This document shows positions 1-64,000 of a stretch of 64,000 nt of DNA, piece by piece. A program made the position numbers and the translations under genes. A model generated the notes under the pieces. It ran no database searches, was not told the DNA's origin, and saw nothing but the letters and a program-made list of their open reading frames with translations. The stretch comes from a bacterium (lineage in GTDB: Bacteria; Cyanobacteriota; Vampirovibrionia; Obscuribacterales; Obscuribacteraceae): NCBI GenBank assembly GCA_018062085.1, contig JAGOSY010000002.1, forward strand, positions 186,001-250,000, in the 5' to 3' direction. How positions within the stretch are numbered: position 1 is the stretch's first letter; every line of letters begins with the position of its first letter.

Positions 1-987
1 TAGTGGCTCTGATATTGCATGCGATGCCAAACCATGTATACGCAAGAAGTGCTCAGCGTTTAGTATGTTCTCTTGAATGACGCGCTCTCGATGTTCTTCT
101 GAAGCTAAATCCATTAGTACTGGTGCAAGGCCTGTCCAGCTACGCAACTCTATGGCGTTTTTGTCGATGGGGTTGTAATTGCAATAGATAGAAAGCCTTT
201 CGTTCCAGAGTTTGCTTTCAATTGCTTCAATCAAAATCTTAGCAGCGCTTCGATACTCAGCTTCTAATTGACTGCGTTTGAAGTGAGCGCAAAAATCTGC
301 AAAACAGAGAAATTCACGAGCAAGGTAGCTACTGAGATCGCTCGCTAGTATTGCCCCATCGGGAAAGTTTCCCACCGACTCGTCTTCATCTTTGGCTGCT
401 TCTCTGGGAGCAATTAGAGCCAGATTGTCGTCCACTCCACTTTCTAAGACGTTGCGCCAATGGTATAGACCAAATTCTTTTTTTCTCTCTCTTTGAAAAA
501 ATTTCAAATAACAATCTAGATCATCTAGATAGTGGCCGAACTCTTCTTTCTTTGTCTGCTCGGCTCGCTTAAATTCGGCCCAAAGCGTTTGCACCAAGAA
601 CGGCTTGCACTGGTCGCCCTTGTCCCAGATGCGCTGCGGTGAAATCGTGCGTGGTATCTGGCCATTGGCGGCTTTGAGGCTGAGAAAATTAGCTACGACA
701 TCTAAGCCTAGACCATTTAGGCCGGCCAGTTCGGTCAAATGTGCTGCTTGTGAGAAGAAGCAAGCATCCCAATCATACATTTGTAGGTAGTGCCCGGTGG
801 AAGAACGCTCGGGTACCTCAGCGTTATCGTCACCTCCGGCAATCACAGTCTTGCCATTTGCAGCATAAGTAGGGGTGGTGAAGCGATATTTGAGCAGACC
901 TTCTGCTGGGTGTACACAGCTTGGTGCGTACTCTCTAAAGAAGGCTTTTAATTTGGCCAGTTCTGGTTTGCTTACTTTCTCTTTCAT
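1..987 (-). CDS. Trehalase-like (alpha/alpha)6 glycoside hydrolase (GH37/GH63-like), C-terminus cut by window edge
   Basis: I translated this frame by hand from an ATG at 987; it stays open to base 1, giving 329 residues with the C-terminus missing. Helix-rich sequence contains YDWDACFF near residues 71-78 and LESGVDDN near 181-188. These match the W/D-rich and E-S-G-x-D-N motifs of GH37 trehalases and GH63-type glucosidases or mannosylglycerate hydrolases. A later ELRSW stretch also fits this clan. No signal peptide is visible, so it is probably a cytosolic hydrolase of trehalose or a related compatible solute. It starts one base after the stop of the exported TPR gene, so they are likely co-transcribed. 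The catalytic acid/base region in the C-terminal part is not visible, so the substrate is open. Confidence 0.75.
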   Translation of the reverse strand, partial: MKEKVSKPELAKLKAFFREYAPSCVHPAEGLLKYRFTTPTYAANGKTVIAGGDDNAEVPERSSTGHYLQMYDWDACFFSQAAHLTELAGLNGLGLDVVANFLSLKAANGQIPRTISPQRIWDKGDQCKPFLVQTLWAEFKRAEQTKKEEFGHYLDDLDCYLKFFQRERKKEFGLYHWRNVLESGVDDNLALIAPREAAKDEDESVGNFPDGAILASDLSSYLAREFLCFADFCAHFKRSQLEAEYRSAAKILIEAIESKLWNERLSIYCNYNPIDKNAIELRSWTGLAPVLMDLASEEHRERVIQENILNAEHFLRIHGLASHAISEPL

Positions 988-988
988 T

Positions 989-2110
989 CTATTTATTGGC
1001 TCTTGTTGCTTTCTCTGCTTTGAGTTTCAGTTCAGAGTAGTTGGAATCGTCGGGATACTTTTGAGCGAGATCAGAAAAGTCAGCAATAGCCTTGTCATAT
1101 TGTTTCATGTCTTGGTAGCAGAGGCCACGTTGGCAGCGCGCCCATTCGGCATGGGGGTCTAACTCTAAGACCTGAGTGTAATCTTTTATAGCCAATTCGT
1201 CGTGGTGTAGGTCTTGGTGTAATTTGGCCCGATAACCAAGAATATCTTTGTCATTAGGTGCTGCTATTAGTGCTTGATTGAAATCAGCCAGTGCTGCTTT
1301 TTCATTGTTCTTGACCCGCAGCTGCAAGGCCCGGTGAAACAGGGCTTGGGCGTTTTTACTATTGAGAGCAATGGCTTTGTCAAAATCAAGGCGAGCTTGA
1401 TTTTCTTTTTCTAGTCTATTGAACACTTCTCCCCGACCTTCATAGGCGTCAGAACTTTTAGGGTCAAGCATTATTGCTTTATTGAAGCAGTGTAGGGCTC
1501 TTCTTTCTTGATCTCTTTTGAGGTAGAGCTGTCCAACTTTTACAGCGTTGGCAGCGGTTTCAGAAGGCAAGGTAGTTGGATTTTGCGATTTCAGTAGAGC
1601 TGTTAGTTCTTTTGGTGCTTTGCCCCCCTGAGAATTTATATATATGATGCGTTTCTTTTGCATCGCCGCTTCTGGGCCCTTCTTTTGGCGGGTGAGAAAA
1701 TCAGCGTAAGATTGCAATGAATAAATGAGAGTTGGGCTTTCATCGCCAGCGCTTTGCTCGCGCCCGGCAATTGCTTCTTTGTACATTGCGTCGGCTTGGG
1801 CCGGTTTTTGCCACTTTTCATAGATTTCAGCTAAAGCTAGTTGTTCTGTCTGCAAATCTAGACCCAGTATCTTCCTGTCGGCTAAAACCCCAGAGAAGAT
1901 TGCCGCGGCCTCCTCATAGTGCTTTGTCTCTGTTAGCTTTCGCCCTTTTAGTTCGCTCACCATCCAGGGGCCGCTCTTTTTTCGCACAGCGCTAGTGACT
2001 TCGCTGTCTGTCAGGGCAGAAGCTTGGCTGACTGGGCATAACAATAGGATGAGAAGGGCCCAACATAAATTGATTTTTCTATTTGAGTGTTGCTTGTCTA
2101 AGCCGTTCAA
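989..2110 (-). CDS. Exported TPR-repeat protein
   Basis: The 373-residue protein starts at a TTG with a GAGAGGA-type SD about eight bases upstream. Residues 1-32 form a signal peptide (basic start, hydrophobic LLILLLCPVSQA core, AxA-like end). From about residue 185 onward there are at least five tandem 34-residue TPR units with typical A-x-x-x-x-x-A-I-x-L-x-P endings. The N-terminal half carries looser TPR-like helices. TPR proteins are protein-binding scaffolds; nothing points to an enzymatic role. It is immediately upstream of the trehalase-like gene (1 bp gap), suggesting one transcript. The partner is unknown. Confidence 0.8.
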   Translation of the reverse strand: MNGLDKQHSNRKINLCWALLILLLCPVSQASALTDSEVTSAVRKKSGPWMVSELKGRKLTETKHYEEAAAIFSGVLADRKILGLDLQTEQLALAEIYEKWQKPAQADAMYKEAIAGREQSAGDESPTLIYSLQSYADFLTRQKKGPEAAMQKKRIIYINSQGGKAPKELTALLKSQNPTTLPSETAANAVKVGQLYLKRDQERRALHCFNKAIMLDPKSSDAYEGRGEVFNRLEKENQARLDFDKAIALNSKNAQALFHRALQLRVKNNEKAALADFNQALIAAPNDKDILGYRAKLHQDLHHDELAIKDYTQVLELDPHAEWARCQRGLCYQDMKQYDKAIADFSDLAQKYPDDSNYSELKLKAEKATRANK

Positions 2111-2283
2111 TTATTGCGTCCTCTCTATGTCTAAAATAGTTATCAAACGCAAGCATAACTGTTGCTAGGGCCTGATTAGGGTGATCATATTTAAGGTTCC
2201 TGCGTAGATTCCCCATTCCCCTCCAGCCAGCTGAGGGGTTTAATAGATGTATAAGCGGTTCGGCGTTCTAAGAGGTACTGACG

Positions 2284-2958
2284 ATGGGCAGAGATTGCGA
2301 TCCATGCGACAACAGAAGTGGTCGGGGAATTAACCCTGCTGACCCGCGTGATCTTGCAAGAGAATTAGACCGGGGCAATGCTGGGACAGTTATGGATGCC
2401 TTGCAGCGTGATGCCTACACCATGCGTCCTAGAGATTTTGTCAATCTTGTCAATACAGTTGCTCAGGTTGAGAATCCTAGGTATGGCGATAACCTCGCTG
2501 TAAATCAACGCTCTGGAGACATCGTCATCAGTCGGTCCGATGGCCAAAGATTCTGTATCGGCAACCTTTATCGCCCAGAAGAAATGGCAGACGCCTATGC
2601 TCGACGCCAAGATGGCAACTATGCTCGCGAGATACCTCACAGACCAGTTATAGACCATCGGCATCAGCCAGAACCATATTATGATCGCAGAGAGCCAGTC
2701 TATCAACCAGAGTATCGCACCCCTCCATATTTCCCTGACCAACGTCACGGTCGCGATGGCCGAGTCTATGACCCAAGCTATGATCCACGCTACGATAATC
2801 GCGGCAGATACGACAACAGACAGCTTGGTGGTCAGATAGTTCAAGACGCCATACAGGGTGCTATTGTTGGTGAGCTGTCCGGAGGAAAAGCCGGTAAAGG
2901 TGCCTTAGCCAACGTTGGAATTGGCCTATTATTCGGCAACGGTCGCCCTCGCTGGTAG
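2284..2958 (+). CDS. Hypothetical protein with Tyr/Arg/Pro-rich linker and glycine-rich tail
   Basis: The 224-residue protein starts at ATG behind an AAGAGGT-type SD. Residues 1-120 look folded and mixed, including a segment around VNQRSGDIVISRSDGQRF. Residues about 130-190 are low complexity, rich in Y, D, R, P and H, with repeated Y-D-x-R and R-x-P units. The tail (about 195-224) is glycine/alanine-rich and hydrophobic (GKAGKGALANVGIGLLFG), similar to glycine-zipper membrane-associating segments. There is no signal peptide. I do not recognise a family. It ends in front of a clear terminator hairpin, so it looks monocistronic. Confidence 0.65.
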   Translation: MGRDCDPCDNRSGRGINPADPRDLARELDRGNAGTVMDALQRDAYTMRPRDFVNLVNTVAQVENPRYGDNLAVNQRSGDIVISRSDGQRFCIGNLYRPEEMADAYARRQDGNYAREIPHRPVIDHRHQPEPYYDRREPVYQPEYRTPPYFPDQRHGRDGRVYDPSYDPRYDNRGRYDNRQLGGQIVQDAIQGAIVGELSGGKAGKGALANVGIGLLFGNGRPRW

Positions 2959-2985
2959 CTCTAACCAACTGAACGGAAGATTTTC

Positions 2986-3027
2986 AAAATAGAATGGGGT
3001 GCCACAAAGCGCTTCATTCTATTTTTG
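2986..3027 (+). terminator. Rho-independent terminator
   Basis: An 11-bp perfect inverted repeat (AAAATAGAATG at 2986-2996 paired with CATTCTATTTT at 3015-3025) encloses an 18-base loop and runs into a T-rich tail. It lies 28 bases after the stop of the 2284-2958 gene. The A-rich 5' arm means it could also work on the opposite strand, but no gene ends there. Confidence 0.75.
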
Positions 3028-3098
3028 TGTTTAAAATGCCAAGAAATTGCCAATAATAAGATGTAATGTATCTAATGTTGGGAACGAGGGCATCTACC

Positions 3099-3563
3099 AT
3101 GAGCGACGCACTAAATGGTCACCAGAAACTAGAGAAGACTGCTGAATGCATGAAAACCGGTGACGTTAAATGTGTTCAGGAAACCCTCAACACGGTTCAA
3201 GACCAAAAAATCTTCATGGACTTACTTGGTTCAAAGGCTGAATCAAAAGGCCTTCCCGGTCTTCAGATAGTTGATTCTGACAAAGATGGTCACACTGATG
3301 CTGTTAAAGTGACTGCTGGTAAGAATCAAATGAGCATTGATCTCAAGGATGGTAATCTCAGTGTCACCGACAATAGTCCAACCTTGCGCAAAACTATTGG
3401 TAATGCTTTTGATTATGTCGGGGATAAATTGAGTGTTGGGATGCAAGCTGCTAAAGATGCGGTCAATAGTGCAGCTCCAGTGGAGAACATTAATCGCGCC
3501 AATACTACTGATAGCGATCAAAATCGCCGCTGGGATAGCCAGCTGAAGAAAGCTGGTGGCTAG
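3099..3563 (+). CDS. Small hydrophilic protein with one calcium-binding-like D-rich loop
   Basis: I place the start at ATG 3099, preceded by GAGGG; the same frame opens 33 bases earlier but without an SD. The product is 154 residues, hydrophilic and without a signal peptide. Residues near 61-70 read D-S-D-K-D-G-H-T-D, a calcium-loop-like pattern as in EF-hand or dockerin-type sites. A TTGCCA followed 11 bases later by TAATGT lies upstream (about 3047-3068) and faintly resembles the promoter element seen four times at 32.9-38.6 kb, but the first half-site is missing. No family recognised. Confidence 0.65.
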   Translation: MSDALNGHQKLEKTAECMKTGDVKCVQETLNTVQDQKIFMDLLGSKAESKGLPGLQIVDSDKDGHTDAVKVTAGKNQMSIDLKDGNLSVTDNSPTLRKTIGNAFDYVGDKLSVGMQAAKDAVNSAAPVENINRANTTDSDQNRRWDSQLKKAGG

Positions 3564-3575
3564 TAAAGGCGTTAG

Positions 3576-4550
3576 TTAAGGCACTGCGCAAATATCATTG
3601 CATTTGCGTTCCGAGTCAGCTAACTCTATTTGAATTGTGGTGTGACTGATTTTGAACTCTTTTTCCATCAATAAATTGACTTGATTTAGCACTGCTTGCC
3701 AGTCTGCTTGGGGCTCTATAGTGAGGTGACAGCTCATGGCTAGTAGTCCAGATGTGATTGTCCAGACATGCAAGTCATGGGCTTCCACTACGCCATCTAC
3801 GGCCATGAAGGCTTTGGTGAGAGCATCTAGGTCAAAATCGCGAGGAGCGCTCTCCATCAAAATTTCCACAGATTCTTTTAGTAAGTCCCAAGTGCGACTG
3901 ACTATAAAAATAGCGAGAATGCCGCTCAGTATAGGATCGGCCAGGTACCAGCCGGTAAGCATTATGATCAAGCTAGCCGCAATAACGGCACAAGAGGCCA
4001 ACATGTCAGCAAAGACTTCAAGATAAGCTGCTTTTGCATTGAGCGAACCGTGGCTATGGGCGCCTAGTAGCTTCATTGAAATTAGATTGATAATCAAGCC
4101 AATAACGGCAACCACAAGCATCGGCACGCTGTGAATTTCTGGTGGCTGGCTTAGGCGCCGAATAGCCTCGCAAAAAATAGCAATAGATATCACCACCAGA
4201 AGCACAGAGTTAGCCAAGGCCGTCAGAATTTCACCACGATGGAAGCCGTAGGTGCGAGAGCGCCCAGCTGGTTTGCTCGATAACCATACAGCGAAGAGAG
4301 CAAGGGCAAGTGCTGCCACGTCGCCCAGCATGTGACCGGCATCGGCTATGAGTGCGAGGCTGCCTGTGTACCATCCAACTACTGCCTCTACAATCATGAA
4401 GCTGGCGGTGAGAGCGAGTACGAGTGTTAGCTTGCTGCGGCTCTGTTGCCGAGAGGCCAAATGGTCATGATCGTGCTTCTGATTGTTTGACGCGTTCTGA
4501 GCTGTGCTTTCTTGAAGATTGTGCTTGTGTTCGCAGTTTGAGTGGGACAC
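3576..4550 (-). CDS. Cation diffusion facilitator (CDF) metal exporter, ZitB/CzcD-like
   Basis: The 324-residue protein has a His-rich N-terminus (about residues 3-30), six membrane segments between about 40 and 215, and a cytosolic C-terminal domain (about 235-315) carrying HDLHVW, all typical of the CzcD/ZitB branch. The first metal-site pair is H73-x3-D77 (GHMLGD) in TM2. In TM5 the expected HxxxD reads E178-V-F-A-D182, so a histidine ligand is replaced by glutamate. The protein most likely uses proton antiport to export Zn2+ or a related divalent metal from the cytosol, but the altered site may change selectivity. The tail ends with Cys residues (C317, C321). It follows the EF-hand gene at a 26-bp gap on the same strand. 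Confidence 0.9.
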   Translation of the reverse strand: MSHSNCEHKHNLQESTAQNASNNQKHDHDHLASRQQSRSKLTLVLALTASFMIVEAVVGWYTGSLALIADAGHMLGDVAALALALFAVWLSSKPAGRSRTYGFHRGEILTALANSVLLVVISIAIFCEAIRRLSQPPEIHSVPMLVVAVIGLIINLISMKLLGAHSHGSLNAKAAYLEVFADMLASCAVIAASLIIMLTGWYLADPILSGILAIFIVSRTWDLLKESVEILMESAPRDFDLDALTKAFMAVDGVVEAHDLHVWTITSGLLAMSCHLTIEPQADWQAVLNQVNLLMEKEFKISHTTIQIELADSERKCNDICAVP

Positions 4551-4576
4551 AGTTACTACCTATTAATTGCTTGATA

Positions 4577-4933
4577 TTAGCTCTTGAACATTGTCAGAAC
4601 TAGTTTGAAATACGCTTCTAGGTCAAGTCGAGTGATTCCACCTTTGACGCTAGTGCTGCCTTCATGCACGGCATCAGCAATTGCTTGCTGGTTGTTGAGC
4701 AAGAAAGTAATAAATGATTTCTCTCTGGCTGGGGTTTTCTCATCTTTCAAATGAGCCTCTAATTCGTGTTTCTCAATATAGCCGTTGCCATCCGAATCAA
4801 GTTTGTCAAAGGCTTTGTAGGCATAGTCTTTTATTTGCAAAATGGCATCAGCAGCCGAGTCTTTTGGCACATAATTGCTCACCCAGGCTTTTTCGAAGTC
4901 ATCTTTTTCTACTTGTACTTGTAAGTCGCTCAC
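4577..4933 (-). CDS. EF-hand calcium-binding protein
   Basis: The 118-residue protein has one canonical 12-residue EF-hand loop at about residues 46-57 (D-S-D-G-N-G-Y-I-E-K-H-E), with the expected Asp/Asn/Gly/Ile/Glu positions. A second, degenerate helix-loop-helix lies around residues 91-110, with G-G-I-T-R-L-D-L but no acidic loop. There is no signal peptide or membrane segment, so it is probably a cytosolic calcium sensor or buffer. It lies between the metal exporter and the TPR/VOC gene on the same strand, with short gaps that allow co-transcription. Confidence 0.75.
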   Translation of the reverse strand: MSDLQVQVEKDDFEKAWVSNYVPKDSAADAILQIKDYAYKAFDKLDSDGNGYIEKHELEAHLKDEKTPAREKSFITFLLNNQQAIADAVHEGSTSVKGGITRLDLEAYFKLVLTMFKS

Positions 4934-4965
4934 TGTTTTTCTCCAATATTGTCTTTGACTTTTCT

Positions 4966-5811
4966 CTATCTACCACTTGTTGAAATAATCGCAAGAGTGC
5001 TGCCATCAGGGCCGCTGAAGATCAAGGCGTGGCCTAGCGGGGTTTTTAGCTCACCGCGCTTGAGAAATCCGTAACTCTCAAGAATTTCGCGAGCAGCACC
5101 AACTGCGGTGACCATATAGACGTTTAGACTAGGTGCGGGAATTTGACTCTCTACCAAAATTAATTCGGGCCCAGATGACAGTCGTATCGCCGCTGCTCTG
5201 CGGTGTAGGTCGTCTGACTTCCATGTCATTTTGCCTTTCAAGACATCGCTATAAAAATGAAGTTCAGTTTCAAAATTGCCACAGCTTTGTACGACATAGT
5301 GAATCGATTCAAATAGACTTGCCCCTGTGTTTTTACCAAGTATTGAATCGGCGGAGCTAGGCGAAAGTGCACCAAGGTTGGCTCTAGTGGTGCGTGAATT
5401 ATTAGCTGTGCCGGAGGTGGGATTTAAAGAGGGTGCTGCATTTGTCACTGGAGGTGCTGGGGTGTAAGCCGGAAGCCTTTGATGACTGTTGGTCTGCTGC
5501 TGAGGGCTAAGCTCTGCAATCGCTGGACGTTCTCTCAAGCCCCGACGTCTTTCCATTGATATCCGCAGCATTAGTTCAGTAGTGCGTTGTTTAAACTCGA
5601 TGGCTTGTTCAATTTGGCCATTGTTTTCAATTTCTTTGGCTAACCTTTGCAGTTCGTTAGCTACTTCTTTCTGGTTCTCACCGTAATGCTGTTCCAGAGA
5701 AGTAATTATAGATGCCAATTTCTCTTCAGCCTCGTCGGCTGAATGATTTGTCAGGGCCGACAAGGCTAGTTGTAGAAGCGCTCCACTAGTTAGAGAATGG
5801 CCATCAGTCAT
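4966..5811 (-). CDS. TPR-like helical protein with C-terminal VOC/glyoxalase-like domain
   Basis: I prefer ATG 5811, which has AGGG seven bases upstream; a TTG at 5874 in the same frame would add 21 residues. The N-terminal 120 residues are helical and TPR-like (AEEKLASIITSLEQHYGE, EIENNGQIEQAIEFKQRT). A Pro/Ser/Asn-rich linker follows. The last 110 residues resemble a vicinal-oxygen-chelate fold: SIHYVVQSCGNFETELHFYSDVLKG, then PELILVES and GHALIFSGPDGSTLAI. VOC proteins bind metals or small ligands, but metal residues cannot be assigned confidently here. The fusion is unusual. Function unknown. Confidence 0.65.
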   Translation of the reverse strand: MTDGHSLTSGALLQLALSALTNHSADEAEEKLASIITSLEQHYGENQKEVANELQRLAKEIENNGQIEQAIEFKQRTTELMLRISMERRRGLRERPAIAELSPQQQTNSHQRLPAYTPAPPVTNAAPSLNPTSGTANNSRTTRANLGALSPSSADSILGKNTGASLFESIHYVVQSCGNFETELHFYSDVLKGKMTWKSDDLHRRAAAIRLSSGPELILVESQIPAPSLNVYMVTAVGAAREILESYGFLKRGELKTPLGHALIFSGPDGSTLAIISTSGR

Positions 5812-5912
5812 ATAGTGCCCTAAGTTCAAAATGGTCTTACTTAGATTATCCCCTTCAAGGCCCGGCCTAATCAAAAAGAGCTTTTGTTACCTGTATTTAT
5901 ATATATATCTGC

Positions 5913-6302
5913 TTAGCTAGGCTGATTAATCATAAATGTGGCAAAACTGGCGAAAAACTCCTTTAGTGTGGCTTTGTGCGCTTGAAACTCGGGCACAACC
6001 TCTAAGGCAGCTTCCATGTTGGCTACCCAGGCATCGCGTTCACTTTGGCCAATCTTAAAGGGCATGTGGCGGCCGCGCATGCGCGGATGACCTCGTTCGT
6101 CACTGTAGGTGGTTGCGCCACCTGTGCGTTGAATCAAAAACTGGGCTAGGTGCTTTTTGCCAGGTCCTAAATCTTCTGGGTAGAGCGGGCGTAGTACTGG
6201 GTCTTTCTCTACCCCTTGATAAAAGGCCTCGACCAACTGGTAGTAAGGTCCCTCACCACCAACCGACTTGTATATGACGCTGAGTGGGTCTATTGCTTGC
6301 AT
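5913..6302 (-). CDS. Group II truncated haemoglobin (trHbO-like)
   Basis: The 129-residue protein has the length of group II truncated globins. Visible landmarks are tyrosines in the B helix (Y20/Y21), the YPEDL segment, the GG-x3-Y-x4-GHP block, the proximal haem ligand H79 in R-G-R-H-M-P-F, and Trp G8 (W92 in DAWVANM). Trp G8 is a hallmark of group II. Such proteins bind oxygen and handle NO or other reactive species in the cytosol. The gene is 17 bp downstream of the glutaminase gene on the same strand, so the two may share a transcript. Confidence 0.92.
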   Translation of the reverse strand: MQAIDPLSVIYKSVGGEGPYYQLVEAFYQGVEKDPVLRPLYPEDLGPGKKHLAQFLIQRTGGATTYSDERGHPRMRGRHMPFKIGQSERDAWVANMEAALEVVPEFQAHKATLKEFFASFATFMINQPS

Positions 6303-6319
6303 GGCTGAATTATAGTGTA

Positions 6320-7921
6320 TTAGTTTGTTGCACTTCGTACTGTGTTCTTTTGTTTAGCACCGTGCTCTGAAAGCATGGCAATAATTGGCTTGTGGCTGTG
6401 ATTTTGATTTTCTCTCACGGCATCGTCAAGAGGGGTGTTGCCCCAGCGGTCTACGCTGTTGAGGTTGACCCCCAGTTCAATCAAGTAGCGCAAGGCTGCT
6501 ACTTTGCCTTCACAGGCTGCCAGGTGCAGGGCCGTGCGACCATCATAGTCGCCTACATCAGGGCTAATTCCCCTTGCCACTAAGCGGCGCATTTCGGCTA
6601 CGTCACCTTCGGCGGCGGCCCAGCAAAAAGCGTTGATACCGCTGAGGCGTGATTCAAAAAGATTGCGCCTTGGGTCAAGGCGATCATCGGTCAAGCCCGT
6701 GGTGCTGTCAAACGTGTGAAACTTGAAACGTGACGCCAGTTGGCGGCAGAAGTCGACGCCTCTAACTGAATTACCTAACTCATCGAGTCGCGGTGACCAT
6801 ACCGCCAAACCGGCTACGTTTGGTACCACTAACATGATGGCGCCTGATACTCCGCTTTTAGCTGGAATGCCGATGCGAAAGGCGAACTCACCAGAAAAGT
6901 CATACATGCCACAGCTAGACATCAGAGAAAGACAGTTTTTAACATGGTCAGGGCGAAAGACTTGAGCACCAGTTAGCGGGCAATTGCCACCATTGGCCAG
7001 GGTGGCGGCAATGACAGCCATAGCTTTTGTGGTTGTTTCGATTGAGCAGCACTGAAAGTAGAACTCTAAGATGTCGAGTAAGTTGACATCGGGTGGGTAG
7101 GCCTTTTTCTCGCGCATAAAATAGGCGAGGGCAAAGTTGCGATCGGCGGTTTGTCGCTCTGATAGATAAACGGCATTGTCAAAGCCAATCTTCATGTTGC
7201 CAGCGCATTCTTTCCATTTGCTCATGACGTAGTCAAAGCGATCGGAGGCATCGGCACCACTCTTAATTAGGGCACCACACATGATGGCGCCGGCATTAAT
7301 CATGGGGTTGTGAGGCAAGCCTTTGGCATTGAGAGTTAGTTCATTGAATGTCTTGCCGCTGGGTTCTGTGCCTACATAACGGTGTAAAACCTCTTCACCT
7401 TGATCTTCAAGAGCGAGGCAGTAGGTTATTGGTTTTGAGCAAGATTGAACACAGAAAAAGTCTTCACTATCGCCTAGAGAAAACCTTTGGCCGTCTACCG
7501 AGCAGACCGAAGCGGCAAATTTATCAGGGTCGACCCGTTCCAGTTGGGGAATATAATTGGCCAGTTGGCCATCGCGATTATTCGCCACTCGGTCGAATAT
7601 CACCTGTAATTCTTGGCGAAATTCAGCAAAGCGAGGAATGGCCAGTTGACCTGTCAAAACTTGTTCGAATAGGGCGGGGCTGACGTTCTGCAGCGTTTGA
7701 AACTGCTCGAAATCAATCTGCTCGCCGGCTGCCCTTATGGCCTTAAATAGGGCGCCGCCGCGGGGATCGTCCTCAAGAATCCCGCTAGCCAGGAAGCAAT
7801 CAAGTAAAACGGCCCGGTCTACCTTAATCTCACCTTGCCCAGCACCTAGCAAGATAGATTGCTTAGCGAAGGCTCGAAAGAGGCTGGTGGATGGTAGATG
7901 ATCGTCGCTTGTGCTAGACAT
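6320..7921 (-). CDS. glsA: Glutaminase with EF-hand-like N-terminus and C-terminal ankyrin repeats
   Basis: The 533-residue protein hydrolyses glutamine to glutamate and ammonia. The central glutaminase domain (about 120-410) uses the serine beta-lactamase-like fold: S160-C-S-K163 is the S-x-x-K catalytic pair, followed by HNPMINAGAI (about 204-213) and KSGVSGAIMLVVP near 355-365. The first 110 residues resemble the EF-hand-like helical domain of animal kidney-type glutaminase. The C-terminus (about 430-525) holds ankyrin repeats, with DGRTALHLAACEGK and WGNTPLDDAVREN as clear units. Typical bacterial GlsA is about 310 residues; this long architecture matches eukaryotic GLS and some bacteria. 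Confidence 0.93.
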   Translation of the reverse strand: MSSTSDDHLPSTSLFRAFAKQSILLGAGQGEIKVDRAVLLDCFLASGILEDDPRGGALFKAIRAAGEQIDFEQFQTLQNVSPALFEQVLTGQLAIPRFAEFRQELQVIFDRVANNRDGQLANYIPQLERVDPDKFAASVCSVDGQRFSLGDSEDFFCVQSCSKPITYCLALEDQGEEVLHRYVGTEPSGKTFNELTLNAKGLPHNPMINAGAIMCGALIKSGADASDRFDYVMSKWKECAGNMKIGFDNAVYLSERQTADRNFALAYFMREKKAYPPDVNLLDILEFYFQCCSIETTTKAMAVIAATLANGGNCPLTGAQVFRPDHVKNCLSLMSSCGMYDFSGEFAFRIGIPAKSGVSGAIMLVVPNVAGLAVWSPRLDELGNSVRGVDFCRQLASRFKFHTFDSTTGLTDDRLDPRRNLFESRLSGINAFCWAAAEGDVAEMRRLVARGISPDVGDYDGRTALHLAACEGKVAALRYLIELGVNLNSVDRWGNTPLDDAVRENQNHSHKPIIAMLSEHGAKQKNTVRSATN

Positions 7922-7970
7922 AGCTTACTTATGCCAAATTGTCTCAGTATTTAAGCGTCTATCTTTTGCT

Positions 7971-9578
7971 CTATCGTTTGCCCTTCCCGGCCAGCTCTTT
8001 TAATGGATTGTCTTGCAGATATTCTTCATAGGTGCCTTGGAAGTCGCGCAATCCGTTTGATGTAAACGACAAAATGCGAGTGGCAACATCTGAAATCAAG
8101 TCGCGGTCATGGGAGACCAAGAAGACTGTACCGGGGAAGGTAGAAAGCCCTTCAGCTAATGCCGATACAGCTTCTAGATCTAAGTGATTGGTGGGTTCGT
8201 CCAAAACTAAGACTGGATTTTTTTGCATCATCATGCGGGCTAAGAGCAGTCTTGCAGCTTCCCCCCCAGAGAGATTTTCAGTTTGTTTTAAACTGTCTTC
8301 ACCGGAGAAGAGCATTTTGCCCAGCAGGCCGCGCACGTGCTGGTGACCTTCATCAACCATGTATTGCATCAACCAGTCAAGAGCGCTGCTGCCAGGTGTT
8401 ATGGCATCGTGATAGTCTTGTGGATAGTAGCTCCAGGTAGCTGCTTCAGTCCATTTTACTGTGCCAGAATCGGGCTCTAGTTCGTTCATCAAGCAACGCA
8501 ACAGGGTGGTTTTACCAACACCGTTTGAGCCGATTATGGCAATTTTTTCGCCGCGCAGTAAGTCGATATTGAAGTCTTTGAACAGCACTTTGTCGTCGAA
8601 AGATTTAGTCAAATTCTTCACTTGAAGAACTTCACGACCCGAGGGTTTCTCTTGTTCAAAACGAATGAATGGTCTTTGAATATTTGAACGTTTCATTTGT
8701 TCTGGTGCTAGTCTCACCATCTCTTTGCGTCTTGATTGTACTTGGCTAGAGCGCTGACCAGCAGCAAATCTTTGTACGAACTCTTGCAATTGGGCGATTT
8801 TTTTAGCTTTGTCTTTGTTGGCTGATTCAATTGATTGACGAGCCTGCATCTTGTGCTCGACCATGTCGTCATAGTTGCCTGGGTAGACAATAATGGTGTC
8901 GTAATCGATATCTGCAATATGGGTGCAAACCGAGTTTAAGAAGTGGCGATCGTGCGAAATTACAACGAGAATGCCTTCGTATTGCCAGAGAAACTCCTCT
9001 AACCAGTGAATTGATTCGAGGTCAAGGTGGTTGGTTGGTTCGTCTAAGAGTACTGCTTGGGGTTCACCAAACAGCGCTTGGGCTAACAGCACGCGGAATT
9101 TATAGTCGGTGGCCAGTGTGCTCATAAGATTTTCATGATCGTCGTCTTCGATGCCGATGCCGCGAAGAATCTCGGCCGCTTCGAATTCAGCTGTATAGCC
9201 ATTTTCATCGGCAATGATTACTTCTAGTTCGCCGAGGCGGTTCATCTGTTCTTCGGTAAGGTTCTCTACTTCGCAGAGGGCGTCTCTCTCTTTGAAGGCT
9301 TGCCAGAGAATATCGTTACCCATCACCACTGTATCTATAATGCGTTCATTGTCATAAGCAAATTGATCTTGCTTGAGCACGCCTACTTTGCGCGGACGGG
9401 TGATAGTGCCAGCGTTAGATGCCTCTAGCTCACCGGTGAGAATTTTCATGAATGTAGATTTGCCAGCGCCGTTAGGACCTGTCAGGCCGTATCTGTTGCC
9501 TGGGCTGAACTTGACTGAGACATTGTCGAACAGTGTGCGAGAACCGTAGCCTTTTGAGACTTCGTTGACGATGATCAT
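7971..9578 (-). CDS. ybiT: ABC-F family ATPase, YbiT type
   Basis: The 535-residue protein has two ABC ATPase domains and no membrane segments. Walker A motifs are GPNGAGKST (about 34-42) and GSNGVGKTT (about 350); Walker B stretches are AVLLDEPTNHLDLE and VLVLDEPTNHLDLE; the linker between them is charged. Phrases such as VSVKFSPGNRYGL, LKQDQFAYD, CTHIADIDYD and PFIRFEQ match E. coli YbiT closely. ABC-F proteins bind the ribosomal E site and rescue or regulate translation. The signature motif is degenerate in the first domain (TDYKFRVLLAQAL) and good in the second (LSGGEAARLLLARM). It has its own 270-bp upstream region. Confidence 0.94.
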   Translation of the reverse strand: MIIVNEVSKGYGSRTLFDNVSVKFSPGNRYGLTGPNGAGKSTFMKILTGELEASNAGTITRPRKVGVLKQDQFAYDNERIIDTVVMGNDILWQAFKERDALCEVENLTEEQMNRLGELEVIIADENGYTAEFEAAEILRGIGIEDDDHENLMSTLATDYKFRVLLAQALFGEPQAVLLDEPTNHLDLESIHWLEEFLWQYEGILVVISHDRHFLNSVCTHIADIDYDTIIVYPGNYDDMVEHKMQARQSIESANKDKAKKIAQLQEFVQRFAAGQRSSQVQSRRKEMVRLAPEQMKRSNIQRPFIRFEQEKPSGREVLQVKNLTKSFDDKVLFKDFNIDLLRGEKIAIIGSNGVGKTTLLRCLMNELEPDSGTVKWTEAATWSYYPQDYHDAITPGSSALDWLMQYMVDEGHQHVRGLLGKMLFSGEDSLKQTENLSGGEAARLLLARMMMQKNPVLVLDEPTNHLDLEAVSALAEGLSTFPGTVFLVSHDRDLISDVATRILSFTSNGLRDFQGTYEEYLQDNPLKELAGKGKR

Positions 9579-9870
9579 TTATGAGCTTTCCCTAAACAAA
9601 AAAAACACGCTGTCACGTGCATTACTGCCGATTATACCTGTTTAGTAGCTGTAAACAGCCGCACATCAAGCGATAGTAAACAGCTTTAAGGCGGTTTTAA
9701 TGGTTGAAGCCTGAAATAAAGAGATTTTCCTCAGCCGCGGGTAGCCAAGTGGCGCTGACGGCCATTAATTGGCTGCTAATCGTTTACAGAGACAATGCAC
9801 ACAATGGAAAAAAATGATTTTCGCTTTATACTTGCAGCCTTAGTGGTTCAGTTAGTTGAGATTTGATTCT

Positions 9871-10953
9871 ATGAGTATTCTGCACTCGCCTCTATTGATG
9901 GTTATGCACGATCCGGTGCTGCATCAATTTATTTCTTATCTGGCAGAGAAAAAGGCAGAACAAGAAACTAATCCGAATAGTCATGTCAAAATAGAACTTT
10001 CGCGTGACTTGATGGCCCAAGTGCGTGAGTCGTTTCGGCAGAATATTCTAGAAGGTGAGCGCAATCTTCACTTGCTCTCACATCTACTTTCTACTTTGTT
10101 ACTAGAGGATGACTTTGAGCTGCATAGCAATGTTATCGGCTTATTGCCTAGCGATGAAGATCGACCCTTCCTTATTCGTGAACGTATCACTCAAGACATG
10201 CTGTTTTCAGTTACAGATATTGATCTGGGCAAGCACATGCTCGACAACTTTCGCTATCGTAAGAATTTCGAATGGGTGCCTCTAGAGTTATCTGCTAACT
10301 TTATTGAGTATCTACCTCGGGGCAGAGCCACTGACGGCGTCAATCGTCTGACTAGCAGGGTCAAGGCTGAAGAAGAGCTATGGAATAAAGTTACGGACGA
10401 AATTTTTGTCATTGATGAACTAGTGAGCCGTGATAAGCAATTACGTCACTTTAGTAAGTATGTCAAAGATATTTTTGGTATAAAAATAGTCTGTGACGAT
10501 GAGGCGACCTGTCTGGCCGTACACGACCGTTTAGAGGCCATGACAGCTATTGGCATTGATTGGGAGCGGCTTGGTGCCCTGCAAGATTTTGGCATATTGA
10601 GCAATGGCTCTATCAAAGGTGACCGATTGGTTGAAATTTTGGAGACCAAGAACTATCTAACTTGCTTACCTGCTGAGATGAAAAAGACCGGTTGGAAAGC
10701 AATAAAGAGTGTGGTGCAATGGCACGAGCGCTTGTTTGAAGTGCAAGTACAGCCGCTAAATAACTATTACCTAGAGCTAGACCACATGTCCGGGCCGTCT
10801 CACAGCTCTTTCAAGTTGCAGCGCGATCAGATGAGAGACGAAGTGGCTGAGCGAATTCCACTATATGGTTTTTATCGTGACCTACTCAAAATGCTTTTCA
10901 TGGGCACCGATGTCTCTTTCGAATGTGCCAATGCCACAGTGGTAATCACATAA
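9871..10953 (+). CDS. Divergent RelA/SpoT-like nucleotidyltransferase-domain protein
   Basis: I choose ATG 9871 (360 residues); a TTG five codons earlier is possible, and neither has a strong SD. Residues 1-150 are helical and unknown. From about 160 the order of motifs follows the alarmone synthetase domain: SRVKAEEELWNK (R-x-K and downstream K, as in R-x-K-x4-S-x3-K), VKDIFGIKIV (D200, the D-x-x-G-x-R-x-I metal Asp), a long insert, NYLTCLP and TGWKAIKSVV (in place of GYxSLHT, with W275 for the guanine-stacking Tyr), then LFEVQVQP (E290, as in E-x-Q-I-R-T). The family would make (p)ppGpp or pyrophosphorylate tRNA. Changed H and Y positions leave activity uncertain. No hydrolase domain is present. 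Confidence 0.65.
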   Translation: MSILHSPLLMVMHDPVLHQFISYLAEKKAEQETNPNSHVKIELSRDLMAQVRESFRQNILEGERNLHLLSHLLSTLLLEDDFELHSNVIGLLPSDEDRPFLIRERITQDMLFSVTDIDLGKHMLDNFRYRKNFEWVPLELSANFIEYLPRGRATDGVNRLTSRVKAEEELWNKVTDEIFVIDELVSRDKQLRHFSKYVKDIFGIKIVCDDEATCLAVHDRLEAMTAIGIDWERLGALQDFGILSNGSIKGDRLVEILETKNYLTCLPAEMKKTGWKAIKSVVQWHERLFEVQVQPLNNYYLELDHMSGPSHSSFKLQRDQMRDEVAERIPLYGFYRDLLKMLFMGTDVSFECANATVVIT

Positions 10954-11084
10954 CCCCTCTTTTTCTTTAGACTCAATCAGCTTAACCTTCAGAGTCTTTT
11001 TCTGATTTCCTTTTTATGGCATTTGGTTCGTTTAGTTCGTATAGATTAGTGGTTCATATCTGTTTTACGGAGGATCTTTTTCCA

Positions 11085-12047
11085 TTGAGTATGTATTTCA
11101 AACATCGGCCAGTTAGTATGACCTTGGCATCTATAGGAATTCTATTTTTTGGAAGTGTTGCTGGCGGATTCAATGCAGTAGACGCTAAATCTAGCTCTTC
11201 TCGCAGCAAAACCAACCAAGCAAGTGCAGCTAATGCCGAAGCAATTAAGGCTGAAGATGAGGCCACGATTAGGGAGCAGGCCAATCAGTATGCGCTTAGT
11301 TACGGCAAAGGCGATGCTAAAGCACTGGCTTCACAGTGGTCAACCGATGGCAGCTTAACTGAAGCTTCTGGTAAGAAATTGCACGGACGAGAGCAAATTG
11401 AGAAGTCTTTTGCCCATCTATTTAGGGCCCATTCGCTTGAGCCATTAGTGATTGAGGTTGAGTCAGTTAAGTTTCCTGCCAACAACATTGCCATAGAAGT
11501 TGGCAGCAGCAAATTGCCTTCGGGTAGCACACGTTATACAGCCATTCATAGTAAAGAGGGTGGCCATTGGCAGATGATTTCAGTATTTGAGCACGACTTA
11601 CCATCTAAATCGTCTGAGATTCCTATTAGTGAGCTATCTTGGATGGTCGGCTCTTGGGGGGCGAAGTCTAATTCTGACCTCCGAGTTCAGTGTGAATATA
11701 CTGCTAACAAGAAGTTCTTGTTAGTCAACTTTTATTCTAGTAAAGCAGACAATAATGGACCTAGTGAAACTGAAATAATTGGTTGGAACCCAGTTCTTAA
11801 TTCAATTTGCTCCTGGCACTATAACAACGATGGTGGCTTGGGTATGGGCCGCTGGAAGAAAGATGGTGATAGTTGGTTAGTGAATGCCCGAGGCTCTGAT
11901 CATGAAGGCTCTCTTGCTCGTGCACAATATATTTTGCACAAAGTTGATGATAACAACTATACATGGAAGTCAACAAAGCGCTTTTCACAAGGCAAGTCAC
12001 TTCCTGATACTCAAGAGATTCTTGTGATGCGCCGCGACTCAAATTAG
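11085..12047 (+). CDS. Exported SnoaL/DUF4440-like protein
   Basis: I place the start at TTG 11085, ten bases after GGAGGA. The frame extends farther upstream without an SD. The 320-residue product begins with a signal peptide (hydrophobic SMTLASIGILFFGSVAGGF) followed by a Ser/Ala-rich stretch. Residues about 60-180 fit the SnoaL-like/DUF4440 cone fold: REQANQYALSYGKGDAKALASQWSTDG, GREQIEKSF and a closing HWQMISVFEHD. The second half (about 185-310) looks like a beta-rich domain with regularly spaced Trp residues (ELSWMVGSW, GWNPVLNSICSW). Domains of this kind are common in exported proteins of unclear role. Confidence 0.7.
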   Translation: MSMYFKHRPVSMTLASIGILFFGSVAGGFNAVDAKSSSSRSKTNQASAANAEAIKAEDEATIREQANQYALSYGKGDAKALASQWSTDGSLTEASGKKLHGREQIEKSFAHLFRAHSLEPLVIEVESVKFPANNIAIEVGSSKLPSGSTRYTAIHSKEGGHWQMISVFEHDLPSKSSEIPISELSWMVGSWGAKSNSDLRVQCEYTANKKFLLVNFYSSKADNNGPSETEIIGWNPVLNSICSWHYNNDGGLGMGRWKKDGDSWLVNARGSDHEGSLARAQYILHKVDDNNYTWKSTKRFSQGKSLPDTQEILVMRRDSN

Positions 12048-12123
12048 AAACAAGACAAGACTTAGAACCGTAAAACTCAGAACCAGAAATATAAACAGTA
12101 TTGATAAGTAGGTGAAAAAGATT

Positions 12124-13263
12124 ATGCGATCTAGACTCTTTAGTCTCACAGCCAAGAGCGGCCGAATCATTTCTACTAGTCTGCTCATAGCTTTGTCACT
12201 GTCTGCTTCTATTTTTCCGCAAGAGGCAAATGCCCGCGGTGGTGGTGGTGGTGGACGAGGCGGCGGCGGATTCGGTGGTGGCCGTGGCTTTGGTGGTGGG
12301 CGCGACTTTGGCGATCGTGGTGGCTATGGTGATCGCGGCCTCGGCGATCGCGGTCTTGGTGATGATTACGTCGGCGATATGTTTGGTGATCGCGGAGATA
12401 CCGTGCTCGATCACACTTCTGAGAGTGCCTTGCGTAGTGGTGCCGATCAAGTTTGGAATGCTGCGCCCCAGCGAGGCTTAGCTACTGATGGTGGCTTTGG
12501 TCGATCTCTGGCCGGTAGCGGTGTGGGCAGGGGGCTATCTGCTAGTGCTATGACCGATCGTGGAGTTGGCGTGCGTAATGCTTTTCGAGATGATGGACTC
12601 TTCCGTCGCGATTGGTGGGGGCGCTATCCTTATGCTTGGGGCGGAGCCTGGGGCGATGATTGGGCTTACGGTTATGGTGATTGGGATGATCTAGCTACAT
12701 TCTGGGATTATCCAGTAAACAATGCACCAGTTGACTATGACTATGGCAACAACATCACCTATCAAGGCGATACTGTCTACTACGGTAGTCAGCCCAGTGC
12801 CACTGCGGCAGACTATTACACACAAGCTCAGATCATTGCTGATTCTGTACCGGTTACTACTTCTGCCCCCCAAGCTGCAAACGCTAAACAAGCAATGCCA
12901 GCGGTATTGGCTGCAGCTGAGGCTAAGGATGTAAAAGACTGGAAGTCGCTGGGAGTATTCTCGCTTACCCAAGGCGACCAAACCGATTCGACAATGTTGT
13001 TTCAGTTAGCTGTCAACAAAAAAGGAGCGATACGAGGCAACTACTACAATGCTCTAACTAAAGAATGTAAGGTTGTTTCTGGTGCTGTCGACAAGAAGAA
13101 TATGCGGGCAGCATTTACTGTAGCTGGCAACAAGTCTGTTATCTACGACACTGGTTTGGCCAATTTGATGCGGCCGCAAAGCCCTATCCTTGTGCATTTC
13201 AGCAAGACAAACACAGAGCAGTGGAATTTTGTTCGCCTTGACCCGGCTAAGAAAACCACATAG
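12124..13263 (+). CDS. Exported glycine/arginine/aspartate-rich protein
   Basis: ATG 12124 is preceded by AGGTG; a GTG four codons earlier overlaps that SD and is less likely. Residues 1-38 are a signal peptide ending in EANA. Residues 39-85 are almost pure G/R/D/F (RGGGGGG and repeated D-R-G-x-G/L units), a flexible secreted low-complexity region. A Trp/Tyr/Gly-rich part follows (WWGRYPYAWGGAWGDDWAYG). The last 110 residues form a folded-looking domain (AKDVKDWKSLGVFSLTQ, AVNKKGAIRGNYYNAL) of unknown role. Probably a cell-surface or matrix protein. Confidence 0.7.
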   Translation: MRSRLFSLTAKSGRIISTSLLIALSLSASIFPQEANARGGGGGGRGGGGFGGGRGFGGGRDFGDRGGYGDRGLGDRGLGDDYVGDMFGDRGDTVLDHTSESALRSGADQVWNAAPQRGLATDGGFGRSLAGSGVGRGLSASAMTDRGVGVRNAFRDDGLFRRDWWGRYPYAWGGAWGDDWAYGYGDWDDLATFWDYPVNNAPVDYDYGNNITYQGDTVYYGSQPSATAADYYTQAQIIADSVPVTTSAPQAANAKQAMPAVLAAAEAKDVKDWKSLGVFSLTQGDQTDSTMLFQLAVNKKGAIRGNYYNALTKECKVVSGAVDKKNMRAAFTVAGNKSVIYDTGLANLMRPQSPILVHFSKTNTEQWNFVRLDPAKKTT

Positions 13264-13285
13264 TTTGCCTTCATAAGTATTGACC

Positions 13286-14203
13286 TTAACCTAAATATTG
13301 ATTGGCTGCAAGACCTTCGCAGTTGCTTAGGTGAATGCTAAAGAGATTGCCAGCATTAAAATTGGCTTGTGGGTCAGTGTCGGCTGACAAGTCTTGCGCT
13401 GTGGTGATGAAAAGGTCTTGCAAGTCATCGCCACCAAAAGCACAAGACGACACATTGATTACTCCAGGCACCACTATTGTTGCCAGTAACTTGCCGTTTT
13501 TAGTGCTAATCTTTTGCACAGACGAGCCGCCCCAAATTGCTACATAGAGGTTGTCTTCGCTATCAATAGTCATGCCATCGAAGTGACCGCCCCATTGGTT
13601 TGTCACGAGCTCGCGCCTGTCTGTGATAGCACCGCTTTCATTGTTGTAGTTAAAAGCATCGACTCGATTAGTGGCGGTGTCGATAAAATACATGGTGTCT
13701 TTTTTGCTATTCCAGGCTATGCCATTAGATATGGTGACATCAGAAAGCTTACGCGTCAGTTTCTTGACCTTATCGAGCATCCATAAATTGGCACTGGGGT
13801 AGTTGCAGCCTAAATCCATTGAGCCGCACCAGAAGCGGCCTGCTGGGTCGCATTTCCCATCGTTCATACGATTACCAACTATGTTTTCTTCTGGCTTGGC
13901 TAAGACCGAAATAGTGTGAACATTGTTCGAGAGATCACCATCGATTTTTAAGTGGACGAATTCTCCAGGCAGGCCCAGAATGAAGCCGCCACCACTAGCT
14001 GTGGCGCGCCTTACTACACAGCCCGGTTTCGCTGGTAGTTTTAGCGATTTATTTGTGGCTGTTTTTGGGTCAAAGCTGTTAAGCAGGCAATTTTCTATGT
14101 CGATCCAATAAAGCAAATTCTTTTCATTGTCCCATATAGCACCTTCAGCAAGTGCTGCAGCGATGGGTAAAATTGGTTCTGCTATTAGTTTCAGGCTCTT
14201 CAC
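13286..14203 (-). CDS. SMP-30/gluconolactonase/LRE-family protein
   Basis: The 305-residue protein starts at GTG with AAGGA six bases upstream. It fits the six-bladed beta-propeller of regucalcin/gluconolactonase. The metal ligands expected in the family are visible as the Glu in AEGAIWD, the Asn in RMNDGKCD, the Asn in ISNGIAWN and the Asp in HFDGMTID. These enzymes open sugar lactones to sugar acids. No signal peptide, so cytosolic. It lies nine bases after the sugar transporter stop and downstream of the amylase genes. A link to gluconate use is plausible, and a gluconokinase is encoded at 42.8-43.3 kb. Confidence 0.9.
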   Translation of the reverse strand: MKSLKLIAEPILPIAAALAEGAIWDNEKNLLYWIDIENCLLNSFDPKTATNKSLKLPAKPGCVVRRATASGGGFILGLPGEFVHLKIDGDLSNNVHTISVLAKPEENIVGNRMNDGKCDPAGRFWCGSMDLGCNYPSANLWMLDKVKKLTRKLSDVTISNGIAWNSKKDTMYFIDTATNRVDAFNYNNESGAITDRRELVTNQWGGHFDGMTIDSEDNLYVAIWGGSSVQKISTKNGKLLATIVVPGVINVSSCAFGGDDLQDLFITTAQDLSADTDPQANFNAGNLFSIHLSNCEGLAANQYLG

Positions 14204-14212
14204 CCATGTTCC

Positions 14213-15562
14213 TTAGTGTCCTGCAAATTCCTGCGCTTGGTCAGCTTGTTCAGAATTTGCGCCTGGATCTTCTACTCTGCTTACTGCTAGCGCTGCAATT
14301 AAAAGTGATGCCCCACCCATCATTACCACGAAAACTGGTTGATTGTTAAACACATATTTTACTAGTGGTTGAAATGCAAGTGAAGCAAGAATTTCAGGAA
14401 TGACAATGAAAAAATTGAATACGCCCATGTAAACACCAGTGCGACCTGGCGGAATGGCCGAGGCTAAAATGGCATAGGGCATTGATAAGATTGAAGCCCA
14501 GGCCACACCAACCCCAATCATTGTCAGCTGCAGCATTTGTGGGTCATGTATGAAATAAACCGAAATTAAACTTAGACCGCCCAGGGTTAAAGCCGTTGCA
14601 TGAACGGTTTTGCGACTTGTGGCTTGGGCCAGTTTGGGAAGAAGAAAGGCCACTAAGAAACAAACAATAGAATAAATGGCAAAGCACCATCCGGCCCATT
14701 CGGTACCGCGATCAAACAGCTCTGAAGAAGCTGACGGCGCCTTGAAAATATAATATGCGGTTGTTAGACCAAAAAACATCCACATACAAAAGAGCCCAAG
14801 CCAGGTGAAGATTTGCACCACTGCTAGTTGCTTCATTGTTGCCGGCATGGCCATAACTGCAGCCGGTACTTCATGCCAGACTTCTTTGAAAAGCCCGGCT
14901 AAGCCTGGGTTTTCTTTCCGTTTGCGCTCTAGGGCGGCAAGATCTTCGGGTGGGTATTCTTTAGTGCTACATACTGTCCACAGTACACAGGCTAAGAACA
15001 TCAGTGCGCCTATTTTAAAAGAATATTCAACTGTTAATGGTACACCATTGGCACCAGTACCACTGACTCCCATCTGATGAAAGAGCAAAGGTAGTGCATT
15101 GGCCATGGTGGCGCCAATGCCAATGAAAAAACTCTGCATGATAAAGCCCAATGTGCTCTGCGAGGCATTGAGTTTATCGGCAATAAAGGCTCGGAATGGC
15201 TCCATACTGATGTTGATACTGGCATCGAGAATCCAGAGTAATGAGGCGGCAAACAGTAGTGAGGGCGAAGTTGGCATAAAGAGTAAGGCGCAAGAAGCGA
15301 AAATGGCACCTACTAAAAAATATGGTCGGCGCCTCCCCAGTTTGTTCCAAGTGCGATCGCTCATGGCCCCAATTAAGGGCTGTACCAGCAGGCCAGTTAT
15401 TGGTCCAGCCAGCCATAGTATCGGAATTGAATCTGGTGAGGCCCCTAGCTTGCTGTAGATGGCACTCATGTTTGCTAGCTGCAATCCCCAGCCAAATTGA
15501 ATGCCGAGAAAGCCGAAGTTCATATTACCGATTTCAAGCAAGCTCAAATTTGGTTTTTGCAC
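14213..15562 (-). CDS. MFS sugar transporter, SLC45/GPH-like (predicted maltose or sucrose uptake)
   Basis: The GTG start has AAGG seven bases upstream. The 449-residue protein has about 12 membrane helices. The [21 protein letters not shown] opening, the D-R-T-W-x-K-L-G-R-R-R-P-Y loop after TM2 and the [10 protein letters not shown] segment are characteristic of the disaccharide:H+ symporter branch shared by SLC45 and plant sucrose carriers. It sits between a beta-amylase gene (which would produce maltose) and an SMP-30 gene, all on one strand with gaps of 32 and 9 bases. Maltose import or export is the natural reading, but substrate is inferred. Confidence 0.85.
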
Positions 15563-15594
15563 TTATTGACCTTACTTATATACCGTTCAAGGGT

Positions 15595-18492
15595 TTAGGC
15601 TGATTTTCGCAAGAAGTTGCGGAAGAATTGTGTGATGGTTTCAACTGAGCGACGAGCATAATTCATTTCGGATATTTTTGCTCTGGCAGTATCGTTGTTT
15701 ACAACATCTGACATACGTAAGAATGTCAATCCGTGATAGTCTCCCGGCTGTTTCGGTAAATTCAACAACGATTTCATGCGGTCCCAACTGGCGCCATCAT
15801 ATAGATTACCGTTGAGGGCATTCTCTCCTTTTAAGAACAATCCTTGACGACTGGCTTCTTCTCCTACCCACTTAGCTAATGAGTTGGGCATGGTTTTACC
15901 AGTTGGGCCATCAACACCGTCGCGCATTTCTACTGCCGTGAAGAACGGCACTACTCTTGAGCCTGTTCCGGGTGTGCTTGGTTGGAGGGTTGCGAACATT
16001 GAAAGTAACGGTCTGTAGCCACGGCCATCAGCATTTCTATCCCAGTCACCACGACTGGTGCGAATTAAACCGGCATTTAGCTCGGCCATGCGGTCGCCTA
16101 AAATGACGTTGTTGCCCTGCCATTCTCCCACTCGCCAGTGTACGCCCGGAATTTTGGCGCCAAGATCTATACCATAGAAGGGTGAGGTCTTTTGACCAAA
16201 TACATCGAGCGCGGTGCTCATCATTCGATGGCCGTGATCAATAAGTGATTGGTTGTACCAGTCAAAGAAATCGCGACCGTACTGCATATTGAAGTGGTCA
16301 CCGCGTTTGAAGAATCCTTCAGCTTCTGAAGGCGGCTTTATACCTTCAGCTGTTAGATTTGGCATTGACCAGGCTTTGCTTACTCCATCGGCGCTACCAT
16401 ATTTGGCAATGGCATAGTCTCTAAACGAGCTTTGCGCTAAGTCAGAGTAGGCCTGTAGCGCACCTCTTGTCGGATAACCAGCATGTTGGTCGTGCGAATT
16501 ATAGGAGGGGTAACGTAATTCACCGGCCGGCCCAAGGCTAATGTTTACTTCGGCAATTTCTTTTGCTTTGGGGGCGAAGTGAGTTTGAAATTCTTGCATT
16601 ACAGTTTTTTTGTGATCGAGTACTATGTGGTCTGCCCAAAGTGATAGATATTCGGTACTAGAGTGGCCTTGCTCACTTTTGTATTTTAGAGATTCGGCTG
16701 AACCACTTGGAGTTTTTGCCCCAAATTCTGACCAAACCCAGCTGGGTAGTGGCACACTGACGTTGTCTCCGACATTTCCGCCACATTGATGGAACGACAG
16801 AATCGGCACCCACTTTAGGCCAGCTTTGCTAATGTGGTCGCTGACTTTTTCATAATAGGTCCAATCAAATTTGCCCTTGGTTGGTTCAATTAGGCCCCAC
16901 CAGACATCGGTTGAAACTGAGTCTACACCGTGTTTTTTTGCTTCTGCTAGTTGTCGGTCGAATTCTTTCCATTCGGCCTTACTTTGTGGACTATCGAGTT
17001 TGCCAATCTCTCCGATATAAAGTGGTGCCATAACACTGAGGGTGGTGTTGCCGTGGTCTAGTCGAACAGGCTCGATATAACCTTGTTTGCGCCACTGGCT
17101 GACAGGGTTGTCGCCGGTTGATAGAAGTAGTCTATTGTCCCGACCTGTTGTAAGCCAGACTTTGCCTTCTGATTCTGGAAAAGCGTGCCTAGCTCTATCG
17201 TTACCTGATAACTTTTCTGGGTGGGAGCTAACAATTATGTCGGCTTTGACTGCATCTGGGTGCAGTGCCTCGGAGACTCCGAGCTTTTGCACAAAGAGAA
17301 CTTTCTTTGGTCCGATAGTTTGCGATCCATCGGCATTTTTTAAGACTTCACGCACTTTCAGCCAGGCATTTTCGCCACCATTGTTTCGCAGTGATTGCAG
17401 TTGTGGTTTGCCTGCATCTATTATAAATTCGCGTGCCTGTGCGGCACTGCTACTTTGGTTTGTCTTAGGTTCTGGTTTAGTTTCTGGTTTAGCATCTTTG
17501 GCCTCTGCAACTTTATCAGAGACGATCTCAGGGCTAAAGGGAGAAGTAGGTTTGGCCCGATTGAACAAGTCGGCAAATTGCGTGCCTGTAGTGACTGTGA
17601 GGCCGTCTCCAGAAACTATTGTAGTGCTGCCTTTATTATCACTGACACCACGAGTAGTGCTTTCGATTCTCTTGTCGTTGATCTGGATAATTTCGCCGCG
17701 GGTAATCTCGGGCCTTGCTGTTGGTGAGAGCTTATGGCCGATGCCGCCAGCCGCCGCCATGACCGAGCCTTCCAGCAAGCTTTTTTCAATGACCTTGCCT
17801 AGGTCGAATTTCTCGCCAGCATCTTTTTGTCTGACAATCTCAGCCGAGCCTCCGGTGACAAGGCCGAAGGAGCCGCCCATACTGATTGAGCCAGCGGTGG
17901 CATTCTTAGCTAGCGCTCCCTTGAGTAAACCGTTGGCACCTTTGAACAGGCCTTCGCCCATTGTCCAGGTGACAGCATCAAAAACTAAGACTTTTGGGTC
18001 AAGTAGTTCGTGGTTGAGGCGGCTGAGAGTCTTTGAGGGTGCGGTGAAGGTGTCGTGGCTCACGGTGATATCAATGGCCCTTGAGCCAATACCGACAAGA
18101 ACACCTTTGGTTGGGGCCGACTTGAAAGCAGTAGTGACATGGTTAAGCAGACTACGGGTCGCTCCGCCCTTCACTGCTCCGAGGGTAAAATCTTCGGCTT
18201 GCCTCGCTATTGATGATTCAGGACTAGCTGAGGCTAGGCCATAGAGGGCCACTGTGCCAATGGCGCCATACTTGCCTCGGGTGAAGAGAGCGGCAGTTTT
18301 GATTATTTCAGTGCCATAGTGGTCGACATCTTTGCGCAGTTTTTCGTCTGAAATGACCAAGCCGACAGCTTTGTCTACACCTTTTTCGAGGTAACTTTGC
18401 CCTGGCTTTTGCTCCAAAAGATGAGCAGTGTCAGGCGTTTGCCCGTCAGTAGATGGTGTTGGCTTTTCGACGTCGGCGGAAAATTTTGGCAT
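15595..18492 (-). CDS. GH14 beta-amylase with long unknown N-terminal half
   Basis: Residues about 490-940 of 965 form a beta-amylase domain. Landmarks are STDVWWGLIEPTKGKFDW (527-544), VPILSFHQCGGNVGD (562-576), GPAGELRYPSY (654-664) with catalytic acid E658, GVHWRVGEW (783-791), and FFTAVEM (850-856) with the second catalytic E855. Such enzymes cut beta-maltose from alpha-1,4-glucan ends. Residues 1-350 lack a signal peptide and contain alanine/glycine-rich helices around 65-250, then a K/P/E-rich linker; residues 350-480 form another unknown segment. Secreted bacterial beta-amylases are about 550 residues, so this size is unusual. Downstream genes encode a sugar transporter and a lactonase-like protein, upstream a GH15-like protein. 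Confidence 0.88.
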   Translation of the reverse strand: MPKFSADVEKPTPSTDGQTPDTAHLLEQKPGQSYLEKGVDKAVGLVISDEKLRKDVDHYGTEIIKTAALFTRGKYGAIGTVALYGLASASPESSIARQAEDFTLGAVKGGATRSLLNHVTTAFKSAPTKGVLVGIGSRAIDITVSHDTFTAPSKTLSRLNHELLDPKVLVFDAVTWTMGEGLFKGANGLLKGALAKNATAGSISMGGSFGLVTGGSAEIVRQKDAGEKFDLGKVIEKSLLEGSVMAAAGGIGHKLSPTARPEITRGEIIQINDKRIESTTRGVSDNKGSTTIVSGDGLTVTTGTQFADLFNRAKPTSPFSPEIVSDKVAEAKDAKPETKPEPKTNQSSSAAQAREFIIDAGKPQLQSLRNNGGENAWLKVREVLKNADGSQTIGPKKVLFVQKLGVSEALHPDAVKADIIVSSHPEKLSGNDRARHAFPESEGKVWLTTGRDNRLLLSTGDNPVSQWRKQGYIEPVRLDHGNTTLSVMAPLYIGEIGKLDSPQSKAEWKEFDRQLAEAKKHGVDSVSTDVWWGLIEPTKGKFDWTYYEKVSDHISKAGLKWVPILSFHQCGGNVGDNVSVPLPSWVWSEFGAKTPSGSAESLKYKSEQGHSSTEYLSLWADHIVLDHKKTVMQEFQTHFAPKAKEIAEVNISLGPAGELRYPSYNSHDQHAGYPTRGALQAYSDLAQSSFRDYAIAKYGSADGVSKAWSMPNLTAEGIKPPSEAEGFFKRGDHFNMQYGRDFFDWYNQSLIDHGHRMMSTALDVFGQKTSPFYGIDLGAKIPGVHWRVGEWQGNNVILGDRMAELNAGLIRTSRGDWDRNADGRGYRPLLSMFATLQPSTPGTGSRVVPFFTAVEMRDGVDGPTGKTMPNSLAKWVGEEASRQGLFLKGENALNGNLYDGASWDRMKSLLNLPKQPGDYHGLTFLRMSDVVNNDTARAKISEMNYARRSVETITQFFRNFLRKSA

Positions 18493-18578
18493 GCAACCCG
18501 CACTTACTTGACAAGCTAATAGTACTTAATATGTCTTGTCAAGGCAATGGTAGAACTACCACATGCAAAAGACCATTG

Positions 18579-20627
18579 CTATTGATTCTGTTCGAGTTTT
18601 TGCAGGTTTTTGAGATAAATAGTCGAAGCGCTGTGCAATGAGGCCTGGCCCCACGCTAACGGTGTATTTGCTCCGGCCACTGCTGTTTGTCCCGAAGGCA
18701 ACTTCGCTGCCCCATTTAAGTTGAGCGGCGACACCATTTCATAGGCTTCGGGAATGGCATAGCCGGGACAGGGCATGCCATTGGCTTTATAATGCTGAAT
18801 TTTAGAAGAGTCATTTTTAGGGACATTTGTAGAGTCATTGCCAGGAGTAATACGAGCGTAAGAGCGGTTGATGTAGCGTGTCGCTTGGGCGTGACCTTGG
18901 GCTATCAAACCGGCCACTTCCTGCTCGTTTAGGTTGCCCTGGGCTGAGCCTTTCATATTTAGCAATTTCGCTACCTGGCGGCTGTAGCCTTCTGCTAAAA
19001 CAGAAACAAAGCACCACTGGGCTTCACTGCCCGGCCTCGCTTGTTTTACTCTGGCAAGATAATCGTCGTTTGTGCTGCAATCACTTGAGCCATAGTCTTT
19101 TAGGTGTGATGAATGACCCGATATAGCCGCTCTTAATTCTGGTAGAAGCCAGTAGTTATCTGCTAAGTAGCTATCGAACACTTGCTCAGAGTGACCACTG
19201 GCCAAGGGTAAGTTAAAGGGAGCGTAACGGACAATACCGTGGTCGCGCACTAGCAATTGCTCAATTGCGCTTAAAAGTCGATACTGCAGGCGCACATCTT
19301 CGATGGGATGGTCGTGCATTTTAATGCTAGAGGTAGTAATGAAAGCTAAAGAGCAATCACTAGGCCGATGCGGGTTTTCAATTGGCAGAGGCGAGCCGAA
19401 AAGCCGCTCTAAAATTTTGCTTCTCGCCGCTTTGATCAGCTCTGCTAGGGTGTTTCTTTGGCTTTGAGAATAGAGCCACTGGCCGTATTTATTTTGGCTG
19501 ATATTACTTAAAATGGCATCAGTCTTTCCACTTGTTAGGGCCAACAATGTCTGTAGGCTCTCAAAGCCGCTGCGGATGGCTTCTGTATCCCAAGTGAGGC
19601 CGAGAGGGAAGGGTATCTCTTCCCAGGGGCCAGCCGAAGGGGCGTTGAAGTCAAATTCTCCAGTTTCGTTGGTGTTTATTGCTTTTAAATATGATGCCAC
19701 CATGACTATAGTTGTGGCAATCAGTTCGGCGTTATCGGCAATCTCTTTTTCGCTAAAGCCACAGTCTTCACCGTTGGCTGCGGCTATCACTGTGTCGCAA
19801 ATGGCTTTAAGAGCTAAACCGTGTGACTCAAGACGTTTGTTGTTAAACCAGCTGGCATCGCGCTTTAATGTCTCTGGGAGAAAAATGTGTGCTACTCCAT
19901 CAAGCAGGCCTCCAGAGCGATAGAACTCAGGATTGGCGATAGATTTTTTTATGGCTTCTACTTCTTCGCTCTGACCATAAAATCGACATAGTGTCAGTAT
20001 TGCTTGGCGCCATGCCCGTGGTTTAAGTGCACGCTCCATGTCACCGCAGCGCACTGTATCAGTCACCCACTGGCGACCGCTCATGTCCCAGTTTTCTTCT
20101 GCTTCTGCTGTTCGTACAAGGCCGTTTTGATCGTTAACTGAGAGGGCAAAGACCTGCCTGTCTTGACAAAAGTCGAAAAGAGCAGCAAAGCTTTCTGCTG
20201 TATAGCTACCTTTCAAATAACTTGCTACTGCAAGGTTGTGAACCGGCAGTTTGTGCGAGTCTTCGGCTAGAAAAGCGGGCTCGTGGCTGGAGGCGCAAAG
20301 CATTGCCCTCAGACTAGTTTTAAATTTTTGCAGAATTTTTGGCAGCGCCTCACTATTCTCGGCTGAGGCTGCCTCTTGCCAATTGAGTAAACTTTCAACT
20401 TCTAGCAAATCGACTATTTGGCCGTTTATGGCAATCGGTAAAGTTTCTCTAGTTAAACTCTTGCCAAGGTCTGATAGCCAATTTTGGTCGCTCAGAGACA
20501 GTGGCCTCCGCCCGCTTGCCACCTCTTCAAGCTGGCTCAAGGCCTCAGTGATCTGCTTGTAAGTTTGGCTAGGACTGGTCTGCTTCACTTTGGCGCTAAT
20601 CTCCATCTTGAATTGTGGCAGTTCCAA
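18579..20627 (-). CDS. GH15-like (alpha/alpha)6 protein, phosphorylase-kinase/glucoamylase type
   Basis: TTG 20627 has AAAGG nine bases upstream; ATG 20606 lacks an SD. The 682-residue protein shows GH15-type signatures: ENWDMSGRQWVTDTVRCGDMERAL (about 178-201, like the W-x-R-D-T segment), GPWEEIPFPLGLTWDTEAIRSGFESL (about 333-358, where GH15 has D-x-W-E-E and a helical segment), and NTPLAWGQASL (about 654-664, like the PLxW-A motif). GH15 enzymes release glucose from glucans, while phosphorylase-kinase-like relatives are regulatory. E336-E337 are candidate catalytic acids. No signal peptide. It lies 86 bp upstream of the beta-amylase gene on the same strand. Confidence 0.72.
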   Translation of the reverse strand: MELPQFKMEISAKVKQTSPSQTYKQITEALSQLEEVASGRRPLSLSDQNWLSDLGKSLTRETLPIAINGQIVDLLEVESLLNWQEAASAENSEALPKILQKFKTSLRAMLCASSHEPAFLAEDSHKLPVHNLAVASYLKGSYTAESFAALFDFCQDRQVFALSVNDQNGLVRTAEAEENWDMSGRQWVTDTVRCGDMERALKPRAWRQAILTLCRFYGQSEEVEAIKKSIANPEFYRSGGLLDGVAHIFLPETLKRDASWFNNKRLESHGLALKAICDTVIAAANGEDCGFSEKEIADNAELIATTIVMVASYLKAINTNETGEFDFNAPSAGPWEEIPFPLGLTWDTEAIRSGFESLQTLLALTSGKTDAILSNISQNKYGQWLYSQSQRNTLAELIKAARSKILERLFGSPLPIENPHRPSDCSLAFITTSSIKMHDHPIEDVRLQYRLLSAIEQLLVRDHGIVRYAPFNLPLASGHSEQVFDSYLADNYWLLPELRAAISGHSSHLKDYGSSDCSTNDDYLARVKQARPGSEAQWCFVSVLAEGYSRQVAKLLNMKGSAQGNLNEQEVAGLIAQGHAQATRYINRSYARITPGNDSTNVPKNDSSKIQHYKANGMPCPGYAIPEAYEMVSPLNLNGAAKLPSGQTAVAGANTPLAWGQASLHSASTIYLKNLQKLEQNQ

Positions 20628-20734
20628 TTGAGCTGCCTTTCACCGTCAGGCCTAATGCTAACGCAAAAGCGCCTTGTACTAACTGAGCTGATTGCATTAA
20701 TATTGTCCGTCGTTACCTTAGACTTAAGCGTGCC

Positions 20735-21793
20735 ATGCCTTCTGACCCAGAGATAGAGAAAGAACCCCAGAATTATTCGGCCTCTAGTCGTGGTCGTGTG
20801 TCTTCTGTCGGTATGCCAGCCCTGGCCCCTCCTACAGCTACGTCTAAGGGGCCGATCTATAAGGCCTTCGCTTTTTGGATTTACCCCTTTACCCGCTTTC
20901 ATAGAATTCCTGTATTCAAGCGGGTATGGCTTTATTTGGCCTTTATGGCGGTATATTCTTTTGCCGTTGATGTGGTTGTCACTCAGAAATTTTCCAATCA
21001 CCTTTTCAAAGAGGCTGGAGCGGCTGGCTATACAAGCGTCATTCTGGGCTTGCTTTTGGTTTTTCGTACTAACACTGCTTACGAGCGTTGGTGGGAAGGG
21101 CGCAAGCTCTGGGGCCAGCTTGTCAATGACTCGCGCAATCTCTGCCTTAAGGTGCGCACCTATGTGCCCACAGGCCCTGGTGACAAGGCCGAACTGGGAG
21201 AATTAATAGTTTCTTTTGCCTATGCTCTTAAGCATCATTTGCGTGATTCTCAAGCCAGTCGCAGTTTGCCTGGATTAGGAGATATCCCTGAAGGGGTTAA
21301 GATCAATGCCCCGGTTCATCTAGCCGGGAAGATGTACGAAAAAGTTTTAGAGTGGAAAAGAGAGGATTTGTTTGACGGCTTTATCATGATTCAGCTCGAT
21401 ACTCATTTGCGCTCGTTTATGGATATCTGTGGCGCCTGCGAGCGTATTAAAAACAGCCCACTTGCTCTGTCTTATCGCGCCTTTATGCGTCAAGGTATCG
21501 CTCTTAATCTGTTGGCCCTGCCCTGGTACATCGAGCCTGAGTTTAATTACTGGTTGAGCTTACCCTTGATTTTGATTGGTTCGTACTTTCTCATTGGTCT
21601 TGAGTTAATCGCTGAAGACATCGAAGAGCCTTTTGGTAAGGATGGCGATGACTTGCCGCTTGATACCATATGTGCCACCATTGAAAGCACAGTAAACGAT
21701 ATTCTGCAGCTTAATCGTTCCCAGAAATTTACAACTTCATTCCGCAAACCTCGAATCGACCCTCTCAAAGAAACAAAGGGAAATCCTATTTGA
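20735..21793 (+). CDS. Bestrophin-family (RFP-TM) channel
   Basis: The 352-residue protein has a hydrophilic 40-residue N-terminus, then membrane segments at about 65-85 and 95-112, and a second pair at about 240-285. The phrase LLLVFRTNTAYERWWEGRKLWGQLVNDSRNL (about 109-140) is the strongest bestrophin/YneE-family signature. The family forms pentameric anion or cation channels; cyanobacterial relatives are linked to bicarbonate or chloride movement. The ATG used has no clear SD. It is divergently transcribed from the GH15-like gene. Ion specificity cannot be read from the sequence. Confidence 0.88.
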   Translation: MPSDPEIEKEPQNYSASSRGRVSSVGMPALAPPTATSKGPIYKAFAFWIYPFTRFHRIPVFKRVWLYLAFMAVYSFAVDVVVTQKFSNHLFKEAGAAGYTSVILGLLLVFRTNTAYERWWEGRKLWGQLVNDSRNLCLKVRTYVPTGPGDKAELGELIVSFAYALKHHLRDSQASRSLPGLGDIPEGVKINAPVHLAGKMYEKVLEWKREDLFDGFIMIQLDTHLRSFMDICGACERIKNSPLALSYRAFMRQGIALNLLALPWYIEPEFNYWLSLPLILIGSYFLIGLELIAEDIEEPFGKDGDDLPLDTICATIESTVNDILQLNRSQKFTTSFRKPRIDPLKETKGNPI

Positions 21794-21828
21794 GTTTTTA
21801 GTTGCGGCCAGTCATTTTAAATTAGGTA

Positions 21829-23889
21829 TCAGCGGTGGTGCATCTTTAAAATCAGATCAGCATACTGCTGTCTGGTTTGTGCCAGCCTTGGATCTGATGC
21901 TAACAGTGTTCTTTGCTGTATAGCTAAAGCCTGCTCGTAGTAAAGTTTCGCTTCTGCTAAGCGGCCAGTGGATGCACAGAGTGCCCCTAGACAGTTATAG
22001 CTATCGGCAATGAACGGGCTATTGCCATCGAGCTTGTTTTTGCGAATGGCGAGAGCACGCTTGTATAGTGGCTCAGCGGCTTTGAAATTAGCTGCTAGTT
22101 GGTAAGCCTGGCCTAGGTCGTTTAAGGCGCTGGCTGTACTCTGACTATCAGGACCGCGTTCTTTTTCGGTTAGTTCTAGGGCGCTTTTCAGTTCTTTGAT
22201 GGCATCTTGAAACTTGCCTTGACGCATGTATAAATAACCGAGACCCGTAAGCGAATCGGCCATAGCATAATTGTTGCTGCCGCCCATTTTTGTGCGCAAC
22301 TCCAGAGAGTGTCTGAGATCTTTCTCTGCATCTTTGTATTGGCCTAACGCCGTTTCAGCTCTGCCAATGAAAGCCTCACACTCGGCTACGCGCATGGGGT
22401 CATTGCCGTTGGCAATGTATAAAGTGCGCGCTGTCTCTAGATTTGATTGCGATTCATCATACTCACCTTGAGCGTATTGAATCATGCCAAGCAAATAGCG
22501 ATTGCCGGCGTTTTTGGGCGAATTTGTTTTTTCTGCCAGCTTAATAGCCGCTCGGATCTTTTGCTTCGCTAAAGCGTAAGCACCTTTGTTGTAATCTGCT
22601 TGAGCGTCTAGTTGCAGCTTCTCAATTTCACTATCGCTCTTGCTTCCTCCAAAACCTTGATTGAGAGCAAATGATATGGATATTAAGGCCACTGCCCCAA
22701 CAGCAATGAGCGCAGCTTTTTTATTGGCCGCTATAATTGCTAGAACGTTATTAGTTGTACTTGGCTGTTCGGCTTTGGCTTGAGGTGCAGCGCTTTCTTC
22801 TTGCTTAGAGTCACTTTTCTCACTGACTTCAGGTATTTCAACTTTTTCAATAACTGGTATATCTAGACGAGGAATATCTGTGCGTGTCAGCGAATCACCA
22901 GGAATTCCTTGGTAGACATGATCGAGAGCCTCTCTCAGCTCGCCCATCGATTGATAACGGTCGTCTGGTTGTTTAGCCATAGCCTTGAAAATTATGGCTT
23001 CAAGGTCGGCGGGAATATTGAGCTCAGGACAGACAATACTAAAAGCTTCAGGAGTCTCGTTGACGTGTTTGTAGAGATACTCTATTAAGTCATGGCCTGT
23101 AATTGGCTGCTTGCCTGAAATTGTGCGATACATAACACAACCGAGCGAATAAATGTCGCAGCGCGCATCTACAGGAAGGGCGCGACACTGCTCTGGGCTC
23201 ATATAGGGTGGGCTGCCGAATACTTCACCGGTTCTCGTTAAGTTATCGGTCTCACCTTCTGTCGGGGTGAGTAGTTTAGCGATACCAAAATCGACAATTT
23301 TGACAAAGTCGGGGTCGTTATCAAGCTGCACTAGCATGATATTGCTTGGCTTGAGGTCGCGGTGCACTACACCGTTTTCATGGGCGTGGGCAAGGCCTAG
23401 GCTTACTTGCTTGAATATATGAACACTGCGCTTCAGTTCTAGGTTGGCACCACCAGCTATTTGTTCAGCCAAGCTGGTGCCAACCAAGAAAGCCATGACA
23501 AGATAGGGCACGCCGCCATCGGTGACGCCAAAATCATAGACAGTAAGAATATTGGGGTGGTTGAGAGCGCTAGCCAGTTCGGCTTCTTTTTGAAAACGCT
23601 TAAGAGCTGCAGCCCCAGAAACTAAATTGGGGTGCATCATCTTTACAGCCACAATCCGCTTGAGAAGGCGGTGTTTGGCTTTGTAAACCTGACCCATGGC
23701 GCCATCGCCAATTAATTCCAAAATTTCGTAGCGGTCGCCAAGTACAGTGCCGACCAAATCAGTTTCTTTCAAGGGAGTGAGAGTCGTGCCATCGGCTGGG
23801 CAGGTCGTCAGCTCACCTACATATTCTTTGCTGCAAGCGACACAGATCTTTTTCTGGTTTCCAGCATTTCCTGAGCCCGTATCTGGCAT
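21829..23889 (-). CDS. Membrane Ser/Thr protein kinase with zinc-ribbon-like N-terminus and C-terminal TPRs
   Basis: The 686-residue protein begins with a short CxxC...CPADG zinc-ribbon-like segment (C16, C19, C30). A PknB-type kinase domain follows (about 52-320): GDGAMGQVY glycine loop, AVKMM lysine, HRDLKPSNIML catalytic loop, DFGIAKL, SPPYMSPEQC. After an acidic Ser/Glu linker there is one membrane helix (about 385-405). The outer part (about 420-680) carries TPR units of the kinesin-light-chain type (LNDLGQAYQLAANFKAAEPLYKRALAIR). It is probably a signalling kinase whose TPR side senses proteins outside the membrane. Substrate unknown. Confidence 0.93.
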   Translation of the reverse strand: MPDTGSGNAGNQKKICVACSKEYVGELTTCPADGTTLTPLKETDLVGTVLGDRYEILELIGDGAMGQVYKAKHRLLKRIVAVKMMHPNLVSGAAALKRFQKEAELASALNHPNILTVYDFGVTDGGVPYLVMAFLVGTSLAEQIAGGANLELKRSVHIFKQVSLGLAHAHENGVVHRDLKPSNIMLVQLDNDPDFVKIVDFGIAKLLTPTEGETDNLTRTGEVFGSPPYMSPEQCRALPVDARCDIYSLGCVMYRTISGKQPITGHDLIEYLYKHVNETPEAFSIVCPELNIPADLEAIIFKAMAKQPDDRYQSMGELREALDHVYQGIPGDSLTRTDIPRLDIPVIEKVEIPEVSEKSDSKQEESAAPQAKAEQPSTTNNVLAIIAANKKAALIAVGAVALISISFALNQGFGGSKSDSEIEKLQLDAQADYNKGAYALAKQKIRAAIKLAEKTNSPKNAGNRYLLGMIQYAQGEYDESQSNLETARTLYIANGNDPMRVAECEAFIGRAETALGQYKDAEKDLRHSLELRTKMGGSNNYAMADSLTGLGYLYMRQGKFQDAIKELKSALELTEKERGPDSQSTASALNDLGQAYQLAANFKAAEPLYKRALAIRKNKLDGNSPFIADSYNCLGALCASTGRLAEAKLYYEQALAIQQRTLLASDPRLAQTRQQYADLILKMHHR

Positions 23890-24056
23890 CTAACTCTAAA
23901 CTCTTCTATTTTAATATTCCGTGGTTTTATCGATTATAGACCCTTCTTGGGGGCGAAGGTCAAAATCTACGTTAGCGTAAGCTTGAGGTTAATCTACTTG
24001 GAGGGAATAACTATTTTGAGCACTTGTTTCATGGTTCAGCACTGGGAGAATATGAC

Positions 24057-25481
24057 TTGGAAACCAACAGCAGTCAGTCAGAGAAGAAGCAGATAGACAC
24101 AGCCAGGCTGCATGACAACACGGTTTCGCCCCGCGATGATAGGCGCGATCGCGGCAAAATCTTGCACGAGGCTGTGCCCCATGAACTGCTGGCTCGCTTT
24201 AAGCCCGAAAGCAACCGCCCCGACCCAATTGAGTTGATTGAGCGGTCAAATGTCGGCCGCCGACCTGAGCTAATACCTATTCGTTATGGCCGTATGCTAG
24301 TTTCGCCCTTTACTTTTTATAGAGGAACAGCTGCTCTTTTTGCTTCTGACATTGGTGAGTCTTTTGTTACTAAAGTCAAAGTGCAAACATGCGGTGACGC
24401 CCACCTTCTAAACTTTGGTGCTTTTGCTACACCAGAGCGCAACATTGTTTTTGATTTAAACGATTTTGATGAAACTCTTCCTGCCCCCTGGGAGTGGGAT
24501 GTGAAGCGTCTCGCTGCTAGTTTTGTCCTGGCTGGTCGCAACAATGATGTTAAGCCCAGGCATTGTCAGCAGGCCGCTGAAGCCGTTGCCCGGGGCTATC
24601 GCTTGAAGATGCTTGAATATTCGAAGATGAGTATTCTTGATATCTGGTATGACCGCTTTGATTGGAGCGCTGTTGCTCAGAATACTTCTGATCCGCGTTT
24701 GCAAAAGCGCATTAAAGATAAGACAGAGAAGGCCATAAAACGCACCATTCAATCTTATTATTTCCCAAAAATGACAGAAGAGCATGACGGTGATTATCGC
24801 ATCAAAGATACACCACCAGCAGTTTATCACCTCAAAGGTAGTGAAGCTGATAGTTTCCGTGAGCAGACTCTTAAGGCATTTGAGCTTTATAAGCAGTCAT
24901 TACAAGATGATAGGCAGCGTTTGTTCGACCGCTATAAAATGGTTGATGTGGCCATTAAAGTTGTAGGCATCGGTAGCGTTGGCACTACTTGTGCTGTTGC
25001 ATTGATGTTGGCACCAGATGCAGAACCACTGATGTTGCAGCTGAAAGAAGCGCGTGCCTCTGTTTTGGAGGCTTATGCCGGACATAGTGAATTTAAGAAT
25101 CATGGACAAAGAGTTGTTGCTGGCCAGCGCATTATTCAGTCAGCCAGCGATATTTTCTTGGGTTGGACCGAATTTGATGATGGTAAGCACTACTATGTGC
25201 GTCAACTGCGTGACACGAAAGTTAAGTTAGAGCCTGATTTGTGGGATGGTCCGCGCTTAGTTGAAAGCGCTGAAGTCATGGGTGCTGTTCTTGCTCGCTC
25301 TCATGCTCGCTCGGGTGATGCTGCTGTTCTCAGTGGTTATCTTGGTGAAGAGACTACTTTTGAAGAAGCAATAGGTCTGTTTTCTATTGCCTACGCTGAT
25401 CAAGCTGAGAAAGACTATGAACTATTCTCTGATGCGGTGCGAAAGGGCCAGATTAGTGCTGCGGAAAATTGTGGCTACTAA
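24057..25481 (+). CDS. DUF2252 family protein
   Basis: The family match rests on IPIRYGRMLVSPFTFYRGTAALFASD, VQTCGDAHLLNFGAFATPERNIVFDLNDFDET and WEWDVKRLAASF, all typical of DUF2252. Biochemical role is not established; the GDAHLLNFG and FDLNDFDET blocks recall catalytic and metal loops of aminoglycoside-phosphotransferase-like kinases. There is no ATG near the 5' end. I choose TTG 24057, with GGGAGAA six bases upstream; TTG 24024 in the same frame adds 11 residues but lacks an SD. A separate short frame with a better SD overlaps this start. Product about 474 residues, cytosolic. Confidence 0.85.
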   Translation: METNSSQSEKKQIDTARLHDNTVSPRDDRRDRGKILHEAVPHELLARFKPESNRPDPIELIERSNVGRRPELIPIRYGRMLVSPFTFYRGTAALFASDIGESFVTKVKVQTCGDAHLLNFGAFATPERNIVFDLNDFDETLPAPWEWDVKRLAASFVLAGRNNDVKPRHCQQAAEAVARGYRLKMLEYSKMSILDIWYDRFDWSAVAQNTSDPRLQKRIKDKTEKAIKRTIQSYYFPKMTEEHDGDYRIKDTPPAVYHLKGSEADSFREQTLKAFELYKQSLQDDRQRLFDRYKMVDVAIKVVGIGSVGTTCAVALMLAPDAEPLMLQLKEARASVLEAYAGHSEFKNHGQRVVAGQRIIQSASDIFLGWTEFDDGKHYYVRQLRDTKVKLEPDLWDGPRLVESAEVMGAVLARSHARSGDAAVLSGYLGEETTFEEAIGLFSIAYADQAEKDYELFSDAVRKGQISAAENCGY

Positions 25482-25488
25482 TATCTAG

Positions 25489-27093
25489 TTAGCGTCTTTC
25501 CACAAAGGCAAAGTCAATATAGGCGTTTTCTGGATCTGTTGATAGCAGGCGTACTCTGACGCGATCACCCACGTCTAGAGCTTGTGAGCCTTTTAGGTGA
25601 TGTCTATTTGTGCCGTGGTCAGTTATTAATTTGCCTTCGACTGGCGGCCTGAAAGTACGAACATAGGTGGCTTCAGGCTTGACACCGGTGATGATACCGT
25701 CAAAAATGTCACCAATACGACTTGAGAGTAATACTGCTGCCGAGATTTTGCGCATGGTGCGCTCTACCTTTTTTGCTTGCCCTTCTAGTCTGGAACAATT
25801 GGCGGCGATATCGCTTAGTTCATCTGTCGTATATGGTGACGGCTCGCCTGCTAAAACTGCTTTTAGTAGCCTCTGTGTGATTAAATCTGGATATCGTCGA
25901 TTTGGTGCTGTCGAGTGGGTGTATTCGTTCACGGCTAAAGCGAAGTGGCCAGGAACATGCTGCCCGGGAATTTTGACTATGTATTCGCCTCGTCCTAGCA
26001 GTTTGACGATTGTTAAAGATAACTCGCTGAAGCCCTCTGGGTCTGCTTCTTTTTGTCTTGTAAGAAAAGAGGCGAGGGCTTTGGCATCGGGTGTTTCTGG
26101 AAGAGAGTCGCCATAAGATTCAGCGACTTCTATGATTCTCGGCCAGCGTTCAGGGGTCTTCACTGTGCGCATAATTGAAGGAAAGCCTTTCGCTTCTAAA
26201 AATTTTGAAGTGGCTATGTTGGCTGCAATCATGCAATTTTCAATGAGGTCGCGGGCGGGATTGCTCTCAACTAGTTCTAAATCAAGTACATGTCCATCTT
26301 TTGCTACCGTGCGTGCCTCTTGCGTGTGCAGAGCCAGGGCGCCGCCGCTTTTTCTTAGGGCATGAATGTGATCTTTCGCTTGGTTTTGAATATTGAGTTG
26401 TTCTTCTAGGCCTGCTAGTTGAGCAAATTTTGCAGGCTCAGTGCCACTGCTGAACCACTGACCAATCGAGTTATAATCGAGTTTGGCCTTGTTTCTTATC
26501 AGAGCCGGATAGGCATCACTCTCAATTACTGTGCCGTCTTCTTCAATTATTAAATCGGTGCACATGGCTAAGCGATCTTGGTCGGGCAAAAGAGAAGTGC
26601 GGTCATACGAGAGTTCGTCGGGCAGCATTGGGTAAGTGACAATACCGGTGTAGACAGTTGTAGTGTTGCGCTGGGCGTGCAAATCGATAGCACTATCTTT
26701 GGGCACAAATGAATCAACATCAGCAATGCCAATGATCAGGCGAATTTTTCCATCGGCCAAGTTTTCGGCATATTCAACTTGGTCAAGGTCTTGCGACTCG
26801 CGGTTGTCTATTGAAGACCAGAGCAGTGTTCTCAAATCTTGGATAGAGCTATTGTTATCAAATATTTGTCTGACCGATTGGCATGTTAGTTCGGCAATAG
26901 CTTCTAGCTCAAAAACAGGCGTGAACCCTGCTGCCATCACTTCTTGGTCGGCTCTGGCTACCAAGTCGTAGTCGCGGCCATCGTCTCTATTGCTTGCAGC
27001 GCTCGATTTGCTTCGTTGGAATTCGGAACGATCTTTTGGCTGTTGCTGGTGGTGGTCTTGTGAATGTTTCTTGGGGTGATTTTTTCTTGGCAT
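25489..27093 (-). CDS. RNB-domain exoribonuclease (RNase II/R-like)
   Basis: The 534-residue protein has a basic, His/Gln-rich, disordered N-terminus (about 1-40) and then an RNB catalytic domain. The metal-binding cluster reads S-I-D-N-R-E-S-Q-D-L-D-Q, with three of the four usual aspartates; the fourth position is Gln, as in a known branch of RNB-like proteins. The segments NTTTVYTGIVTYPMLPDELS and PGHFALAVNEYTHSTAPNRRYPDLITQRLLKA are diagnostic. A short S1-like region ends the protein. There are no recognisable N-terminal cold-shock domains, so it is shorter than RNase R. It degrades RNA 3' to 5' in the cytosol. Convergent with the DUF2252 gene. Confidence 0.88.
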   Translation of the reverse strand: MPRKNHPKKHSQDHHQQQPKDRSEFQRSKSSAASNRDDGRDYDLVARADQEVMAAGFTPVFELEAIAELTCQSVRQIFDNNSSIQDLRTLLWSSIDNRESQDLDQVEYAENLADGKIRLIIGIADVDSFVPKDSAIDLHAQRNTTTVYTGIVTYPMLPDELSYDRTSLLPDQDRLAMCTDLIIEEDGTVIESDAYPALIRNKAKLDYNSIGQWFSSGTEPAKFAQLAGLEEQLNIQNQAKDHIHALRKSGGALALHTQEARTVAKDGHVLDLELVESNPARDLIENCMIAANIATSKFLEAKGFPSIMRTVKTPERWPRIIEVAESYGDSLPETPDAKALASFLTRQKEADPEGFSELSLTIVKLLGRGEYIVKIPGQHVPGHFALAVNEYTHSTAPNRRYPDLITQRLLKAVLAGEPSPYTTDELSDIAANCSRLEGQAKKVERTMRKISAAVLLSSRIGDIFDGIITGVKPEATYVRTFRPPVEGKLITDHGTNRHHLKGSQALDVGDRVRVRLLSTDPENAYIDFAFVERR

Positions 27094-27219
27094 TTTTGTT
27101 GGTTTTTAGTAGTGGTCCCAAAATAGCAATCTTTGGGGTTAATGTCCAAATTCCACTGATAGGTTAAACTTTGCCCTCTGTTTTACAGACAGCAAGTTCA
27201 CCGACTAAGGACTAGAAAG

Positions 27220-27936
27220 ATGAAATTAGCACGAGCACTGGCGGCAGAGACTTTGGGAACAGCGTTCCTCCTTGCAACTGTGGTTGGTTCCGGAGCTCTA
27301 GCCGATAAGTTAGACCTAGGCAACCTGGCTGTGTCTGTTCTCTGTGTGGCCTTTGCTACAGGGGCTGTTCTTATAGCTTTGATTGCTGCCTTCGGCTCTA
27401 TATCGGCTCACTTCAACCCTATTGTCACTCTGGTCTTAGCCCTCCGCAGTGAATTCAGTTGGAAGAAAGTAGCACCTTACTTTGTGGCTCAGTTGGCTGG
27501 GGCCATAATCGGTGTGGTTGTTGCCAATCTGATGTTCGACCTGCCAGCCGTCACTATCTCGGCTACAACTCGCACGGGTATGGGTCAGTGGTTAGGTGAG
27601 TTCATCGCTAGCTTTGGCCTGATTGGCATTATTCTTGGCAGTGCTCGCTCAAGTTCAAATACAGGTATCGCAGTTCCTGCCTATGTTGCTGGGGCAATTT
27701 ACTTTACTTCCTCAACCTGTTTTGCCAACCCTGCTGTCACTATCTCGCGCATGTTTACTAACACTCTAACTGGCATTGTGCCAGCTGACGTGCCTGCCTT
27801 TGTCTTGTCACAGGTTGTCGGTGCCCTCTGTGCCGCTGCTGTTTTCGGTTGGTTGTTTGCTGCCGAGAAGTCTAGTGAAGTAGAGCCAGAATTGATCGCT
27901 ACCTTAGAGCGAGAACTAGCTGCGGCGAATAAATAG
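27220..27936 (+). CDS. MIP-family aquaporin-like channel with NPI/NPA motifs
   Basis: The 238-residue protein has six membrane helices and the two half-helix signatures of the MIP family: HFNPIVTLVLAL near residue 65 (NPI in place of NPA) and CFANPAVTISRMFT near residue 172. The second-half Arg of the selectivity filter is present three residues after NPA-V-T-I-S. ATG follows AAGGA at a spacing of eight. Such channels pass water or small neutral solutes. It is 31 bases upstream of a beta-carbonic-anhydrase-like gene on the same strand, which suggests CO2 or related transport, but this is inference. Confidence 0.9.
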   Translation: MKLARALAAETLGTAFLLATVVGSGALADKLDLGNLAVSVLCVAFATGAVLIALIAAFGSISAHFNPIVTLVLALRSEFSWKKVAPYFVAQLAGAIIGVVVANLMFDLPAVTISATTRTGMGQWLGEFIASFGLIGIILGSARSSSNTGIAVPAYVAGAIYFTSSTCFANPAVTISRMFTNTLTGIVPADVPAFVLSQVVGALCAAAVFGWLFAAEKSSEVEPELIATLERELAAANK

Positions 27937-27967
27937 AACGCAAAGAAAGAAAGTAGGAAAAGTATAG

Positions 27968-28627
27968 ATGTCGAGAAAAGATGATCCGCTAGGCGTAACC
28001 CAGAGCGTCAAGTTCAATACGCGCCTAACCTCTATTGATACTCCTGCTGATATTCCAGCCCATTGGGTGGGAAGCCCGATTGCTGAATTGATTGGTTCTC
28101 ATAACTTTGGTCAGAAGATTGAAGTAACCGGTGAGCCCCGCGTTTTGATTTCGACCTGCATCGAATTTCGCTATCGCCCAGCTGTTCCTAGTCAGTATGC
28201 CTATGTCATAAGGCGTGCTAGTGGTCGGTTAATCGGTGCTGAGTTTGCATTGGTTTATGCTCTATCGCGCGGCGTCAAGCATGTGGTGCTGATTGCCCAC
28301 AACGATTGTGGCATGACTAAAGTAACTCAGCACAAACCAGCTATGATAGCCACTCTTGTCGAGCAAGGCTGGGATCCTGAACGCGCTGAAGAATTTGTGG
28401 CTATGCATGCTGGTCGCTATCATATTGAAGATGAAGTTGATTCGCTCAAGCGCGAATTTTATCGTCTCAAGCGTTTGTTTAAAAACGTTGAGATTGCCCC
28501 TCTTTTCGTCTCCCTTTCAAGCAATCGCTTGCATGTGCCTAACTGGTATCTCGATTTTGTCAAGAAACCAGACCTAGGCAATGCTAATGAATGTATTCCT
28601 GCAGAAGAATATTTGATGCTGCCCTAA
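27968..28627 (+). CDS. Beta-carbonic-anhydrase-like protein with CxExR active-site variant
   Basis: The 219-residue protein matches the beta-CA fold through CIEFRYRP (C64-x-E66-x-R68), GRLIGAEFALVYALSRGVKHVVLIAHNDCGM (H111-x-x-C114). C64, H111 and C114 would be the zinc ligands. In beta-carbonic anhydrases the Asp of C-x-D-x-R gates the active site; here it is Glu. The rest of the length and helix pattern fit a single CA-like domain without signal peptide. If active it interconverts CO2 and bicarbonate in the cytosol. It is the second gene of an aquaporin-CA pair. Confidence 0.75.
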   Translation: MSRKDDPLGVTQSVKFNTRLTSIDTPADIPAHWVGSPIAELIGSHNFGQKIEVTGEPRVLISTCIEFRYRPAVPSQYAYVIRRASGRLIGAEFALVYALSRGVKHVVLIAHNDCGMTKVTQHKPAMIATLVEQGWDPERAEEFVAMHAGRYHIEDEVDSLKREFYRLKRLFKNVEIAPLFVSLSSNRLHVPNWYLDFVKKPDLGNANECIPAEEYLMLP

Positions 28628-28653
28628 GGGCCAGCTCAATTCTTTGATGATTG

Positions 28654-29208
28654 CTATTGTTTAGCTGCTAAGTTGGTAATTATCTTCCACTCTTTTGCTG
28701 TAACTGGTTGCACCGATAGCCTGCTGCCCTTTTGTAGCAGTGCCATCTCACTCAAACCGGGAATTTGACGGAGAAGCTCTAAGGGCAGGGGCTTCTTGAA
28801 AGTCTCAACATGTTTGACGTCAATCATGTACCAAGTCGGCTTGGCTTTGTCGCTTTTGGGGTCAAAGTGCACATCATCAGGATCGAATGCTGAGTGATCG
28901 GGATAACCCTCTTTCACCACTTCGGCAATACCGGCTATGGCAGATGGCTCTGAGTTGCTGTGATAGTAAAAAATAAGATCGCCTAACTTGATTGAATCGC
29001 GCAAGAAATTGCGAGCTTGATAGTTGCGCACGCCATCCCAGCAAGTTGTTTTCTTTGGTGCCTTGGCTAAGTCTTGAATTGAGAAAACAGCCTCTTCGCT
29101 TTTAAGCAGCCAATAGTTGCAGCTAGTTTTAGTGGTGGTTGTGGATTCTGATTTAGACTTTGCTGTCGATTTAGATTTTGTTTCAAAAGGACTACTTTTG
29201 GCTGCCAT
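28654..29208 (-). CDS. EVE-domain protein (THYN1-like)
   Basis: I place the start at ATG 29208 because GAGGA lies six bases upstream; an upstream extension in frame overlaps the preceding gene deeply. The 184-residue protein has a Ser/Thr/Lys-rich leader (about 1-30) and an EVE domain: YWLLKSEEAVFSIQDL, WDGVRNYQARNFLRDSIKLGDLIFYYHSN, IAGIAEVVKEGYPDHSAF. EVE is a PUA-like fold thought to recognise modified bases in DNA or RNA. The start overlaps the stop of the TPR gene by 17 bases, so translation may be coupled. Role is unknown in detail. Confidence 0.88.
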   Translation of the reverse strand: MAAKSSPFETKSKSTAKSKSESTTTTKTSCNYWLLKSEEAVFSIQDLAKAPKKTTCWDGVRNYQARNFLRDSIKLGDLIFYYHSNSEPSAIAGIAEVVKEGYPDHSAFDPDDVHFDPKSDKAKPTWYMIDVKHVETFKKPLPLELLRQIPGLSEMALLQKGSRLSVQPVTAKEWKIITNLAAKQ

Positions 29209-30163
29209 TAGATTCCTCTTTTGTCTTTTCTGTAGGATTCTCTGCTGCTTTTTCACCAGCTTTTTCTACCGGCTTGGCGCTAATTTTGCCGGCCATAATG
29301 TCGTTGATTTGGGCGTACAAGGCATTGGCCTCTGTCTGCTTTCCGTCTTTCAAATACAACTTTGCGTAGGCCTGCATGGTTTTGATTTTGGCTTGGGGCT
29401 TGAGATTGGGCATATCGATAACTAACTTGAAATGCTTTTCGGCCTCAGTTTTGTCGCCTTTAGCTAAGTACATTTCGCCTAGGTCACATTCTGTTTGGGC
29501 GACTTCTGGTGACTCACTACCATTGGCCACTTTGCGAATAGTAAGGGCGCGGTTGAAATTCTTTTCTGCACTGGGATAGTCGCCGATTTCTTTGTACTCA
29601 TTGGCGAGGAAGTTTATGCTCTCTGAAAGCTTTGCGTGGTTTGGCCCCAGTACTTTTTCTGCGCCGGTGATGCGCGCTTGCATTATCTTAATAGTATTCA
29701 TGTGAATTGTTCGGCGTTGAGCAATTTTGCGTTCAACGTCTGAGCCACCACCAATAACGTCAGGTGAGGAGAGCGATGCTGAGCCGCTGTTGGCGTCACA
29801 GCGAAAGGAGGCATTGACGACGATAAAAGGCTTGACGTCGAAGCGCGCGAAGCCTGCACCATCCACGGCGGTGCGGCAGGCAACATCAAATGAGGGGTCA
29901 CCTGATCCTCTCTTCATCACCCAGTCACGATAAGTGCCGTCAGGTAGAAGGCGAAAACTAGCATAGGCACTCCGTGCCGCTGGTCGCTGCCTGCCGAGGG
30001 TGCGCATACGGTTGTCTACCAATTTTTCATCATGTCGCAAGATTTCGGCCAGCACCTCTTGTAGGTCGGCACGAGCCATCGGTGTCGCCGTAACTAACGT
30101 CAAAAGCAATATGGCCATCGACAGCAGTAGTTTCTTTGATCGTGCTAGTGTAAATTCGCGCAT
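29192..30163 (-). CDS. Exported protein with TonB-C-like domain and TPR repeats
   Basis: ATG 30163 follows AAGG at a spacing of five; a GTG two codons earlier is less likely. The 323-residue product has a signal peptide (residues 1-33, LLLSMAILLLTLVTATPMARA). Residues about 60-115 (ARSAYASFRLLPDGTYRDWVMKRGSGDPSFDVACRTAVDGAGF) resemble the TonB C-terminal fold. From about 165 there are TPRs of the kinesin-light-chain kind (LSESINFLANEYKEIGDYPSAEKNFNRALTI). The Lys/Glu/Ala-rich tail is disordered. It probably acts outside the inner membrane as a scaffold. It overlaps the EVE gene. Confidence 0.78.
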   Translation of the reverse strand: MREFTLARSKKLLLSMAILLLTLVTATPMARADLQEVLAEILRHDEKLVDNRMRTLGRQRPAARSAYASFRLLPDGTYRDWVMKRGSGDPSFDVACRTAVDGAGFARFDVKPFIVVNASFRCDANSGSASLSSPDVIGGGSDVERKIAQRRTIHMNTIKIMQARITGAEKVLGPNHAKLSESINFLANEYKEIGDYPSAEKNFNRALTIRKVANGSESPEVAQTECDLGEMYLAKGDKTEAEKHFKLVIDMPNLKPQAKIKTMQAYAKLYLKDGKQTEANALYAQINDIMAGKISAKPVEKAGEKAAENPTEKTKEESNGSQK

Positions 30164-30268
30164 AAGCACCTTGATTTTATAATTGCCAATTTTAGCACTG
30201 TGCAGCTTTTCTTCTTTCTATTTAGGCTTGCTGTTTACAAGATTGCCGCTTCTTAGTAGCCTTACCAA

Positions 30269-31597
30269 ATGAAAAAAATAAGATCAGAAGAAGAGAAGCT
30301 CCTTGCTCGCGTATCTTGGCGACTTCTTCCTTTCTTACTGGTGCTCTATATCGTCTCTTATTTAGACCGTATCAACCTTTCCTTTGCTGCTCTTGAAATG
30401 AACGCCCAGCTCAAATTTAGTGACCAGGTCTTTAGTCTGGGTGCGGGAATATTTTTCTTGGGCTATTGTCTCTTTGGCATCCCCAGTAACGTTGTAATTA
30501 AGCGCCTTGGCCCCCGGCGCTGGATTAGCACAATTATGGTGGCTTGGGGCGTTGTTACAGTGGCTATGTGCCTTGTCAAAGATGCTCTTTCTTTCTATGT
30601 CTTACGCTTCACCCTGGGCGCCACTGAAGCTGGCTTCTTTCCTGGCATGTTGCTCTACCTAACCTTTTGGTTTCCCCCTAAGCAATATGGAACGGCGGTA
30701 GCCAGGTTCATGTCAGCCATTCCCTTGGCAGGCCTCTTGGGAAGTTTTGTTGCTGCCAAGGCTTTTGAGATCAATGGCCTGTGGGGTCTAGAGGGTTGGA
30801 AGTGGCTCTTCATTGTCACTGGCGTGCCTGCCATTGCCCTTGGTATTGCCGTAGTATTTTTACTTCCCGATCGCCCGCACCAGGCACGGTGGCTTAGTGC
30901 TGAACAGAAGAGCATGCTTGAAAATTTGCTAGCTAGTCATGCAAGCCAGAGTAATTTAAGTAATAGTGATGATGCAAAAAGAAATGAACAACTTTCTGTC
31001 TGGGCTACTCTTAAAAATTTAGTTGTTTGGCGCTTTGCCCTGCTTTATTTTTCTACCACAGTTTGCATGTACGGCTTTCAATTATGGCTGCCGCAAATAA
31101 TCAAGACTTTTGGCTCTGCCACTAATTCTTCTGTGGCCTTGCTCTCGGCTATTCCTGCTTTGATGCAGGCTTTAGGTATGTTAGTGATTGCTGCCAGCTC
31201 AGATCGCAGTGGCGAGCGTCGCTATCATGTGGTGGCTTCTTCTGGTATCACAGTGCTTGGTTTAGTGGCAGCCACGTATTTGCCTGATAGTCTCAAATTG
31301 GCAGGGCTGAGCTTGGCCGCATTTGGTATTTGGGGCAGTGTCGGCCCTTTTTGGGCTTTGACGCGAAGCTCGCTTTCGGTGCCAGCGCAGCCCACAGGTT
31401 TAGCATTTATCAACTCGGTTGGTAATCTTGGTGGCTTTGTTGGACCTATGCTCATTGGTCTAATTAAGCAGTTCACTGGTTCGTATGCCGGTGGCGAGTT
31501 TGGCTCTGCTTTGCTGCTATTAGCCAGTACGGCTGTCTTTACTGCCTTTTTGGCGATTACTACCAAAGTAGAAAATAGAAAGGAGCCATCTTTGTGA
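30269..31597 (+). CDS. MFS transporter, anion:cation symporter (ACS) family
   Basis: The 442-residue protein has 12 predicted membrane helices. SYLDRINLSFAALEMN, FFLGYCLFGIPSNVVIKRLGPRRWI and LRFTLGATEAGFFPGMLLYLTFWFP are hallmark segments of the ACS family (phthalate, tartrate, hexuronate carriers). The substrate is most likely an organic acid or sugar acid. Its stop codon overlaps the start of the DapB-like reductase gene by four bases (GTGA), so translation is likely coupled and the substrate may be linked to that enzyme. Confidence 0.9.
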   Translation: MKKIRSEEEKLLARVSWRLLPFLLVLYIVSYLDRINLSFAALEMNAQLKFSDQVFSLGAGIFFLGYCLFGIPSNVVIKRLGPRRWISTIMVAWGVVTVAMCLVKDALSFYVLRFTLGATEAGFFPGMLLYLTFWFPPKQYGTAVARFMSAIPLAGLLGSFVAAKAFEINGLWGLEGWKWLFIVTGVPAIALGIAVVFLLPDRPHQARWLSAEQKSMLENLLASHASQSNLSNSDDAKRNEQLSVWATLKNLVVWRFALLYFSTTVCMYGFQLWLPQIIKTFGSATNSSVALLSAIPALMQALGMLVIAASSDRSGERRYHVVASSGITVLGLVAATYLPDSLKLAGLSLAAFGIWGSVGPFWALTRSSLSVPAQPTGLAFINSVGNLGGFVGPMLIGLIKQFTGSYAGGEFGSALLLLASTAVFTAFLAITTKVENRKEPSL

Positions 31598-32400
31598 CAC
31601 TAAAAGTATGCGTCGCCGGTGTCACCGGTTGGACAGGTAAAGCCGTAGCACAAGGCATTTGTGCTACTGAAGATATGAGCCTAGTTTCGGCAGTCAGTAG
31701 AAGTTCTGCGGGGAAAAGTCTGAGAGAGCTTGATATTAATTGCGACAGTGATGTAATTGTCGCCGCTACAGTTGAAGAGGCTCTGGCTCAACCAGTTGAT
31801 GTCTTTGTTGATTACACCAGTGCTGCTGCTGTCAAAGAGCACGCCATGTATGCTCTTAACAAAGGCGTTGCCGTGATTGTTGGTAGCTCAGGGTTAACTG
31901 CCGAAGATTATACTGCTATTGAGAAACTTGCCACTAGCAAGAATATCGGAGTCATTGCTTGCGGCAATTTCAGTATCACAGCGGCTCTAGCTAAGCACTT
32001 TGCCCTGTTGGCTGCTGAGTATCTGCCAAGCTGGGAAATCTTAGACTATGCTGGCTCGACCAAGATGGATGCTCCTAGCGGCACTACCAGAGAACTAGCT
32101 GAGTGTTTAGAGGCCGTTAGGCAAAATAAACTGGGTCGTGAAATTAAGGACGTGGTAGGCGACAGTGCTGCCCGTGGTGCCCAAGTAAGAGGCACGCCTA
32201 TACACAGCCTGCGGCTGCCTGGCTATGTCTTGTCATTTGAGACCATATTTGGATTGCCAGAAGAACGGTTGACGGTGCGTCATGACGCTGGTACCAGTGC
32301 GTTGCCATATGTTGACGGCACCTTGCTGGCCTTGCGCCAGGTCGGTGCCGTTAACGGTTTGATTCGCGGGCTCGATCAACTGATGTTTGGCAAAAGGTAG
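31594..32400 (+). CDS. DapB-like reductase lacking the catalytic His pair
   Basis: The 268-residue protein has an N-terminal Rossmann domain (VAGVTGWTGKAVA) and a DapB-type C-terminal domain. DapB catalyses the NAD(P)H-dependent step of lysine/diaminopimelate synthesis. The active-site region reads D-Y-A-G-S-T-K157-M-D-A-P-S-G-T, so the Lys and the D-x-P-S-G-T loop are kept. The two adjacent catalytic His residues of typical DapB (expected at 153-154) are A-G here. It starts at GTG overlapping the MFS stop. The coupling to a carboxylate carrier suggests a paralogue with a different substrate rather than the housekeeping enzyme. Confidence 0.75.
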   Translation: MTLKVCVAGVTGWTGKAVAQGICATEDMSLVSAVSRSSAGKSLRELDINCDSDVIVAATVEEALAQPVDVFVDYTSAAAVKEHAMYALNKGVAVIVGSSGLTAEDYTAIEKLATSKNIGVIACGNFSITAALAKHFALLAAEYLPSWEILDYAGSTKMDAPSGTTRELAECLEAVRQNKLGREIKDVVGDSAARGAQVRGTPIHSLRLPGYVLSFETIFGLPEERLTVRHDAGTSALPYVDGTLLALRQVGAVNGLIRGLDQLMFGKR

Positions 32401-32405
32401 TGGCA

Positions 32406-32873
32406 TTAGCGCTCTTTCACCGCACCCGCCTGATCTAGGTCGGCATTAGCGGCTAGGCGATCGTTGCGCTGGCGCTGGGCCAAGGGAGTGACTCGATCGG
32501 CCTCTGCAATCTCATTCATCTTGGGCTCAGCTGCGGAATTGTCTTTCACTGAAGATGGCAGATTTTGCTTGTCGGCTGGGGTTGTAGCTTGATTAACGTC
32601 GGCATTGGCGGCAATGCGGTCCAATCGCTGGCGTTGAGCCAAGGGTGTCACTCTATCAGCTTCAGAAGCTTCGTTGAGCTTGGGCTCTCTTCTGTCTGAG
32701 GAGGCGTATATGTCTTGCGCTCCGAAATCAATGGAACTTGCTTCGGGGCGCCCTTTTGCTGATTGTTGAAGACTGCCGAGTGATTTATCAGAATAAGCCT
32801 CAGCAAATACCCCATCAAATTTAGTAAAGCTTTGCGACTCAGCAGAGTTGGCTTCAGCGCGTTCTAATGTCAT
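32406..32873 (-). CDS. Hydrophilic protein with an internal duplicated motif
   Basis: The 155-residue protein is charged and without signal peptide or membrane segment. ATG 32873 follows GGAG at a spacing of nine. Two copies of a roughly 34-residue unit (about 64-97 and 115-149) share E-P-K-x-N-E, E-A-D-R-V-T-P-L-A-Q-R-Q-R and D-R-x-A-A-N-A-D, so the repeat is an internal duplication. The residues between and before them are Ser/Gln/Asp-rich. I recognise no family. A 43-bp promoter-like element shared by four genes here lies about 70 bp upstream. Confidence 0.65.
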   Translation of the reverse strand: MTLERAEANSAESQSFTKFDGVFAEAYSDKSLGSLQQSAKGRPEASSIDFGAQDIYASSDRREPKLNEASEADRVTPLAQRQRLDRIAANADVNQATTPADKQNLPSSVKDNSAAEPKMNEIAEADRVTPLAQRQRNDRLAANADLDQAGAVKER

Positions 32874-32941
32874 AGTAAATACTCCAAAGTAAGTAGAAAA
32901 TAGGTAAGCGCCATAGGGGCTGCAGCGGTCTGGGTGAGTTC

Positions 32942-32984
32942 AATATAGAGCAGGTAAGTTGGCAATCTGGGGTCGTAAAGATTA
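32942..32984 (-). promoter_or_regulatory. Shared promoter-like element, copy A (upstream of 32406-32873)
   Basis: Read on the minus strand, it has TAAT, four bases, then a half-site TACGACC (consensus yTGACCC), four bases, TTGCCAA, and a -10-like TATATT starting 11 bases after the second half-site. Invariant columns match copies B, C and D without gaps: TAAT, GACC, TTGCC and CC. The -10-like end lies 68 bp before the gene start. Confidence 0.6.
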
Positions 32985-32985
32985 C

Positions 32986-34182
32986 TTACGTGGGCGAAAT
33001 TAGTTCGCCATCGAAGTAGATGCCGCGCCAGACATTGTTATAGGCATACATCTGCCAGGCGCCTACGGTGCGGTTTCCGTTAACTACGTTGTTGAAAGCT
33101 CTGTGATCGCTTCCACCTAGAATGCCTGGGGGAACATTGTTTCCTGTTGGGTAATTGATTTCGTTGTTTGAGATCTCGATGCCGCTGCTGCTGTTGCCCT
33201 CTACCATCATGGGCGAAGACGACCACTCATCAATGGTGATATCGAGATGGTTGCGGCGAACCGTGAGATTTTGACTCTCGAACATGCTTATGGCATCTGA
33301 TTTGTACAGGCCTGTGACTTTGTTATTTTCAATATTGCCGCCACTTACGTGGTCAAATTCTACGGCAGTTGTGTCGTAATGCTCAGACCACCTGAAGTCA
33401 TGTAGCCAGTTGTCTTTGACTGTGACATTGGATGAGCGATCGGCTAGGATTCCGCGCTCTCCCCCTGTAACCTCGCAACCTTCCACCACTACATTGTTGG
33501 CGCCATAAATGCCAACCGTTGGCCCATCCAGGCCTTTGATGCGGGCATTGCGGATGACGACGTTATCTCTTGTGATTGAAAGCGGTGGTATTTCATCGCC
33601 TCTCGCGTCAATGACGAGCATGCCGTTTTCATATGAGGCATAGCGCTGTAAGACCTCAGGAATTGATCCGTCTCCCAGTTCTACTCGCGCTCCACCTTCA
33701 AGAGCCGAGCCTTCATGCCATTCTTGAGGTGCATCGACTATTGGTTGATACTCTGGAGCAGGTTCTGGTAGCGGTGCTGGGGCATCATCCGCTATTTCAG
33801 GTATGTCTACTGGAACATCTATTGGACTTTCTGGCGTCACTGATTCTGGACAGTCGCCACTCCCGGCTGCTGTTTCCGGGCATGGTGGAGGGCTTGGCTG
33901 CTCGCAGTCTTGCTCACAGGTCGGCGTTGGTACTGGCTCGCAGTCATCTCCCCGACCCTCTTCCCGACCATCTCCCAGACCTTCAAAGCACTGATCTAGT
34001 TCGAGGGTTGGTAAGACCCCTGAATTAACCATGCCATTGACGCAGGTCCTCAGCTGGGTAGCCAACCTTGAAGTCAGCGCTTGTATATCTTCGAATGAAA
34101 TGGAAGCTGAGCAATAGCTATCAGTGTTTGCGAACGAAGTATCACAGCTATCAGTCTGTTCCATGCGGCAATTTGAGGTCAT
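32986..34182 (-). CDS. Cytosolic-looking beta-helix protein with Cys/Pro-rich N-terminal region
   Basis: ATG 34182 follows GGAG at a spacing of eight; the frame extends 11 codons farther without an SD. The 398-residue protein has no signal peptide. Residues 1-150 are Ser/Glu/Pro-rich with about ten cysteines, many in P-x-C or C-E-x-D-C patterns. From about 200 to 385 the sequence forms a right-handed parallel beta-helix of the pectate-lyase type: NVVIRNARIKGL, NNVVVEGCEVTGG, SNVTVKDNWLHDF, GNIENNKVTGLYKSDAI, NLTVRRNHLDI. Such domains bind or cleave polysaccharides or act as surface proteins. Catalytic residues are not evident. It carries copy B of the shared element upstream. Confidence 0.72.
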   Translation of the reverse strand: MTSNCRMEQTDSCDTSFANTDSYCSASISFEDIQALTSRLATQLRTCVNGMVNSGVLPTLELDQCFEGLGDGREEGRGDDCEPVPTPTCEQDCEQPSPPPCPETAAGSGDCPESVTPESPIDVPVDIPEIADDAPAPLPEPAPEYQPIVDAPQEWHEGSALEGGARVELGDGSIPEVLQRYASYENGMLVIDARGDEIPPLSITRDNVVIRNARIKGLDGPTVGIYGANNVVVEGCEVTGGERGILADRSSNVTVKDNWLHDFRWSEHYDTTAVEFDHVSGGNIENNKVTGLYKSDAISMFESQNLTVRRNHLDITIDEWSSSPMMVEGNSSSGIEISNNEINYPTGNNVPPGILGGSDHRAFNNVVNGNRTVGAWQMYAYNNVWRGIYFDGELISPT

Positions 34183-34309
34183 TGTTTTAGCTCCATTTTT
34201 CTCTATTAGCCTCAAGACTGCTGGCTAGCCAACTGGTTAGTGCCAGTCTCAGTTTCAAAACTTCGTCACGATGTTGCTTGTCTGTTGGTAAGGTGGTCCC
34301 GATGGCGCT

Positions 34310-34352
34310 ACTTTACTAAGGGCTAGTTGGCAAACCGCGGTCAGTGTTATTA
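34310..34352 (-). promoter_or_regulatory. Shared promoter-like element, copy B (upstream of 32986-34182)
   Basis: Minus-strand reading: TAAT, four bases, CTGACCG, four bases, TTGCCAA, then TAAAGT as -10-like hexamer 11 bases after the second half-site. It lies in the divergent region between the beta-helix gene and the histidine kinase gene, 127 bp before the beta-helix start and 128 bp before the kinase start, so a bound regulator could influence both directions. Confidence 0.6.
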
Positions 34353-34480
34353 GATTGATCGTTTGCTAATTAGCATGTTGGCATCGTTGACTATTTGGCT
34401 TGTTGGCTTGTCTGTGCACTATCAAAACCGAGGCACAACTGATTTAATAGTGCTCGCTGCGGAAGCTTTAGGTCGGCACT

Positions 34481-36340
34481 TTGAAAACCCTGAAAATCTC
34501 TCAAAAATTTTTGGTTGCAGTGGCTGTACCTGTAGTATTTGAGCTTGTTCTTGTCTCTGTTCTCTTTGTCTTGTTGTGGCAAGCCGATGAGGCCCGAGCG
34601 AGAGAACAGCAAGGTCGTGAACTTGCCAATCGTGTTTACGCGTTGATGGGTCTGCATGTTCAGCGAGTGACGCAGATCATGCTTTACAAGAGTACTGAAC
34701 AGCCTGAAATGTTGGGCCAGGCTAGACAGACGGCTCAGAGAATGAAAGATGAGATCAAACAGATTCACGTTCTAGTTGAAGGTAACCCTAAGAGCAGCGA
34801 AACATGGAAGAGCCTCGATTCACTTGTAAGAGCTATAGGCGAAGAACACGACAGGGCAGCAGAAAGTCTGGGCGTTGGTGATAAAGCTGGTGCCACAATG
34901 CACTACATGTCAATGCGAAGGCACTTTGAGGCGCTTATTCAAGCTAGCAATAAGCTAACAGAACAACAAGCAACCTCTAAAGATGTAGAAAGTATAGATG
35001 TAAGCAAATACAGCGAAATTATTCGTATAGTGCTCTGCTTATCCATACTTCTTTCTCTTTTGACAGCTTTTGGTCTGGCTTTCTACTTTAGGCGTGGAAC
35101 CGCCGATAGACTAAATGTGATCATGGCCAATACAAAAAAGATGGCAGCCGGTAAGGCACCAACTGAAGAGTTGGAAGGCGATGATGAACTAGCTCAGATA
35201 GACAAGCTTTACCACAAAATGCATGATTCTTTAGTGATCTTCCGGCGCAGAGAACGGGCGATTCTTGAAAATGTCGCTGATGTGGTTTGCTCGATTGATT
35301 CGAGTATGCGTTTTACTGATATCAACGAGGCTGCTTACAAACACTGGGGTTACAGTGACGAAGACCTGATTGGCGGACGCTTGGCTGATATTCTCGTCGC
35401 CGCAGATCGCGACATGGTTTTGCTCTCTTTGCGAAAGGTTGCTGAAACAACTAAAGAGACCTCTCTAGAGTGTGGAGTCACACGATCTGATGGCACCGTG
35501 GCTGATACCGAGTGGTCGGTCACTTGGTCGGAGGTGGAAGGTTCACTCTATTGTGTCGTGCACGACATTACGGCAAGAAAGAACCTCGATAGATTGAAGG
35601 CCGAGTTTGTCGCCATGGTTAGTCATGAGATTCGCACACCGCTTAGTTCGATTCAGATGACCCATTCACTTTTGGCAGCTGAACTTGGTGATTCGTTAGA
35701 TGAATTTATGAAAGGCAGTTTGAATGCGGCCCAAGGCAACGTCAATCGTCTAATGGCGCTGGTCAATAACTTGCTTGATTTAGATAAGCTTGAATCAGGA
35801 TTTATTGATTTTGTCGCTGATAAAATCTCAGTTCGTGATTTGGTTGAAACATCGATTAGCGCTATCGCTTCTTTGTTTCAGCAAAAATCAATTGAAGTGA
35901 AGAGAAACATTGATCCTTCTATAATAATTTACGCTGACAAAGAGCGCTTGGTTCAGGTCTTGATAAATCTACTTTCTAATGCCACAAAGTATTCTGCACC
36001 AAAGTCTACGATTATTGTTGACGTGCGGGTAGATAAAGATTTCGTTCGTATCTCTGTTACTGATAGCGGCAGGGGTATTCCACAAAACAAACTAGACACT
36101 GTGTTTGAACGCTTCAGGCAAGTCGAAGCCGCAGACCAGAAGGTTCATAAAGGAACTGGGCTAGGGTTGGCTATTGCTAAAGCTATAGTGGAGATGCACC
36201 AGGGTAAAATGGCTGTAGATTCGGTGGAAGGCAAAGGTAGCACTTTCTGGTTTACTATTCCTGCTACCGAGAGGGTTTACAAAGCTATGGAAGCAAAGAA
36301 AACGGCGAAAGAGAGCAGCGCAAGAGAACAACGCAAGTGA
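34481..36340 (+). CDS. Sensor histidine kinase with PAS domain
   Basis: The 619-residue protein starts at TTG with an AGG-type SD seven bases upstream. Membrane helices are at about 9-33 and 181-203, with a helical outer domain between them (about 34-180) resembling a four-helix sensor. A HAMP-like stretch follows, then a PAS domain (about 258-365, ILENVADVVCSIDSSMRF), a HisKA dimer region with phospho-acceptor H382 in V-S-H-E-I-R-T-P-L, and an HATPase domain (NLLSNATKYS, DSGRGIP, FERFRQ, GTGLGLAI). The partner is the regulator 31 bases downstream. Signal unknown. The divergent region upstream carries copy B of the shared element. Confidence 0.95.
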   Translation: MKTLKISQKFLVAVAVPVVFELVLVSVLFVLLWQADEARAREQQGRELANRVYALMGLHVQRVTQIMLYKSTEQPEMLGQARQTAQRMKDEIKQIHVLVEGNPKSSETWKSLDSLVRAIGEEHDRAAESLGVGDKAGATMHYMSMRRHFEALIQASNKLTEQQATSKDVESIDVSKYSEIIRIVLCLSILLSLLTAFGLAFYFRRGTADRLNVIMANTKKMAAGKAPTEELEGDDELAQIDKLYHKMHDSLVIFRRRERAILENVADVVCSIDSSMRFTDINEAAYKHWGYSDEDLIGGRLADILVAADRDMVLLSLRKVAETTKETSLECGVTRSDGTVADTEWSVTWSEVEGSLYCVVHDITARKNLDRLKAEFVAMVSHEIRTPLSSIQMTHSLLAAELGDSLDEFMKGSLNAAQGNVNRLMALVNNLLDLDKLESGFIDFVADKISVRDLVETSISAIASLFQQKSIEVKRNIDPSIIIYADKERLVQVLINLLSNATKYSAPKSTIIVDVRVDKDFVRISVTDSGRGIPQNKLDTVFERFRQVEAADQKVHKGTGLGLAIAKAIVEMHQGKMAVDSVEGKGSTFWFTIPATERVYKAMEAKKTAKESSAREQRK

Positions 36341-36371
36341 ACTACAAAAGTAATTGTCATAGGAGGTCTTA

Positions 36372-37049
36372 GTGGCAAAGATTCTGATTATCGAAGATGA
36401 CCTGCAATTGGCATCGCTCGTTAATCGCTGGCTGACTAAAGAAGGGCACATAGTAGAACACATTCAAAATGGCGGCGATGGCTTGCAACGGCTAAGATTT
36501 GACCCCTATGATGTCGTAATTCTTGATTGGAATCTGCCAGAAGTTGAGGGTATTGATATTCTCAAAGACTTTCGCAGTAGAGGTGGTACCACACCAGTTC
36601 TAATGCTTACCGGCAAAAAAGCCATTGAAGATAAACTGATGGGCTTAGGTGAAGGCGCAGACGACTATCTCTCAAAACCCTTTGACGGGCGAGAATTGAC
36701 TGCTCGTATAACGGCTTTGCTTAGGCGCCCTGTCACCTTGCTCAGTAGCAAGCTAGAGGCCGGTGATATCGAGATTGATACCAAAAGTCATACGGCCAAA
36801 AGAGCTGGAAAAACGCTCAATCTAATGCCGAAAGAGTTTGCCTTACTAGAATTTTTACTGCGGCATCCCGGTGAATTTTTTCAACCAACTCACTTGCTAG
36901 AGCATATTTGGCCCAGCGAAAGTGACTCAACAACCGAGGCTCTGACTAGTTGTATCAAGAGGTTGAGGCTCAAGCTCGACAAACCAGATTCTGAGTCGGT
37001 CATTCGCAATGTCCGTGGTGCTGGCTATGGGCTGTTTGTTGAAGAGTAA
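36372..37049 (+). CDS. OmpR/PhoB-family response regulator
   Basis: GTG 36372 follows AGGAGG at a spacing of five, a strong SD. The 225-residue protein has a receiver domain (acidic pocket D9/D10, phospho-acceptor D52 in VVILDWNLPE, T/S switch in MLTG, K102 in L-S-K-P-F) and a winged-helix DNA-binding domain (about 130-225: LEAGDIEIDTKSHTAKR, LMPKEFALLEFLLRHPGE, CIKRLRLKL, RGAGYGLF). This class binds direct repeats with an 11-bp period next to or in place of a -35 box. Four such repeats lie within 5 kb around it (copies A-D). Confidence 0.95.
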   Translation: MAKILIIEDDLQLASLVNRWLTKEGHIVEHIQNGGDGLQRLRFDPYDVVILDWNLPEVEGIDILKDFRSRGGTTPVLMLTGKKAIEDKLMGLGEGADDYLSKPFDGRELTARITALLRRPVTLLSSKLEAGDIEIDTKSHTAKRAGKTLNLMPKEFALLEFLLRHPGEFFQPTHLLEHIWPSESDSTTEALTSCIKRLRLKLDKPDSESVIRNVRGAGYGLFVEE

Positions 37050-37114
37050 GGGGCGAATAATCAGGGTCTAATAGTAGAAGCACTAGTAATATTTCGAGCT
37101 TGAACAATTGCTTT

Positions 37115-37702
37115 TTAAATTAACTCGAGCTGTGGCAGGCTGAAGCTCATAGACTTAGAGGATGGTTTGCTGGGAACAGCAGTGCGCTCTTGCACTGGTT
37201 GTCTCCGATCACCGGGAGGGGTATAGCCAGCGGTATCGGAGCATACTGCTCGCTCAAGTCTTGAGGAACGGTTGCCACTGGTGTCTACACACCTTTCGTA
37301 TTCTTGACGTGCACGTGCTGTGACAGCTGTCTCTGTGGTCTCAGGTGCGCTTGTATAGCGGCTATCAGAGCCAATGCCTCGGTTCGGTGTTGACCGGCCA
37401 GTGGCGGCCTGCTCTCTCGATTGGCTACTGCGTGTTTGTTCAGGTGTATCGTAAATGTCTCTGCCGTTGACAACGATATCCGAAACCTGTCTCTCGCCGT
37501 TAACTGTGCGGAATGTCACCTCAGCACCGCCTACATTTCTTGTCCAAACACCAGGTGTGTTGGAGCGGGGATTGGTTCCGCCTTCCCAGAGTGTGCGAGC
37601 AAACTGCACTTGTTCTTCTCTGGTCATTTCGCTGTTGACTAGGCGGGTGATGGGTTGGGTTCCGTTAACTGCTTCTACTGCTCTCTCAACACGATCGCTC
37701 AT
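37115..37702 (-). CDS. Hypothetical hydrophilic protein
   Basis: The 195-residue protein starts at ATG with GGAG at a spacing of nine. The first 85 residues look folded (EEQVQFARTLWEGG, PGVWTRNVGGAEVTFRTVNGERQVSDIVVNG), with alternating hydrophobic beta-like strands. The rest is disordered, rich in S, R, T and Q, with two cysteines in ARQEYERCVDTSG and LERAVCSDTAG. No signal peptide. No family recognised. Copy C of the shared element ends 39 bp before the start. Confidence 0.65.
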   Translation of the reverse strand: MSDRVERAVEAVNGTQPITRLVNSEMTREEQVQFARTLWEGGTNPRSNTPGVWTRNVGGAEVTFRTVNGERQVSDIVVNGRDIYDTPEQTRSSQSREQAATGRSTPNRGIGSDSRYTSAPETTETAVTARARQEYERCVDTSGNRSSRLERAVCSDTAGYTPPGDRRQPVQERTAVPSKPSSKSMSFSLPQLELI

Positions 37703-37741
37703 ATAGTTTGCTCCGGCTAGTTATGGGTGGGTAGTGCATTT

Positions 37742-37783
37742 ATATTAGGAGGGTTGTTTGGCAAGTCAGGGTCAGTAAGATTA
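37742..37783 (-). promoter_or_regulatory. Shared promoter-like element, copy C (upstream of 37115-37702)
   Basis: Minus-strand reading: TAAT, four bases, CTGACCC, four bases, TTGCCAA, and TAATAT as -10-like hexamer ten bases after the second half-site. This is the copy closest to the consensus in both half-sites and -10. Confidence 0.65.
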
Positions 37784-37810
37784 GACCTTCTTTTGTCGCG
37801 CTAAGAGCAT

Positions 37811-38494
37811 TTAATGCCGCTTCAAATAATCTTCAGCTGCCGCTCCAACTCGTTTAAAGTAGTCTTTGACAGCCGGCCCAGGCTCTGGTTTGGCCCGGTA
37901 CATTCCGCCAGTGCCGAGTGGATCTCTGGTCTCGTTTGCTTTTCTTATGGCGTCTCTATATTCTTGGAACTGTTCATCAAGTCTGCGCTGTTCGCCAGAC
38001 GACATTTCTCTTCGCACTTGCTTACCAAGGGCGGCTTCAGCTTCTTGTACTCTTCTGTCAATTGCGTCATGCATTGGAGAGTTTGGTGCTTTAGGGTAAG
38101 GCTCTGCGTTCAAAGTTGATTTTAGTCCCCAATCTAAGACATCTCTTTTATGTTGGGTTAACGCCTTTTCTTCTGCTTCGTATTGCTTGCGCTCTTGCGC
38201 TGTCATCTGCCCTTCGACTGAGCGTTTTAGTTTGTCGCTGTATGATTCATCATTAGTAAATATGTTGCCAATTCTGTGTCGAATATAGTCAGGGCCAGTG
38301 GCTTTATATGGTGCTTCTTGGCCAAAGCCGCTCATGTCGATTTTAGGAAAGCCGAGTTTGTCAAACTTCGCTTGATCATCTGTTTCTCTGGCAAGTTCTA
38401 ACAAGCCTTTGCCCGATTTGCATTCATCAAGAAGTCTATATTGAGAAGTTATTTCGCTCTTACTGTCTTGGCAGATGTTGTCGGTCTCTCGCAT
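37811..38494 (-). CDS. Hypothetical charged helical protein
   Basis: I use ATG 38494, eight bases after AGGAG; a GTG three codons earlier overlaps the SD. The 227-residue protein is strongly charged and mostly helical (KQYEAEEKALTQHKRDVLDWG, RRLDEQFQEYRDAIRKANETRD), with no signal peptide or membrane segment. The C-terminal part is Pro/Gly-containing (DPLGTGGMYRAKPEPGPAVKDYFKR). No family recognised. Copy D of the shared element lies upstream, so it appears to belong to the same regulated set as its neighbours. Confidence 0.65.
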   Translation of the reverse strand: MRETDNICQDSKSEITSQYRLLDECKSGKGLLELARETDDQAKFDKLGFPKIDMSGFGQEAPYKATGPDYIRHRIGNIFTNDESYSDKLKRSVEGQMTAQERKQYEAEEKALTQHKRDVLDWGLKSTLNAEPYPKAPNSPMHDAIDRRVQEAEAALGKQVRREMSSGEQRRLDEQFQEYRDAIRKANETRDPLGTGGMYRAKPEPGPAVKDYFKRVGAAAEDYLKRH

Positions 38495-38556
38495 TGTATT
38501 CACTCCTGGTAAGTGAGACGGTTAGCTTTCGCTACCAACTCTTGGGCTATGGCCTC

Positions 38557-38598
38557 AATTTACAAGGGTAAACCGGCAATCCAGGGTCAGCGATATTA
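38557..38598 (-). promoter_or_regulatory. Shared promoter-like element, copy D (upstream of 37811-38494)
   Basis: Minus-strand reading: TAAT, four bases, CTGACCC, four bases, TTGCCGG, then TAAATT as -10-like hexamer ten bases after the second half-site. It differs from the others in the last two bases of the second half-site. The -10-like end lies 62 bp before the gene start. Confidence 0.6.
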
Positions 38599-38605
38599 AG
38601 TTGTC

Positions 38606-38794
38606 TCAGCGACCAAATGGATGGCGGAAATAGTATTCGGCAATGCCAAACCAGCCTACGGGCTGCTCGATACCGTAGTTGTGCGATTTAGCATAGCTTT
38701 GCTGGAAGGCGATAAGCGATACTAGTGCCACGATTGCAATAATAACCACGAGTGCTGTTGATTTATCGCAGCGAGTTTCGCTATTAGTTTTCAT
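38606..38794 (-). CDS. Small single-pass membrane protein
   Basis: ATG 38794 lies close behind a GGGGG tract; an alternative GTG seven codons upstream exists. The 62-residue product has a charged N-terminus, one membrane helix (about 15-32, ALVVIIAIVALVSLIAF) and a Tyr/His/Phe-containing tail ending in AEYYFRHPFGR. No homologue recognised. The function is unknown and the gene call is moderate because of its size. Confidence 0.45.
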   Translation of the reverse strand: MKTNSETRCDKSTALVVIIAIVALVSLIAFQQSYAKSHNYGIEQPVGWFGIAEYYFRHPFGR

Positions 38795-38839
38795 ATGCCC
38801 CCAGATTTTTACCACAGTACGATTTAGTACCAGTCATTA

Positions 38840-39235
38840 CTAATAAACAGTAAAGTGACAAGTGAGTGGGGTGGCAACAAACATTTGGACTACTGATGGG
38901 TGTTTGGTGTCGATGTCAAACTTCACTGGCTGCCAATCAGTGTTACCTAAGATTGGTCTATTGTTCATATTGTCGAAAGTGTCTCTCCATCGACAGTACC
39001 AACCCCACTTTCCGATTATATCGAGTTCGATTCGTCCAATCGAGGGTTCAACTAAAGCTGATTTGACCCAGGCCGTCATGCGAATGCGTTTGTTGCGAAA
39101 TTCAGGGGCAATGCCGCAGGTTTGCATAAGGTGACCGCAAGCATTGTGTGCTTCTTCTTCGGATGCATCTTTGGCGATAGACTCAATAAACGCGCAGTTC
39201 TTACCGGCCGTAGTTTTCCCTTTCGCTGGAAACAT
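38840..39235 (-). CDS. Jelly-roll-like domain protein, possibly the 3' part of a broken gene
   Basis: Residues about 50-110 contain NKRIRMTAWVKSALVEPS and DNMNNRPILGNTDWQPVKFDID. The D-N-M-x-x-R-P-I-x-G-x-T-D-W pattern belongs to a widespread beta-sandwich module seen at the C-terminus of AraC-type regulators and in exported hypothetical proteins. The chosen ATG has no SD. The frame is open for nine more codons upstream to the TGA that ends the 39263-40306 gene, and those codons (SSGYRPTGC) look like the missing start of the module. It could therefore be a truncated or nonsense-split gene. Confidence 0.45.
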   Translation of the reverse strand: MFPAKGKTTAGKNCAFIESIAKDASEEEAHNACGHLMQTCGIAPEFRNKRIRMTAWVKSALVEPSIGRIELDIIGKWGWYCRWRDTFDNMNNRPILGNTDWQPVKFDIDTKHPSVVQMFVATPLTCHFTVY

Positions 39236-39262
39236 GCAGCCGGTAGGCCGATAGCCGCTCGA

Positions 39263-40306
39263 TCAACCTAAAATTACTTGGCGGCAGAGCAGCGCTTGCA
39301 TCAGTGCAAGAATCATCATCAAGTCAAATTCTGTATGGTTCATCGAGTATGCGTCAATTTCTGTGACTCTGGGGGATATGCTCTTCAGCTTCAATCGGCT
39401 AGATTCTTTGATGCGCGCTTGTTTTACACGCTCTCGAACTAGGGCTAGTGAGTTTGCAGTTTTAGTTAGGCAAGCGATTTGGTAGATGTTAGTTTTCGCT
39501 GAAAATTGTGCCACTACACCAGTCGCCGCTTCTGTAAATTCATCGTTGCATAGGTTCGAGGCCGGTACTGCGAGTGGCAAGAATGCGATTGACCAAAAAT
39601 CACTTTGTTTGCTGACGTACTTCCAGGCAGGGTGGTTCAGTGAAAAAGCACAAGGCGTCTTGTGGTGATAGCGCTGTAATGATTCCAGAAGTATTCTTTG
39701 GTCGCTGGATTTGCCAATCACAATTGTGTAGTTATCGGGCATTGCCAAAAAATAACTAGGGCTGGGAAAGCGACTTAGGCCTTGGGTCTCGGCTTTCCAG
39801 ATTGGATCTTTGCCACCGGCAATGTGTTTGACCCCCTGGGATTGTAGGTAAGAGATCATTTCTTCTTTGACTGGTTCTTTGAAGTTAAATATGTCAACTT
39901 GGTGCCAAGAGCTACTTTTGCTGCCGTTTCGGCTTTGCCCTGGTCTTAATTGCGAGCCGCGCAGAGAAGATATCAGAGTTTTTTCTTGCAGTGGTGAGAT
40001 ACCGCTTCTTTTTGTATCGAACTGCAAAAGTGGTCCGGATAAACAGGTTGATAAAGCCAGCAACGTAGAGATTGGCATTTTTGGTTCTGTCGGCATTGTA
40101 AAAAGCCGTGGGCTATCAATCGCGTAGATTTCAACTGTACCAGTCGGTAGCCAGGTTAGTCTTGTATCTAGTGATGGTGGTTGAGAAGCAAGGGCCGCCG
40201 GGCTGACGAAAAGTAACGCTACAAAGAACATGACTAGTTGCGGTATAGCCATGGGCCTGTGGCTAAAGTAATTGCTGTTAGGTTGCAATGATAACTTAGC
40301 CTTCAT
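39263..40306 (-). CDS. Exported protein of unknown function
   Basis: The 347-residue protein has a signal peptide (about 18-41, MAIPQLVMFFVALLFVSPAALA). The remainder is a mixed fold with no recognised domain; GTVEIYAIDSPRLFTMP, PSYFLAMPDNYTIVIGKSSDQRI and SIAFLPLAVPAS may be beta strands. It starts within the stop of the SAF-domain lipoprotein gene (ATGA overlap), so the two are translationally coupled and may act together in the envelope. The end (EFDLMMILALMQALL) is hydrophobic. The stop is TGA, and the frame continues into 38840-39235. Confidence 0.65.
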   Translation of the reverse strand: MKAKLSLQPNSNYFSHRPMAIPQLVMFFVALLFVSPAALASQPPSLDTRLTWLPTGTVEIYAIDSPRLFTMPTEPKMPISTLLALSTCLSGPLLQFDTKRSGISPLQEKTLISSLRGSQLRPGQSRNGSKSSSWHQVDIFNFKEPVKEEMISYLQSQGVKHIAGGKDPIWKAETQGLSRFPSPSYFLAMPDNYTIVIGKSSDQRILLESLQRYHHKTPCAFSLNHPAWKYVSKQSDFWSIAFLPLAVPASNLCNDEFTEAATGVVAQFSAKTNIYQIACLTKTANSLALVRERVKQARIKESSRLKLKSISPRVTEIDAYSMNHTEFDLMMILALMQALLCRQVILG

Positions 40307-41061
40307 TGTGGTTCGTCTTCGTTAAAGTCGTAAGTATCCTTGAAAGCAATTTTCTTTTGTTTCTCGTCATGGTCCCAGTCTGCGTTGAATCGTTCTTGTT
40401 CATCTTCCTTGCTCATATTGGCTTTGAGATCGGTGATTGTTAGCACAGCTCCTGCTGGTAAATCTCGAACGGCAACAAAGCTGCGAATGTTTGATATTGA
40501 GGAAGTGTCGCTCACATCCTCGTATGACACCGGTGTGCCTTTTGCTAATGGTTTGAGGGCAATATAACCTTCGATGCTTGTGCCGCCATCTCGAAGGTAG
40601 GTCATGACGTTTCCTGGTGTGTCTTTTAGTGCGACCCTAGACGGAGCCAGATTGGCTAGAGATACGATGCCGCCTTCTGGTACATCTGCTGTCGTTTTCA
40701 GAACTGGAACGAGCTTACTAAAGCCATTGCGATCTAATTTTGCCCAATCGATTTGACTCTTCGAGGTTAGATCTATGTTGAGGTCATGCATGGTCTCGCC
40801 AGCAGGAATGAGGAATTTGGTTTCTTTTCCTAGGAAGTCTTCTAACTTGTGTAAGTCATTTCCCGCAGAATGGTTACCGCGCTTCACTTCAACGATGTCA
40901 GAGATCTTGATTGGAGTGAGCTGGTCAATATTTCGGGCGGCGACGTAGACAATGCCTTGATCACCACTGTGCTGAGTACCGCAGGCCGAAAGGGTAAACA
41001 GGCAGATGATGGCGCTGGTTATCCTTACTGCTTGCTGATTGCTAGTGCAGACTTTGTTCAT
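40303..41061 (-). CDS. SAF-domain lipoprotein (CpaB-like)
   Basis: ATG 41061 follows AAGGA at a spacing of nine. The 252-residue protein has a lipoprotein signal with lipobox L-S-A-C near residue 27. Three stretches resemble SAF/CpaB-type units: VYVAARNIDQLTPIKISDIVEV, VPVLKTTADVPEGGIVSLANLAP and RSFVAVRDLPAGAVLTITDLKA. SAF domains occur in Flp pilus assembly protein CpaB, flagellar FlgA and sugar-acid enzymes. No pilus genes are seen nearby, so a pilus role is unsupported. It overlaps the next exported-protein gene by four bases. Confidence 0.7.
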   Translation of the reverse strand: MNKVCTSNQQAVRITSAIICLFTLSACGTQHSGDQGIVYVAARNIDQLTPIKISDIVEVKRGNHSAGNDLHKLEDFLGKETKFLIPAGETMHDLNIDLTSKSQIDWAKLDRNGFSKLVPVLKTTADVPEGGIVSLANLAPSRVALKDTPGNVMTYLRDGGTSIEGYIALKPLAKGTPVSYEDVSDTSSISNIRSFVAVRDLPAGAVLTITDLKANMSKEDEQERFNADWDHDEKQKKIAFKDTYDFNEDEPQ

Positions 41062-41168
41062 GCCGTTGATTCCTTGCTTGGGTTCTGTTCTTGCTTTCCG
41101 TTCTTGCTTGCTAGTGTCTCATCATTATGGACGATGCACAATCGATCTTGATAATCGTAGAAACTAGA

Positions 41169-41188
41169 CCAAAGGCCTAAGCCTTTGG
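41169..41188. repeat. 8-bp inverted repeat between divergent genes
   Basis: CCAAAGGC and GCCTTTGG are perfect inverted arms around a CTAA loop. It has no T-tract, so it is not a standard terminator. It lies between the divergent SAF-lipoprotein and caspase-like genes and may be an operator or an RNA hairpin. Confidence 0.4.
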
Positions 41189-41224
41189 ACCGATGTCCAT
41201 GCCTTTAGATTGTGCCATTGTGAA

Positions 41225-42745
41225 ATGGTGACTGTCGGGTGTTGGCTAGTGCTTAAAAATTGGCGGCTGTTGATATTTCTCTGCCTACATCTCTTTTTGT
41301 TAGGATTAGTCAGTGTTCTAGCGCTACAGTTGGTTTCTTTGTCGTGCTCTGCAGTCAGCGCTGCCAGCGAACAGCCAAAGTCGTATTGTCTTTCGCAGTC
41401 GGCCACCTATTCGGTTAGCTCGACATATCCGGGTTATGAGAAAAAAAGTTGTTTGCTCACAGGTGCAGAGGATTTGCATACGGCGCGCCTTGTGTCGACT
41501 CAGGTGATTGCTCCTGAGTTTGCCTTTCATACAGAGCTGCAAGACCACCCCAATATAATCATTGATCTGGGGCGCAGTTGCCTGGTTGATAGTTTAGTTA
41601 TTGAAAATCGCAGGCGCCAACTGCAAGAACGTGCTCAAGGTTTGACGGTGCTAGTGTCAACCAATAAGGTAGATTGGAGGCAGATCAAAGCCTTTACGCA
41701 GACGCCGACTGTTTGGAACATTAGGCTCAGTGAGCCAATAGAGGCTCGCTACGTCAAGCTTGAGCTGGCGGAAACGAGCTACTTCCATCTAGCTCACGTA
41801 TCAGTCAATGGCCGAGATATCGAAAACGACTCGGCGCTCGATATTGTTGCCCAGAAGTCTCCGCCGACTGCAACTGTCGTCACCAAACAAATTACTGCCA
41901 CTGATCTTGATAAGTCTATTGCTACCGATAGACCTATTAGAGACAAGTGGGCCTTGGTAATTGGCATCAATGATTTTGAAGATCCGCGCATTCCGCGTCT
42001 GCAATATGCAGCGAAAGATGCTACTGACTTTGCTAATTTTCTTACCACCTATGGTAATTTTGCTAAAGATCACGTAGTACTCTTAACCAACGAAAATGCC
42101 AGCGAGCATGAAATTAGGCGCATCATAGGCGATGATTGGTTGCCGCGCCGGGTGATGGAAGACGACGTCATTCTCATTTATGCATCTACACACGGTAGCC
42201 CGAAAGAACTAGATGTAGCTGGCCAGAATTTTCTAATTTTGCATGATACCAATGTTGATAATTTATTTTCTACTGCTATAGAGCTTGAAGACTTAGCCAG
42301 AACAATTAGGCGGCGCACACAATGTGATCGAGTGCTCTTAGTTCTTGATTCGTGCAATAGTGGAGCCGCTGCAGTCAATGGTGGCAAAGGTCTGATTCGT
42401 ACCAATAATTTTGATCTTGGTAGCATTGCTGGTGAGGGCACAATCGTTATTTCTTCAAGTGGTGCTGGTCAGTGCTCGTGGGAGTCGAAACGTTATAAAA
42501 ATGGTGTCTTTACTCATGGCTTGATTGAGTCGCTAAAGTGTAACGGTCAGCAGACCAAGTTGAGTGATGCTTTTAATGCGCTTAAAGATAGTGTTGAGCA
42601 AGAAGTTCGGTTTGATCGCAAAGCTGAGCAAACTCCAGTTATGAAGATGACCTGGAATGGTAAAGAAATGGCCATTCTGGCACCACCGACTCGGCCACGA
42701 AAGACCGAGCCATACGTTCCTGTTGGCACGAAGAAAGCCAATTGA
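41225..42745 (+). CDS. Secreted caspase-like protease (orthocaspase) with discoidin-like N-terminal domain
   Basis: I start at ATG 41225 (506 residues); TTG 41210 is in the same frame. A long signal sequence (about 14-47) ends in SAVSAAS. Residues about 60-195 resemble an F5/8 type C (discoidin) fold: ARLVSTQVIAPEFAF, NIIIDLGRSCLVDSLVIEN, RYVKLELAETSYFHLAHVSVNG. The C14 caspase-like domain (about 235-470) has the catalytic dyad H323 (YASTHGSP) and C377 (VLDSCNSG). Orthocaspases cleave after basic residues. This combination suggests a secreted protease with a carbohydrate-binding-like front. Substrate unknown. Confidence 0.85.
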   Translation: MVTVGCWLVLKNWRLLIFLCLHLFLLGLVSVLALQLVSLSCSAVSAASEQPKSYCLSQSATYSVSSTYPGYEKKSCLLTGAEDLHTARLVSTQVIAPEFAFHTELQDHPNIIIDLGRSCLVDSLVIENRRRQLQERAQGLTVLVSTNKVDWRQIKAFTQTPTVWNIRLSEPIEARYVKLELAETSYFHLAHVSVNGRDIENDSALDIVAQKSPPTATVVTKQITATDLDKSIATDRPIRDKWALVIGINDFEDPRIPRLQYAAKDATDFANFLTTYGNFAKDHVVLLTNENASEHEIRRIIGDDWLPRRVMEDDVILIYASTHGSPKELDVAGQNFLILHDTNVDNLFSTAIELEDLARTIRRRTQCDRVLLVLDSCNSGAAAVNGGKGLIRTNNFDLGSIAGEGTIVISSSGAGQCSWESKRYKNGVFTHGLIESLKCNGQQTKLSDAFNALKDSVEQEVRFDRKAEQTPVMKMTWNGKEMAILAPPTRPRKTEPYVPVGTKKAN

Positions 42746-42755
42746 AATAGTCATT

Positions 42756-43295
42756 TCAACTCTTTAGCTCTGCAAGTACCTGGGCAACGATTTCTTCTAG
42801 TGAGCGAGTGGCGTCTACCACAATGGCGTTGTCCGGCTCTTCTAGTGTGGCAAATTGACTCTTGAGCATGTCTGCCTTCATAAAATGATTTTGGCGCTGC
42901 TCCATGCGCCGGTAAATTTCATCGTAAGTTGCTTTGAGATAGACCAGCTCTGCTGCCTCGGGTCTATTTGGATGCTCTTGCTCATTCTCAGCCCCAAGGC
43001 CAAGGTCCTGGCCAGCGTTCAGGCGATTCCGATAAGTCTCTTTCAAGGCCGAGCAGGCCAGTACTGCACCTTGCTCTTCTTTTTGCCATTGGCCTATAGC
43101 ACTGGCGAGGCTGTTCAACCAAGGCTCTCTGTCGGCATCAGTCAGCGGCTCGCCACGGGCCATTTTCGCTTTGTTAAGATCGCTGTGAAAATCATCAGCG
43201 TCAAAATAGAGCAAATGTAGGGCTGAAGCTAGAGCCTGTGCCACTGTTGACTTGCCGGACCCAGATACGCCCATGACAATAATTACTAAACACAT
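42756..43295 (-). CDS. gntK: Gluconokinase
   Basis: The 179-residue protein matches thermoresistant gluconokinase: P-loop GVSGSGKST (about 9-17), DADDFHSDLNKAKMARGEPLTDADREPWL (about 32-60), LACSALKETYRNRL and LKSQFATLEEP. It phosphorylates gluconate to 6-phosphogluconate in the cytosol, feeding the pentose phosphate route. The segment around 95-112 (GLGAENEQEHPNRPEA) is an insertion compared with E. coli GntK. A gluconolactonase-like gene lies in the same window, but far away. Confidence 0.93.
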   Translation of the reverse strand: MCLVIIVMGVSGSGKSTVAQALASALHLLYFDADDFHSDLNKAKMARGEPLTDADREPWLNSLASAIGQWQKEEQGAVLACSALKETYRNRLNAGQDLGLGAENEQEHPNRPEAAELVYLKATYDEIYRRMEQRQNHFMKADMLKSQFATLEEPDNAIVVDATRSLEEIVAQVLAELKS

Positions 43296-43399
43296 AGCAA
43301 CAATAAACTCATATATTTAGAAGATGACATAATTATTCGCAGCTGTGAATAGTTGTCAGTACCGGGCTGACAGCATGGTGTTGAGATAAGGAATTGACC

Positions 43400-45319
43400 A
43401 TGACCACCAAAGAATCGGGTAACGCAGCATTCATTTCAGATGTTGATGTGCACTTATTTTCAGAAGGCACACATTATCGCATTTATGAAAAGCTAGGCGC
43501 CCATGAGCTTGAGCGCGACGGCGTCAAAGGCACTCATTTTGCTGTTTGGGCTCCTAATGCCGCTAGAGTGTCAGTGGTCGGTGATTTCAATGAGTGGAAT
43601 GCAGATAAGAATCCGATGGTCTTGAACCATTCTTCGGGTATTTGGTCTTCATTCATCCCGGCCCTTGGTCACGGCACTCTTTACAAGTATTTCATTGATG
43701 GCGCCAATGGTCATGTACAAAAGACTGACCCTGTCGGCTTCGCTAGTGAAATGCGACCGCGCACAGCATCGATAGTTTGGGATTTAGACACTTACAAGTG
43801 GAACGACGCCAAGTGGTTGGAAAGCCGCGATAAGAAAAATTCGTTGGCTAAGCCAGTTTCTATTTACGAATTGCATCTTGGCTCTTGGATGCGCGTGCCA
43901 GAAGACGAGAATCGCTGGTTGACTTACCGCGAGATGGCCGACAAGCTGATTCCCTATGTGCTTGAGATGAATTTCACACACGTAGAGCTTATGCCAGTTT
44001 CAGAGCATCCTCTTGATGCATCGTGGGGCTATCAGACTACGGGATATTTTGCTGTCACCAGCAGATTTGGTCCGCCTGAAGACTTTATGTACTTAGTGGA
44101 CAAATTGCACCAGGCCGGTATCGGTGTCTTGGTTGATTGGGTTCCAGCTCACTTCCCTCGCGATGGCCATGCCCTTGGTTTGTTTGACGGCACTCACTTA
44201 TATGAGCATGCCGACCCTCGTCTAGGGGAGCACCGCGAGTGGGGCACCTATGTTTTCAACTATGGTCGCTACGAAGTTGCTAACTTCCTTTTGAGCAATG
44301 CCATGTTCTGGTTTGATAAGTACCATATCGACGGATTGCGCGTGGATGCAGTGGCTTCAATGCTCTATCTCGACTATGCCAGAGAGAATGGCGAGTGGGT
44401 AGCCAACCAATATGGTGGCAGAGAAAATATTGAAGCTATTAATTTCTTGCGGCAGCTTAATGAGAAAGTTTATGCGGAGTATCCATCAGTAATGATGGTG
44501 GCAGAAGAATCAACTGCTTGGCCTCAAGTAACTCGCCCCACCTATGTTGGCGGCTTGGGTTTTGGCCTCAAGTGGGATATGGGCTGGATGAACGATACCT
44601 TGCAGTTCATGAGTCTAGATTCTGTTCACCGTAAGTTCCACCACGACAAGCTTACTTTTAGAAGCATGTACAGTTTCTCTGAGAACTTCATTATGCCTTT
44701 GTCGCACGATGAAGTAGTGCACGGTAAGTATTCGCTGCTGTCTAAAATGCCCGGTGACGCTTGGCAGAAATTCGCCAACTTGCGTTTACTCTTTGGCTAT
44801 CAATATTCTTCCCCAGGCAAGAAACTGATGTTTATGGGTGGAGAAATTGGTCAGTGGATTGAGTGGAACGAAGAGCGCAGTCTTGATTGGCATTTGCTTG
44901 AGCATTCGACTCATGCTGGTATTAAGCAATGGGTAAGCGATCTCAATTATCTCTATAAGACAGAGCCTGCCCTCTATGAGTATGATTGCAATCCTGGTGG
45001 CTTTGAGTGGATTGACTGCCAAGATAATGAACAATCAATATTGTGCTTCTTGCGCAAAGGTAAGCATCTAGACGATTTCATTCTGGTGCTGTGTAATTTC
45101 ACCCCAGTACCTAGGTGGAACTATCGAGTTGGTGTGCCACAAGGTGGCTATTGGAAAGAAATGCTCAACTCTGACGCTGCTATATACGGCGGTAGTGGCA
45201 TCGGCAACAATGGTGGTGTACATAGTGACTCACACTGGCACCATGGTCGGCAAGATTCTGTTTCTGTTGTAGTGCCACCACTTTCTATCGTCATGCTCAA
45301 AGTGCAAAAGCCTGTATAA
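43400..45319 (+). CDS. glgB: 1,4-alpha-glucan branching enzyme
   Basis: ATG 43400 follows AAGGA at a spacing of seven. The 639-residue protein has a CBM48 N-terminal domain ([21 protein letters not shown]) and a GH13_9 catalytic barrel with [44 protein letters not shown] (nucleophile Asp), [10 protein letters not shown] (acid Glu) and [12 protein letters not shown] (third acid). It adds alpha-1,6 branches to glycogen. A typical GlgB length is about 620-730, so the gene is intact. It is followed 18 bases later by a thioesterase gene; these may be co-transcribed. Confidence 0.96.
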
Positions 45320-45337
45320 ACGCGAGATATCGAAATA

Positions 45338-45796
45338 ATGAAACCTGCATTGTCGAAAGAGGCACTACTTGATCGTAAGTGCTACAAGCACTGGACCAAG
45401 GTAAACCTGCGTTATGGCGATACCGATAAGCTCGGTCATGTGAATAATGCGGTGTTCATTACTTTGTTCGAGTCTGGCCGTGCTGCTCTTCTATTCAATC
45501 GTGAGGGCTCTTTAGCTGGGCCAGGCAAAACCATGGTACTGGCAAATATCGATGTTGATTTTAAGGCCGAATTGCACTATCCCGGTGATGTGGAAGTTGG
45601 CACCGCGCTAGTCAATATTGGTCGCAGCTCTCTTAAACTGGCTCAGGTTGTATATAAAGATGGTGTTTGCTGTGCTGTATCGCAGTCGACTATAGTTTTG
45701 ATTGATGAGAAGTCGCGCAAGCCAATTCCTTTTCCTTTTGATTTAGCCAGGCAGATAGAGCAGACTGCGCCATTGACGCTGCAAAGCGTAAACTAA
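45338..45796 (+). CDS. Acyl-CoA thioesterase, 4HBT/hotdog family
   Basis: The 152-residue protein fits a hotdog-fold thioesterase of the YbgC/4HBT type: RYGDTDKLGHVNNAVFITLFESGR contains the catalytic Asp region, and VLANIDVDFKAELHYPGDVEVGTAL is the typical central strand. It likely hydrolyses acyl-CoA thioesters in the cytosol. It sits between glgB and a secreted protease gene on the same strand with short gaps. Confidence 0.88.
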   Translation: MKPALSKEALLDRKCYKHWTKVNLRYGDTDKLGHVNNAVFITLFESGRAALLFNREGSLAGPGKTMVLANIDVDFKAELHYPGDVEVGTALVNIGRSSLKLAQVVYKDGVCCAVSQSTIVLIDEKSRKPIPFPFDLARQIEQTAPLTLQSVN

Positions 45797-45814
45797 CGTA
45801 AGGTGGATGAGTCA

Positions 45815-46927
45815 ATGAAAATATCGTTGCCGGTTCTGTCTTTGCCAGTCGCTAAGCTTATGCTTTTATCGCGAAGTCTTGGTCTAGCTAGTGCTTTGCT
45901 TGTGCCTCTATCATTGAGTCTTGCTTTTTTGTCTTGTTCTTCTGCTTTTGCAGCAGATCACTTCAGTTGGCCTAAGAGTCGACTGCCGATTCCTGTTTGT
46001 ATTGTTTCTGGCAAAGGTGTTCCCGGCTACCGGCCGCAGTTAGAGACAATTGTTAAACAAGCTTTTGATGATTGGATGATTGCTAGTGCTGGCAAAATTC
46101 AGTTTGTATTCGTAGATAAAACTGATGGCGGCCAAGGTATCACCTGTCAGTGGACTAATGATAGAGCTAAAATGTCTTCAGCTATTGAAGACGGCGAGAC
46201 TATTGTGGTGCCAGATGCCCAGGGCATTACCTCAGCCAAGATTATGCTTTTAACCGTGCCACCAAAGGCAATGCCAACTCTAACTGACAATTATGCCCGT
46301 CGAGTTGCCCTTCACGAAATCGGTCACGCTTTAGGTATTGCTAAACATAGCAGTAGCTCTAGCGATATTATGTTTGGCACGATCTATCCTGAAGATAAGC
46401 CCTGTGCTTTGAGCGAAGGTGACACTAGTGCTCTGGCTGCGGCTTATGCCCCAGCTGCTGATCTTCTCAGCGGTCAAAGTGCAGATGTTGAGAAAATTTC
46501 TGGTGCATCACCGGGCTCTTCTGCCGTTAAGGCTTCAACCTTGAGCAATCCGCCTTCTGCTTCTGAACCACCAACGATGCGTGGCTTGCGCCTCAACAAT
46601 GAGGCCGCTGAGGCCATGAATTCAGGCAAGTTTGATTTGGCTGTGAGCAAGCTAGAAGAGGCTTATAAATTGGCACCAGACAATCAGATGGTCGGAGCTA
46701 ACCTCGGGATGTTGTATTCGAATATGGCTGGTGTGGCTATGATGTCTCGCAATCTGCCTCAAGCCGAAATGTACTCAAAGAAGGCTGCAACCTTAATTGA
46801 GAAATTTAGCACCAAAGCAAATCTAATGCTCGTCTTGCGCACTCAGGGTGCTATTTTGCACATGGCTGGTAAAGAAGCGGAAGCTTTGAAAATTGAAGCT
46901 AGACTTAAATCAATGGGCGCGAAGTAG
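45815..46927 (+). CDS. Exported matrixin-like zinc metalloprotease with TPR-like tail
   Basis: ATG 45815 follows AGGTGG; a GTG four codons earlier overlaps that SD. The 370-residue protein has a signal sequence ending near residue 46 (LAFLSCSSAFAA). The protease domain (about 50-220) carries zinc-binding HEIGHALGIAKH (H167, H171, H178) with catalytic E168 and a Met-turn (DIMFGTIYPED, M186). This is the metzincin/M10 matrixin signature. Residues about 255-370 contain two TPR-like units (NEAAEAMNSGKFDLAVSKLEEAYKLAP and following). Probably a secreted or periplasmic protease. Confidence 0.88.
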   Translation: MKISLPVLSLPVAKLMLLSRSLGLASALLVPLSLSLAFLSCSSAFAADHFSWPKSRLPIPVCIVSGKGVPGYRPQLETIVKQAFDDWMIASAGKIQFVFVDKTDGGQGITCQWTNDRAKMSSAIEDGETIVVPDAQGITSAKIMLLTVPPKAMPTLTDNYARRVALHEIGHALGIAKHSSSSSDIMFGTIYPEDKPCALSEGDTSALAAAYAPAADLLSGQSADVEKISGASPGSSAVKASTLSNPPSASEPPTMRGLRLNNEAAEAMNSGKFDLAVSKLEEAYKLAPDNQMVGANLGMLYSNMAGVAMMSRNLPQAEMYSKKAATLIEKFSTKANLMLVLRTQGAILHMAGKEAEALKIEARLKSMGAK

Positions 46928-46961
46928 GCATTCTGGAGCGTTCTTAATAGCCATATTCAGT

Positions 46962-46977
46962 CTGTGCAATTGCACAG
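46962..46977. repeat. 16-bp perfect palindrome
   Basis: CTGTGCAATTGCACAG is fully self-complementary and lies 35 bp after the metalloprotease stop and about 90 bp before the DUF1016 gene. It could be a dimeric regulator operator. It is followed by a terminator hairpin. Confidence 0.4.
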
Positions 46978-47004
46978 TTCATTTTCGATAGTCTAAGTTT
47001 ATAT

Positions 47005-47041
47005 TGGCGGAAAGCACGTAAACGTGATGCCGCCAGTTTTT
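47005..47041 (+). terminator. Rho-independent terminator
   Basis: TGGCGG at 47005-47010 pairs with CCGCCA at 47030-47035, with an inner CACGT/ACGTG stem (47015-47019 with 47022-47026), followed by GTTTTT. It probably ends the transcript of the metalloprotease operon. Confidence 0.65.
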
Positions 47042-47064
47042 GCAAGCTTGTGCGAAGGATTCTA

Positions 47065-48135
47065 ATGACCAAACCACAGAAGCCACGCTCGCTTGATTTG
47101 ACTAAACTGGAGGGCTATGAGCCATTCCTGCAAAAACTTAAGGACCGTGTTCGCAGCGTTCAGCTAAAAGCCGCTGTGGCAGTCAATACTGAACTAATCG
47201 GACTCTACTGGGAACTCGGCAGATCAATTGTTGAGCAGCAGGAAAAATCGGGCTGGGGTGAAGCAGTGCTTGAACAGCTGAGTAATGACCTAATGACCGC
47301 TTTCCCTGGTATGAAGGGCTTTTCTCGTCGTAATCTATATCGGATTAGGGGCTTGTACCTGGCTTATAAGGGCGAATCTGAATTTGTGCCACAGGCTGTG
47401 GCACAAATTCCGTGGGGGCACAACATTGTTATTTTGGAAAAACTAAAGGAGCCGGTGGAGCGTAATTGGTATACGATTCAAACATTGCACTATGGTTGGT
47501 CTCGCGCTATTCTGACCCACCAAATAGAGAGTGGACTATACAAGCGACAAGGCAAAGCAATAAGTAATTTTGAGCGAGCCCTAGCTTCACCTCAGTCGGA
47601 TTTAGCCAGAGAAACTCTGAAAGACCCATATAACTTCGATTTCCTCACACTCGATGCCGAAGCACTCGAGCGCGATCTTGAGACTGGGCTAATAGTCCAT
47701 ATTCGATCTTTTTTGCTAGAACTCGGTGTTGGCTTTGCTTTCATTGGCAGCCAGTACCACCTTGAAGTAGGCGATCAGGATTTCTTCATTGATCTTTTGT
47801 TTTATCACGTCCGACTTCGCAGTTATGTTGTCATTGATTTGAAAGCAACTGAATTCAAGCCTGAGTATGCTGGCAAGATGAACTTCTACCTTTCTGCAGT
47901 TGATGACCTGTTGCGGCATCCTGATGACAAGCCGAGCATTGGTATGATTCTCTGCAAGGACAAAAACAAGTTCATAGCGGAGTACGCCCTGCGCGACACT
48001 CGAAAACCTATTGGGATAGCTGAATATATAACGGCCCACTCCTTACCAGAGCAACTAAGGGGAAACCTGCCGACGGTGGAACAGATAGAAGAGGAACTAG
48101 GGAGCGAAGCTGGCGGCCCTGCGCTCTCAGCGTGA
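47065..48135 (+). CDS. DUF1016/YhcG-type PD-(D/E)XK nuclease
   Basis: ATG 47065 follows AAGGA at a spacing of six; a GTG five codons earlier is in frame. The 356-residue protein shows the DUF1016 N-terminal helical domain (TELIGLYWELGRSIVEQQEKSGWGEAVLEQLSNDL, GFSRRNLYRIRGLY, QIPWGHNIVILEKL) and a C-terminal nuclease domain: VGDQDFFIDLLFYH and SYVVIDLKA form a D-x-K-type active site. Such proteins are linked to DNA processing and are often found in accessory islands, near restriction systems or phages. Here no restriction genes are visible. A terminator lies just upstream, so it is expressed separately. Confidence 0.9.
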   Translation: MTKPQKPRSLDLTKLEGYEPFLQKLKDRVRSVQLKAAVAVNTELIGLYWELGRSIVEQQEKSGWGEAVLEQLSNDLMTAFPGMKGFSRRNLYRIRGLYLAYKGESEFVPQAVAQIPWGHNIVILEKLKEPVERNWYTIQTLHYGWSRAILTHQIESGLYKRQGKAISNFERALASPQSDLARETLKDPYNFDFLTLDAEALERDLETGLIVHIRSFLLELGVGFAFIGSQYHLEVGDQDFFIDLLFYHVRLRSYVVIDLKATEFKPEYAGKMNFYLSAVDDLLRHPDDKPSIGMILCKDKNKFIAEYALRDTRKPIGIAEYITAHSLPEQLRGNLPTVEQIEEELGSEAGGPALSA

Positions 48136-48207
48136 TTTCACCATTTATGCTATGGCGAAGGCCGAGCATAATAATAAAGTTCTGCTCTTTGGTATTGGCC
48201 TGTGGAC

Positions 48208-48351
48208 ATGATGCACCTGCCCTGGATCTCGTATTTCGTCAGCTGGCGTAATGTCGGCATGCTTAACATGATTGCCGTTGCAGCCACTCTGGTCTGCCTC
48301 GCTGCCGCCATTGCCTGCTGGTATCAGATAGCGAGCACTGAAGAAGATTGA
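48208..48351 (+). CDS. Possible 47-residue membrane protein
   Basis: An ATG at 48208 (a second at 48211) opens a 47-codon frame ending at TGA 48349-48351. The product has one membrane helix (LNMIAVAATLVCLAAAIACWYQI) after a short Trp-containing start and ends in an acidic tail (IASTEED). The SD is weak (GTGGA). It lies between the nuclease and the PDZ gene. The regular hydrophobic pattern supports a real gene, but the size makes this a weak call. Confidence 0.35.
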   Translation: MMHLPWISYFVSWRNVGMLNMIAVAATLVCLAAAIACWYQIASTEED

Positions 48352-48406
48352 GTATGATAGAGTCGATGTCTTGAATGCGTCGCCTTTATTGGTCTTGGGT
48401 CAATTA

Positions 48407-50344
48407 ATGCAAAGAACGGTCGCCCTAATATTTGCTTGTTCTGCCTTAACATTGCAACTCCCTGCGCCAACACTGGCACAGGCACCTGGCGAGGGCAGTA
48501 GTAAACCAGCAGAGACGGCGAGTTCCAACACGCTAAATGACCCGCCGAGTACCTATGGTTATGCGGGTGTGAGAATAGATAGAGATGCAAAAGGCTTCTT
48601 CTTTCAAGCGGTAGAAGATGGCTCACCGGCAAGAAAATCTGGACTTCAAACCAATGACCGTTTGGAGAGATTCAAAATAGATGCACCCTATGTTCGTATC
48701 TATAAAAGTTTAAGTAAAACGATCACATATAACCCCAATAAAACTATTAACGTCACCATTAGTCGTGCTGGAGCTAAATTGCAAATTCCATTGCGAGTTA
48801 GTTCACTTCAAGATTGCCCGAACGAAGAAATTCTCAAAGCAAAGAGAGCAGAGCGCAAACGTGACAGCGAGGGAGTAAGCTACAGCCAAGACCTTCTTGT
48901 AGACGCCCCCGAAGTGCCCCAAGTAATTGAGTTCTTCGACAGCAAGACCGGTCCATCAAGTATTTTGCTTGATAAAAGACTTGATGGCTTGAAAGTGTTG
49001 AGTCTCCCACTAGACGATAAAGGTACGCAAGCGAAGCTTAAGAACCTCAATCTCAAAATAGCACCGCATGTAGTAGCGGTTGATGACTACAACGGAATTG
49101 TATACCCCTTTCCAATTAGCAGTAATTGGTATGCGAATCGTGATCTTTTTTACACTCTTGATTATGAAAAACCTGAGACTGGAGAACTTGCGGTAATCAG
49201 AGACAAAGACGGGCGGCCAGTGACAAGAGAAGTGCAGATGATACTGTCACAACAAGAAATTGCATTGCGAAACAGTAAGTTTGACGGTTGGCCTGCCATT
49301 GTCCATACGGGTTTAGGCCAAATCATATTTGATGGAAGAGGTGGGCACCTAGGCCCTTCTATCGAACCACTTATACCGTTGGCGCACACCTGGTTCTATC
49401 AGAATCAGAACAACTTCATCTCTAACAAAGACAATGAGCTCAGTCAGGCTTTGCAAGCTCTCGTGCGCCAAACGGTTAAAGCACTGAATGCCAATGCACT
49501 AGATACAAAGAAGGCCAGTTCAAAATTAACTGGCGAGGCGAAAATAACTGGCAATTCCATCAAAGCCGGTTCGGAGGAAAACCCTGGCTTAGGAAAATTC
49601 CTAAAATTGGATGAAAATCAAATTAAAGTGCGGCTATTGTCAGAGGCATGTGCAGTGGCGCGAGTTAAACATATGCCCCCCGGAACAGAGTCATACTTTT
49701 ATATAATTGATGATGATGGTTGGAAAGTATCAGCTATTAGAACACCGCTTGAAGAACGAAAGATTGCGCCCGGATACGACATAGATGAACCTTCAATTGA
49801 TGAGAACTGGAATCGCTTGGAGGCAGAGCGAATTCGCAACTATACTCCAGCTGTAAAAGCCGCACTGAATGCTTCTCATGATGAGCAAGTCCGAGCTGCA
49901 AGGCGAAGCTTAATGACCGACCACGAAATTAGAGTATGGTTCAAATACCATCAAGCAGAATTGAACGTTTTAGCAAAACAGTCAATGACCGACCTTAAAT
50001 TGGGTGAGTTCACAAATTACAGACAGTTCAGTTATAACTCACTGCTGCCGATTACTGGCAATCCTAAGGTATCTATTTCTGGCCGACTGAAGGCGCTGGA
50101 ACTTGGCGCCGTCCAGAAGCCCAAGGAAAACAATGTCTATCTTAGTTATTCCAATGCGCGCTATTCTGAATCGGGAGTACTTTATTCTGAAGATAATTGT
50201 CCTCCACCGATTGGACCATATGGAACAATCTGGACAGAAAAATTAGCAGATCACTGGTATATCATGCGAGTCATTGACGAAAATCAATTCCCTGCAATTG
50301 AAGCTCATCAGGTGCCGAAGCCAACAGTCAAGCCGATTCCGTAG
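48407..50344 (+). CDS. Exported PDZ-domain protein of unknown function
   Basis: I choose ATG 48407, which starts a clear signal peptide (RTVALIFACSALTLQLPAPTLAQA); a TTG 12 codons earlier is in frame. The 645-residue product has a PDZ-like domain near residues 45-130 (YGYAGVRIDRDAKGFFFQAVEDGSPARKSGLQTNDRLERF). The long remainder (about 140-645) is not recognised; it has repeated P-x-D-x-N-x-I-like strands and no protease catalytic triad, so it is not a DegP-type protease. Base use looks more A-rich than in neighbours. Role unknown; it may bind extracytoplasmic peptides. Confidence 0.6.
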   Translation: MQRTVALIFACSALTLQLPAPTLAQAPGEGSSKPAETASSNTLNDPPSTYGYAGVRIDRDAKGFFFQAVEDGSPARKSGLQTNDRLERFKIDAPYVRIYKSLSKTITYNPNKTINVTISRAGAKLQIPLRVSSLQDCPNEEILKAKRAERKRDSEGVSYSQDLLVDAPEVPQVIEFFDSKTGPSSILLDKRLDGLKVLSLPLDDKGTQAKLKNLNLKIAPHVVAVDDYNGIVYPFPISSNWYANRDLFYTLDYEKPETGELAVIRDKDGRPVTREVQMILSQQEIALRNSKFDGWPAIVHTGLGQIIFDGRGGHLGPSIEPLIPLAHTWFYQNQNNFISNKDNELSQALQALVRQTVKALNANALDTKKASSKLTGEAKITGNSIKAGSEENPGLGKFLKLDENQIKVRLLSEACAVARVKHMPPGTESYFYIIDDDGWKVSAIRTPLEERKIAPGYDIDEPSIDENWNRLEAERIRNYTPAVKAALNASHDEQVRAARRSLMTDHEIRVWFKYHQAELNVLAKQSMTDLKLGEFTNYRQFSYNSLLPITGNPKVSISGRLKALELGAVQKPKENNVYLSYSNARYSESGVLYSEDNCPPPIGPYGTIWTEKLADHWYIMRVIDENQFPAIEAHQVPKPTVKPIP

Positions 50345-50463
50345 CTGGCAAATTTTCGACTGAGAGTTGCTTTAGCACTGTTTATTTCTTAGTGGGGAAT
50401 TGGTACATTGCGGGAATTGCCCACTTGTGCAAGAATGGATTTGTAACAGAGGGGGCTTCTTTC

Positions 50464-50739
50464 ATGACCACCTGGCATGACACAGGAAAAGAAACGGAAC
50501 CAGACAGCAGAAACAGAGTCCAGCTTGGTTCGGCCATCAAGACACCTGCTGGCGTTCGCTACAAGGTCAAGAAAAACGACCTTGGTCAGATTCTGCTAGA
50601 TCCCGTCAAGCTTGTCCCCGCTCACGAAGCTTGGTTCCATGAGAACCAAGATCGAGTTGCTTCATTCAAATTGTCAGTCGCTCAAGCAGAAGCTGGTCAA
50701 CTTGCGAGTCTAGACTTGGGCCAGGACGAGGAAGAGTAA
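50464..50739 (+). CDS. AbrB-like antitoxin of a type II toxin-antitoxin pair
   Basis: ATG 50464 follows GAGGGGG at a spacing of nine; the frame opens earlier without an SD. The 91-residue protein has SRNRVQLGSAIKTPAGVRYKVKKNDLGQILLDPVKLVPAHEAWFHENQDRVASFKLSVAQAEAGQL, which fits the swapped-hairpin AbrB-type antitoxin with its conserved P-A-x-E-x-W tail helix. It would neutralise the adjacent toxin and repress the promoter. The toxin gene begins at the very next base after the stop. Confidence 0.75.
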   Translation: MTTWHDTGKETEPDSRNRVQLGSAIKTPAGVRYKVKKNDLGQILLDPVKLVPAHEAWFHENQDRVASFKLSVAQAEAGQLASLDLGQDEEE

Positions 50740-51039
50740 TTGCCTTTCGAGCTTAGGTATTCACCAGTTGCTCTTCAACAGTTTGAGGATCTTAAGAACA
50801 GCAAGGCACTTGAAAAACGATTTAAGGCCGTAAGAAAGTCTCTACGCTTCCTCGCCAATAACCCTGCCCACCCAAGTCTAAATACTCATAAGTTCGATTC
50901 ACTGGAAGGTCCGGATGGTGCTGACGTTTTTGAGGCATACGCTGAAAACAATACTCCAGCAGCTTACAGAATTTTCTGGTGCTACTATCCAGCAAAAACT
51001 GGCACCATAACAATTTTGCTGATTACACCACATCCTTAG
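50740..51039 (+). CDS. RelE/ParE-like toxin of a type II toxin-antitoxin pair
   Basis: The TTG start directly follows the antitoxin stop. The 99-residue protein has the RelE/ParE superfamily layout: YSPVALQQFEDLKNSKALEKRFKAVRKSLRFLANNPAHPSL (helices) then AYRIFWCYYPAKTGTITILLITPHP (beta sheet and C-terminal strand). RelE-type toxins cut mRNA on ribosomes; ParE types hit gyrase. The catalytic residues are not clear here, so the target is open. Confidence 0.78.
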   Translation: MPFELRYSPVALQQFEDLKNSKALEKRFKAVRKSLRFLANNPAHPSLNTHKFDSLEGPDGADVFEAYAENNTPAAYRIFWCYYPAKTGTITILLITPHP

Positions 51040-51066
51040 GTTTTGCCAATACACTTCATTTGAGTC

Positions 51067-52044
51067 ATGATAAAAAGCACCGCCACCAGTTTTGAAATTG
51101 CTTCTACTGATAAGGTTCAGACATCAGATTTCAGTCGATGGCTGACTGATTTTGCCTATGGTGCCTTGGCTCTTAAGGGCTTTTTTAGTGCCGAAATTAT
51201 TCCGCCTGTAATCGCTCCTTCTGAAATCGAAGAAGATGAAAAACTATCTGCAATATGGTCGGTTATTCATCGTTTTGACAGTGAAGAAACTCGCTCAGTT
51301 TGGTTGAATTCTCCAGAAAGAAAGTCGCAACTTGATAGTCTTGCTGCCGAGTTTAAGGGGCAGGTGAAGGAACTGGTAGCCAGTGCCGCTCTCTCTGAGC
51401 ATGGCAGCTCTGTTGTGGCTATCGAGACCTATGTGGCACCTGGAAAAGAAGATAGCTATTTTCAGTGGAAGCGCAAACTTGAAGCAACCCAGTCAAGCTT
51501 TCCTGGATACAGAGGGAGCTATCTGCAAGCTCCTGTACCCGGACGAGCCAATTACTGGAGCAGTATTCTTCGCTTCGGTGGAACAGAGGACCTAGAGTTC
51601 TGGTTGCATTCTAAGCAGAGACTGGCTCTAGTAGAGGAAAATAAGGAGTTTGAAGCATCCACCAGAATACAGGTTATTGGTTCGACTTTTCCTGGATGGG
51701 AGCCGACTATTTCTGGTAAGCCGGTAACGCCTGCCTGGAAAACCGCTTGTTTGGTGGTGTTAGGCTTGTATCCTATCTTGGTTATACAGCGGCATTATCT
51801 TGTTCCCCTATTGAATGGCTTAAATATGGCTCTGGCAATAGCGATTACCAGCTTGTGCTCGGTTGGGTTGGTTTCTCTTATCTGTATGCCGCTTTTGGTC
51901 AAGAAATTTACCTGGTGGCTATTGCCGGCTGCCACAGAAACAGCACAAACGGCCAAGTTAGAGAGAAACGGCACCACTATTGTGCTGGCAATTTTTCTCA
52001 TTGAGGTGTCCGTTCTTAGTTATTTGACGGCGATAATTAAATGA
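51067..52044 (+). CDS. Membrane protein with two ABM-like domains
   Basis: The 325-residue protein has two antibiotic-biosynthesis-monooxygenase-like segments. The first is AIWSVIHRFDSEETRSVWLNSPERKSQLDSL; the second is SVVAIETYVAPGKEDSYFQWKRKLEATQSSFPGYRGSYLQAP with YWSSILRFGGTEDLEFWLHS. The C-terminal third has three membrane helices (about 225-245, 251-275, 300-322). ABM domains are small ferredoxin-like folds; membrane-anchored forms of unknown role are widespread. It follows the toxin-antitoxin pair by 27 bases, but co-function is not implied. Confidence 0.72.
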   Translation: MIKSTATSFEIASTDKVQTSDFSRWLTDFAYGALALKGFFSAEIIPPVIAPSEIEEDEKLSAIWSVIHRFDSEETRSVWLNSPERKSQLDSLAAEFKGQVKELVASAALSEHGSSVVAIETYVAPGKEDSYFQWKRKLEATQSSFPGYRGSYLQAPVPGRANYWSSILRFGGTEDLEFWLHSKQRLALVEENKEFEASTRIQVIGSTFPGWEPTISGKPVTPAWKTACLVVLGLYPILVIQRHYLVPLLNGLNMALAIAITSLCSVGLVSLICMPLLVKKFTWWLLPAATETAQTAKLERNGTTIVLAIFLIEVSVLSYLTAIIK

Positions 52045-52074
52045 TGACGCAGGTATGGGCGCTGAAAAACTACG

Positions 52075-52734
52075 CTAATTATTGGGAAACTTACCAATTG
52101 TGCTCTGATAAGAGAGATACTCGGTACCGCCGTTCTGGGCCAAATTGACTCGTTTGTCTTGAATCTGAATGCTAGCGCCTTCTGGACCCCAGGCGATACC
52201 GGTAGACCAGGTCTTGTCTAAGCCTCTTCTCTCTAATTCAAGCTTGAGTGCTCTATCGAAGCCTTCCATTTTGTTCTGGTCGTATTTGTCGCCAAATGCT
52301 TGTTGAATTGCATTGAGAGCGCTATCAGCTGGGTTCCGACCGGCCAAAGCGCTGGCCACATCGCCCACTGCTTTGAGATCCTTTTCGTCTAATTTTGCCA
52401 GAGCCCGCTCATCTTGCTCTCTGCGTCGAGTCACAAATTCGGGTAGGTTGAAGTCAGCGTCACGGCGCGTCTGGGAGGGGTGGTCTTTCGACTCTTGCTG
52501 TTCCCTTTTAGTTTGGTCTGCCCGATAAGTCGCCCAATCATTTGAGTTTACAGCCCGCAGATCTGAAAGAGTTGGGCTTTCAAACTTAGCGGTGGCAGGA
52601 GAGGTGGGGGAGGCAGGAGAAGCATCGTTCGGGCGTTCGGCTAGTAGTGAGCCACCCAAGTTTTTGAAGCCTTGAGCATCTCCCTCTACGGGTTTGATGT
52701 TGCTGATTTCAGCTTCCTGTCGCTCTTGTGCCAT
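52075..52734 (-). CDS. Hypothetical hydrophilic protein
   Basis: ATG 52734 follows GAGGG at a spacing of about nine. The 219-residue protein has no signal peptide. It is charged and helical (RRDADFNLPEFVTRRREQDERALAKLDEKDLKAVGDVASALAGRNPADSALNAIQQAFGDKYDQNKMEGFDRALKLELERRGL), with a Ser/Pro-rich stretch before it and a compact end (WSTGIAWGPEGASIQIQDKRVNLAQNGG). Its style resembles the hydrophilic proteins at 32-38 kb. A weak match to the shared promoter element lies near 52840-52860, but TAAT is missing. Confidence 0.6.
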   Translation of the reverse strand: MAQERQEAEISNIKPVEGDAQGFKNLGGSLLAERPNDASPASPTSPATAKFESPTLSDLRAVNSNDWATYRADQTKREQQESKDHPSQTRRDADFNLPEFVTRRREQDERALAKLDEKDLKAVGDVASALAGRNPADSALNAIQQAFGDKYDQNKMEGFDRALKLELERRGLDKTWSTGIAWGPEGASIQIQDKRVNLAQNGGTEYLSYQSTIGKFPNN

Positions 52735-52910
52735 AACTATTGACCCTCGGTTTATTAAGGTTGGAAGAAAAAAATGAGGCGGCTGCTTGCCTCAGTGGTT
52801 TGTCCTAACCCTGTAACTTTAATGGCCGCTTATTGGCATTTTGCGGGCACTGACAAGCTGCTATAAGTGTGTCATTGTGGTAATGGGTTCCCGAGCAACC
52901 AGGAGGGAAT

Positions 52911-53534
52911 ATGACCAGCAGTGAACCAGATGAAGAAGCCCTAGATCGAGATCGGCTCGTAACGCGTCGAACTGCACTTAAGTTCGTAGCTGGTGCACCG
53001 CTTGTTTTTACATTTAGTCTGGTGGCTTCTCCTCTTGCGCGTTTTTTGAAACCTACCATGAAGCCCGGTGGATTCTTCCAGGCGGCTGATATGCCAGCGG
53101 CTGAACACCGCATAGAGTTTAACTTGTCTGATTTCCCTACTGATTGGACGTGTAGGCCGTTTGAATTTCGAATGAAGTATGTTGTGTTCAATCCTGAGCA
53201 AGAAGAGATTCGCAAGATTCCTGGGTTTGCCATTCGTACTGCTCCAGATAAGATCGTTGCCTTTAGCCGTATCTGTCCGGGACGTAGTGGCATTCTCAAC
53301 TTCAAAACTGAGATGTGTTGCGGTTGTTCGGAAAGTAGTGTCGATACCTGTAACTGCGCTATGAAAGTAAGTAAGCCCGTTCTTGTTTGTCCCAACTGTC
53401 GCAGCGTATTTGATTTAGCCCAAGATGGACGCATCCTGTTAGGTTCAGCACCTAGGCCACCGCGGCGCTTTACTGTGTTGCGACAAGGCGAACTAATTAC
53501 TATAAACGAACTTGAAACCTGGTCGATCGCTTAG
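52911..53534 (+). CDS. Rieske-like Tat protein lacking histidine iron ligands
   Basis: ATG 52911 follows AGGAGGG, a strong SD. The 207-residue protein has a twin-arginine-like T-R-R-T-A-L-K signal anchor (residues 18-44). The later part reads AFSRICPGRSGIL (117-129), where Rieske proteins have AFSRICTHLGC, and VCPNCRSVFDLAQDG with GSAPRPPRRFTV (159-189), where they have CPCHGSxF and GPAPRPLxxY. Both C-x-H and C-x-x-H ligand pairs have lost His: only C122, C160 and C163 line up. Additional Cys at 136, 137, 139, 147 and 149 might supply ligands. It may be a redox or metal-binding relative of cytochrome bc/b6f Rieske. Confidence 0.75.
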   Translation: MTSSEPDEEALDRDRLVTRRTALKFVAGAPLVFTFSLVASPLARFLKPTMKPGGFFQAADMPAAEHRIEFNLSDFPTDWTCRPFEFRMKYVVFNPEQEEIRKIPGFAIRTAPDKIVAFSRICPGRSGILNFKTEMCCGCSESSVDTCNCAMKVSKPVLVCPNCRSVFDLAQDGRILLGSAPRPPRRFTVLRQGELITINELETWSIA

Positions 53535-53697
53535 CCTAGCTCGGGAGTGAAGCTACTGGCCAGGAAGGTCTTGAGAAGTGCCGAGATTCTGATTAATCTG
53601 GCCCTTTGTACTTGTTCGCAATTTACTAGTTCGAAATTCAGAACTCTCTACCATCTGAACTAAATTGATAAAGCCAGCAAGCTCTTAGATTGCTACA

Positions 53698-53811
53698 TGG
53701 TGGAATGTCCGCAAGAGAGATGTGGCAAGGCATTGTACTTTCAAGCGGAGATTCAAGATAAAAAAGGTGAACACAGGCAAGCAGCCGAAGCTTTGCCAAA
53801 GAAACATTGAA
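53698..53811 (+). CDS. Possible 37-residue Cys-containing protein
   Basis: A small frame starts at ATG 53698 and ends at TGA 53809-53811. The product contains ECPQERCGKALYF, resembling half of a zinc-ribbon knuckle, and is charged overall. There is no clear SD. It fills the 280-bp gap after the Rieske-like gene, in which I see no other feature. This is a low-confidence call. Confidence 0.25.
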
Positions 53812-53813
53812 GT

Positions 53814-54599
53814 TCAAATTTTTGGAGCCACACCTCTTTCGAAATTTTGGAAAATCATTCGATCGAGCTTGAAGGCATCTGGCTTTACCGCGCAGTCGCC
53901 GGCGAAAGGATTACTGAAAACGAACACTAGAAGAATGTTCAAAGAAAGTGTAAGTGCTACTAGGACAGTCATTAGTATTTGCGCTTTTAGATCTTCAACT
54001 GAGAAGAAATATGTGAATATGACTGTCAAAATTCCACCGACGATCAATACAGTCCACATCAGTGGATTTATCCCGTGAGTAGCATTGACTATTCTTGTTC
54101 GACGATTGTTAGTCATGTTGCAAATCTCGGAAACTAGCTGTTGGTGAATCGCCTTTTCGCCTTCGGTGTCAGGCTTGTAAGTAGTAATGTCTTTCCAGAG
54201 CAACCAAGCGAGAGTGAATGACTTCGGACTATATTTCCCTTGACTCATGGCTAGCCATTCGTCATTGACTACGCATTCTGCATACTGATCGCAATTTCTT
54301 TGAATTGATTCTCGTTTCTCCTTTGTAAGTCCATTGGAGCACAAGAAAATGTTGGCTAGGCCGCTTGCCTCTTGCTCCACGAGAACACGGATTTCTTGAG
54401 TGTGCTCCATTGCGTCTACAACAACAAAGCCGAGCAGAACAGCATAGAGCGTTCCCACCACCGAAAGTAGATAACCAGCGACTTCGTGATTTAAAGTCAG
54501 GGCTTTTGTGCCCACTCGCTTTCGAACTATAAGCATGCCGCCGACTGCCAGTAATGTTGAGATTGCTACAGCTAGAAGTCCGAGAAAAATAGTGTTCAT
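53814..54599 (-). CDS. DUF4239 (bestrophin-like) membrane protein
   Basis: The 261-residue protein has four membrane helices: residues about 5-25, 40-62, 183-205 and 210-232. HEVAGYLLSVVGTLYAVLLGFVVVDAMEHTQEIRVLVEQEASGLANIFL is the diagnostic DUF4239 segment, with a helical domain between the two membrane pairs. The family is related to bestrophin channels, but function is not established. The gene has its own upstream region of about 60 bp after a lipase gene stop. Confidence 0.85.
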   Translation of the reverse strand: MNTIFLGLLAVAISTLLAVGGMLIVRKRVGTKALTLNHEVAGYLLSVVGTLYAVLLGFVVVDAMEHTQEIRVLVEQEASGLANIFLCSNGLTKEKRESIQRNCDQYAECVVNDEWLAMSQGKYSPKSFTLAWLLWKDITTYKPDTEGEKAIHQQLVSEICNMTNNRRTRIVNATHGINPLMWTVLIVGGILTVIFTYFFSVEDLKAQILMTVLVALTLSLNILLVFVFSNPFAGDCAVKPDAFKLDRMIFQNFERGVAPKI

Positions 54600-54660
54600 T
54601 TTTGCTTTGTCTTAGTTGGGGGGCACATTATCTGCGGCCTTTGATTGTTTTAATTGCGAA

Positions 54661-56604
54661 TCAAATGAACTTTGACTCAAGACATTCTTTGATCTCTGGC
54701 TTGGATAGAAGGTCGTCGATGGTCAATGTTGTATTTTGGAAACGGGCAAGGATCAAACCACAGAAAATCCACTTCTCTTCATTGGTTAGTCCAAGATTGC
54801 CGTCAATGAGCTTAAAGTCGTTCACTAGATTTTCCAGCTCTTGGGCATTATCGGTCGCTGGTTTCTTCATCCGCTCTACTATGTCGAGCACTAACTTCTT
54901 GCGCTCATCCAGTGTGTTTTGGAACTTCAGTCCAATATAGCTGCTCTTATCTGCAATCATCGGGGCGTAGACTGCTTCGAGCCAACTCTCCATTTCTGTA
55001 GCGAAATTAGACTCTTGAAGTATCTGTCGCAGATTGGCACCAGTTACGAAATTGGGATTTGGTGCCCCTTGAAATACGTAGCTATCAGGTTGGCCAGCGA
55101 TCATTTTCAAGAAATTTGAGTAATATCCCCAGGTGTTTTCCTGGCCAAGCTGCTGAGACTTTTGAGCATTTTCTGTCGACATGTCTCGCACTAGGGCTGC
55201 TCGAATGACGAACACTTCATGTGGGTTGTCGTTGCACTTTGCTGGCTTACTTAGCTTTGTCTGTACGCCGGCATGTTCACCTTGGTCAATCGCCATGCCC
55301 ACAAGCCGGTTTGAAGTTGCTTCCACTACAGCATCGCCGTCTACCCAGTAGTGCTGAGAAGACGGCGATATTTTATCGAATTGGGCAGCCCAAGTCGGAT
55401 CACCAGGAATTGGCTGCGCAAATGCCACGAGAGTTATGTTGTCCCAGGGCCAGCTTCTCACTTCTTGTCGTAGAGCATCACCATAGCTTCCCTGCAAAAC
55501 GGCACTGACAAACTGGCTGCCGAGACCTGCGCCCAAGCTATGACCAGTGACGTAGATGTGCTCGGGAGCACCATATCGTTGCTCTAGATATTTGCAGCAA
55601 GCAGTGATCGGTCCAAGCATGCTTGGCAGCGATTGAGCAAATCCCTGTGTGACTTTGCCAACTTTGCTGATCATAGGCTGTTCAATTTGTTTGTTGCCAT
55701 GAAGGTCAGTGATCCAGTCAGGGTTACCCTTAGAATCTCCAAGCACATCTTGTGCTTTCCAAACTGTTTTGCCGAGGGATGAACCACTGCGGCTGCCGCG
55801 GAAAACGATGTGGGCGTCGTGTCCTGTTGGCGTCTTGTGCATGAGCACAAAACCCATGAGGCTCCATGACGGTTCTCCATTGATACCAATATTTGGATTG
55901 CTGGTGTCTGTGGTGCTGCCCGTGCCACCCTCGAATACGATCAGATGATCCTCACCACTAGGATAGTCGCGAATTTGAAAATGCTCAACGTCGTTATAAG
56001 GAAAACTTCCACTGGGAGGCGTTTTGTAGCGAATGCCCTCTATTGTTTTGATGTTGTTTGTGATACTAGCTGGCGCGAACACAGACATGAACCGTTCACC
56101 ATCTCCGGTGAACGCTGGTAGCTTGCTATTGATGCGCTTATAGTTAGTTAGAATTGGGTCAAGATTTAAATTGCTTCGTGTGCCAAAACGGGCAGCGCTC
56201 GGACCGCTGTAAAATCCCTCGTCGACTCTAGCTTGAGCAAATTGGCGCACTCCGTTTGGGCCATCCCAACTATTTAACTTTGGAGCAACAGGTGAAAGTC
56301 CTGCTGCATATTCTTGCGTTAAACGGCAGATGTTGGTGCGCCGATCACTACCGACGCGAGACATGACATCGTACCAGGGGTCGAGCGGAAGGCACAATGA
56401 TTGGTGGTAGAGCTGGTAAGCGAGGGTACACAAGTCAAGATTGGTGACAGCCGCATCTAAACCAATTGCTTGCCTAGAATGCTCTGCGGTCTGTTGCCCG
56501 GATGTACTCTCTGGGGTATCGGCTAGAGCTGGCGAAGCAAGCGACATTCCGAGGACCGTGCAACAGAGTATGGCCACCATTTGAAATTGGCTGCTTATGA
56601 GCAT
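54661..56604 (-). CDS. Secreted class-3 lipase-like protein
   Basis: ATG 56604 follows AAAGGA at a spacing of eight. The 647-residue protein has a signal peptide (residues 1-28, ending ASPALA). The alpha/beta-hydrolase core includes HIVFRGSRSG (oxyanion region) and YVTGHSLGAGLGSQFVSAVLQ, the G-H-S-L-G nucleophile elbow near residue 355. VAFAQPIPGD and YWVDGDAVVEA would carry the catalytic Asp region. The C-terminal 150 residues are helical (NATEMESWLEAVYAPMI and similar) with no known domain. It is probably secreted; lipid substrate is inferred from the class-3 lipase pattern. Confidence 0.82.
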   Translation of the reverse strand: MLISSQFQMVAILCCTVLGMSLASPALADTPESTSGQQTAEHSRQAIGLDAAVTNLDLCTLAYQLYHQSLCLPLDPWYDVMSRVGSDRRTNICRLTQEYAAGLSPVAPKLNSWDGPNGVRQFAQARVDEGFYSGPSAARFGTRSNLNLDPILTNYKRINSKLPAFTGDGERFMSVFAPASITNNIKTIEGIRYKTPPSGSFPYNDVEHFQIRDYPSGEDHLIVFEGGTGSTTDTSNPNIGINGEPSWSLMGFVLMHKTPTGHDAHIVFRGSRSGSSLGKTVWKAQDVLGDSKGNPDWITDLHGNKQIEQPMISKVGKVTQGFAQSLPSMLGPITACCKYLEQRYGAPEHIYVTGHSLGAGLGSQFVSAVLQGSYGDALRQEVRSWPWDNITLVAFAQPIPGDPTWAAQFDKISPSSQHYWVDGDAVVEATSNRLVGMAIDQGEHAGVQTKLSKPAKCNDNPHEVFVIRAALVRDMSTENAQKSQQLGQENTWGYYSNFLKMIAGQPDSYVFQGAPNPNFVTGANLRQILQESNFATEMESWLEAVYAPMIADKSSYIGLKFQNTLDERKKLVLDIVERMKKPATDNAQELENLVNDFKLIDGNLGLTNEEKWIFCGLILARFQNTTLTIDDLLSKPEIKECLESKFI

Positions 56605-56819
56605 CGTATTTTTCCTTTATCTGAATGTCTGTCGGCTAGTTAAGACAAGCAGATGTGATGCACGTGATGTATTTGTCGGACCAATATTCTATCAGTCATA
56701 GCAATTGAGTCGATATGGTTTATTCTGCTAACCGCTGCGATTAACTATCTGTTCAATTTTAGTAAGAATGCATTGGCGGTGTATACTCATCTGACTATTC
56801 AGGCTCACCGAGGAATAAC

Positions 56820-57422
56820 ATGAAAGCTAAGTCGTCTGATGTCTACAACGCACGTACCTCAGCTCGTGGCGATCGCCTGGCAATTCTGGGGCTTATGTTA
56901 TTGGCTGCAACCGTGCCTCTTCATGCGGCATCGGCTACTGACCTCACATCACAAGTTTTAGGCGCTCAAGCCTATAGTCCTCGGCAAAAAACTGACAGCA
57001 GTTCAGCAAAACCCCAGTTGATAGCACAGTCACAAGGTAGTTCTGAAGAGCAGAAAGACTTGGAAGCTTACAGCAGAAGTAAGTACACTTACATCGATGC
57101 TAAATTGTTGGCCAAGATGTGGAACAAAGAAGTAAGTGACGTAAAGACTCACATTGGCTTCAAGTTACTTAGCGGTCCGTTGGCTTCAGCCGAGCTTGAG
57201 CAAAATCTTGTCGATGCCCGTATTAAAGCCCTTGCTTCAGTCAATAGCAATCAGGGTCTGACATATTGGCAAGATAGTGGGCACACATATGATGATGCTG
57301 TCGCTCTGGCAAAACTTTGGGGTGAATCTAGCCCCTGGAATGCAAAAGTCAGAGTAGAAAAAAATCTGATTCTAGGAAACGAGGAAGTGATAAAAAAGTC
57401 AGTGATTCTCGCTAGAAAATAG
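56820..57422 (+). CDS. Exported protein with two copies of a helical unit
   Basis: ATG 56820 follows GAGGA at a spacing of five. The 200-residue protein has a signal peptide (about 1-40, LAILGLMLLAATVPLHAASA) and a Ser/Gln-rich linker. The mature part contains two similar units: YTYIDAKLLAKMWNKEVSDVKTHIGFKLLSG (about 91-121) and HTYDDAVALAKLWGESSPWNAKVRVEKNLILG (about 156-187), sharing Y-x-D-A-x-x-L-A-K-x-W. No family recognised. It is nine bases upstream of the amidoligase gene, so they form an operon. Confidence 0.7.
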   Translation: MKAKSSDVYNARTSARGDRLAILGLMLLAATVPLHAASATDLTSQVLGAQAYSPRQKTDSSSAKPQLIAQSQGSSEEQKDLEAYSRSKYTYIDAKLLAKMWNKEVSDVKTHIGFKLLSGPLASAELEQNLVDARIKALASVNSNQGLTYWQDSGHTYDDAVALAKLWGESSPWNAKVRVEKNLILGNEEVIKKSVILARK

Positions 57423-57431
57423 GACATTGTC

Positions 57432-58547
57432 GTGACTCACATTGCTTGGCGTATTGGTGTTGAGATTGAATTGTTGGCACCAATAGGTAAAACACGCCTT
57501 GATTTAGCTGAGGCAATTAGTCGCCAGAATCATGGCACTGTCAGAAGATATTTCCATCCGCAATCTGAGCCTAGCAAAGTACCCGGTACTCCGATTTTTC
57601 ATAGCTTGACCCTCGGATTTGAAGCTCTAGATGGTCAGCGGCAGCGAATTGCTCAATGTGTTGACGATCTGACATTACAAGCAGATCTAAATCGCACTGC
57701 TAAACCCAAACCTGGTTGGTATCGTATCGTCAGTGATGATGAACGGTTTCTGCGCCTGATCGAACAGCAGACTGATCCGGCTTTACCCCTCGCTCAAGTA
57801 ATGAACTCCATTGCCGAATTATTCGGAACTTTACCTGCTGCCGGCGAAGGGGGGATGGTTCGCGTCAATGATCAGTCAGGAGCGTCAGTGGCGATTGCAG
57901 CACCCTTGCCTGGAGAACGAGAACGCCCTTGTGAATTGATTACTTGTCCTATCGATAGTAATCACGAGCAACGACTTGATGAGTTGTTGACCATAGCTCG
58001 ACAGCTTCAGTTTCAGGCTCCGGTTGAAGGGGCCACTCATATTCACTTTGATGCCAAAGCTATGCAATCGGCCAATGCCATTGCAAACTTTGTCAATCTC
58101 TACTCTTCTTATCGCGACCTCCTTAAGCGGCTTATTGGTACCAACCCAAATTGCATCCGTTTAGGGGCTTGGCCAACTGAGCTACTCGATACTGTCAATA
58201 CCGTGGATTTTCGCGCGCTCTCTTGGCTGGAAGCGCAGCAGCAATTGAAAGCTCTCAAACTGACGAAATATTGCGATGTCAACCTGATTAACTGCATCTA
58301 TAGCATTGCCGACAAAAATACAATTGAAGTGCGCATCTTACCAGTTTGGCTAGACACGGCTCCTATCCTGGCGGTAGCCGCTCTCTTTGTCGCTCTATTT
58401 GAATTGGCGCTGGCACCAGGCACAATCGAGTTTATACCGGCTCAACGCTGTTCAGTCGAGGCTGCAAGGGCCTTCTTGCAAATATTGCCAATGTCACAAA
58501 GTCAGCTTAGCTATTGGCTAAATATTGCTGAGAGTGCTTTCGATTGA
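57432..58547 (+). CDS. Putative amidoligase (Amidoligase_2-like, ATP-grasp-like COOH-NH2 ligase)
   Basis: GTG 57432 follows AGGA at a spacing of seven. The 371-residue protein opens with W-R-I-G-V-E-I-E-L-L, the metal/ATP-binding G-x-E-x-E motif of amidoligases. ATHIHFD (201-207) provides H203 and H205, CELITCPI (167-174) the second acidic motif, and NTIEVRILP (296-304) the C-terminal E-x-R. Members of this family are predicted to form amide bonds, making peptide tags or modified proteins. It has no signal peptide. It is preceded by an exported small protein with repeats that could be its substrate. Confidence 0.78.
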   Translation: MTHIAWRIGVEIELLAPIGKTRLDLAEAISRQNHGTVRRYFHPQSEPSKVPGTPIFHSLTLGFEALDGQRQRIAQCVDDLTLQADLNRTAKPKPGWYRIVSDDERFLRLIEQQTDPALPLAQVMNSIAELFGTLPAAGEGGMVRVNDQSGASVAIAAPLPGERERPCELITCPIDSNHEQRLDELLTIARQLQFQAPVEGATHIHFDAKAMQSANAIANFVNLYSSYRDLLKRLIGTNPNCIRLGAWPTELLDTVNTVDFRALSWLEAQQQLKALKLTKYCDVNLINCIYSIADKNTIEVRILPVWLDTAPILAVAALFVALFELALAPGTIEFIPAQRCSVEAARAFLQILPMSQSQLSYWLNIAESAFD

Positions 58548-58590
58548 GACAATTTTTTTTCCGCACCTTTTTAAATCGACTCTGCTGTGG

Positions 58591-60780
58591 TCAGCGCGAA
58601 TTGCGGTCAACCCATTTCACCAGTTGTTCGAGAACGGGCGGCGTGCATTGATTCATTTCAAAGGTTAGATGCTCGCCTGAATTTACTTTGAGCAGAGTCT
58701 TGTTGGTGCTGGCGACCCGTTTGTATAGCTTTAGGGTTGAAGGCGGCTTGACTAGGCGATCATCCATTCCCTGAATTATAAGCACAGGCTTAGACTTAAT
58801 TCTGAATGCGAACTTGCCATTTTCAGACATGAATAGCTGAAATGCGATCAATTCTTTTGGAGAAAGCGTTTTCCTCGATAGCGGATCGCTTTTCCATACT
58901 TCGCGCAGTTGAGCATTGCCAGTCGCTTTTTGAAGCAGGCTCTTGCCTATATTGATCGGGTTATTGAGTCCGAAAGGCAAGTGCAGTATCACCATTAAGG
59001 CTTCCTTTGCAGAATCAAATCGGCTGGCCCCTGGCACACTCGATATTACTCCGGCTAGGTGCTCAGGATTACGAGCTGAAGCATGCAGAGCGATGCCACC
59101 GCCCATAGACTCACCCAGTAGGAATATGGGCGTTTTCGGAAGAAGACCATGTATTCTTGCGACGATGTTTTGAATGTCTGACAGCGTACCATCGAGATTT
59201 AAAAAGTTCTGACCGAAAGAATTCTTCCAAGTTCCGCAACCTCTAACATCTAGGGCAATTACCAGATAGCCCCTTGCCTGTAGAGAACCAGCTAGTGCCG
59301 AGTAAGATCCAGAGTGCAGACACATACCATGAATACAAATAACAACTGCGCGAGGCACAGCGGCCGAGGGAAACCAAAAACGAACAGGCACTTCTTGGCT
59401 GAAAGTTTGATTCGCTCCTTGTCCGGTTTGTGGTGCATTGTTAGAAATCAGAGCAGCCAATTCATAACCTGAAGTTGCAAGAGGCGAACGTGACTCTTGA
59501 TTTAAAGTTCCACCAGAAGCACTGATTCTAATTCGTCCAGCTCCGGGTTTCATGCTGCTGAAGCGCTTTGGGCCGCCTTCTTTTGCTAGGCAAATATCGA
59601 ACATCTCATCTTGAAGCGCCTTCTGCTCGTTCATGCGCAGTAGCCGGTAACACTCTCCCAGTGTGGCTGCACCCCAGCAAGTCTGAGCACTTTGTGCTCC
59701 ATACTTAGCCTTAACTAAGTCATACATGCGCTTGGCATAGGGCAGAGCACTCTTGCCATCAGCCTGGGCAAGATAACTGCCAGCGAGTCCGCCAAGAGAC
59801 TTTGCTAATGCTGCGTCTTTCTCTGCAGGATCTTTTGGCGTCCATTTTTCCAAAATTTCAAGAGATTGTTGATACCACTTTATGGCGCTCTCGAAGTTGT
59901 CACCGCCAAATGCACTATTGGCCAGACCTAGGGCGGGACTCAAAAGTGAGGGATCGAGAGGCGGCACGAATTTTGAACGGGTTTTATAGGCAATATCGAA
60001 ACAGGTTGCGGCCTCGGCTATTTGAGTGCCACCATCGGCAAGAGATGAACCAAGCGATTCTGCTTGAGTTGCTACTGGGCTAAATGTATCTTTCGTGGTT
60101 TGAGTGGCCGTTTTTTCTAGATTGCTGATATTGTCGATGACAGCTTTGTCGGGCGGGTCGGCTGCAACCTTTACGATCTCTGGCTGCTCCTCTTGCAAGA
60201 ACATTACACCGAGTAGTCCAAGGTCCTCACCGTCGGCGATATCACCAGTGACGACTGTTAGGCCGCCTGGAAGATTTTGCTGGTTTGCCGAGCTGTTATT
60301 TGATGACGAGTTATTGGCGGGACGATTTTGTGGAGTGGCATAGCGGTCATATGTAGATGACGAAGATGATGATGGTGATGGTGATGACGAGTTGTATGTG
60401 GGCTGATTTTGAGGAGTGGCGTAGCGGTCATACGAAGGAGAAGGAGATGAAGGCGAATTGTATGTCGGCTGATTTTGCGGAGTGGCATAGCGGTCATATG
60501 TAGATGACGTAGATGCTGGATATGATGATGAATTATTTGTCGGCTGATTTTGCGGAGTGGCGTAGCGATCATATGAAGATGATGGCGATGATGATGTTGG
60601 TGGGGTGTAGTCTGTTTCTTGCACGGGTTGCTGACATGGTACTGGCGGTGTCTCAGCGTCTGCGATAGTCCAGGTTGTGTCAGGTTCGACAGCGCTATGC
60701 TCTTGCGCGATAGCGGTCATGCGGGCCGATACACAGCAGAATGCCACTATTGGTATCAGAATACGAAACTTGTTTTTCAT
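58591..60780 (-). CDS. Exported alpha/beta hydrolase with peptide repeats and TPR-like region
   Basis: ATG 60780 begins a signal peptide (FRILIPIVAFCCVSARMTAIAQ); a TTG six codons earlier is in frame. Residues about 55-165 are Ser/Pro/Asn-rich with four copies of S-x-Y-D-R-Y-A-T-P-Q-N. TPR-like helices span about 290-410. The C-terminal hydrolase domain (about 460-720) resembles monoacylglycerol lipase/serine aminopeptidase S33: VICIHGMCLHSGSY, LDVRGCG, LLGESMGGGIALH (nucleophile Ser), IIQGMDDRLV (Asp), NSGEHLTFE (His). It is probably an exported hydrolase of lipid or ester substrates. Confidence 0.83.
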   Translation of the reverse strand: MKNKFRILIPIVAFCCVSARMTAIAQEHSAVEPDTTWTIADAETPPVPCQQPVQETDYTPPTSSSPSSSYDRYATPQNQPTNNSSSYPASTSSTYDRYATPQNQPTYNSPSSPSPSYDRYATPQNQPTYNSSSPSPSSSSSSTYDRYATPQNRPANNSSSNNSSANQQNLPGGLTVVTGDIADGEDLGLLGVMFLQEEQPEIVKVAADPPDKAVIDNISNLEKTATQTTKDTFSPVATQAESLGSSLADGGTQIAEAATCFDIAYKTRSKFVPPLDPSLLSPALGLANSAFGGDNFESAIKWYQQSLEILEKWTPKDPAEKDAALAKSLGGLAGSYLAQADGKSALPYAKRMYDLVKAKYGAQSAQTCWGAATLGECYRLLRMNEQKALQDEMFDICLAKEGGPKRFSSMKPGAGRIRISASGGTLNQESRSPLATSGYELAALISNNAPQTGQGANQTFSQEVPVRFWFPSAAVPRAVVICIHGMCLHSGSYSALAGSLQARGYLVIALDVRGCGTWKNSFGQNFLNLDGTLSDIQNIVARIHGLLPKTPIFLLGESMGGGIALHASARNPEHLAGVISSVPGASRFDSAKEALMVILHLPFGLNNPINIGKSLLQKATGNAQLREVWKSDPLSRKTLSPKELIAFQLFMSENGKFAFRIKSKPVLIIQGMDDRLVKPPSTLKLYKRVASTNKTLLKVNSGEHLTFEMNQCTPPVLEQLVKWVDRNSR
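60306..60585 (-). repeat. Four-copy coding repeat (SxYDRYATPQN units)
   Basis: Within the alpha/beta hydrolase gene, four near-identical segments encode YDRYATPQN, spaced roughly 65-80 bases apart and separated by Ser/Pro/Asn codons. They look like recent tandem duplication in a linker. Copy number may vary between strains. Confidence 0.7.
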
Positions 60781-61033
60781 GTCTTCGCCGAACTCCAATC
60801 ATTACCGCACTGCTGCGCGTTCACTTTAATCGCCCTTCGCTGTTAAGTCGGTGCGCCATTATTACACATGAGATTGCGCGATTCGAAACCAAGGGGGTAG
60901 TTTAAGGGGCCGGTGATAAATCCGGTTTTGTCGTCACTATGTGATAAGCTTTGCCCCTACCTTAGTCGATGGTCTTTCCTTCTGGATGTGATTGTCCGAT
61001 TTGCAACGTCCACACCTTAAATGAGGCCGATCG

Positions 61034-62368
61034 ATGAAACGATTTTTTGTAGCAGCTCTATTAGTCGCTGCATCGCTTAGTTTGCCTTGTCAGGCACAGC
61101 AGTCTATGTTCGGTGTCAACCTTCTCGAGAATGGCGGTGCTGAGGCTGGTATTGGTTCACCACAGTGCGACACGGTGAGAACTCCAGGCTGGACCACCGT
61201 TGGTGAATTTACAGTGGGCACCTACGGTGGGCGCAGTGATGTGCTGTCAAGCAACTCTGCAGGACCTCCCCTTTTCGGTGCGAACTCGAGAGGAAAGAAT
61301 TTCTTCTGCGGCGGCAACGGCCAGTCTTCTCAGGCAACACAAACAATTGATGTCTCTTCACAGGCTAGCAAGATTGATGTTGGTAACGTCAAGTTTGAAC
61401 TTTCTGGTTGGTTAGGCGGCGATGGCACAAGCGATGACAGTGCTACTCTGGTAGTCATGTTCAATGGTCAAAACCCACTGACAGGACCGATTGGTACAGT
61501 TAAGTTAGGGCCAGTCAAAGCAGTTGATCGCTCTGGTATATTGAGCCTCGTCTTCAAGCAACAGCAAGGCATCATTCCGGCGGGCACTCGATCTATTTCA
61601 ATAGGTCTGGATATGCAGCGAATGGATGGCAAGTTGAACGACGCCTATGCTGACAATATTAGCTTCATCATGGAGCCACCGACCTCCCAGACTAGTAGTA
61701 CGAATACAATTTCTAGTGGTGTTTCTACTAATGTTGCCACCACGGGCAGTGCTAGTGCTAATGCTGGTGGTGGTTTAGGTAGTGGTACTGTGACCACTGT
61801 CAACAGTGGCTTGAGTAGCACCTCTAGTGCAAATAGAGGCTCTAACAGTAGCTCCAATAACAACCCAAGCAGTTTCGCCTCTGGCCTGGGTCAATTTCTT
61901 GGTAGCTTCTCTGCTGCACTAGCTAATGGTGGTGCTTCGAATTTCAATAGCGGTTCTAATAACCTCAATACCAGTGTTCGCAATAACTCGGCGCTCTCTG
62001 CAATCGTCCACGAGAGAGGAAAGACGGTGGTTACGCTGGATAGCGACAAAATGTTCGAGCAAGGCAAGTGGGCCCTGCGACCTGGCACTGACCAGGTACT
62101 CGAACAGCTTCGCACAACAGAATTTGCCAATCACCAGACACGCCCCATTTTCTTCGAAGGGCACACTGACGAGGTGGCCGATAATATGGACTGTCTAGCG
62201 CTATCTATGATGAGATCGCTGGCGATTGTCGATTGGATGGCCAAGCACGGAGTGAATTCTACTCAGTTTGAAGTGCGGGGTTGTGGCAAGACTCTACCAA
62301 AGATGATGAACCTTAATGGTATAAATCGCTCACAGAACCGCAGAGTAGAGATTGTTCTTCTAGAGTAG
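61034..62368 (+). CDS. OmpA-family protein with beta-sandwich N-terminal domain
   Basis: ATG 61034 follows GAGG at a spacing of seven. The 444-residue protein has a signal peptide (residues 1-21). Residues about 25-215 form a beta-rich domain (NLLENGGAEAGI, PGWTTVGEFTVGTYGG, FELSGWLGGDGTSDDSATLVVMFNG), like carbohydrate-binding or DUF642-type folds. A Ser/Asn/Gly-rich linker of about 100 residues follows. The C-terminal OmpA domain (about 330-444) has GKWALRPGTDQVLEQL, FFEGHTDEVADN and NRRVEIVLLE, which bind peptidoglycan. It probably anchors a surface protein to the wall. Confidence 0.88.
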   Translation: MKRFFVAALLVAASLSLPCQAQQSMFGVNLLENGGAEAGIGSPQCDTVRTPGWTTVGEFTVGTYGGRSDVLSSNSAGPPLFGANSRGKNFFCGGNGQSSQATQTIDVSSQASKIDVGNVKFELSGWLGGDGTSDDSATLVVMFNGQNPLTGPIGTVKLGPVKAVDRSGILSLVFKQQQGIIPAGTRSISIGLDMQRMDGKLNDAYADNISFIMEPPTSQTSSTNTISSGVSTNVATTGSASANAGGGLGSGTVTTVNSGLSSTSSANRGSNSSSNNNPSSFASGLGQFLGSFSAALANGGASNFNSGSNNLNTSVRNNSALSAIVHERGKTVVTLDSDKMFEQGKWALRPGTDQVLEQLRTTEFANHQTRPIFFEGHTDEVADNMDCLALSMMRSLAIVDWMAKHGVNSTQFEVRGCGKTLPKMMNLNGINRSQNRRVEIVLLE

Positions 62369-62470
62369 TGACATAGCCTTCGCACTGCTGGGCATAGTTT
62401 GGCTCTCAAATGATGAGTTTGAGCGCCTGCACCAAGTTTGTTTGAGAAGCTGTAAGGTAATAGAATAGAG

Positions 62471-62494
62471 AAGAGCCTGAAACCAGGCTCTTTC
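62471..62494 (+). terminator. Rho-independent terminator-like hairpin
   Basis: AAGAGCCTG at 62471-62479 pairs with CAGGCTCTT at 62484-62492 around a four-base loop, followed by a short T run. It follows the OmpA-like gene stop by about 100 bases. Confidence 0.6.
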
Positions 62495-62517
62495 AAATCT
62501 GGAATCTACGGAGCTAA

Positions 62518-62772
62518 ATGGGAAAGCAGAGAACTAGCAGGCCGCAAGCATTTAAGGCGACTGCCGCCGCCAGTAGTGAGATGAAAGCGCACGTTGGCGA
62601 GAGCAATACGAGAAATGCTGATGCGGGCAAAGTTGGCGATTCTGAAACTCACTTTGCCGATGGTGAGCTTGCCGAATTGCTAGATAATTATTTGAGCAAC
62701 AGTGCAGGCGTGAAGACCAGTCGGCTTATTTGTATTAGCGGATACCCAAGTCTTAAGCTAACTAATAGTTAG
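62518..62772 (+). CDS. Small hydrophilic hypothetical protein
   Basis: The 84-residue frame starts at ATG 62518 with GGAG four to five bases upstream. The product is charged and rich in Ala, Ser and Glu (KATAAASSEMKAHVGESNTRNADAGK), with a possible short helix FADGELAELLDNYLS. It has no signal peptide or known domain. The SD supports translation, but the protein is not recognised. Confidence 0.45.
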   Translation: MGKQRTSRPQAFKATAAASSEMKAHVGESNTRNADAGKVGDSETHFADGELAELLDNYLSNSAGVKTSRLICISGYPSLKLTNS

Positions 62773-62815
62773 TACGCAAGGGCTGGAAGACTTCGTCATT
62801 CCTATTAAGGCACAC

Positions 62816-63088
62816 CTAATACCCCGGCTCTTTCTTTGTAAATGCGCCCATGCGTTCATTTAGATAGAGAAAGGCAGCATAGACTTCGTCATATTCTTGA
62901 CCAGTGAGATTGTTCAAAGCCTGCATATATAGGTCGTAGGCCGGCTCGAATTTTCTTTGTACTTCGTAGGCTTTGCCCAGTTGAGTGATGAGCGAACCTT
63001 CTTCAGCCTTGCTGCCACCACCGGCACGCCATTCTTTTAGCGCACGTTCAAAGAACTGCTCGGCGTAGGCATAGTTGCCGCCCGCCAT
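62816..63088 (-). CDS. TPR-repeat protein with uncertain 5' end
   Basis: The 90-residue frame from ATG 63088 holds a TPR unit (NYAYAEQFFERALKEWRAGG) and a second one (AYEVQRKFEPAYDLYMQALNNL). The frame remains open for about 30 more codons upstream (QNPRLAALRKTIASLTAQGNQQ), which look like the proper first helix of the domain, to a TGA. Within that stretch the only SD-supported start would be a CTG. A different frame (ATG 63195, MANSEISEPRVSI) could supply the start if one frameshift occurred. The real gene is likely longer at its 5' end. Confidence 0.5.
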   Translation of the reverse strand: MAGGNYAYAEQFFERALKEWRAGGGSKAEEGSLITQLGKAYEVQRKFEPAYDLYMQALNNLTGQEYDEVYAAFLYLNERMGAFTKKEPGY

Positions 63089-63244
63089 TTGCTGATTGCC
63101 TTGGGCTGTCAGAGAGGCGATGGTTTTTCGCAGTGCGGCTAGTCTTGGATTTTGCAGATTGATACCCTTGGTTCTGAGATTTCAGAATTTGCCATTAATA
63201 TCGATTTTATACCCGCAAAAGACTACAGCCGCAATTTTCGCTGG

Positions 63245-64000
63245 TTATTGGGGAGGTTGCCCCTGCTGTGGCATTCCTTCAGGCGGCATGCCCTGTGGCG
63301 GAAAATCTTGTTGAGGCATACCTTGTTGGGGCATGCCTTGTGGTTGATTGGGATTTCCCATAGGACCACCCTGATCGCCCTGACCATTGATGCCGCGCCG
63401 ACCGAAGCCGCGCCCTTGACCGCCCATGAATCCTTGACCCTGGCCACCCCGGAATCGTCCGCCTTGACCACCGCCCATGAATCCTTGACCTTGGCCACCT
63501 TGGCCCTGACCACCCATGGATTGTCCACCCTGTCCTTGTCCGCTGGGGCCTCCACCCTGTCCGCCTTGGGCTTGTCTGGCTTCTCGGCGCTGTTCCATGA
63601 ATTGACGCATTTGTGATTTTTCGGCGTCACTTAATTGACCATCATGGTCAGCATCAAAGCGCTCTTTCATTTTTTGCATGAACTGTTCGCGACCCTGTCC
63701 GCCTTGTCCACCGCCCATGCCCTGACCGCCGCCAGGTCCTTGTCCAACGGGCCCTCCACCTTGTCCGCCTCCTTGGCCTTGACCGCCCATGCGCTGGCCC
63801 ATGCGCTCACGGAAGCGACCGCCGAATTGCCCTTGGCCCTGACCTTGACCTTGTCCACCCATGAACTGCCCTTGACCCTGACCAGGCGGCATTCCTTGCT
63901 GGCCGGGACCGTCTTGGCCATACCCGCCTGGCGGCTGGAATTGGCCAACATTTGGAGTTACATCCTGGGCGCAGGCTGGCAACTCTAAGGGTCCGATGCC
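63245..64000 (-). CDS. Exported EF-hand protein rich in Gly and Gln, N-terminus cut by window edge
   Basis: The frame is open to the right edge; the first visible residues (PLELPACAQD) look like the end of a signal peptide. The protein is dominated by G-Q-G-Q and G-G-Q-G runs, with M-P-P and R-F-R segments. One EF-hand-like loop is visible in MKERFDADHDGQLSDAEKSQM (D-A-D-H-D-G-Q-L-S-D-A-E). The tail (PQGMPQQGMPQQDFPPQGMP) repeats a Met/Pro/Gln unit. It is probably a secreted calcium-binding matrix protein. The TTG at 63982 is not a likely start because the frame continues upstream. Confidence 0.6.
   Translation of the reverse strand, partial: GIGPLELPACAQDVTPNVGQFQPPGGYGQDGPGQQGMPPGQGQGQFMGGQGQGQGQGQFGGRFRERMGQRMGGQGQGGGQGGGPVGQGPGGGQGMGGGQGGQGREQFMQKMKERFDADHDGQLSDAEKSQMRQFMEQRREARQAQGGQGGGPSGQGQGGQSMGGQGQGGQGQGFMGGGQGGRFRGGQGQGFMGGQGRGFGRRGINGQGDQGGPMGNPNQPQGMPQQGMPQQDFPPQGMPPEGMPQQGQPPQ

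Follow-up and report, generated by a model that had tools for sequence, protein, structure and literature searches.

The window, a 64,000-nucleotide stretch of DNA from a 5.83-Mb genome that is 88% complete, contains a two-component system and four genes on the opposite strand. A membrane sensor histidine kinase of 619 amino acids (34481..36340, plus strand) is followed by an OmpR/PhoB-type response regulator of 225 amino acids (36372..37049, plus strand). The minus-strand genes encode p155 (32406..32873), a predicted right-handed beta-helix protein (32986..34182, ATG at 34182; Pfam Beta_helix/NosD), p195 (37115..37702), and p230 (37811..38494, with the ATG at 38494 as the preferred start). 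Upstream of each of them lies a minus-strand box that ends in a -10-like hexamer. Box A (32942..32984), upstream of p155, consists of TAAT at 32981-32984, half-site 1 at 32970-32976, half-site 2 at 32959-32965, and TATATT at 32942-32947. In the same order, box B (34310..34352), upstream of the beta-helix gene and within the region that this gene shares divergently with the kinase gene, has its elements at 34349-34352, 34338-34344, 34327-34333, and 34310-34315 (TAAAGT). Box C (37742..37783), upstream of p195, has them at 37780-37783, 37769-37775, 37758-37764, and 37742-37747 (TAATAT), and box D (38557..38598), upstream of p230, at 38595-38598, 38584-38590, 38573-38579, and 38557-38562 (TAAATT).

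The kinase has an N-terminal sensor region with two hydrophobic segments, followed by PAS, HisKA, and HATPase_c domains (Pfam; PF00512, PF02518), and its H, N, and G boxes appear intact by reading. Orthologs of the sensor region were found in three relatives at 58-69% identity. The region belongs to an expanded family, often with more than 20 matches per genome among the family genomes. The regulator combines a receiver with a C-terminal winged-helix effector (Pfam Response_reg PF00072, Trans_reg_C PF00486) and lies next to a kinase gene, as is characteristic of the OmpR/PhoB-type class; D52, T80, and K102 were assigned by reading. Its closest solved relatives were 1kgs (annotated as 'DNA binding response regulator D'), MtrA (2gwr), RegX3 (2oqr), and PhoP (3r0j). 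Most genomes of the family encode tens of regulators with E-values below 1 × 10−40 to this protein. Orthologs were present in five of the 50 family genomes, at 73-100% identity including the window's own genome and 73-97% in the four others, and the next best protein in the set was 60% identical. The four others, like all relatives used here incomplete metagenome-assembled genomes, are 'Candidatus Obscuribacter phosphatis' EBPR_351 (G032; genome MOYA01), an Obscuribacterales bacterium (G039), a groundwater Melainabacteria bacterium (G015), and a Cyanobacteriota bin (G005). The recognition helix, EALTSCIKRLR, is identical across the five orthologs, and within the wider region ESDST[TV]EALTSCIKRLR the single T/V variation precedes the helix. 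The closest paralogs differ in this region, in line with a separate predicted binding specificity.

The first-pass annotation had described the boxes as four ungapped copies of one promoter-like element, and this description holds: the copies align without gaps at these positions, and TAAT, GACC, TTGCC, and a later CC are invariant in all four. The A/T hexamers of boxes A to D start 11, 11, 10, and 10 bp past half-site 2, respectively. The distance of 39-127 bp given for box to gene was also right, as the 43-mer is separated from the nearest plausible ATG with a GGAG-type Shine-Dalgarno sequence by 68, 127, 39, and 62 bp. A chance similarity has in its favor that short degenerate motifs are common: with one mismatch allowed, a pattern with the wrong spacing, used as a background control, matched the genome at more than 200 places. 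The short core pattern, with 38 genome matches at one mismatch versus 22 for the reversed control, was likewise uninformative. Against this, the exact pattern TAAT-N6-GACC-N5-TTGCC occurred four times in the window, compared with a mean of 0.005 and a maximum of 1 in 200 shuffled windows. In leave-one-out position weight matrices (PWMs), the omitted copy scored 25-29 bits, while the next best place in the 64 kb reached 12.6-16.1 bits, and a PWM trained solely on the related genomes gave its four highest ranks across the 64 kb to the four copies. Together with the held-out sites described below, these results refute chance, whose probability we regard as vanishingly small. The four copies are confirmed as real and far above chance.

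The distribution of the box was examined with a sequence-only model, R1, built from 11 of 15 sites, namely those near the regulator; in each genome, the best 150 of about 3000 first-look candidates were scored. In the window's genome, the four copies had E-values of 3.5 × 10−5 to 5.9 × 10−4 (boxes A to D: 5.9 × 10−4, 1.5 × 10−4, 3.5 × 10−5, and 1.5 × 10−4), and the next match among these best 150 candidates had an E-value of 1.2 and was located inside a reading frame. The genome matches to the exact pattern agreed, with the four window sites being the sole strong ones in 5.83 Mb. Among the best 150 candidates per genome, R1 found 15 strong sites in the five ortholog-bearing genomes. Strong sites (at least 18.4 bits) were found in 5/5 genomes with a regulator ortholog and in 0/45 with only paralogs of 60% identity or less, which do not amount to 50 independent observations because the two genera are related. 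Within the same best 150 candidates, a strong site was present if and only if the genome had the ortholog, with agreement in all 50 family genomes. In the window's own genus, two genomes contained both the ortholog and the box and four contained neither. The next R1 matches in the family genomes, again among the best 150 candidates of each, scored 18.1 bits and below and were mostly inside reading frames. The check named in the first-pass annotation, for many matches within coding regions, did not refute the proposed regulon. One site of 18.1 bits, TAATCTTCCTGCCACCTTCTTGCCA at G042:C153:2464, comes from a genus that lacks the regulator ortholog; it precedes a reading frame of 164 aa by about 84 bp and resembles the p195 boxes of G032 and G039.

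Paralogous kinase-regulator pairs of Obscuribacterales share the architecture of the pair studied here; their closest regulators are 57-60% identical and have a similar recognition helix, STREALTTCIKRLR. They differ in that genomes with paralogs alone have no strong box. A YceI gene adjoins the closest paralogous pair, and reading of its promoters revealed no such box. Nor does any conserved box mark or point at the promoter of the kinase gene, so autoregulation through the box is not supported.

The boxes stand upstream of orthologous genes in the relatives. The G015 locus is syntenic, and its best three PWM matches in 18 kb each directly precede a gene, namely the orthologs of p230 and p195 and a gene for a 160-aa protein. 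In G005, a box precedes both p230 and p195, and in G032 and G039 a box is found upstream of p195, next to the regulator. The box is thus upstream of p195 in all five genomes holding this gene, and also upstream of p230 in all five, including G032 and G039, where p230 is unlinked to the regulator. Four sites absent from R1 training are located far from the regulator and directly upstream of p155 or p230 orthologs: G039:C6:5556 and G032:C3:233887, with p155 orthologs starting about 96 bp later, and G039:C2:102720 and G032:C2:510090, followed by p230 orthologs. The first-pass annotation had proposed a local regulon of the adjacent OmpR-type regulator. The regulon part is supported by the occurrence of the box in exactly the five ortholog-bearing genomes out of 50 (best 150 of about 3000 candidates per genome) and by these held-out, unlinked sites at orthologs of two targets. 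The word 'local' holds for this genome but not strictly for the regulon as a whole, as p155 and p230 are unlinked in two relatives.

Four similar sequences within 6 kb could also be remnants of a recent duplication without a regulatory role. However, the mean pairwise identity of the four copies was 71% in the box as opposed to 24% in the upstream and 29% in the downstream flank, which is background, and therefore the copies do not represent a duplicated stretch. Between genera, the box is 69-81% identical and the flanks 12-33%, and two targets have kept their site after dispersal. This conservation pattern refutes duplication, to which we assign only a trace of probability.

The beta-helix gene is a predicted target in this genome only, because its orthologs in G032 and G039 (60-62% identity) have no box upstream. 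Box B may therefore be a recent gain beside the kinase gene, or the box may have been lost in the G032/G039 lineage. In four genomes without the regulator ortholog, the 10-17 kb around the p230 homologs contained no box of this type. Several further observations concern the relatives. A fifth box, found at L134/L135 (G032:C5:87544, minus strand; G039:C20:49967, plus strand), has in both genomes the hexamer TAGATT precisely where the -10 is expected. Within about 100 bp after it comes a conserved hairpin, with no convincing reading frame; the regulon could include a small RNA here, or the hairpin may terminate the converging gene. At L142 (G032:C1:2561684-2561711, minus strand), a weak box (12.7 bits), whose -10 position is occupied by TACTTT, precedes the gene of a 193-aa protein with weak similarity to p230 homologs (best E-value 2 × 10−5), a possible further member of the regulon. 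In G014:C4 (L085, 8856-13122), a p230 homolog without a box adjoins a different kinase-regulator pair (regulator 47%), and pairs of this kind may repeatedly have p230-like proteins as partners. A p155 relative (76%) cut by the contig start is present at G003:C109:1-240, in a 77% complete genome in which no regulator ortholog was found.

All three of p155, p195, and p230 are hydrophilic and gave no convincing Pfam or PDB family match; profiles of p195 and p230 searched against Pfam and PDB returned nothing significant. A resemblance of p230 to T4 spackle (E-value 0.04) was not believed. The AlphaFold2 model of p195 had a pLDDT of 57, too low for a fold search. Among the genomes searched, p195 is confined to the five with the regulator ortholog, and p230 belongs to a divergent Obscuribacterales family with no known domain. 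The C-terminus of p155 contains a TPLAQRQRxDRxAANAD-like repeat in two copies (DRVTPLAQRQRxDRxAANAD, encoded at 32406-32650 of the window). The p155 orthologs repeat ERSTPLAxAQRxxRLA, and the 160-aa protein of G015 repeats GSPAxxxLMRR; these short repeats are possibly a repeated short binding motif. With one beta-helix protein and three others that belong to no known family, the set includes none of the phosphate-uptake or phosphatase genes that would indicate a Pho regulon.

Over the 15 sites in Obscuribacterales, the shared pattern is TAAT-N4-YTG[A/C]C[C/A][C/A]-N4-YTGCCAA-N10/11-TAnnnT, and the consensus is TAATCTYNCTGACCCTGGTTTGCCAANTAGCC, then TAnnnT. The 11-bp period of the half-sites (7-4-7) reported by the first-pass annotation was recovered, the self-similarity being 0.54 at 11 bp compared with 0.13-0.39 at the other offsets from 4 to 18. 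The p195 boxes of G032 and G039 read CTGCCAA-N4-CTGCCAA, an 11-bp direct repeat, and two 7-bp direct repeats with an 11-bp period are the layout of a Pho box. As a TAnnnT-like hexamer follows half-site 2 by 10-11 bp at most sites, half-site 2 occupies the place of the -35 region.

The same limited distribution of targets and regulator, and the joining of the motif to a promoter-like hexamer, could also be explained if an alternative sigma factor used the boxes as its promoters, or if they were bound by a different transcription factor, encoded elsewhere and traveling with the targets; co-occurrence alone cannot separate the regulator from such a factor, because the targets share its distribution. 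This explanation is improbable, as the 11-bp repeated half-site is an OmpR/PhoB-type layout unlike a -35/-10 pair, the conserved locus contains no regulatory genes besides the kinase and the regulator, and a sigma regulon would give more sites, whereas the genome has no further strong ones among the best 150 of about 3000 candidates. In the relatives, the box is found only where the regulator is present, even at relatives of the target genes that are located far from it, and it is thus almost certainly the regulator's own switch. We conclude, with a probability of roughly 85%, that each copy is a predicted promoter-operator of the 36372-37049 regulator, and that the genes behind the boxes would be a private regulon of this two-component system. 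Comparison of the sequences supports a predicted regulon of four minus-strand genes here (p155, the beta-helix protein, p195, and p230), with p155, p195, and p230 as the conserved core.

In the proposed mechanism, a signal would reach the membrane kinase (34481-36340), the presumed partner of the regulator. The phosphorylated regulator dimer would then bind head-to-tail to the half-sites YTGACCC and TTGCCAA, 11 bp apart, stand in for the -35 element, and recruit housekeeping RNA polymerase to the -10 hexamer located 10-11 bp downstream. We infer the binding, the positive regulation, the role of the main sigma factor, and the pairing with the kinase; activation is favored over repression only from the position of the box. 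Alternatively, the regulator might bind the boxes and act as a repressor, or cooperate with a second factor reading TAAT, since TAAT is invariant in 15/15 sites outside both half-sites and position alone is no proof of activation. This seems rather unlikely, as half-site 2 replaces the -35 region at a constant distance from the -10 hexamer, as in Pho-type activation, and the separate -35 hexamer required for simple repression is not evident. The TAAT is also a point against the proposed operator: it begins 8 bp before half-site 1, outside the 11-bp register, and the standard model with two half-sites has no equivalent of it. We tentatively suggest that the operator could be tripartite, with TAAT about one helical turn upstream as an obligatory third contact, made by another subunit of the regulator, by a second factor, or by the alpha-CTD in a sequence-specific way. 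If so, the box would be a variant of the Pho-box layout, one that would make the sites of the regulator nearly unique in each genome within a family with dozens of similar regulators.

In the open papers searched, no description of a regulon was found for this uncultured, non-photosynthetic branch of Cyanobacteriota. Here, by comparison alone, one regulator among dozens per genome is tied to an operator and to three conserved targets that are orphans in function, which yields a specific prediction of binding and an initial approach to the function of orphan protein families. The case also illustrates how the paralogous regulators of an expanded set can each retain a very small regulon of their own.

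Direct repeats of the 7-4-7 type are the rule for OmpR/PhoB-type regulators, with known boxes being CTGTCAT-(A/T)4-CTGTCAT for PhoB, TCACAGC-N4-TCACAGC for PhoP of M. tuberculosis, and GTTCACC-N4-GTTCACC for PhoP of S. coelicolor (PMC4832192; PMC4415409). In the model of PhoB with sigma, the box takes the place of the -35 region (PMC3348028). The Pho box of E. coli PhoB thus resembles the boxes described here in its two 7-bp direct repeats, 4-bp spacer, -35 placement, and OmpR/PhoB-type regulator. It differs in its half-sites (CTGTCAT versus YTGACCC/TTGCCAA) and lacks the invariant upstream TAAT, the recognition helix of PhoB is RTVDVHIRRLR instead of EALTSCIKRLR, and the present targets are not phosphate genes. 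PhoP of Mycobacterium tuberculosis, among the better PDB matches to the regulator (3r0j/5ed4), also has a 7-4-7 direct repeat, bound by a tandem dimer, but differs in half-site and targets and has no reported TAAT. Among solved structures, the DrrD/MtrA/RegX3-type regulators (1kgs, 2gwr, 2oqr) come closest to the regulator along its full length, yet this is general family similarity only, and their targets and boxes are others. The proposed regulon is of an ordinary kind, newly seen in a poorly known group, and the comparative evidence for it is unusually clean.
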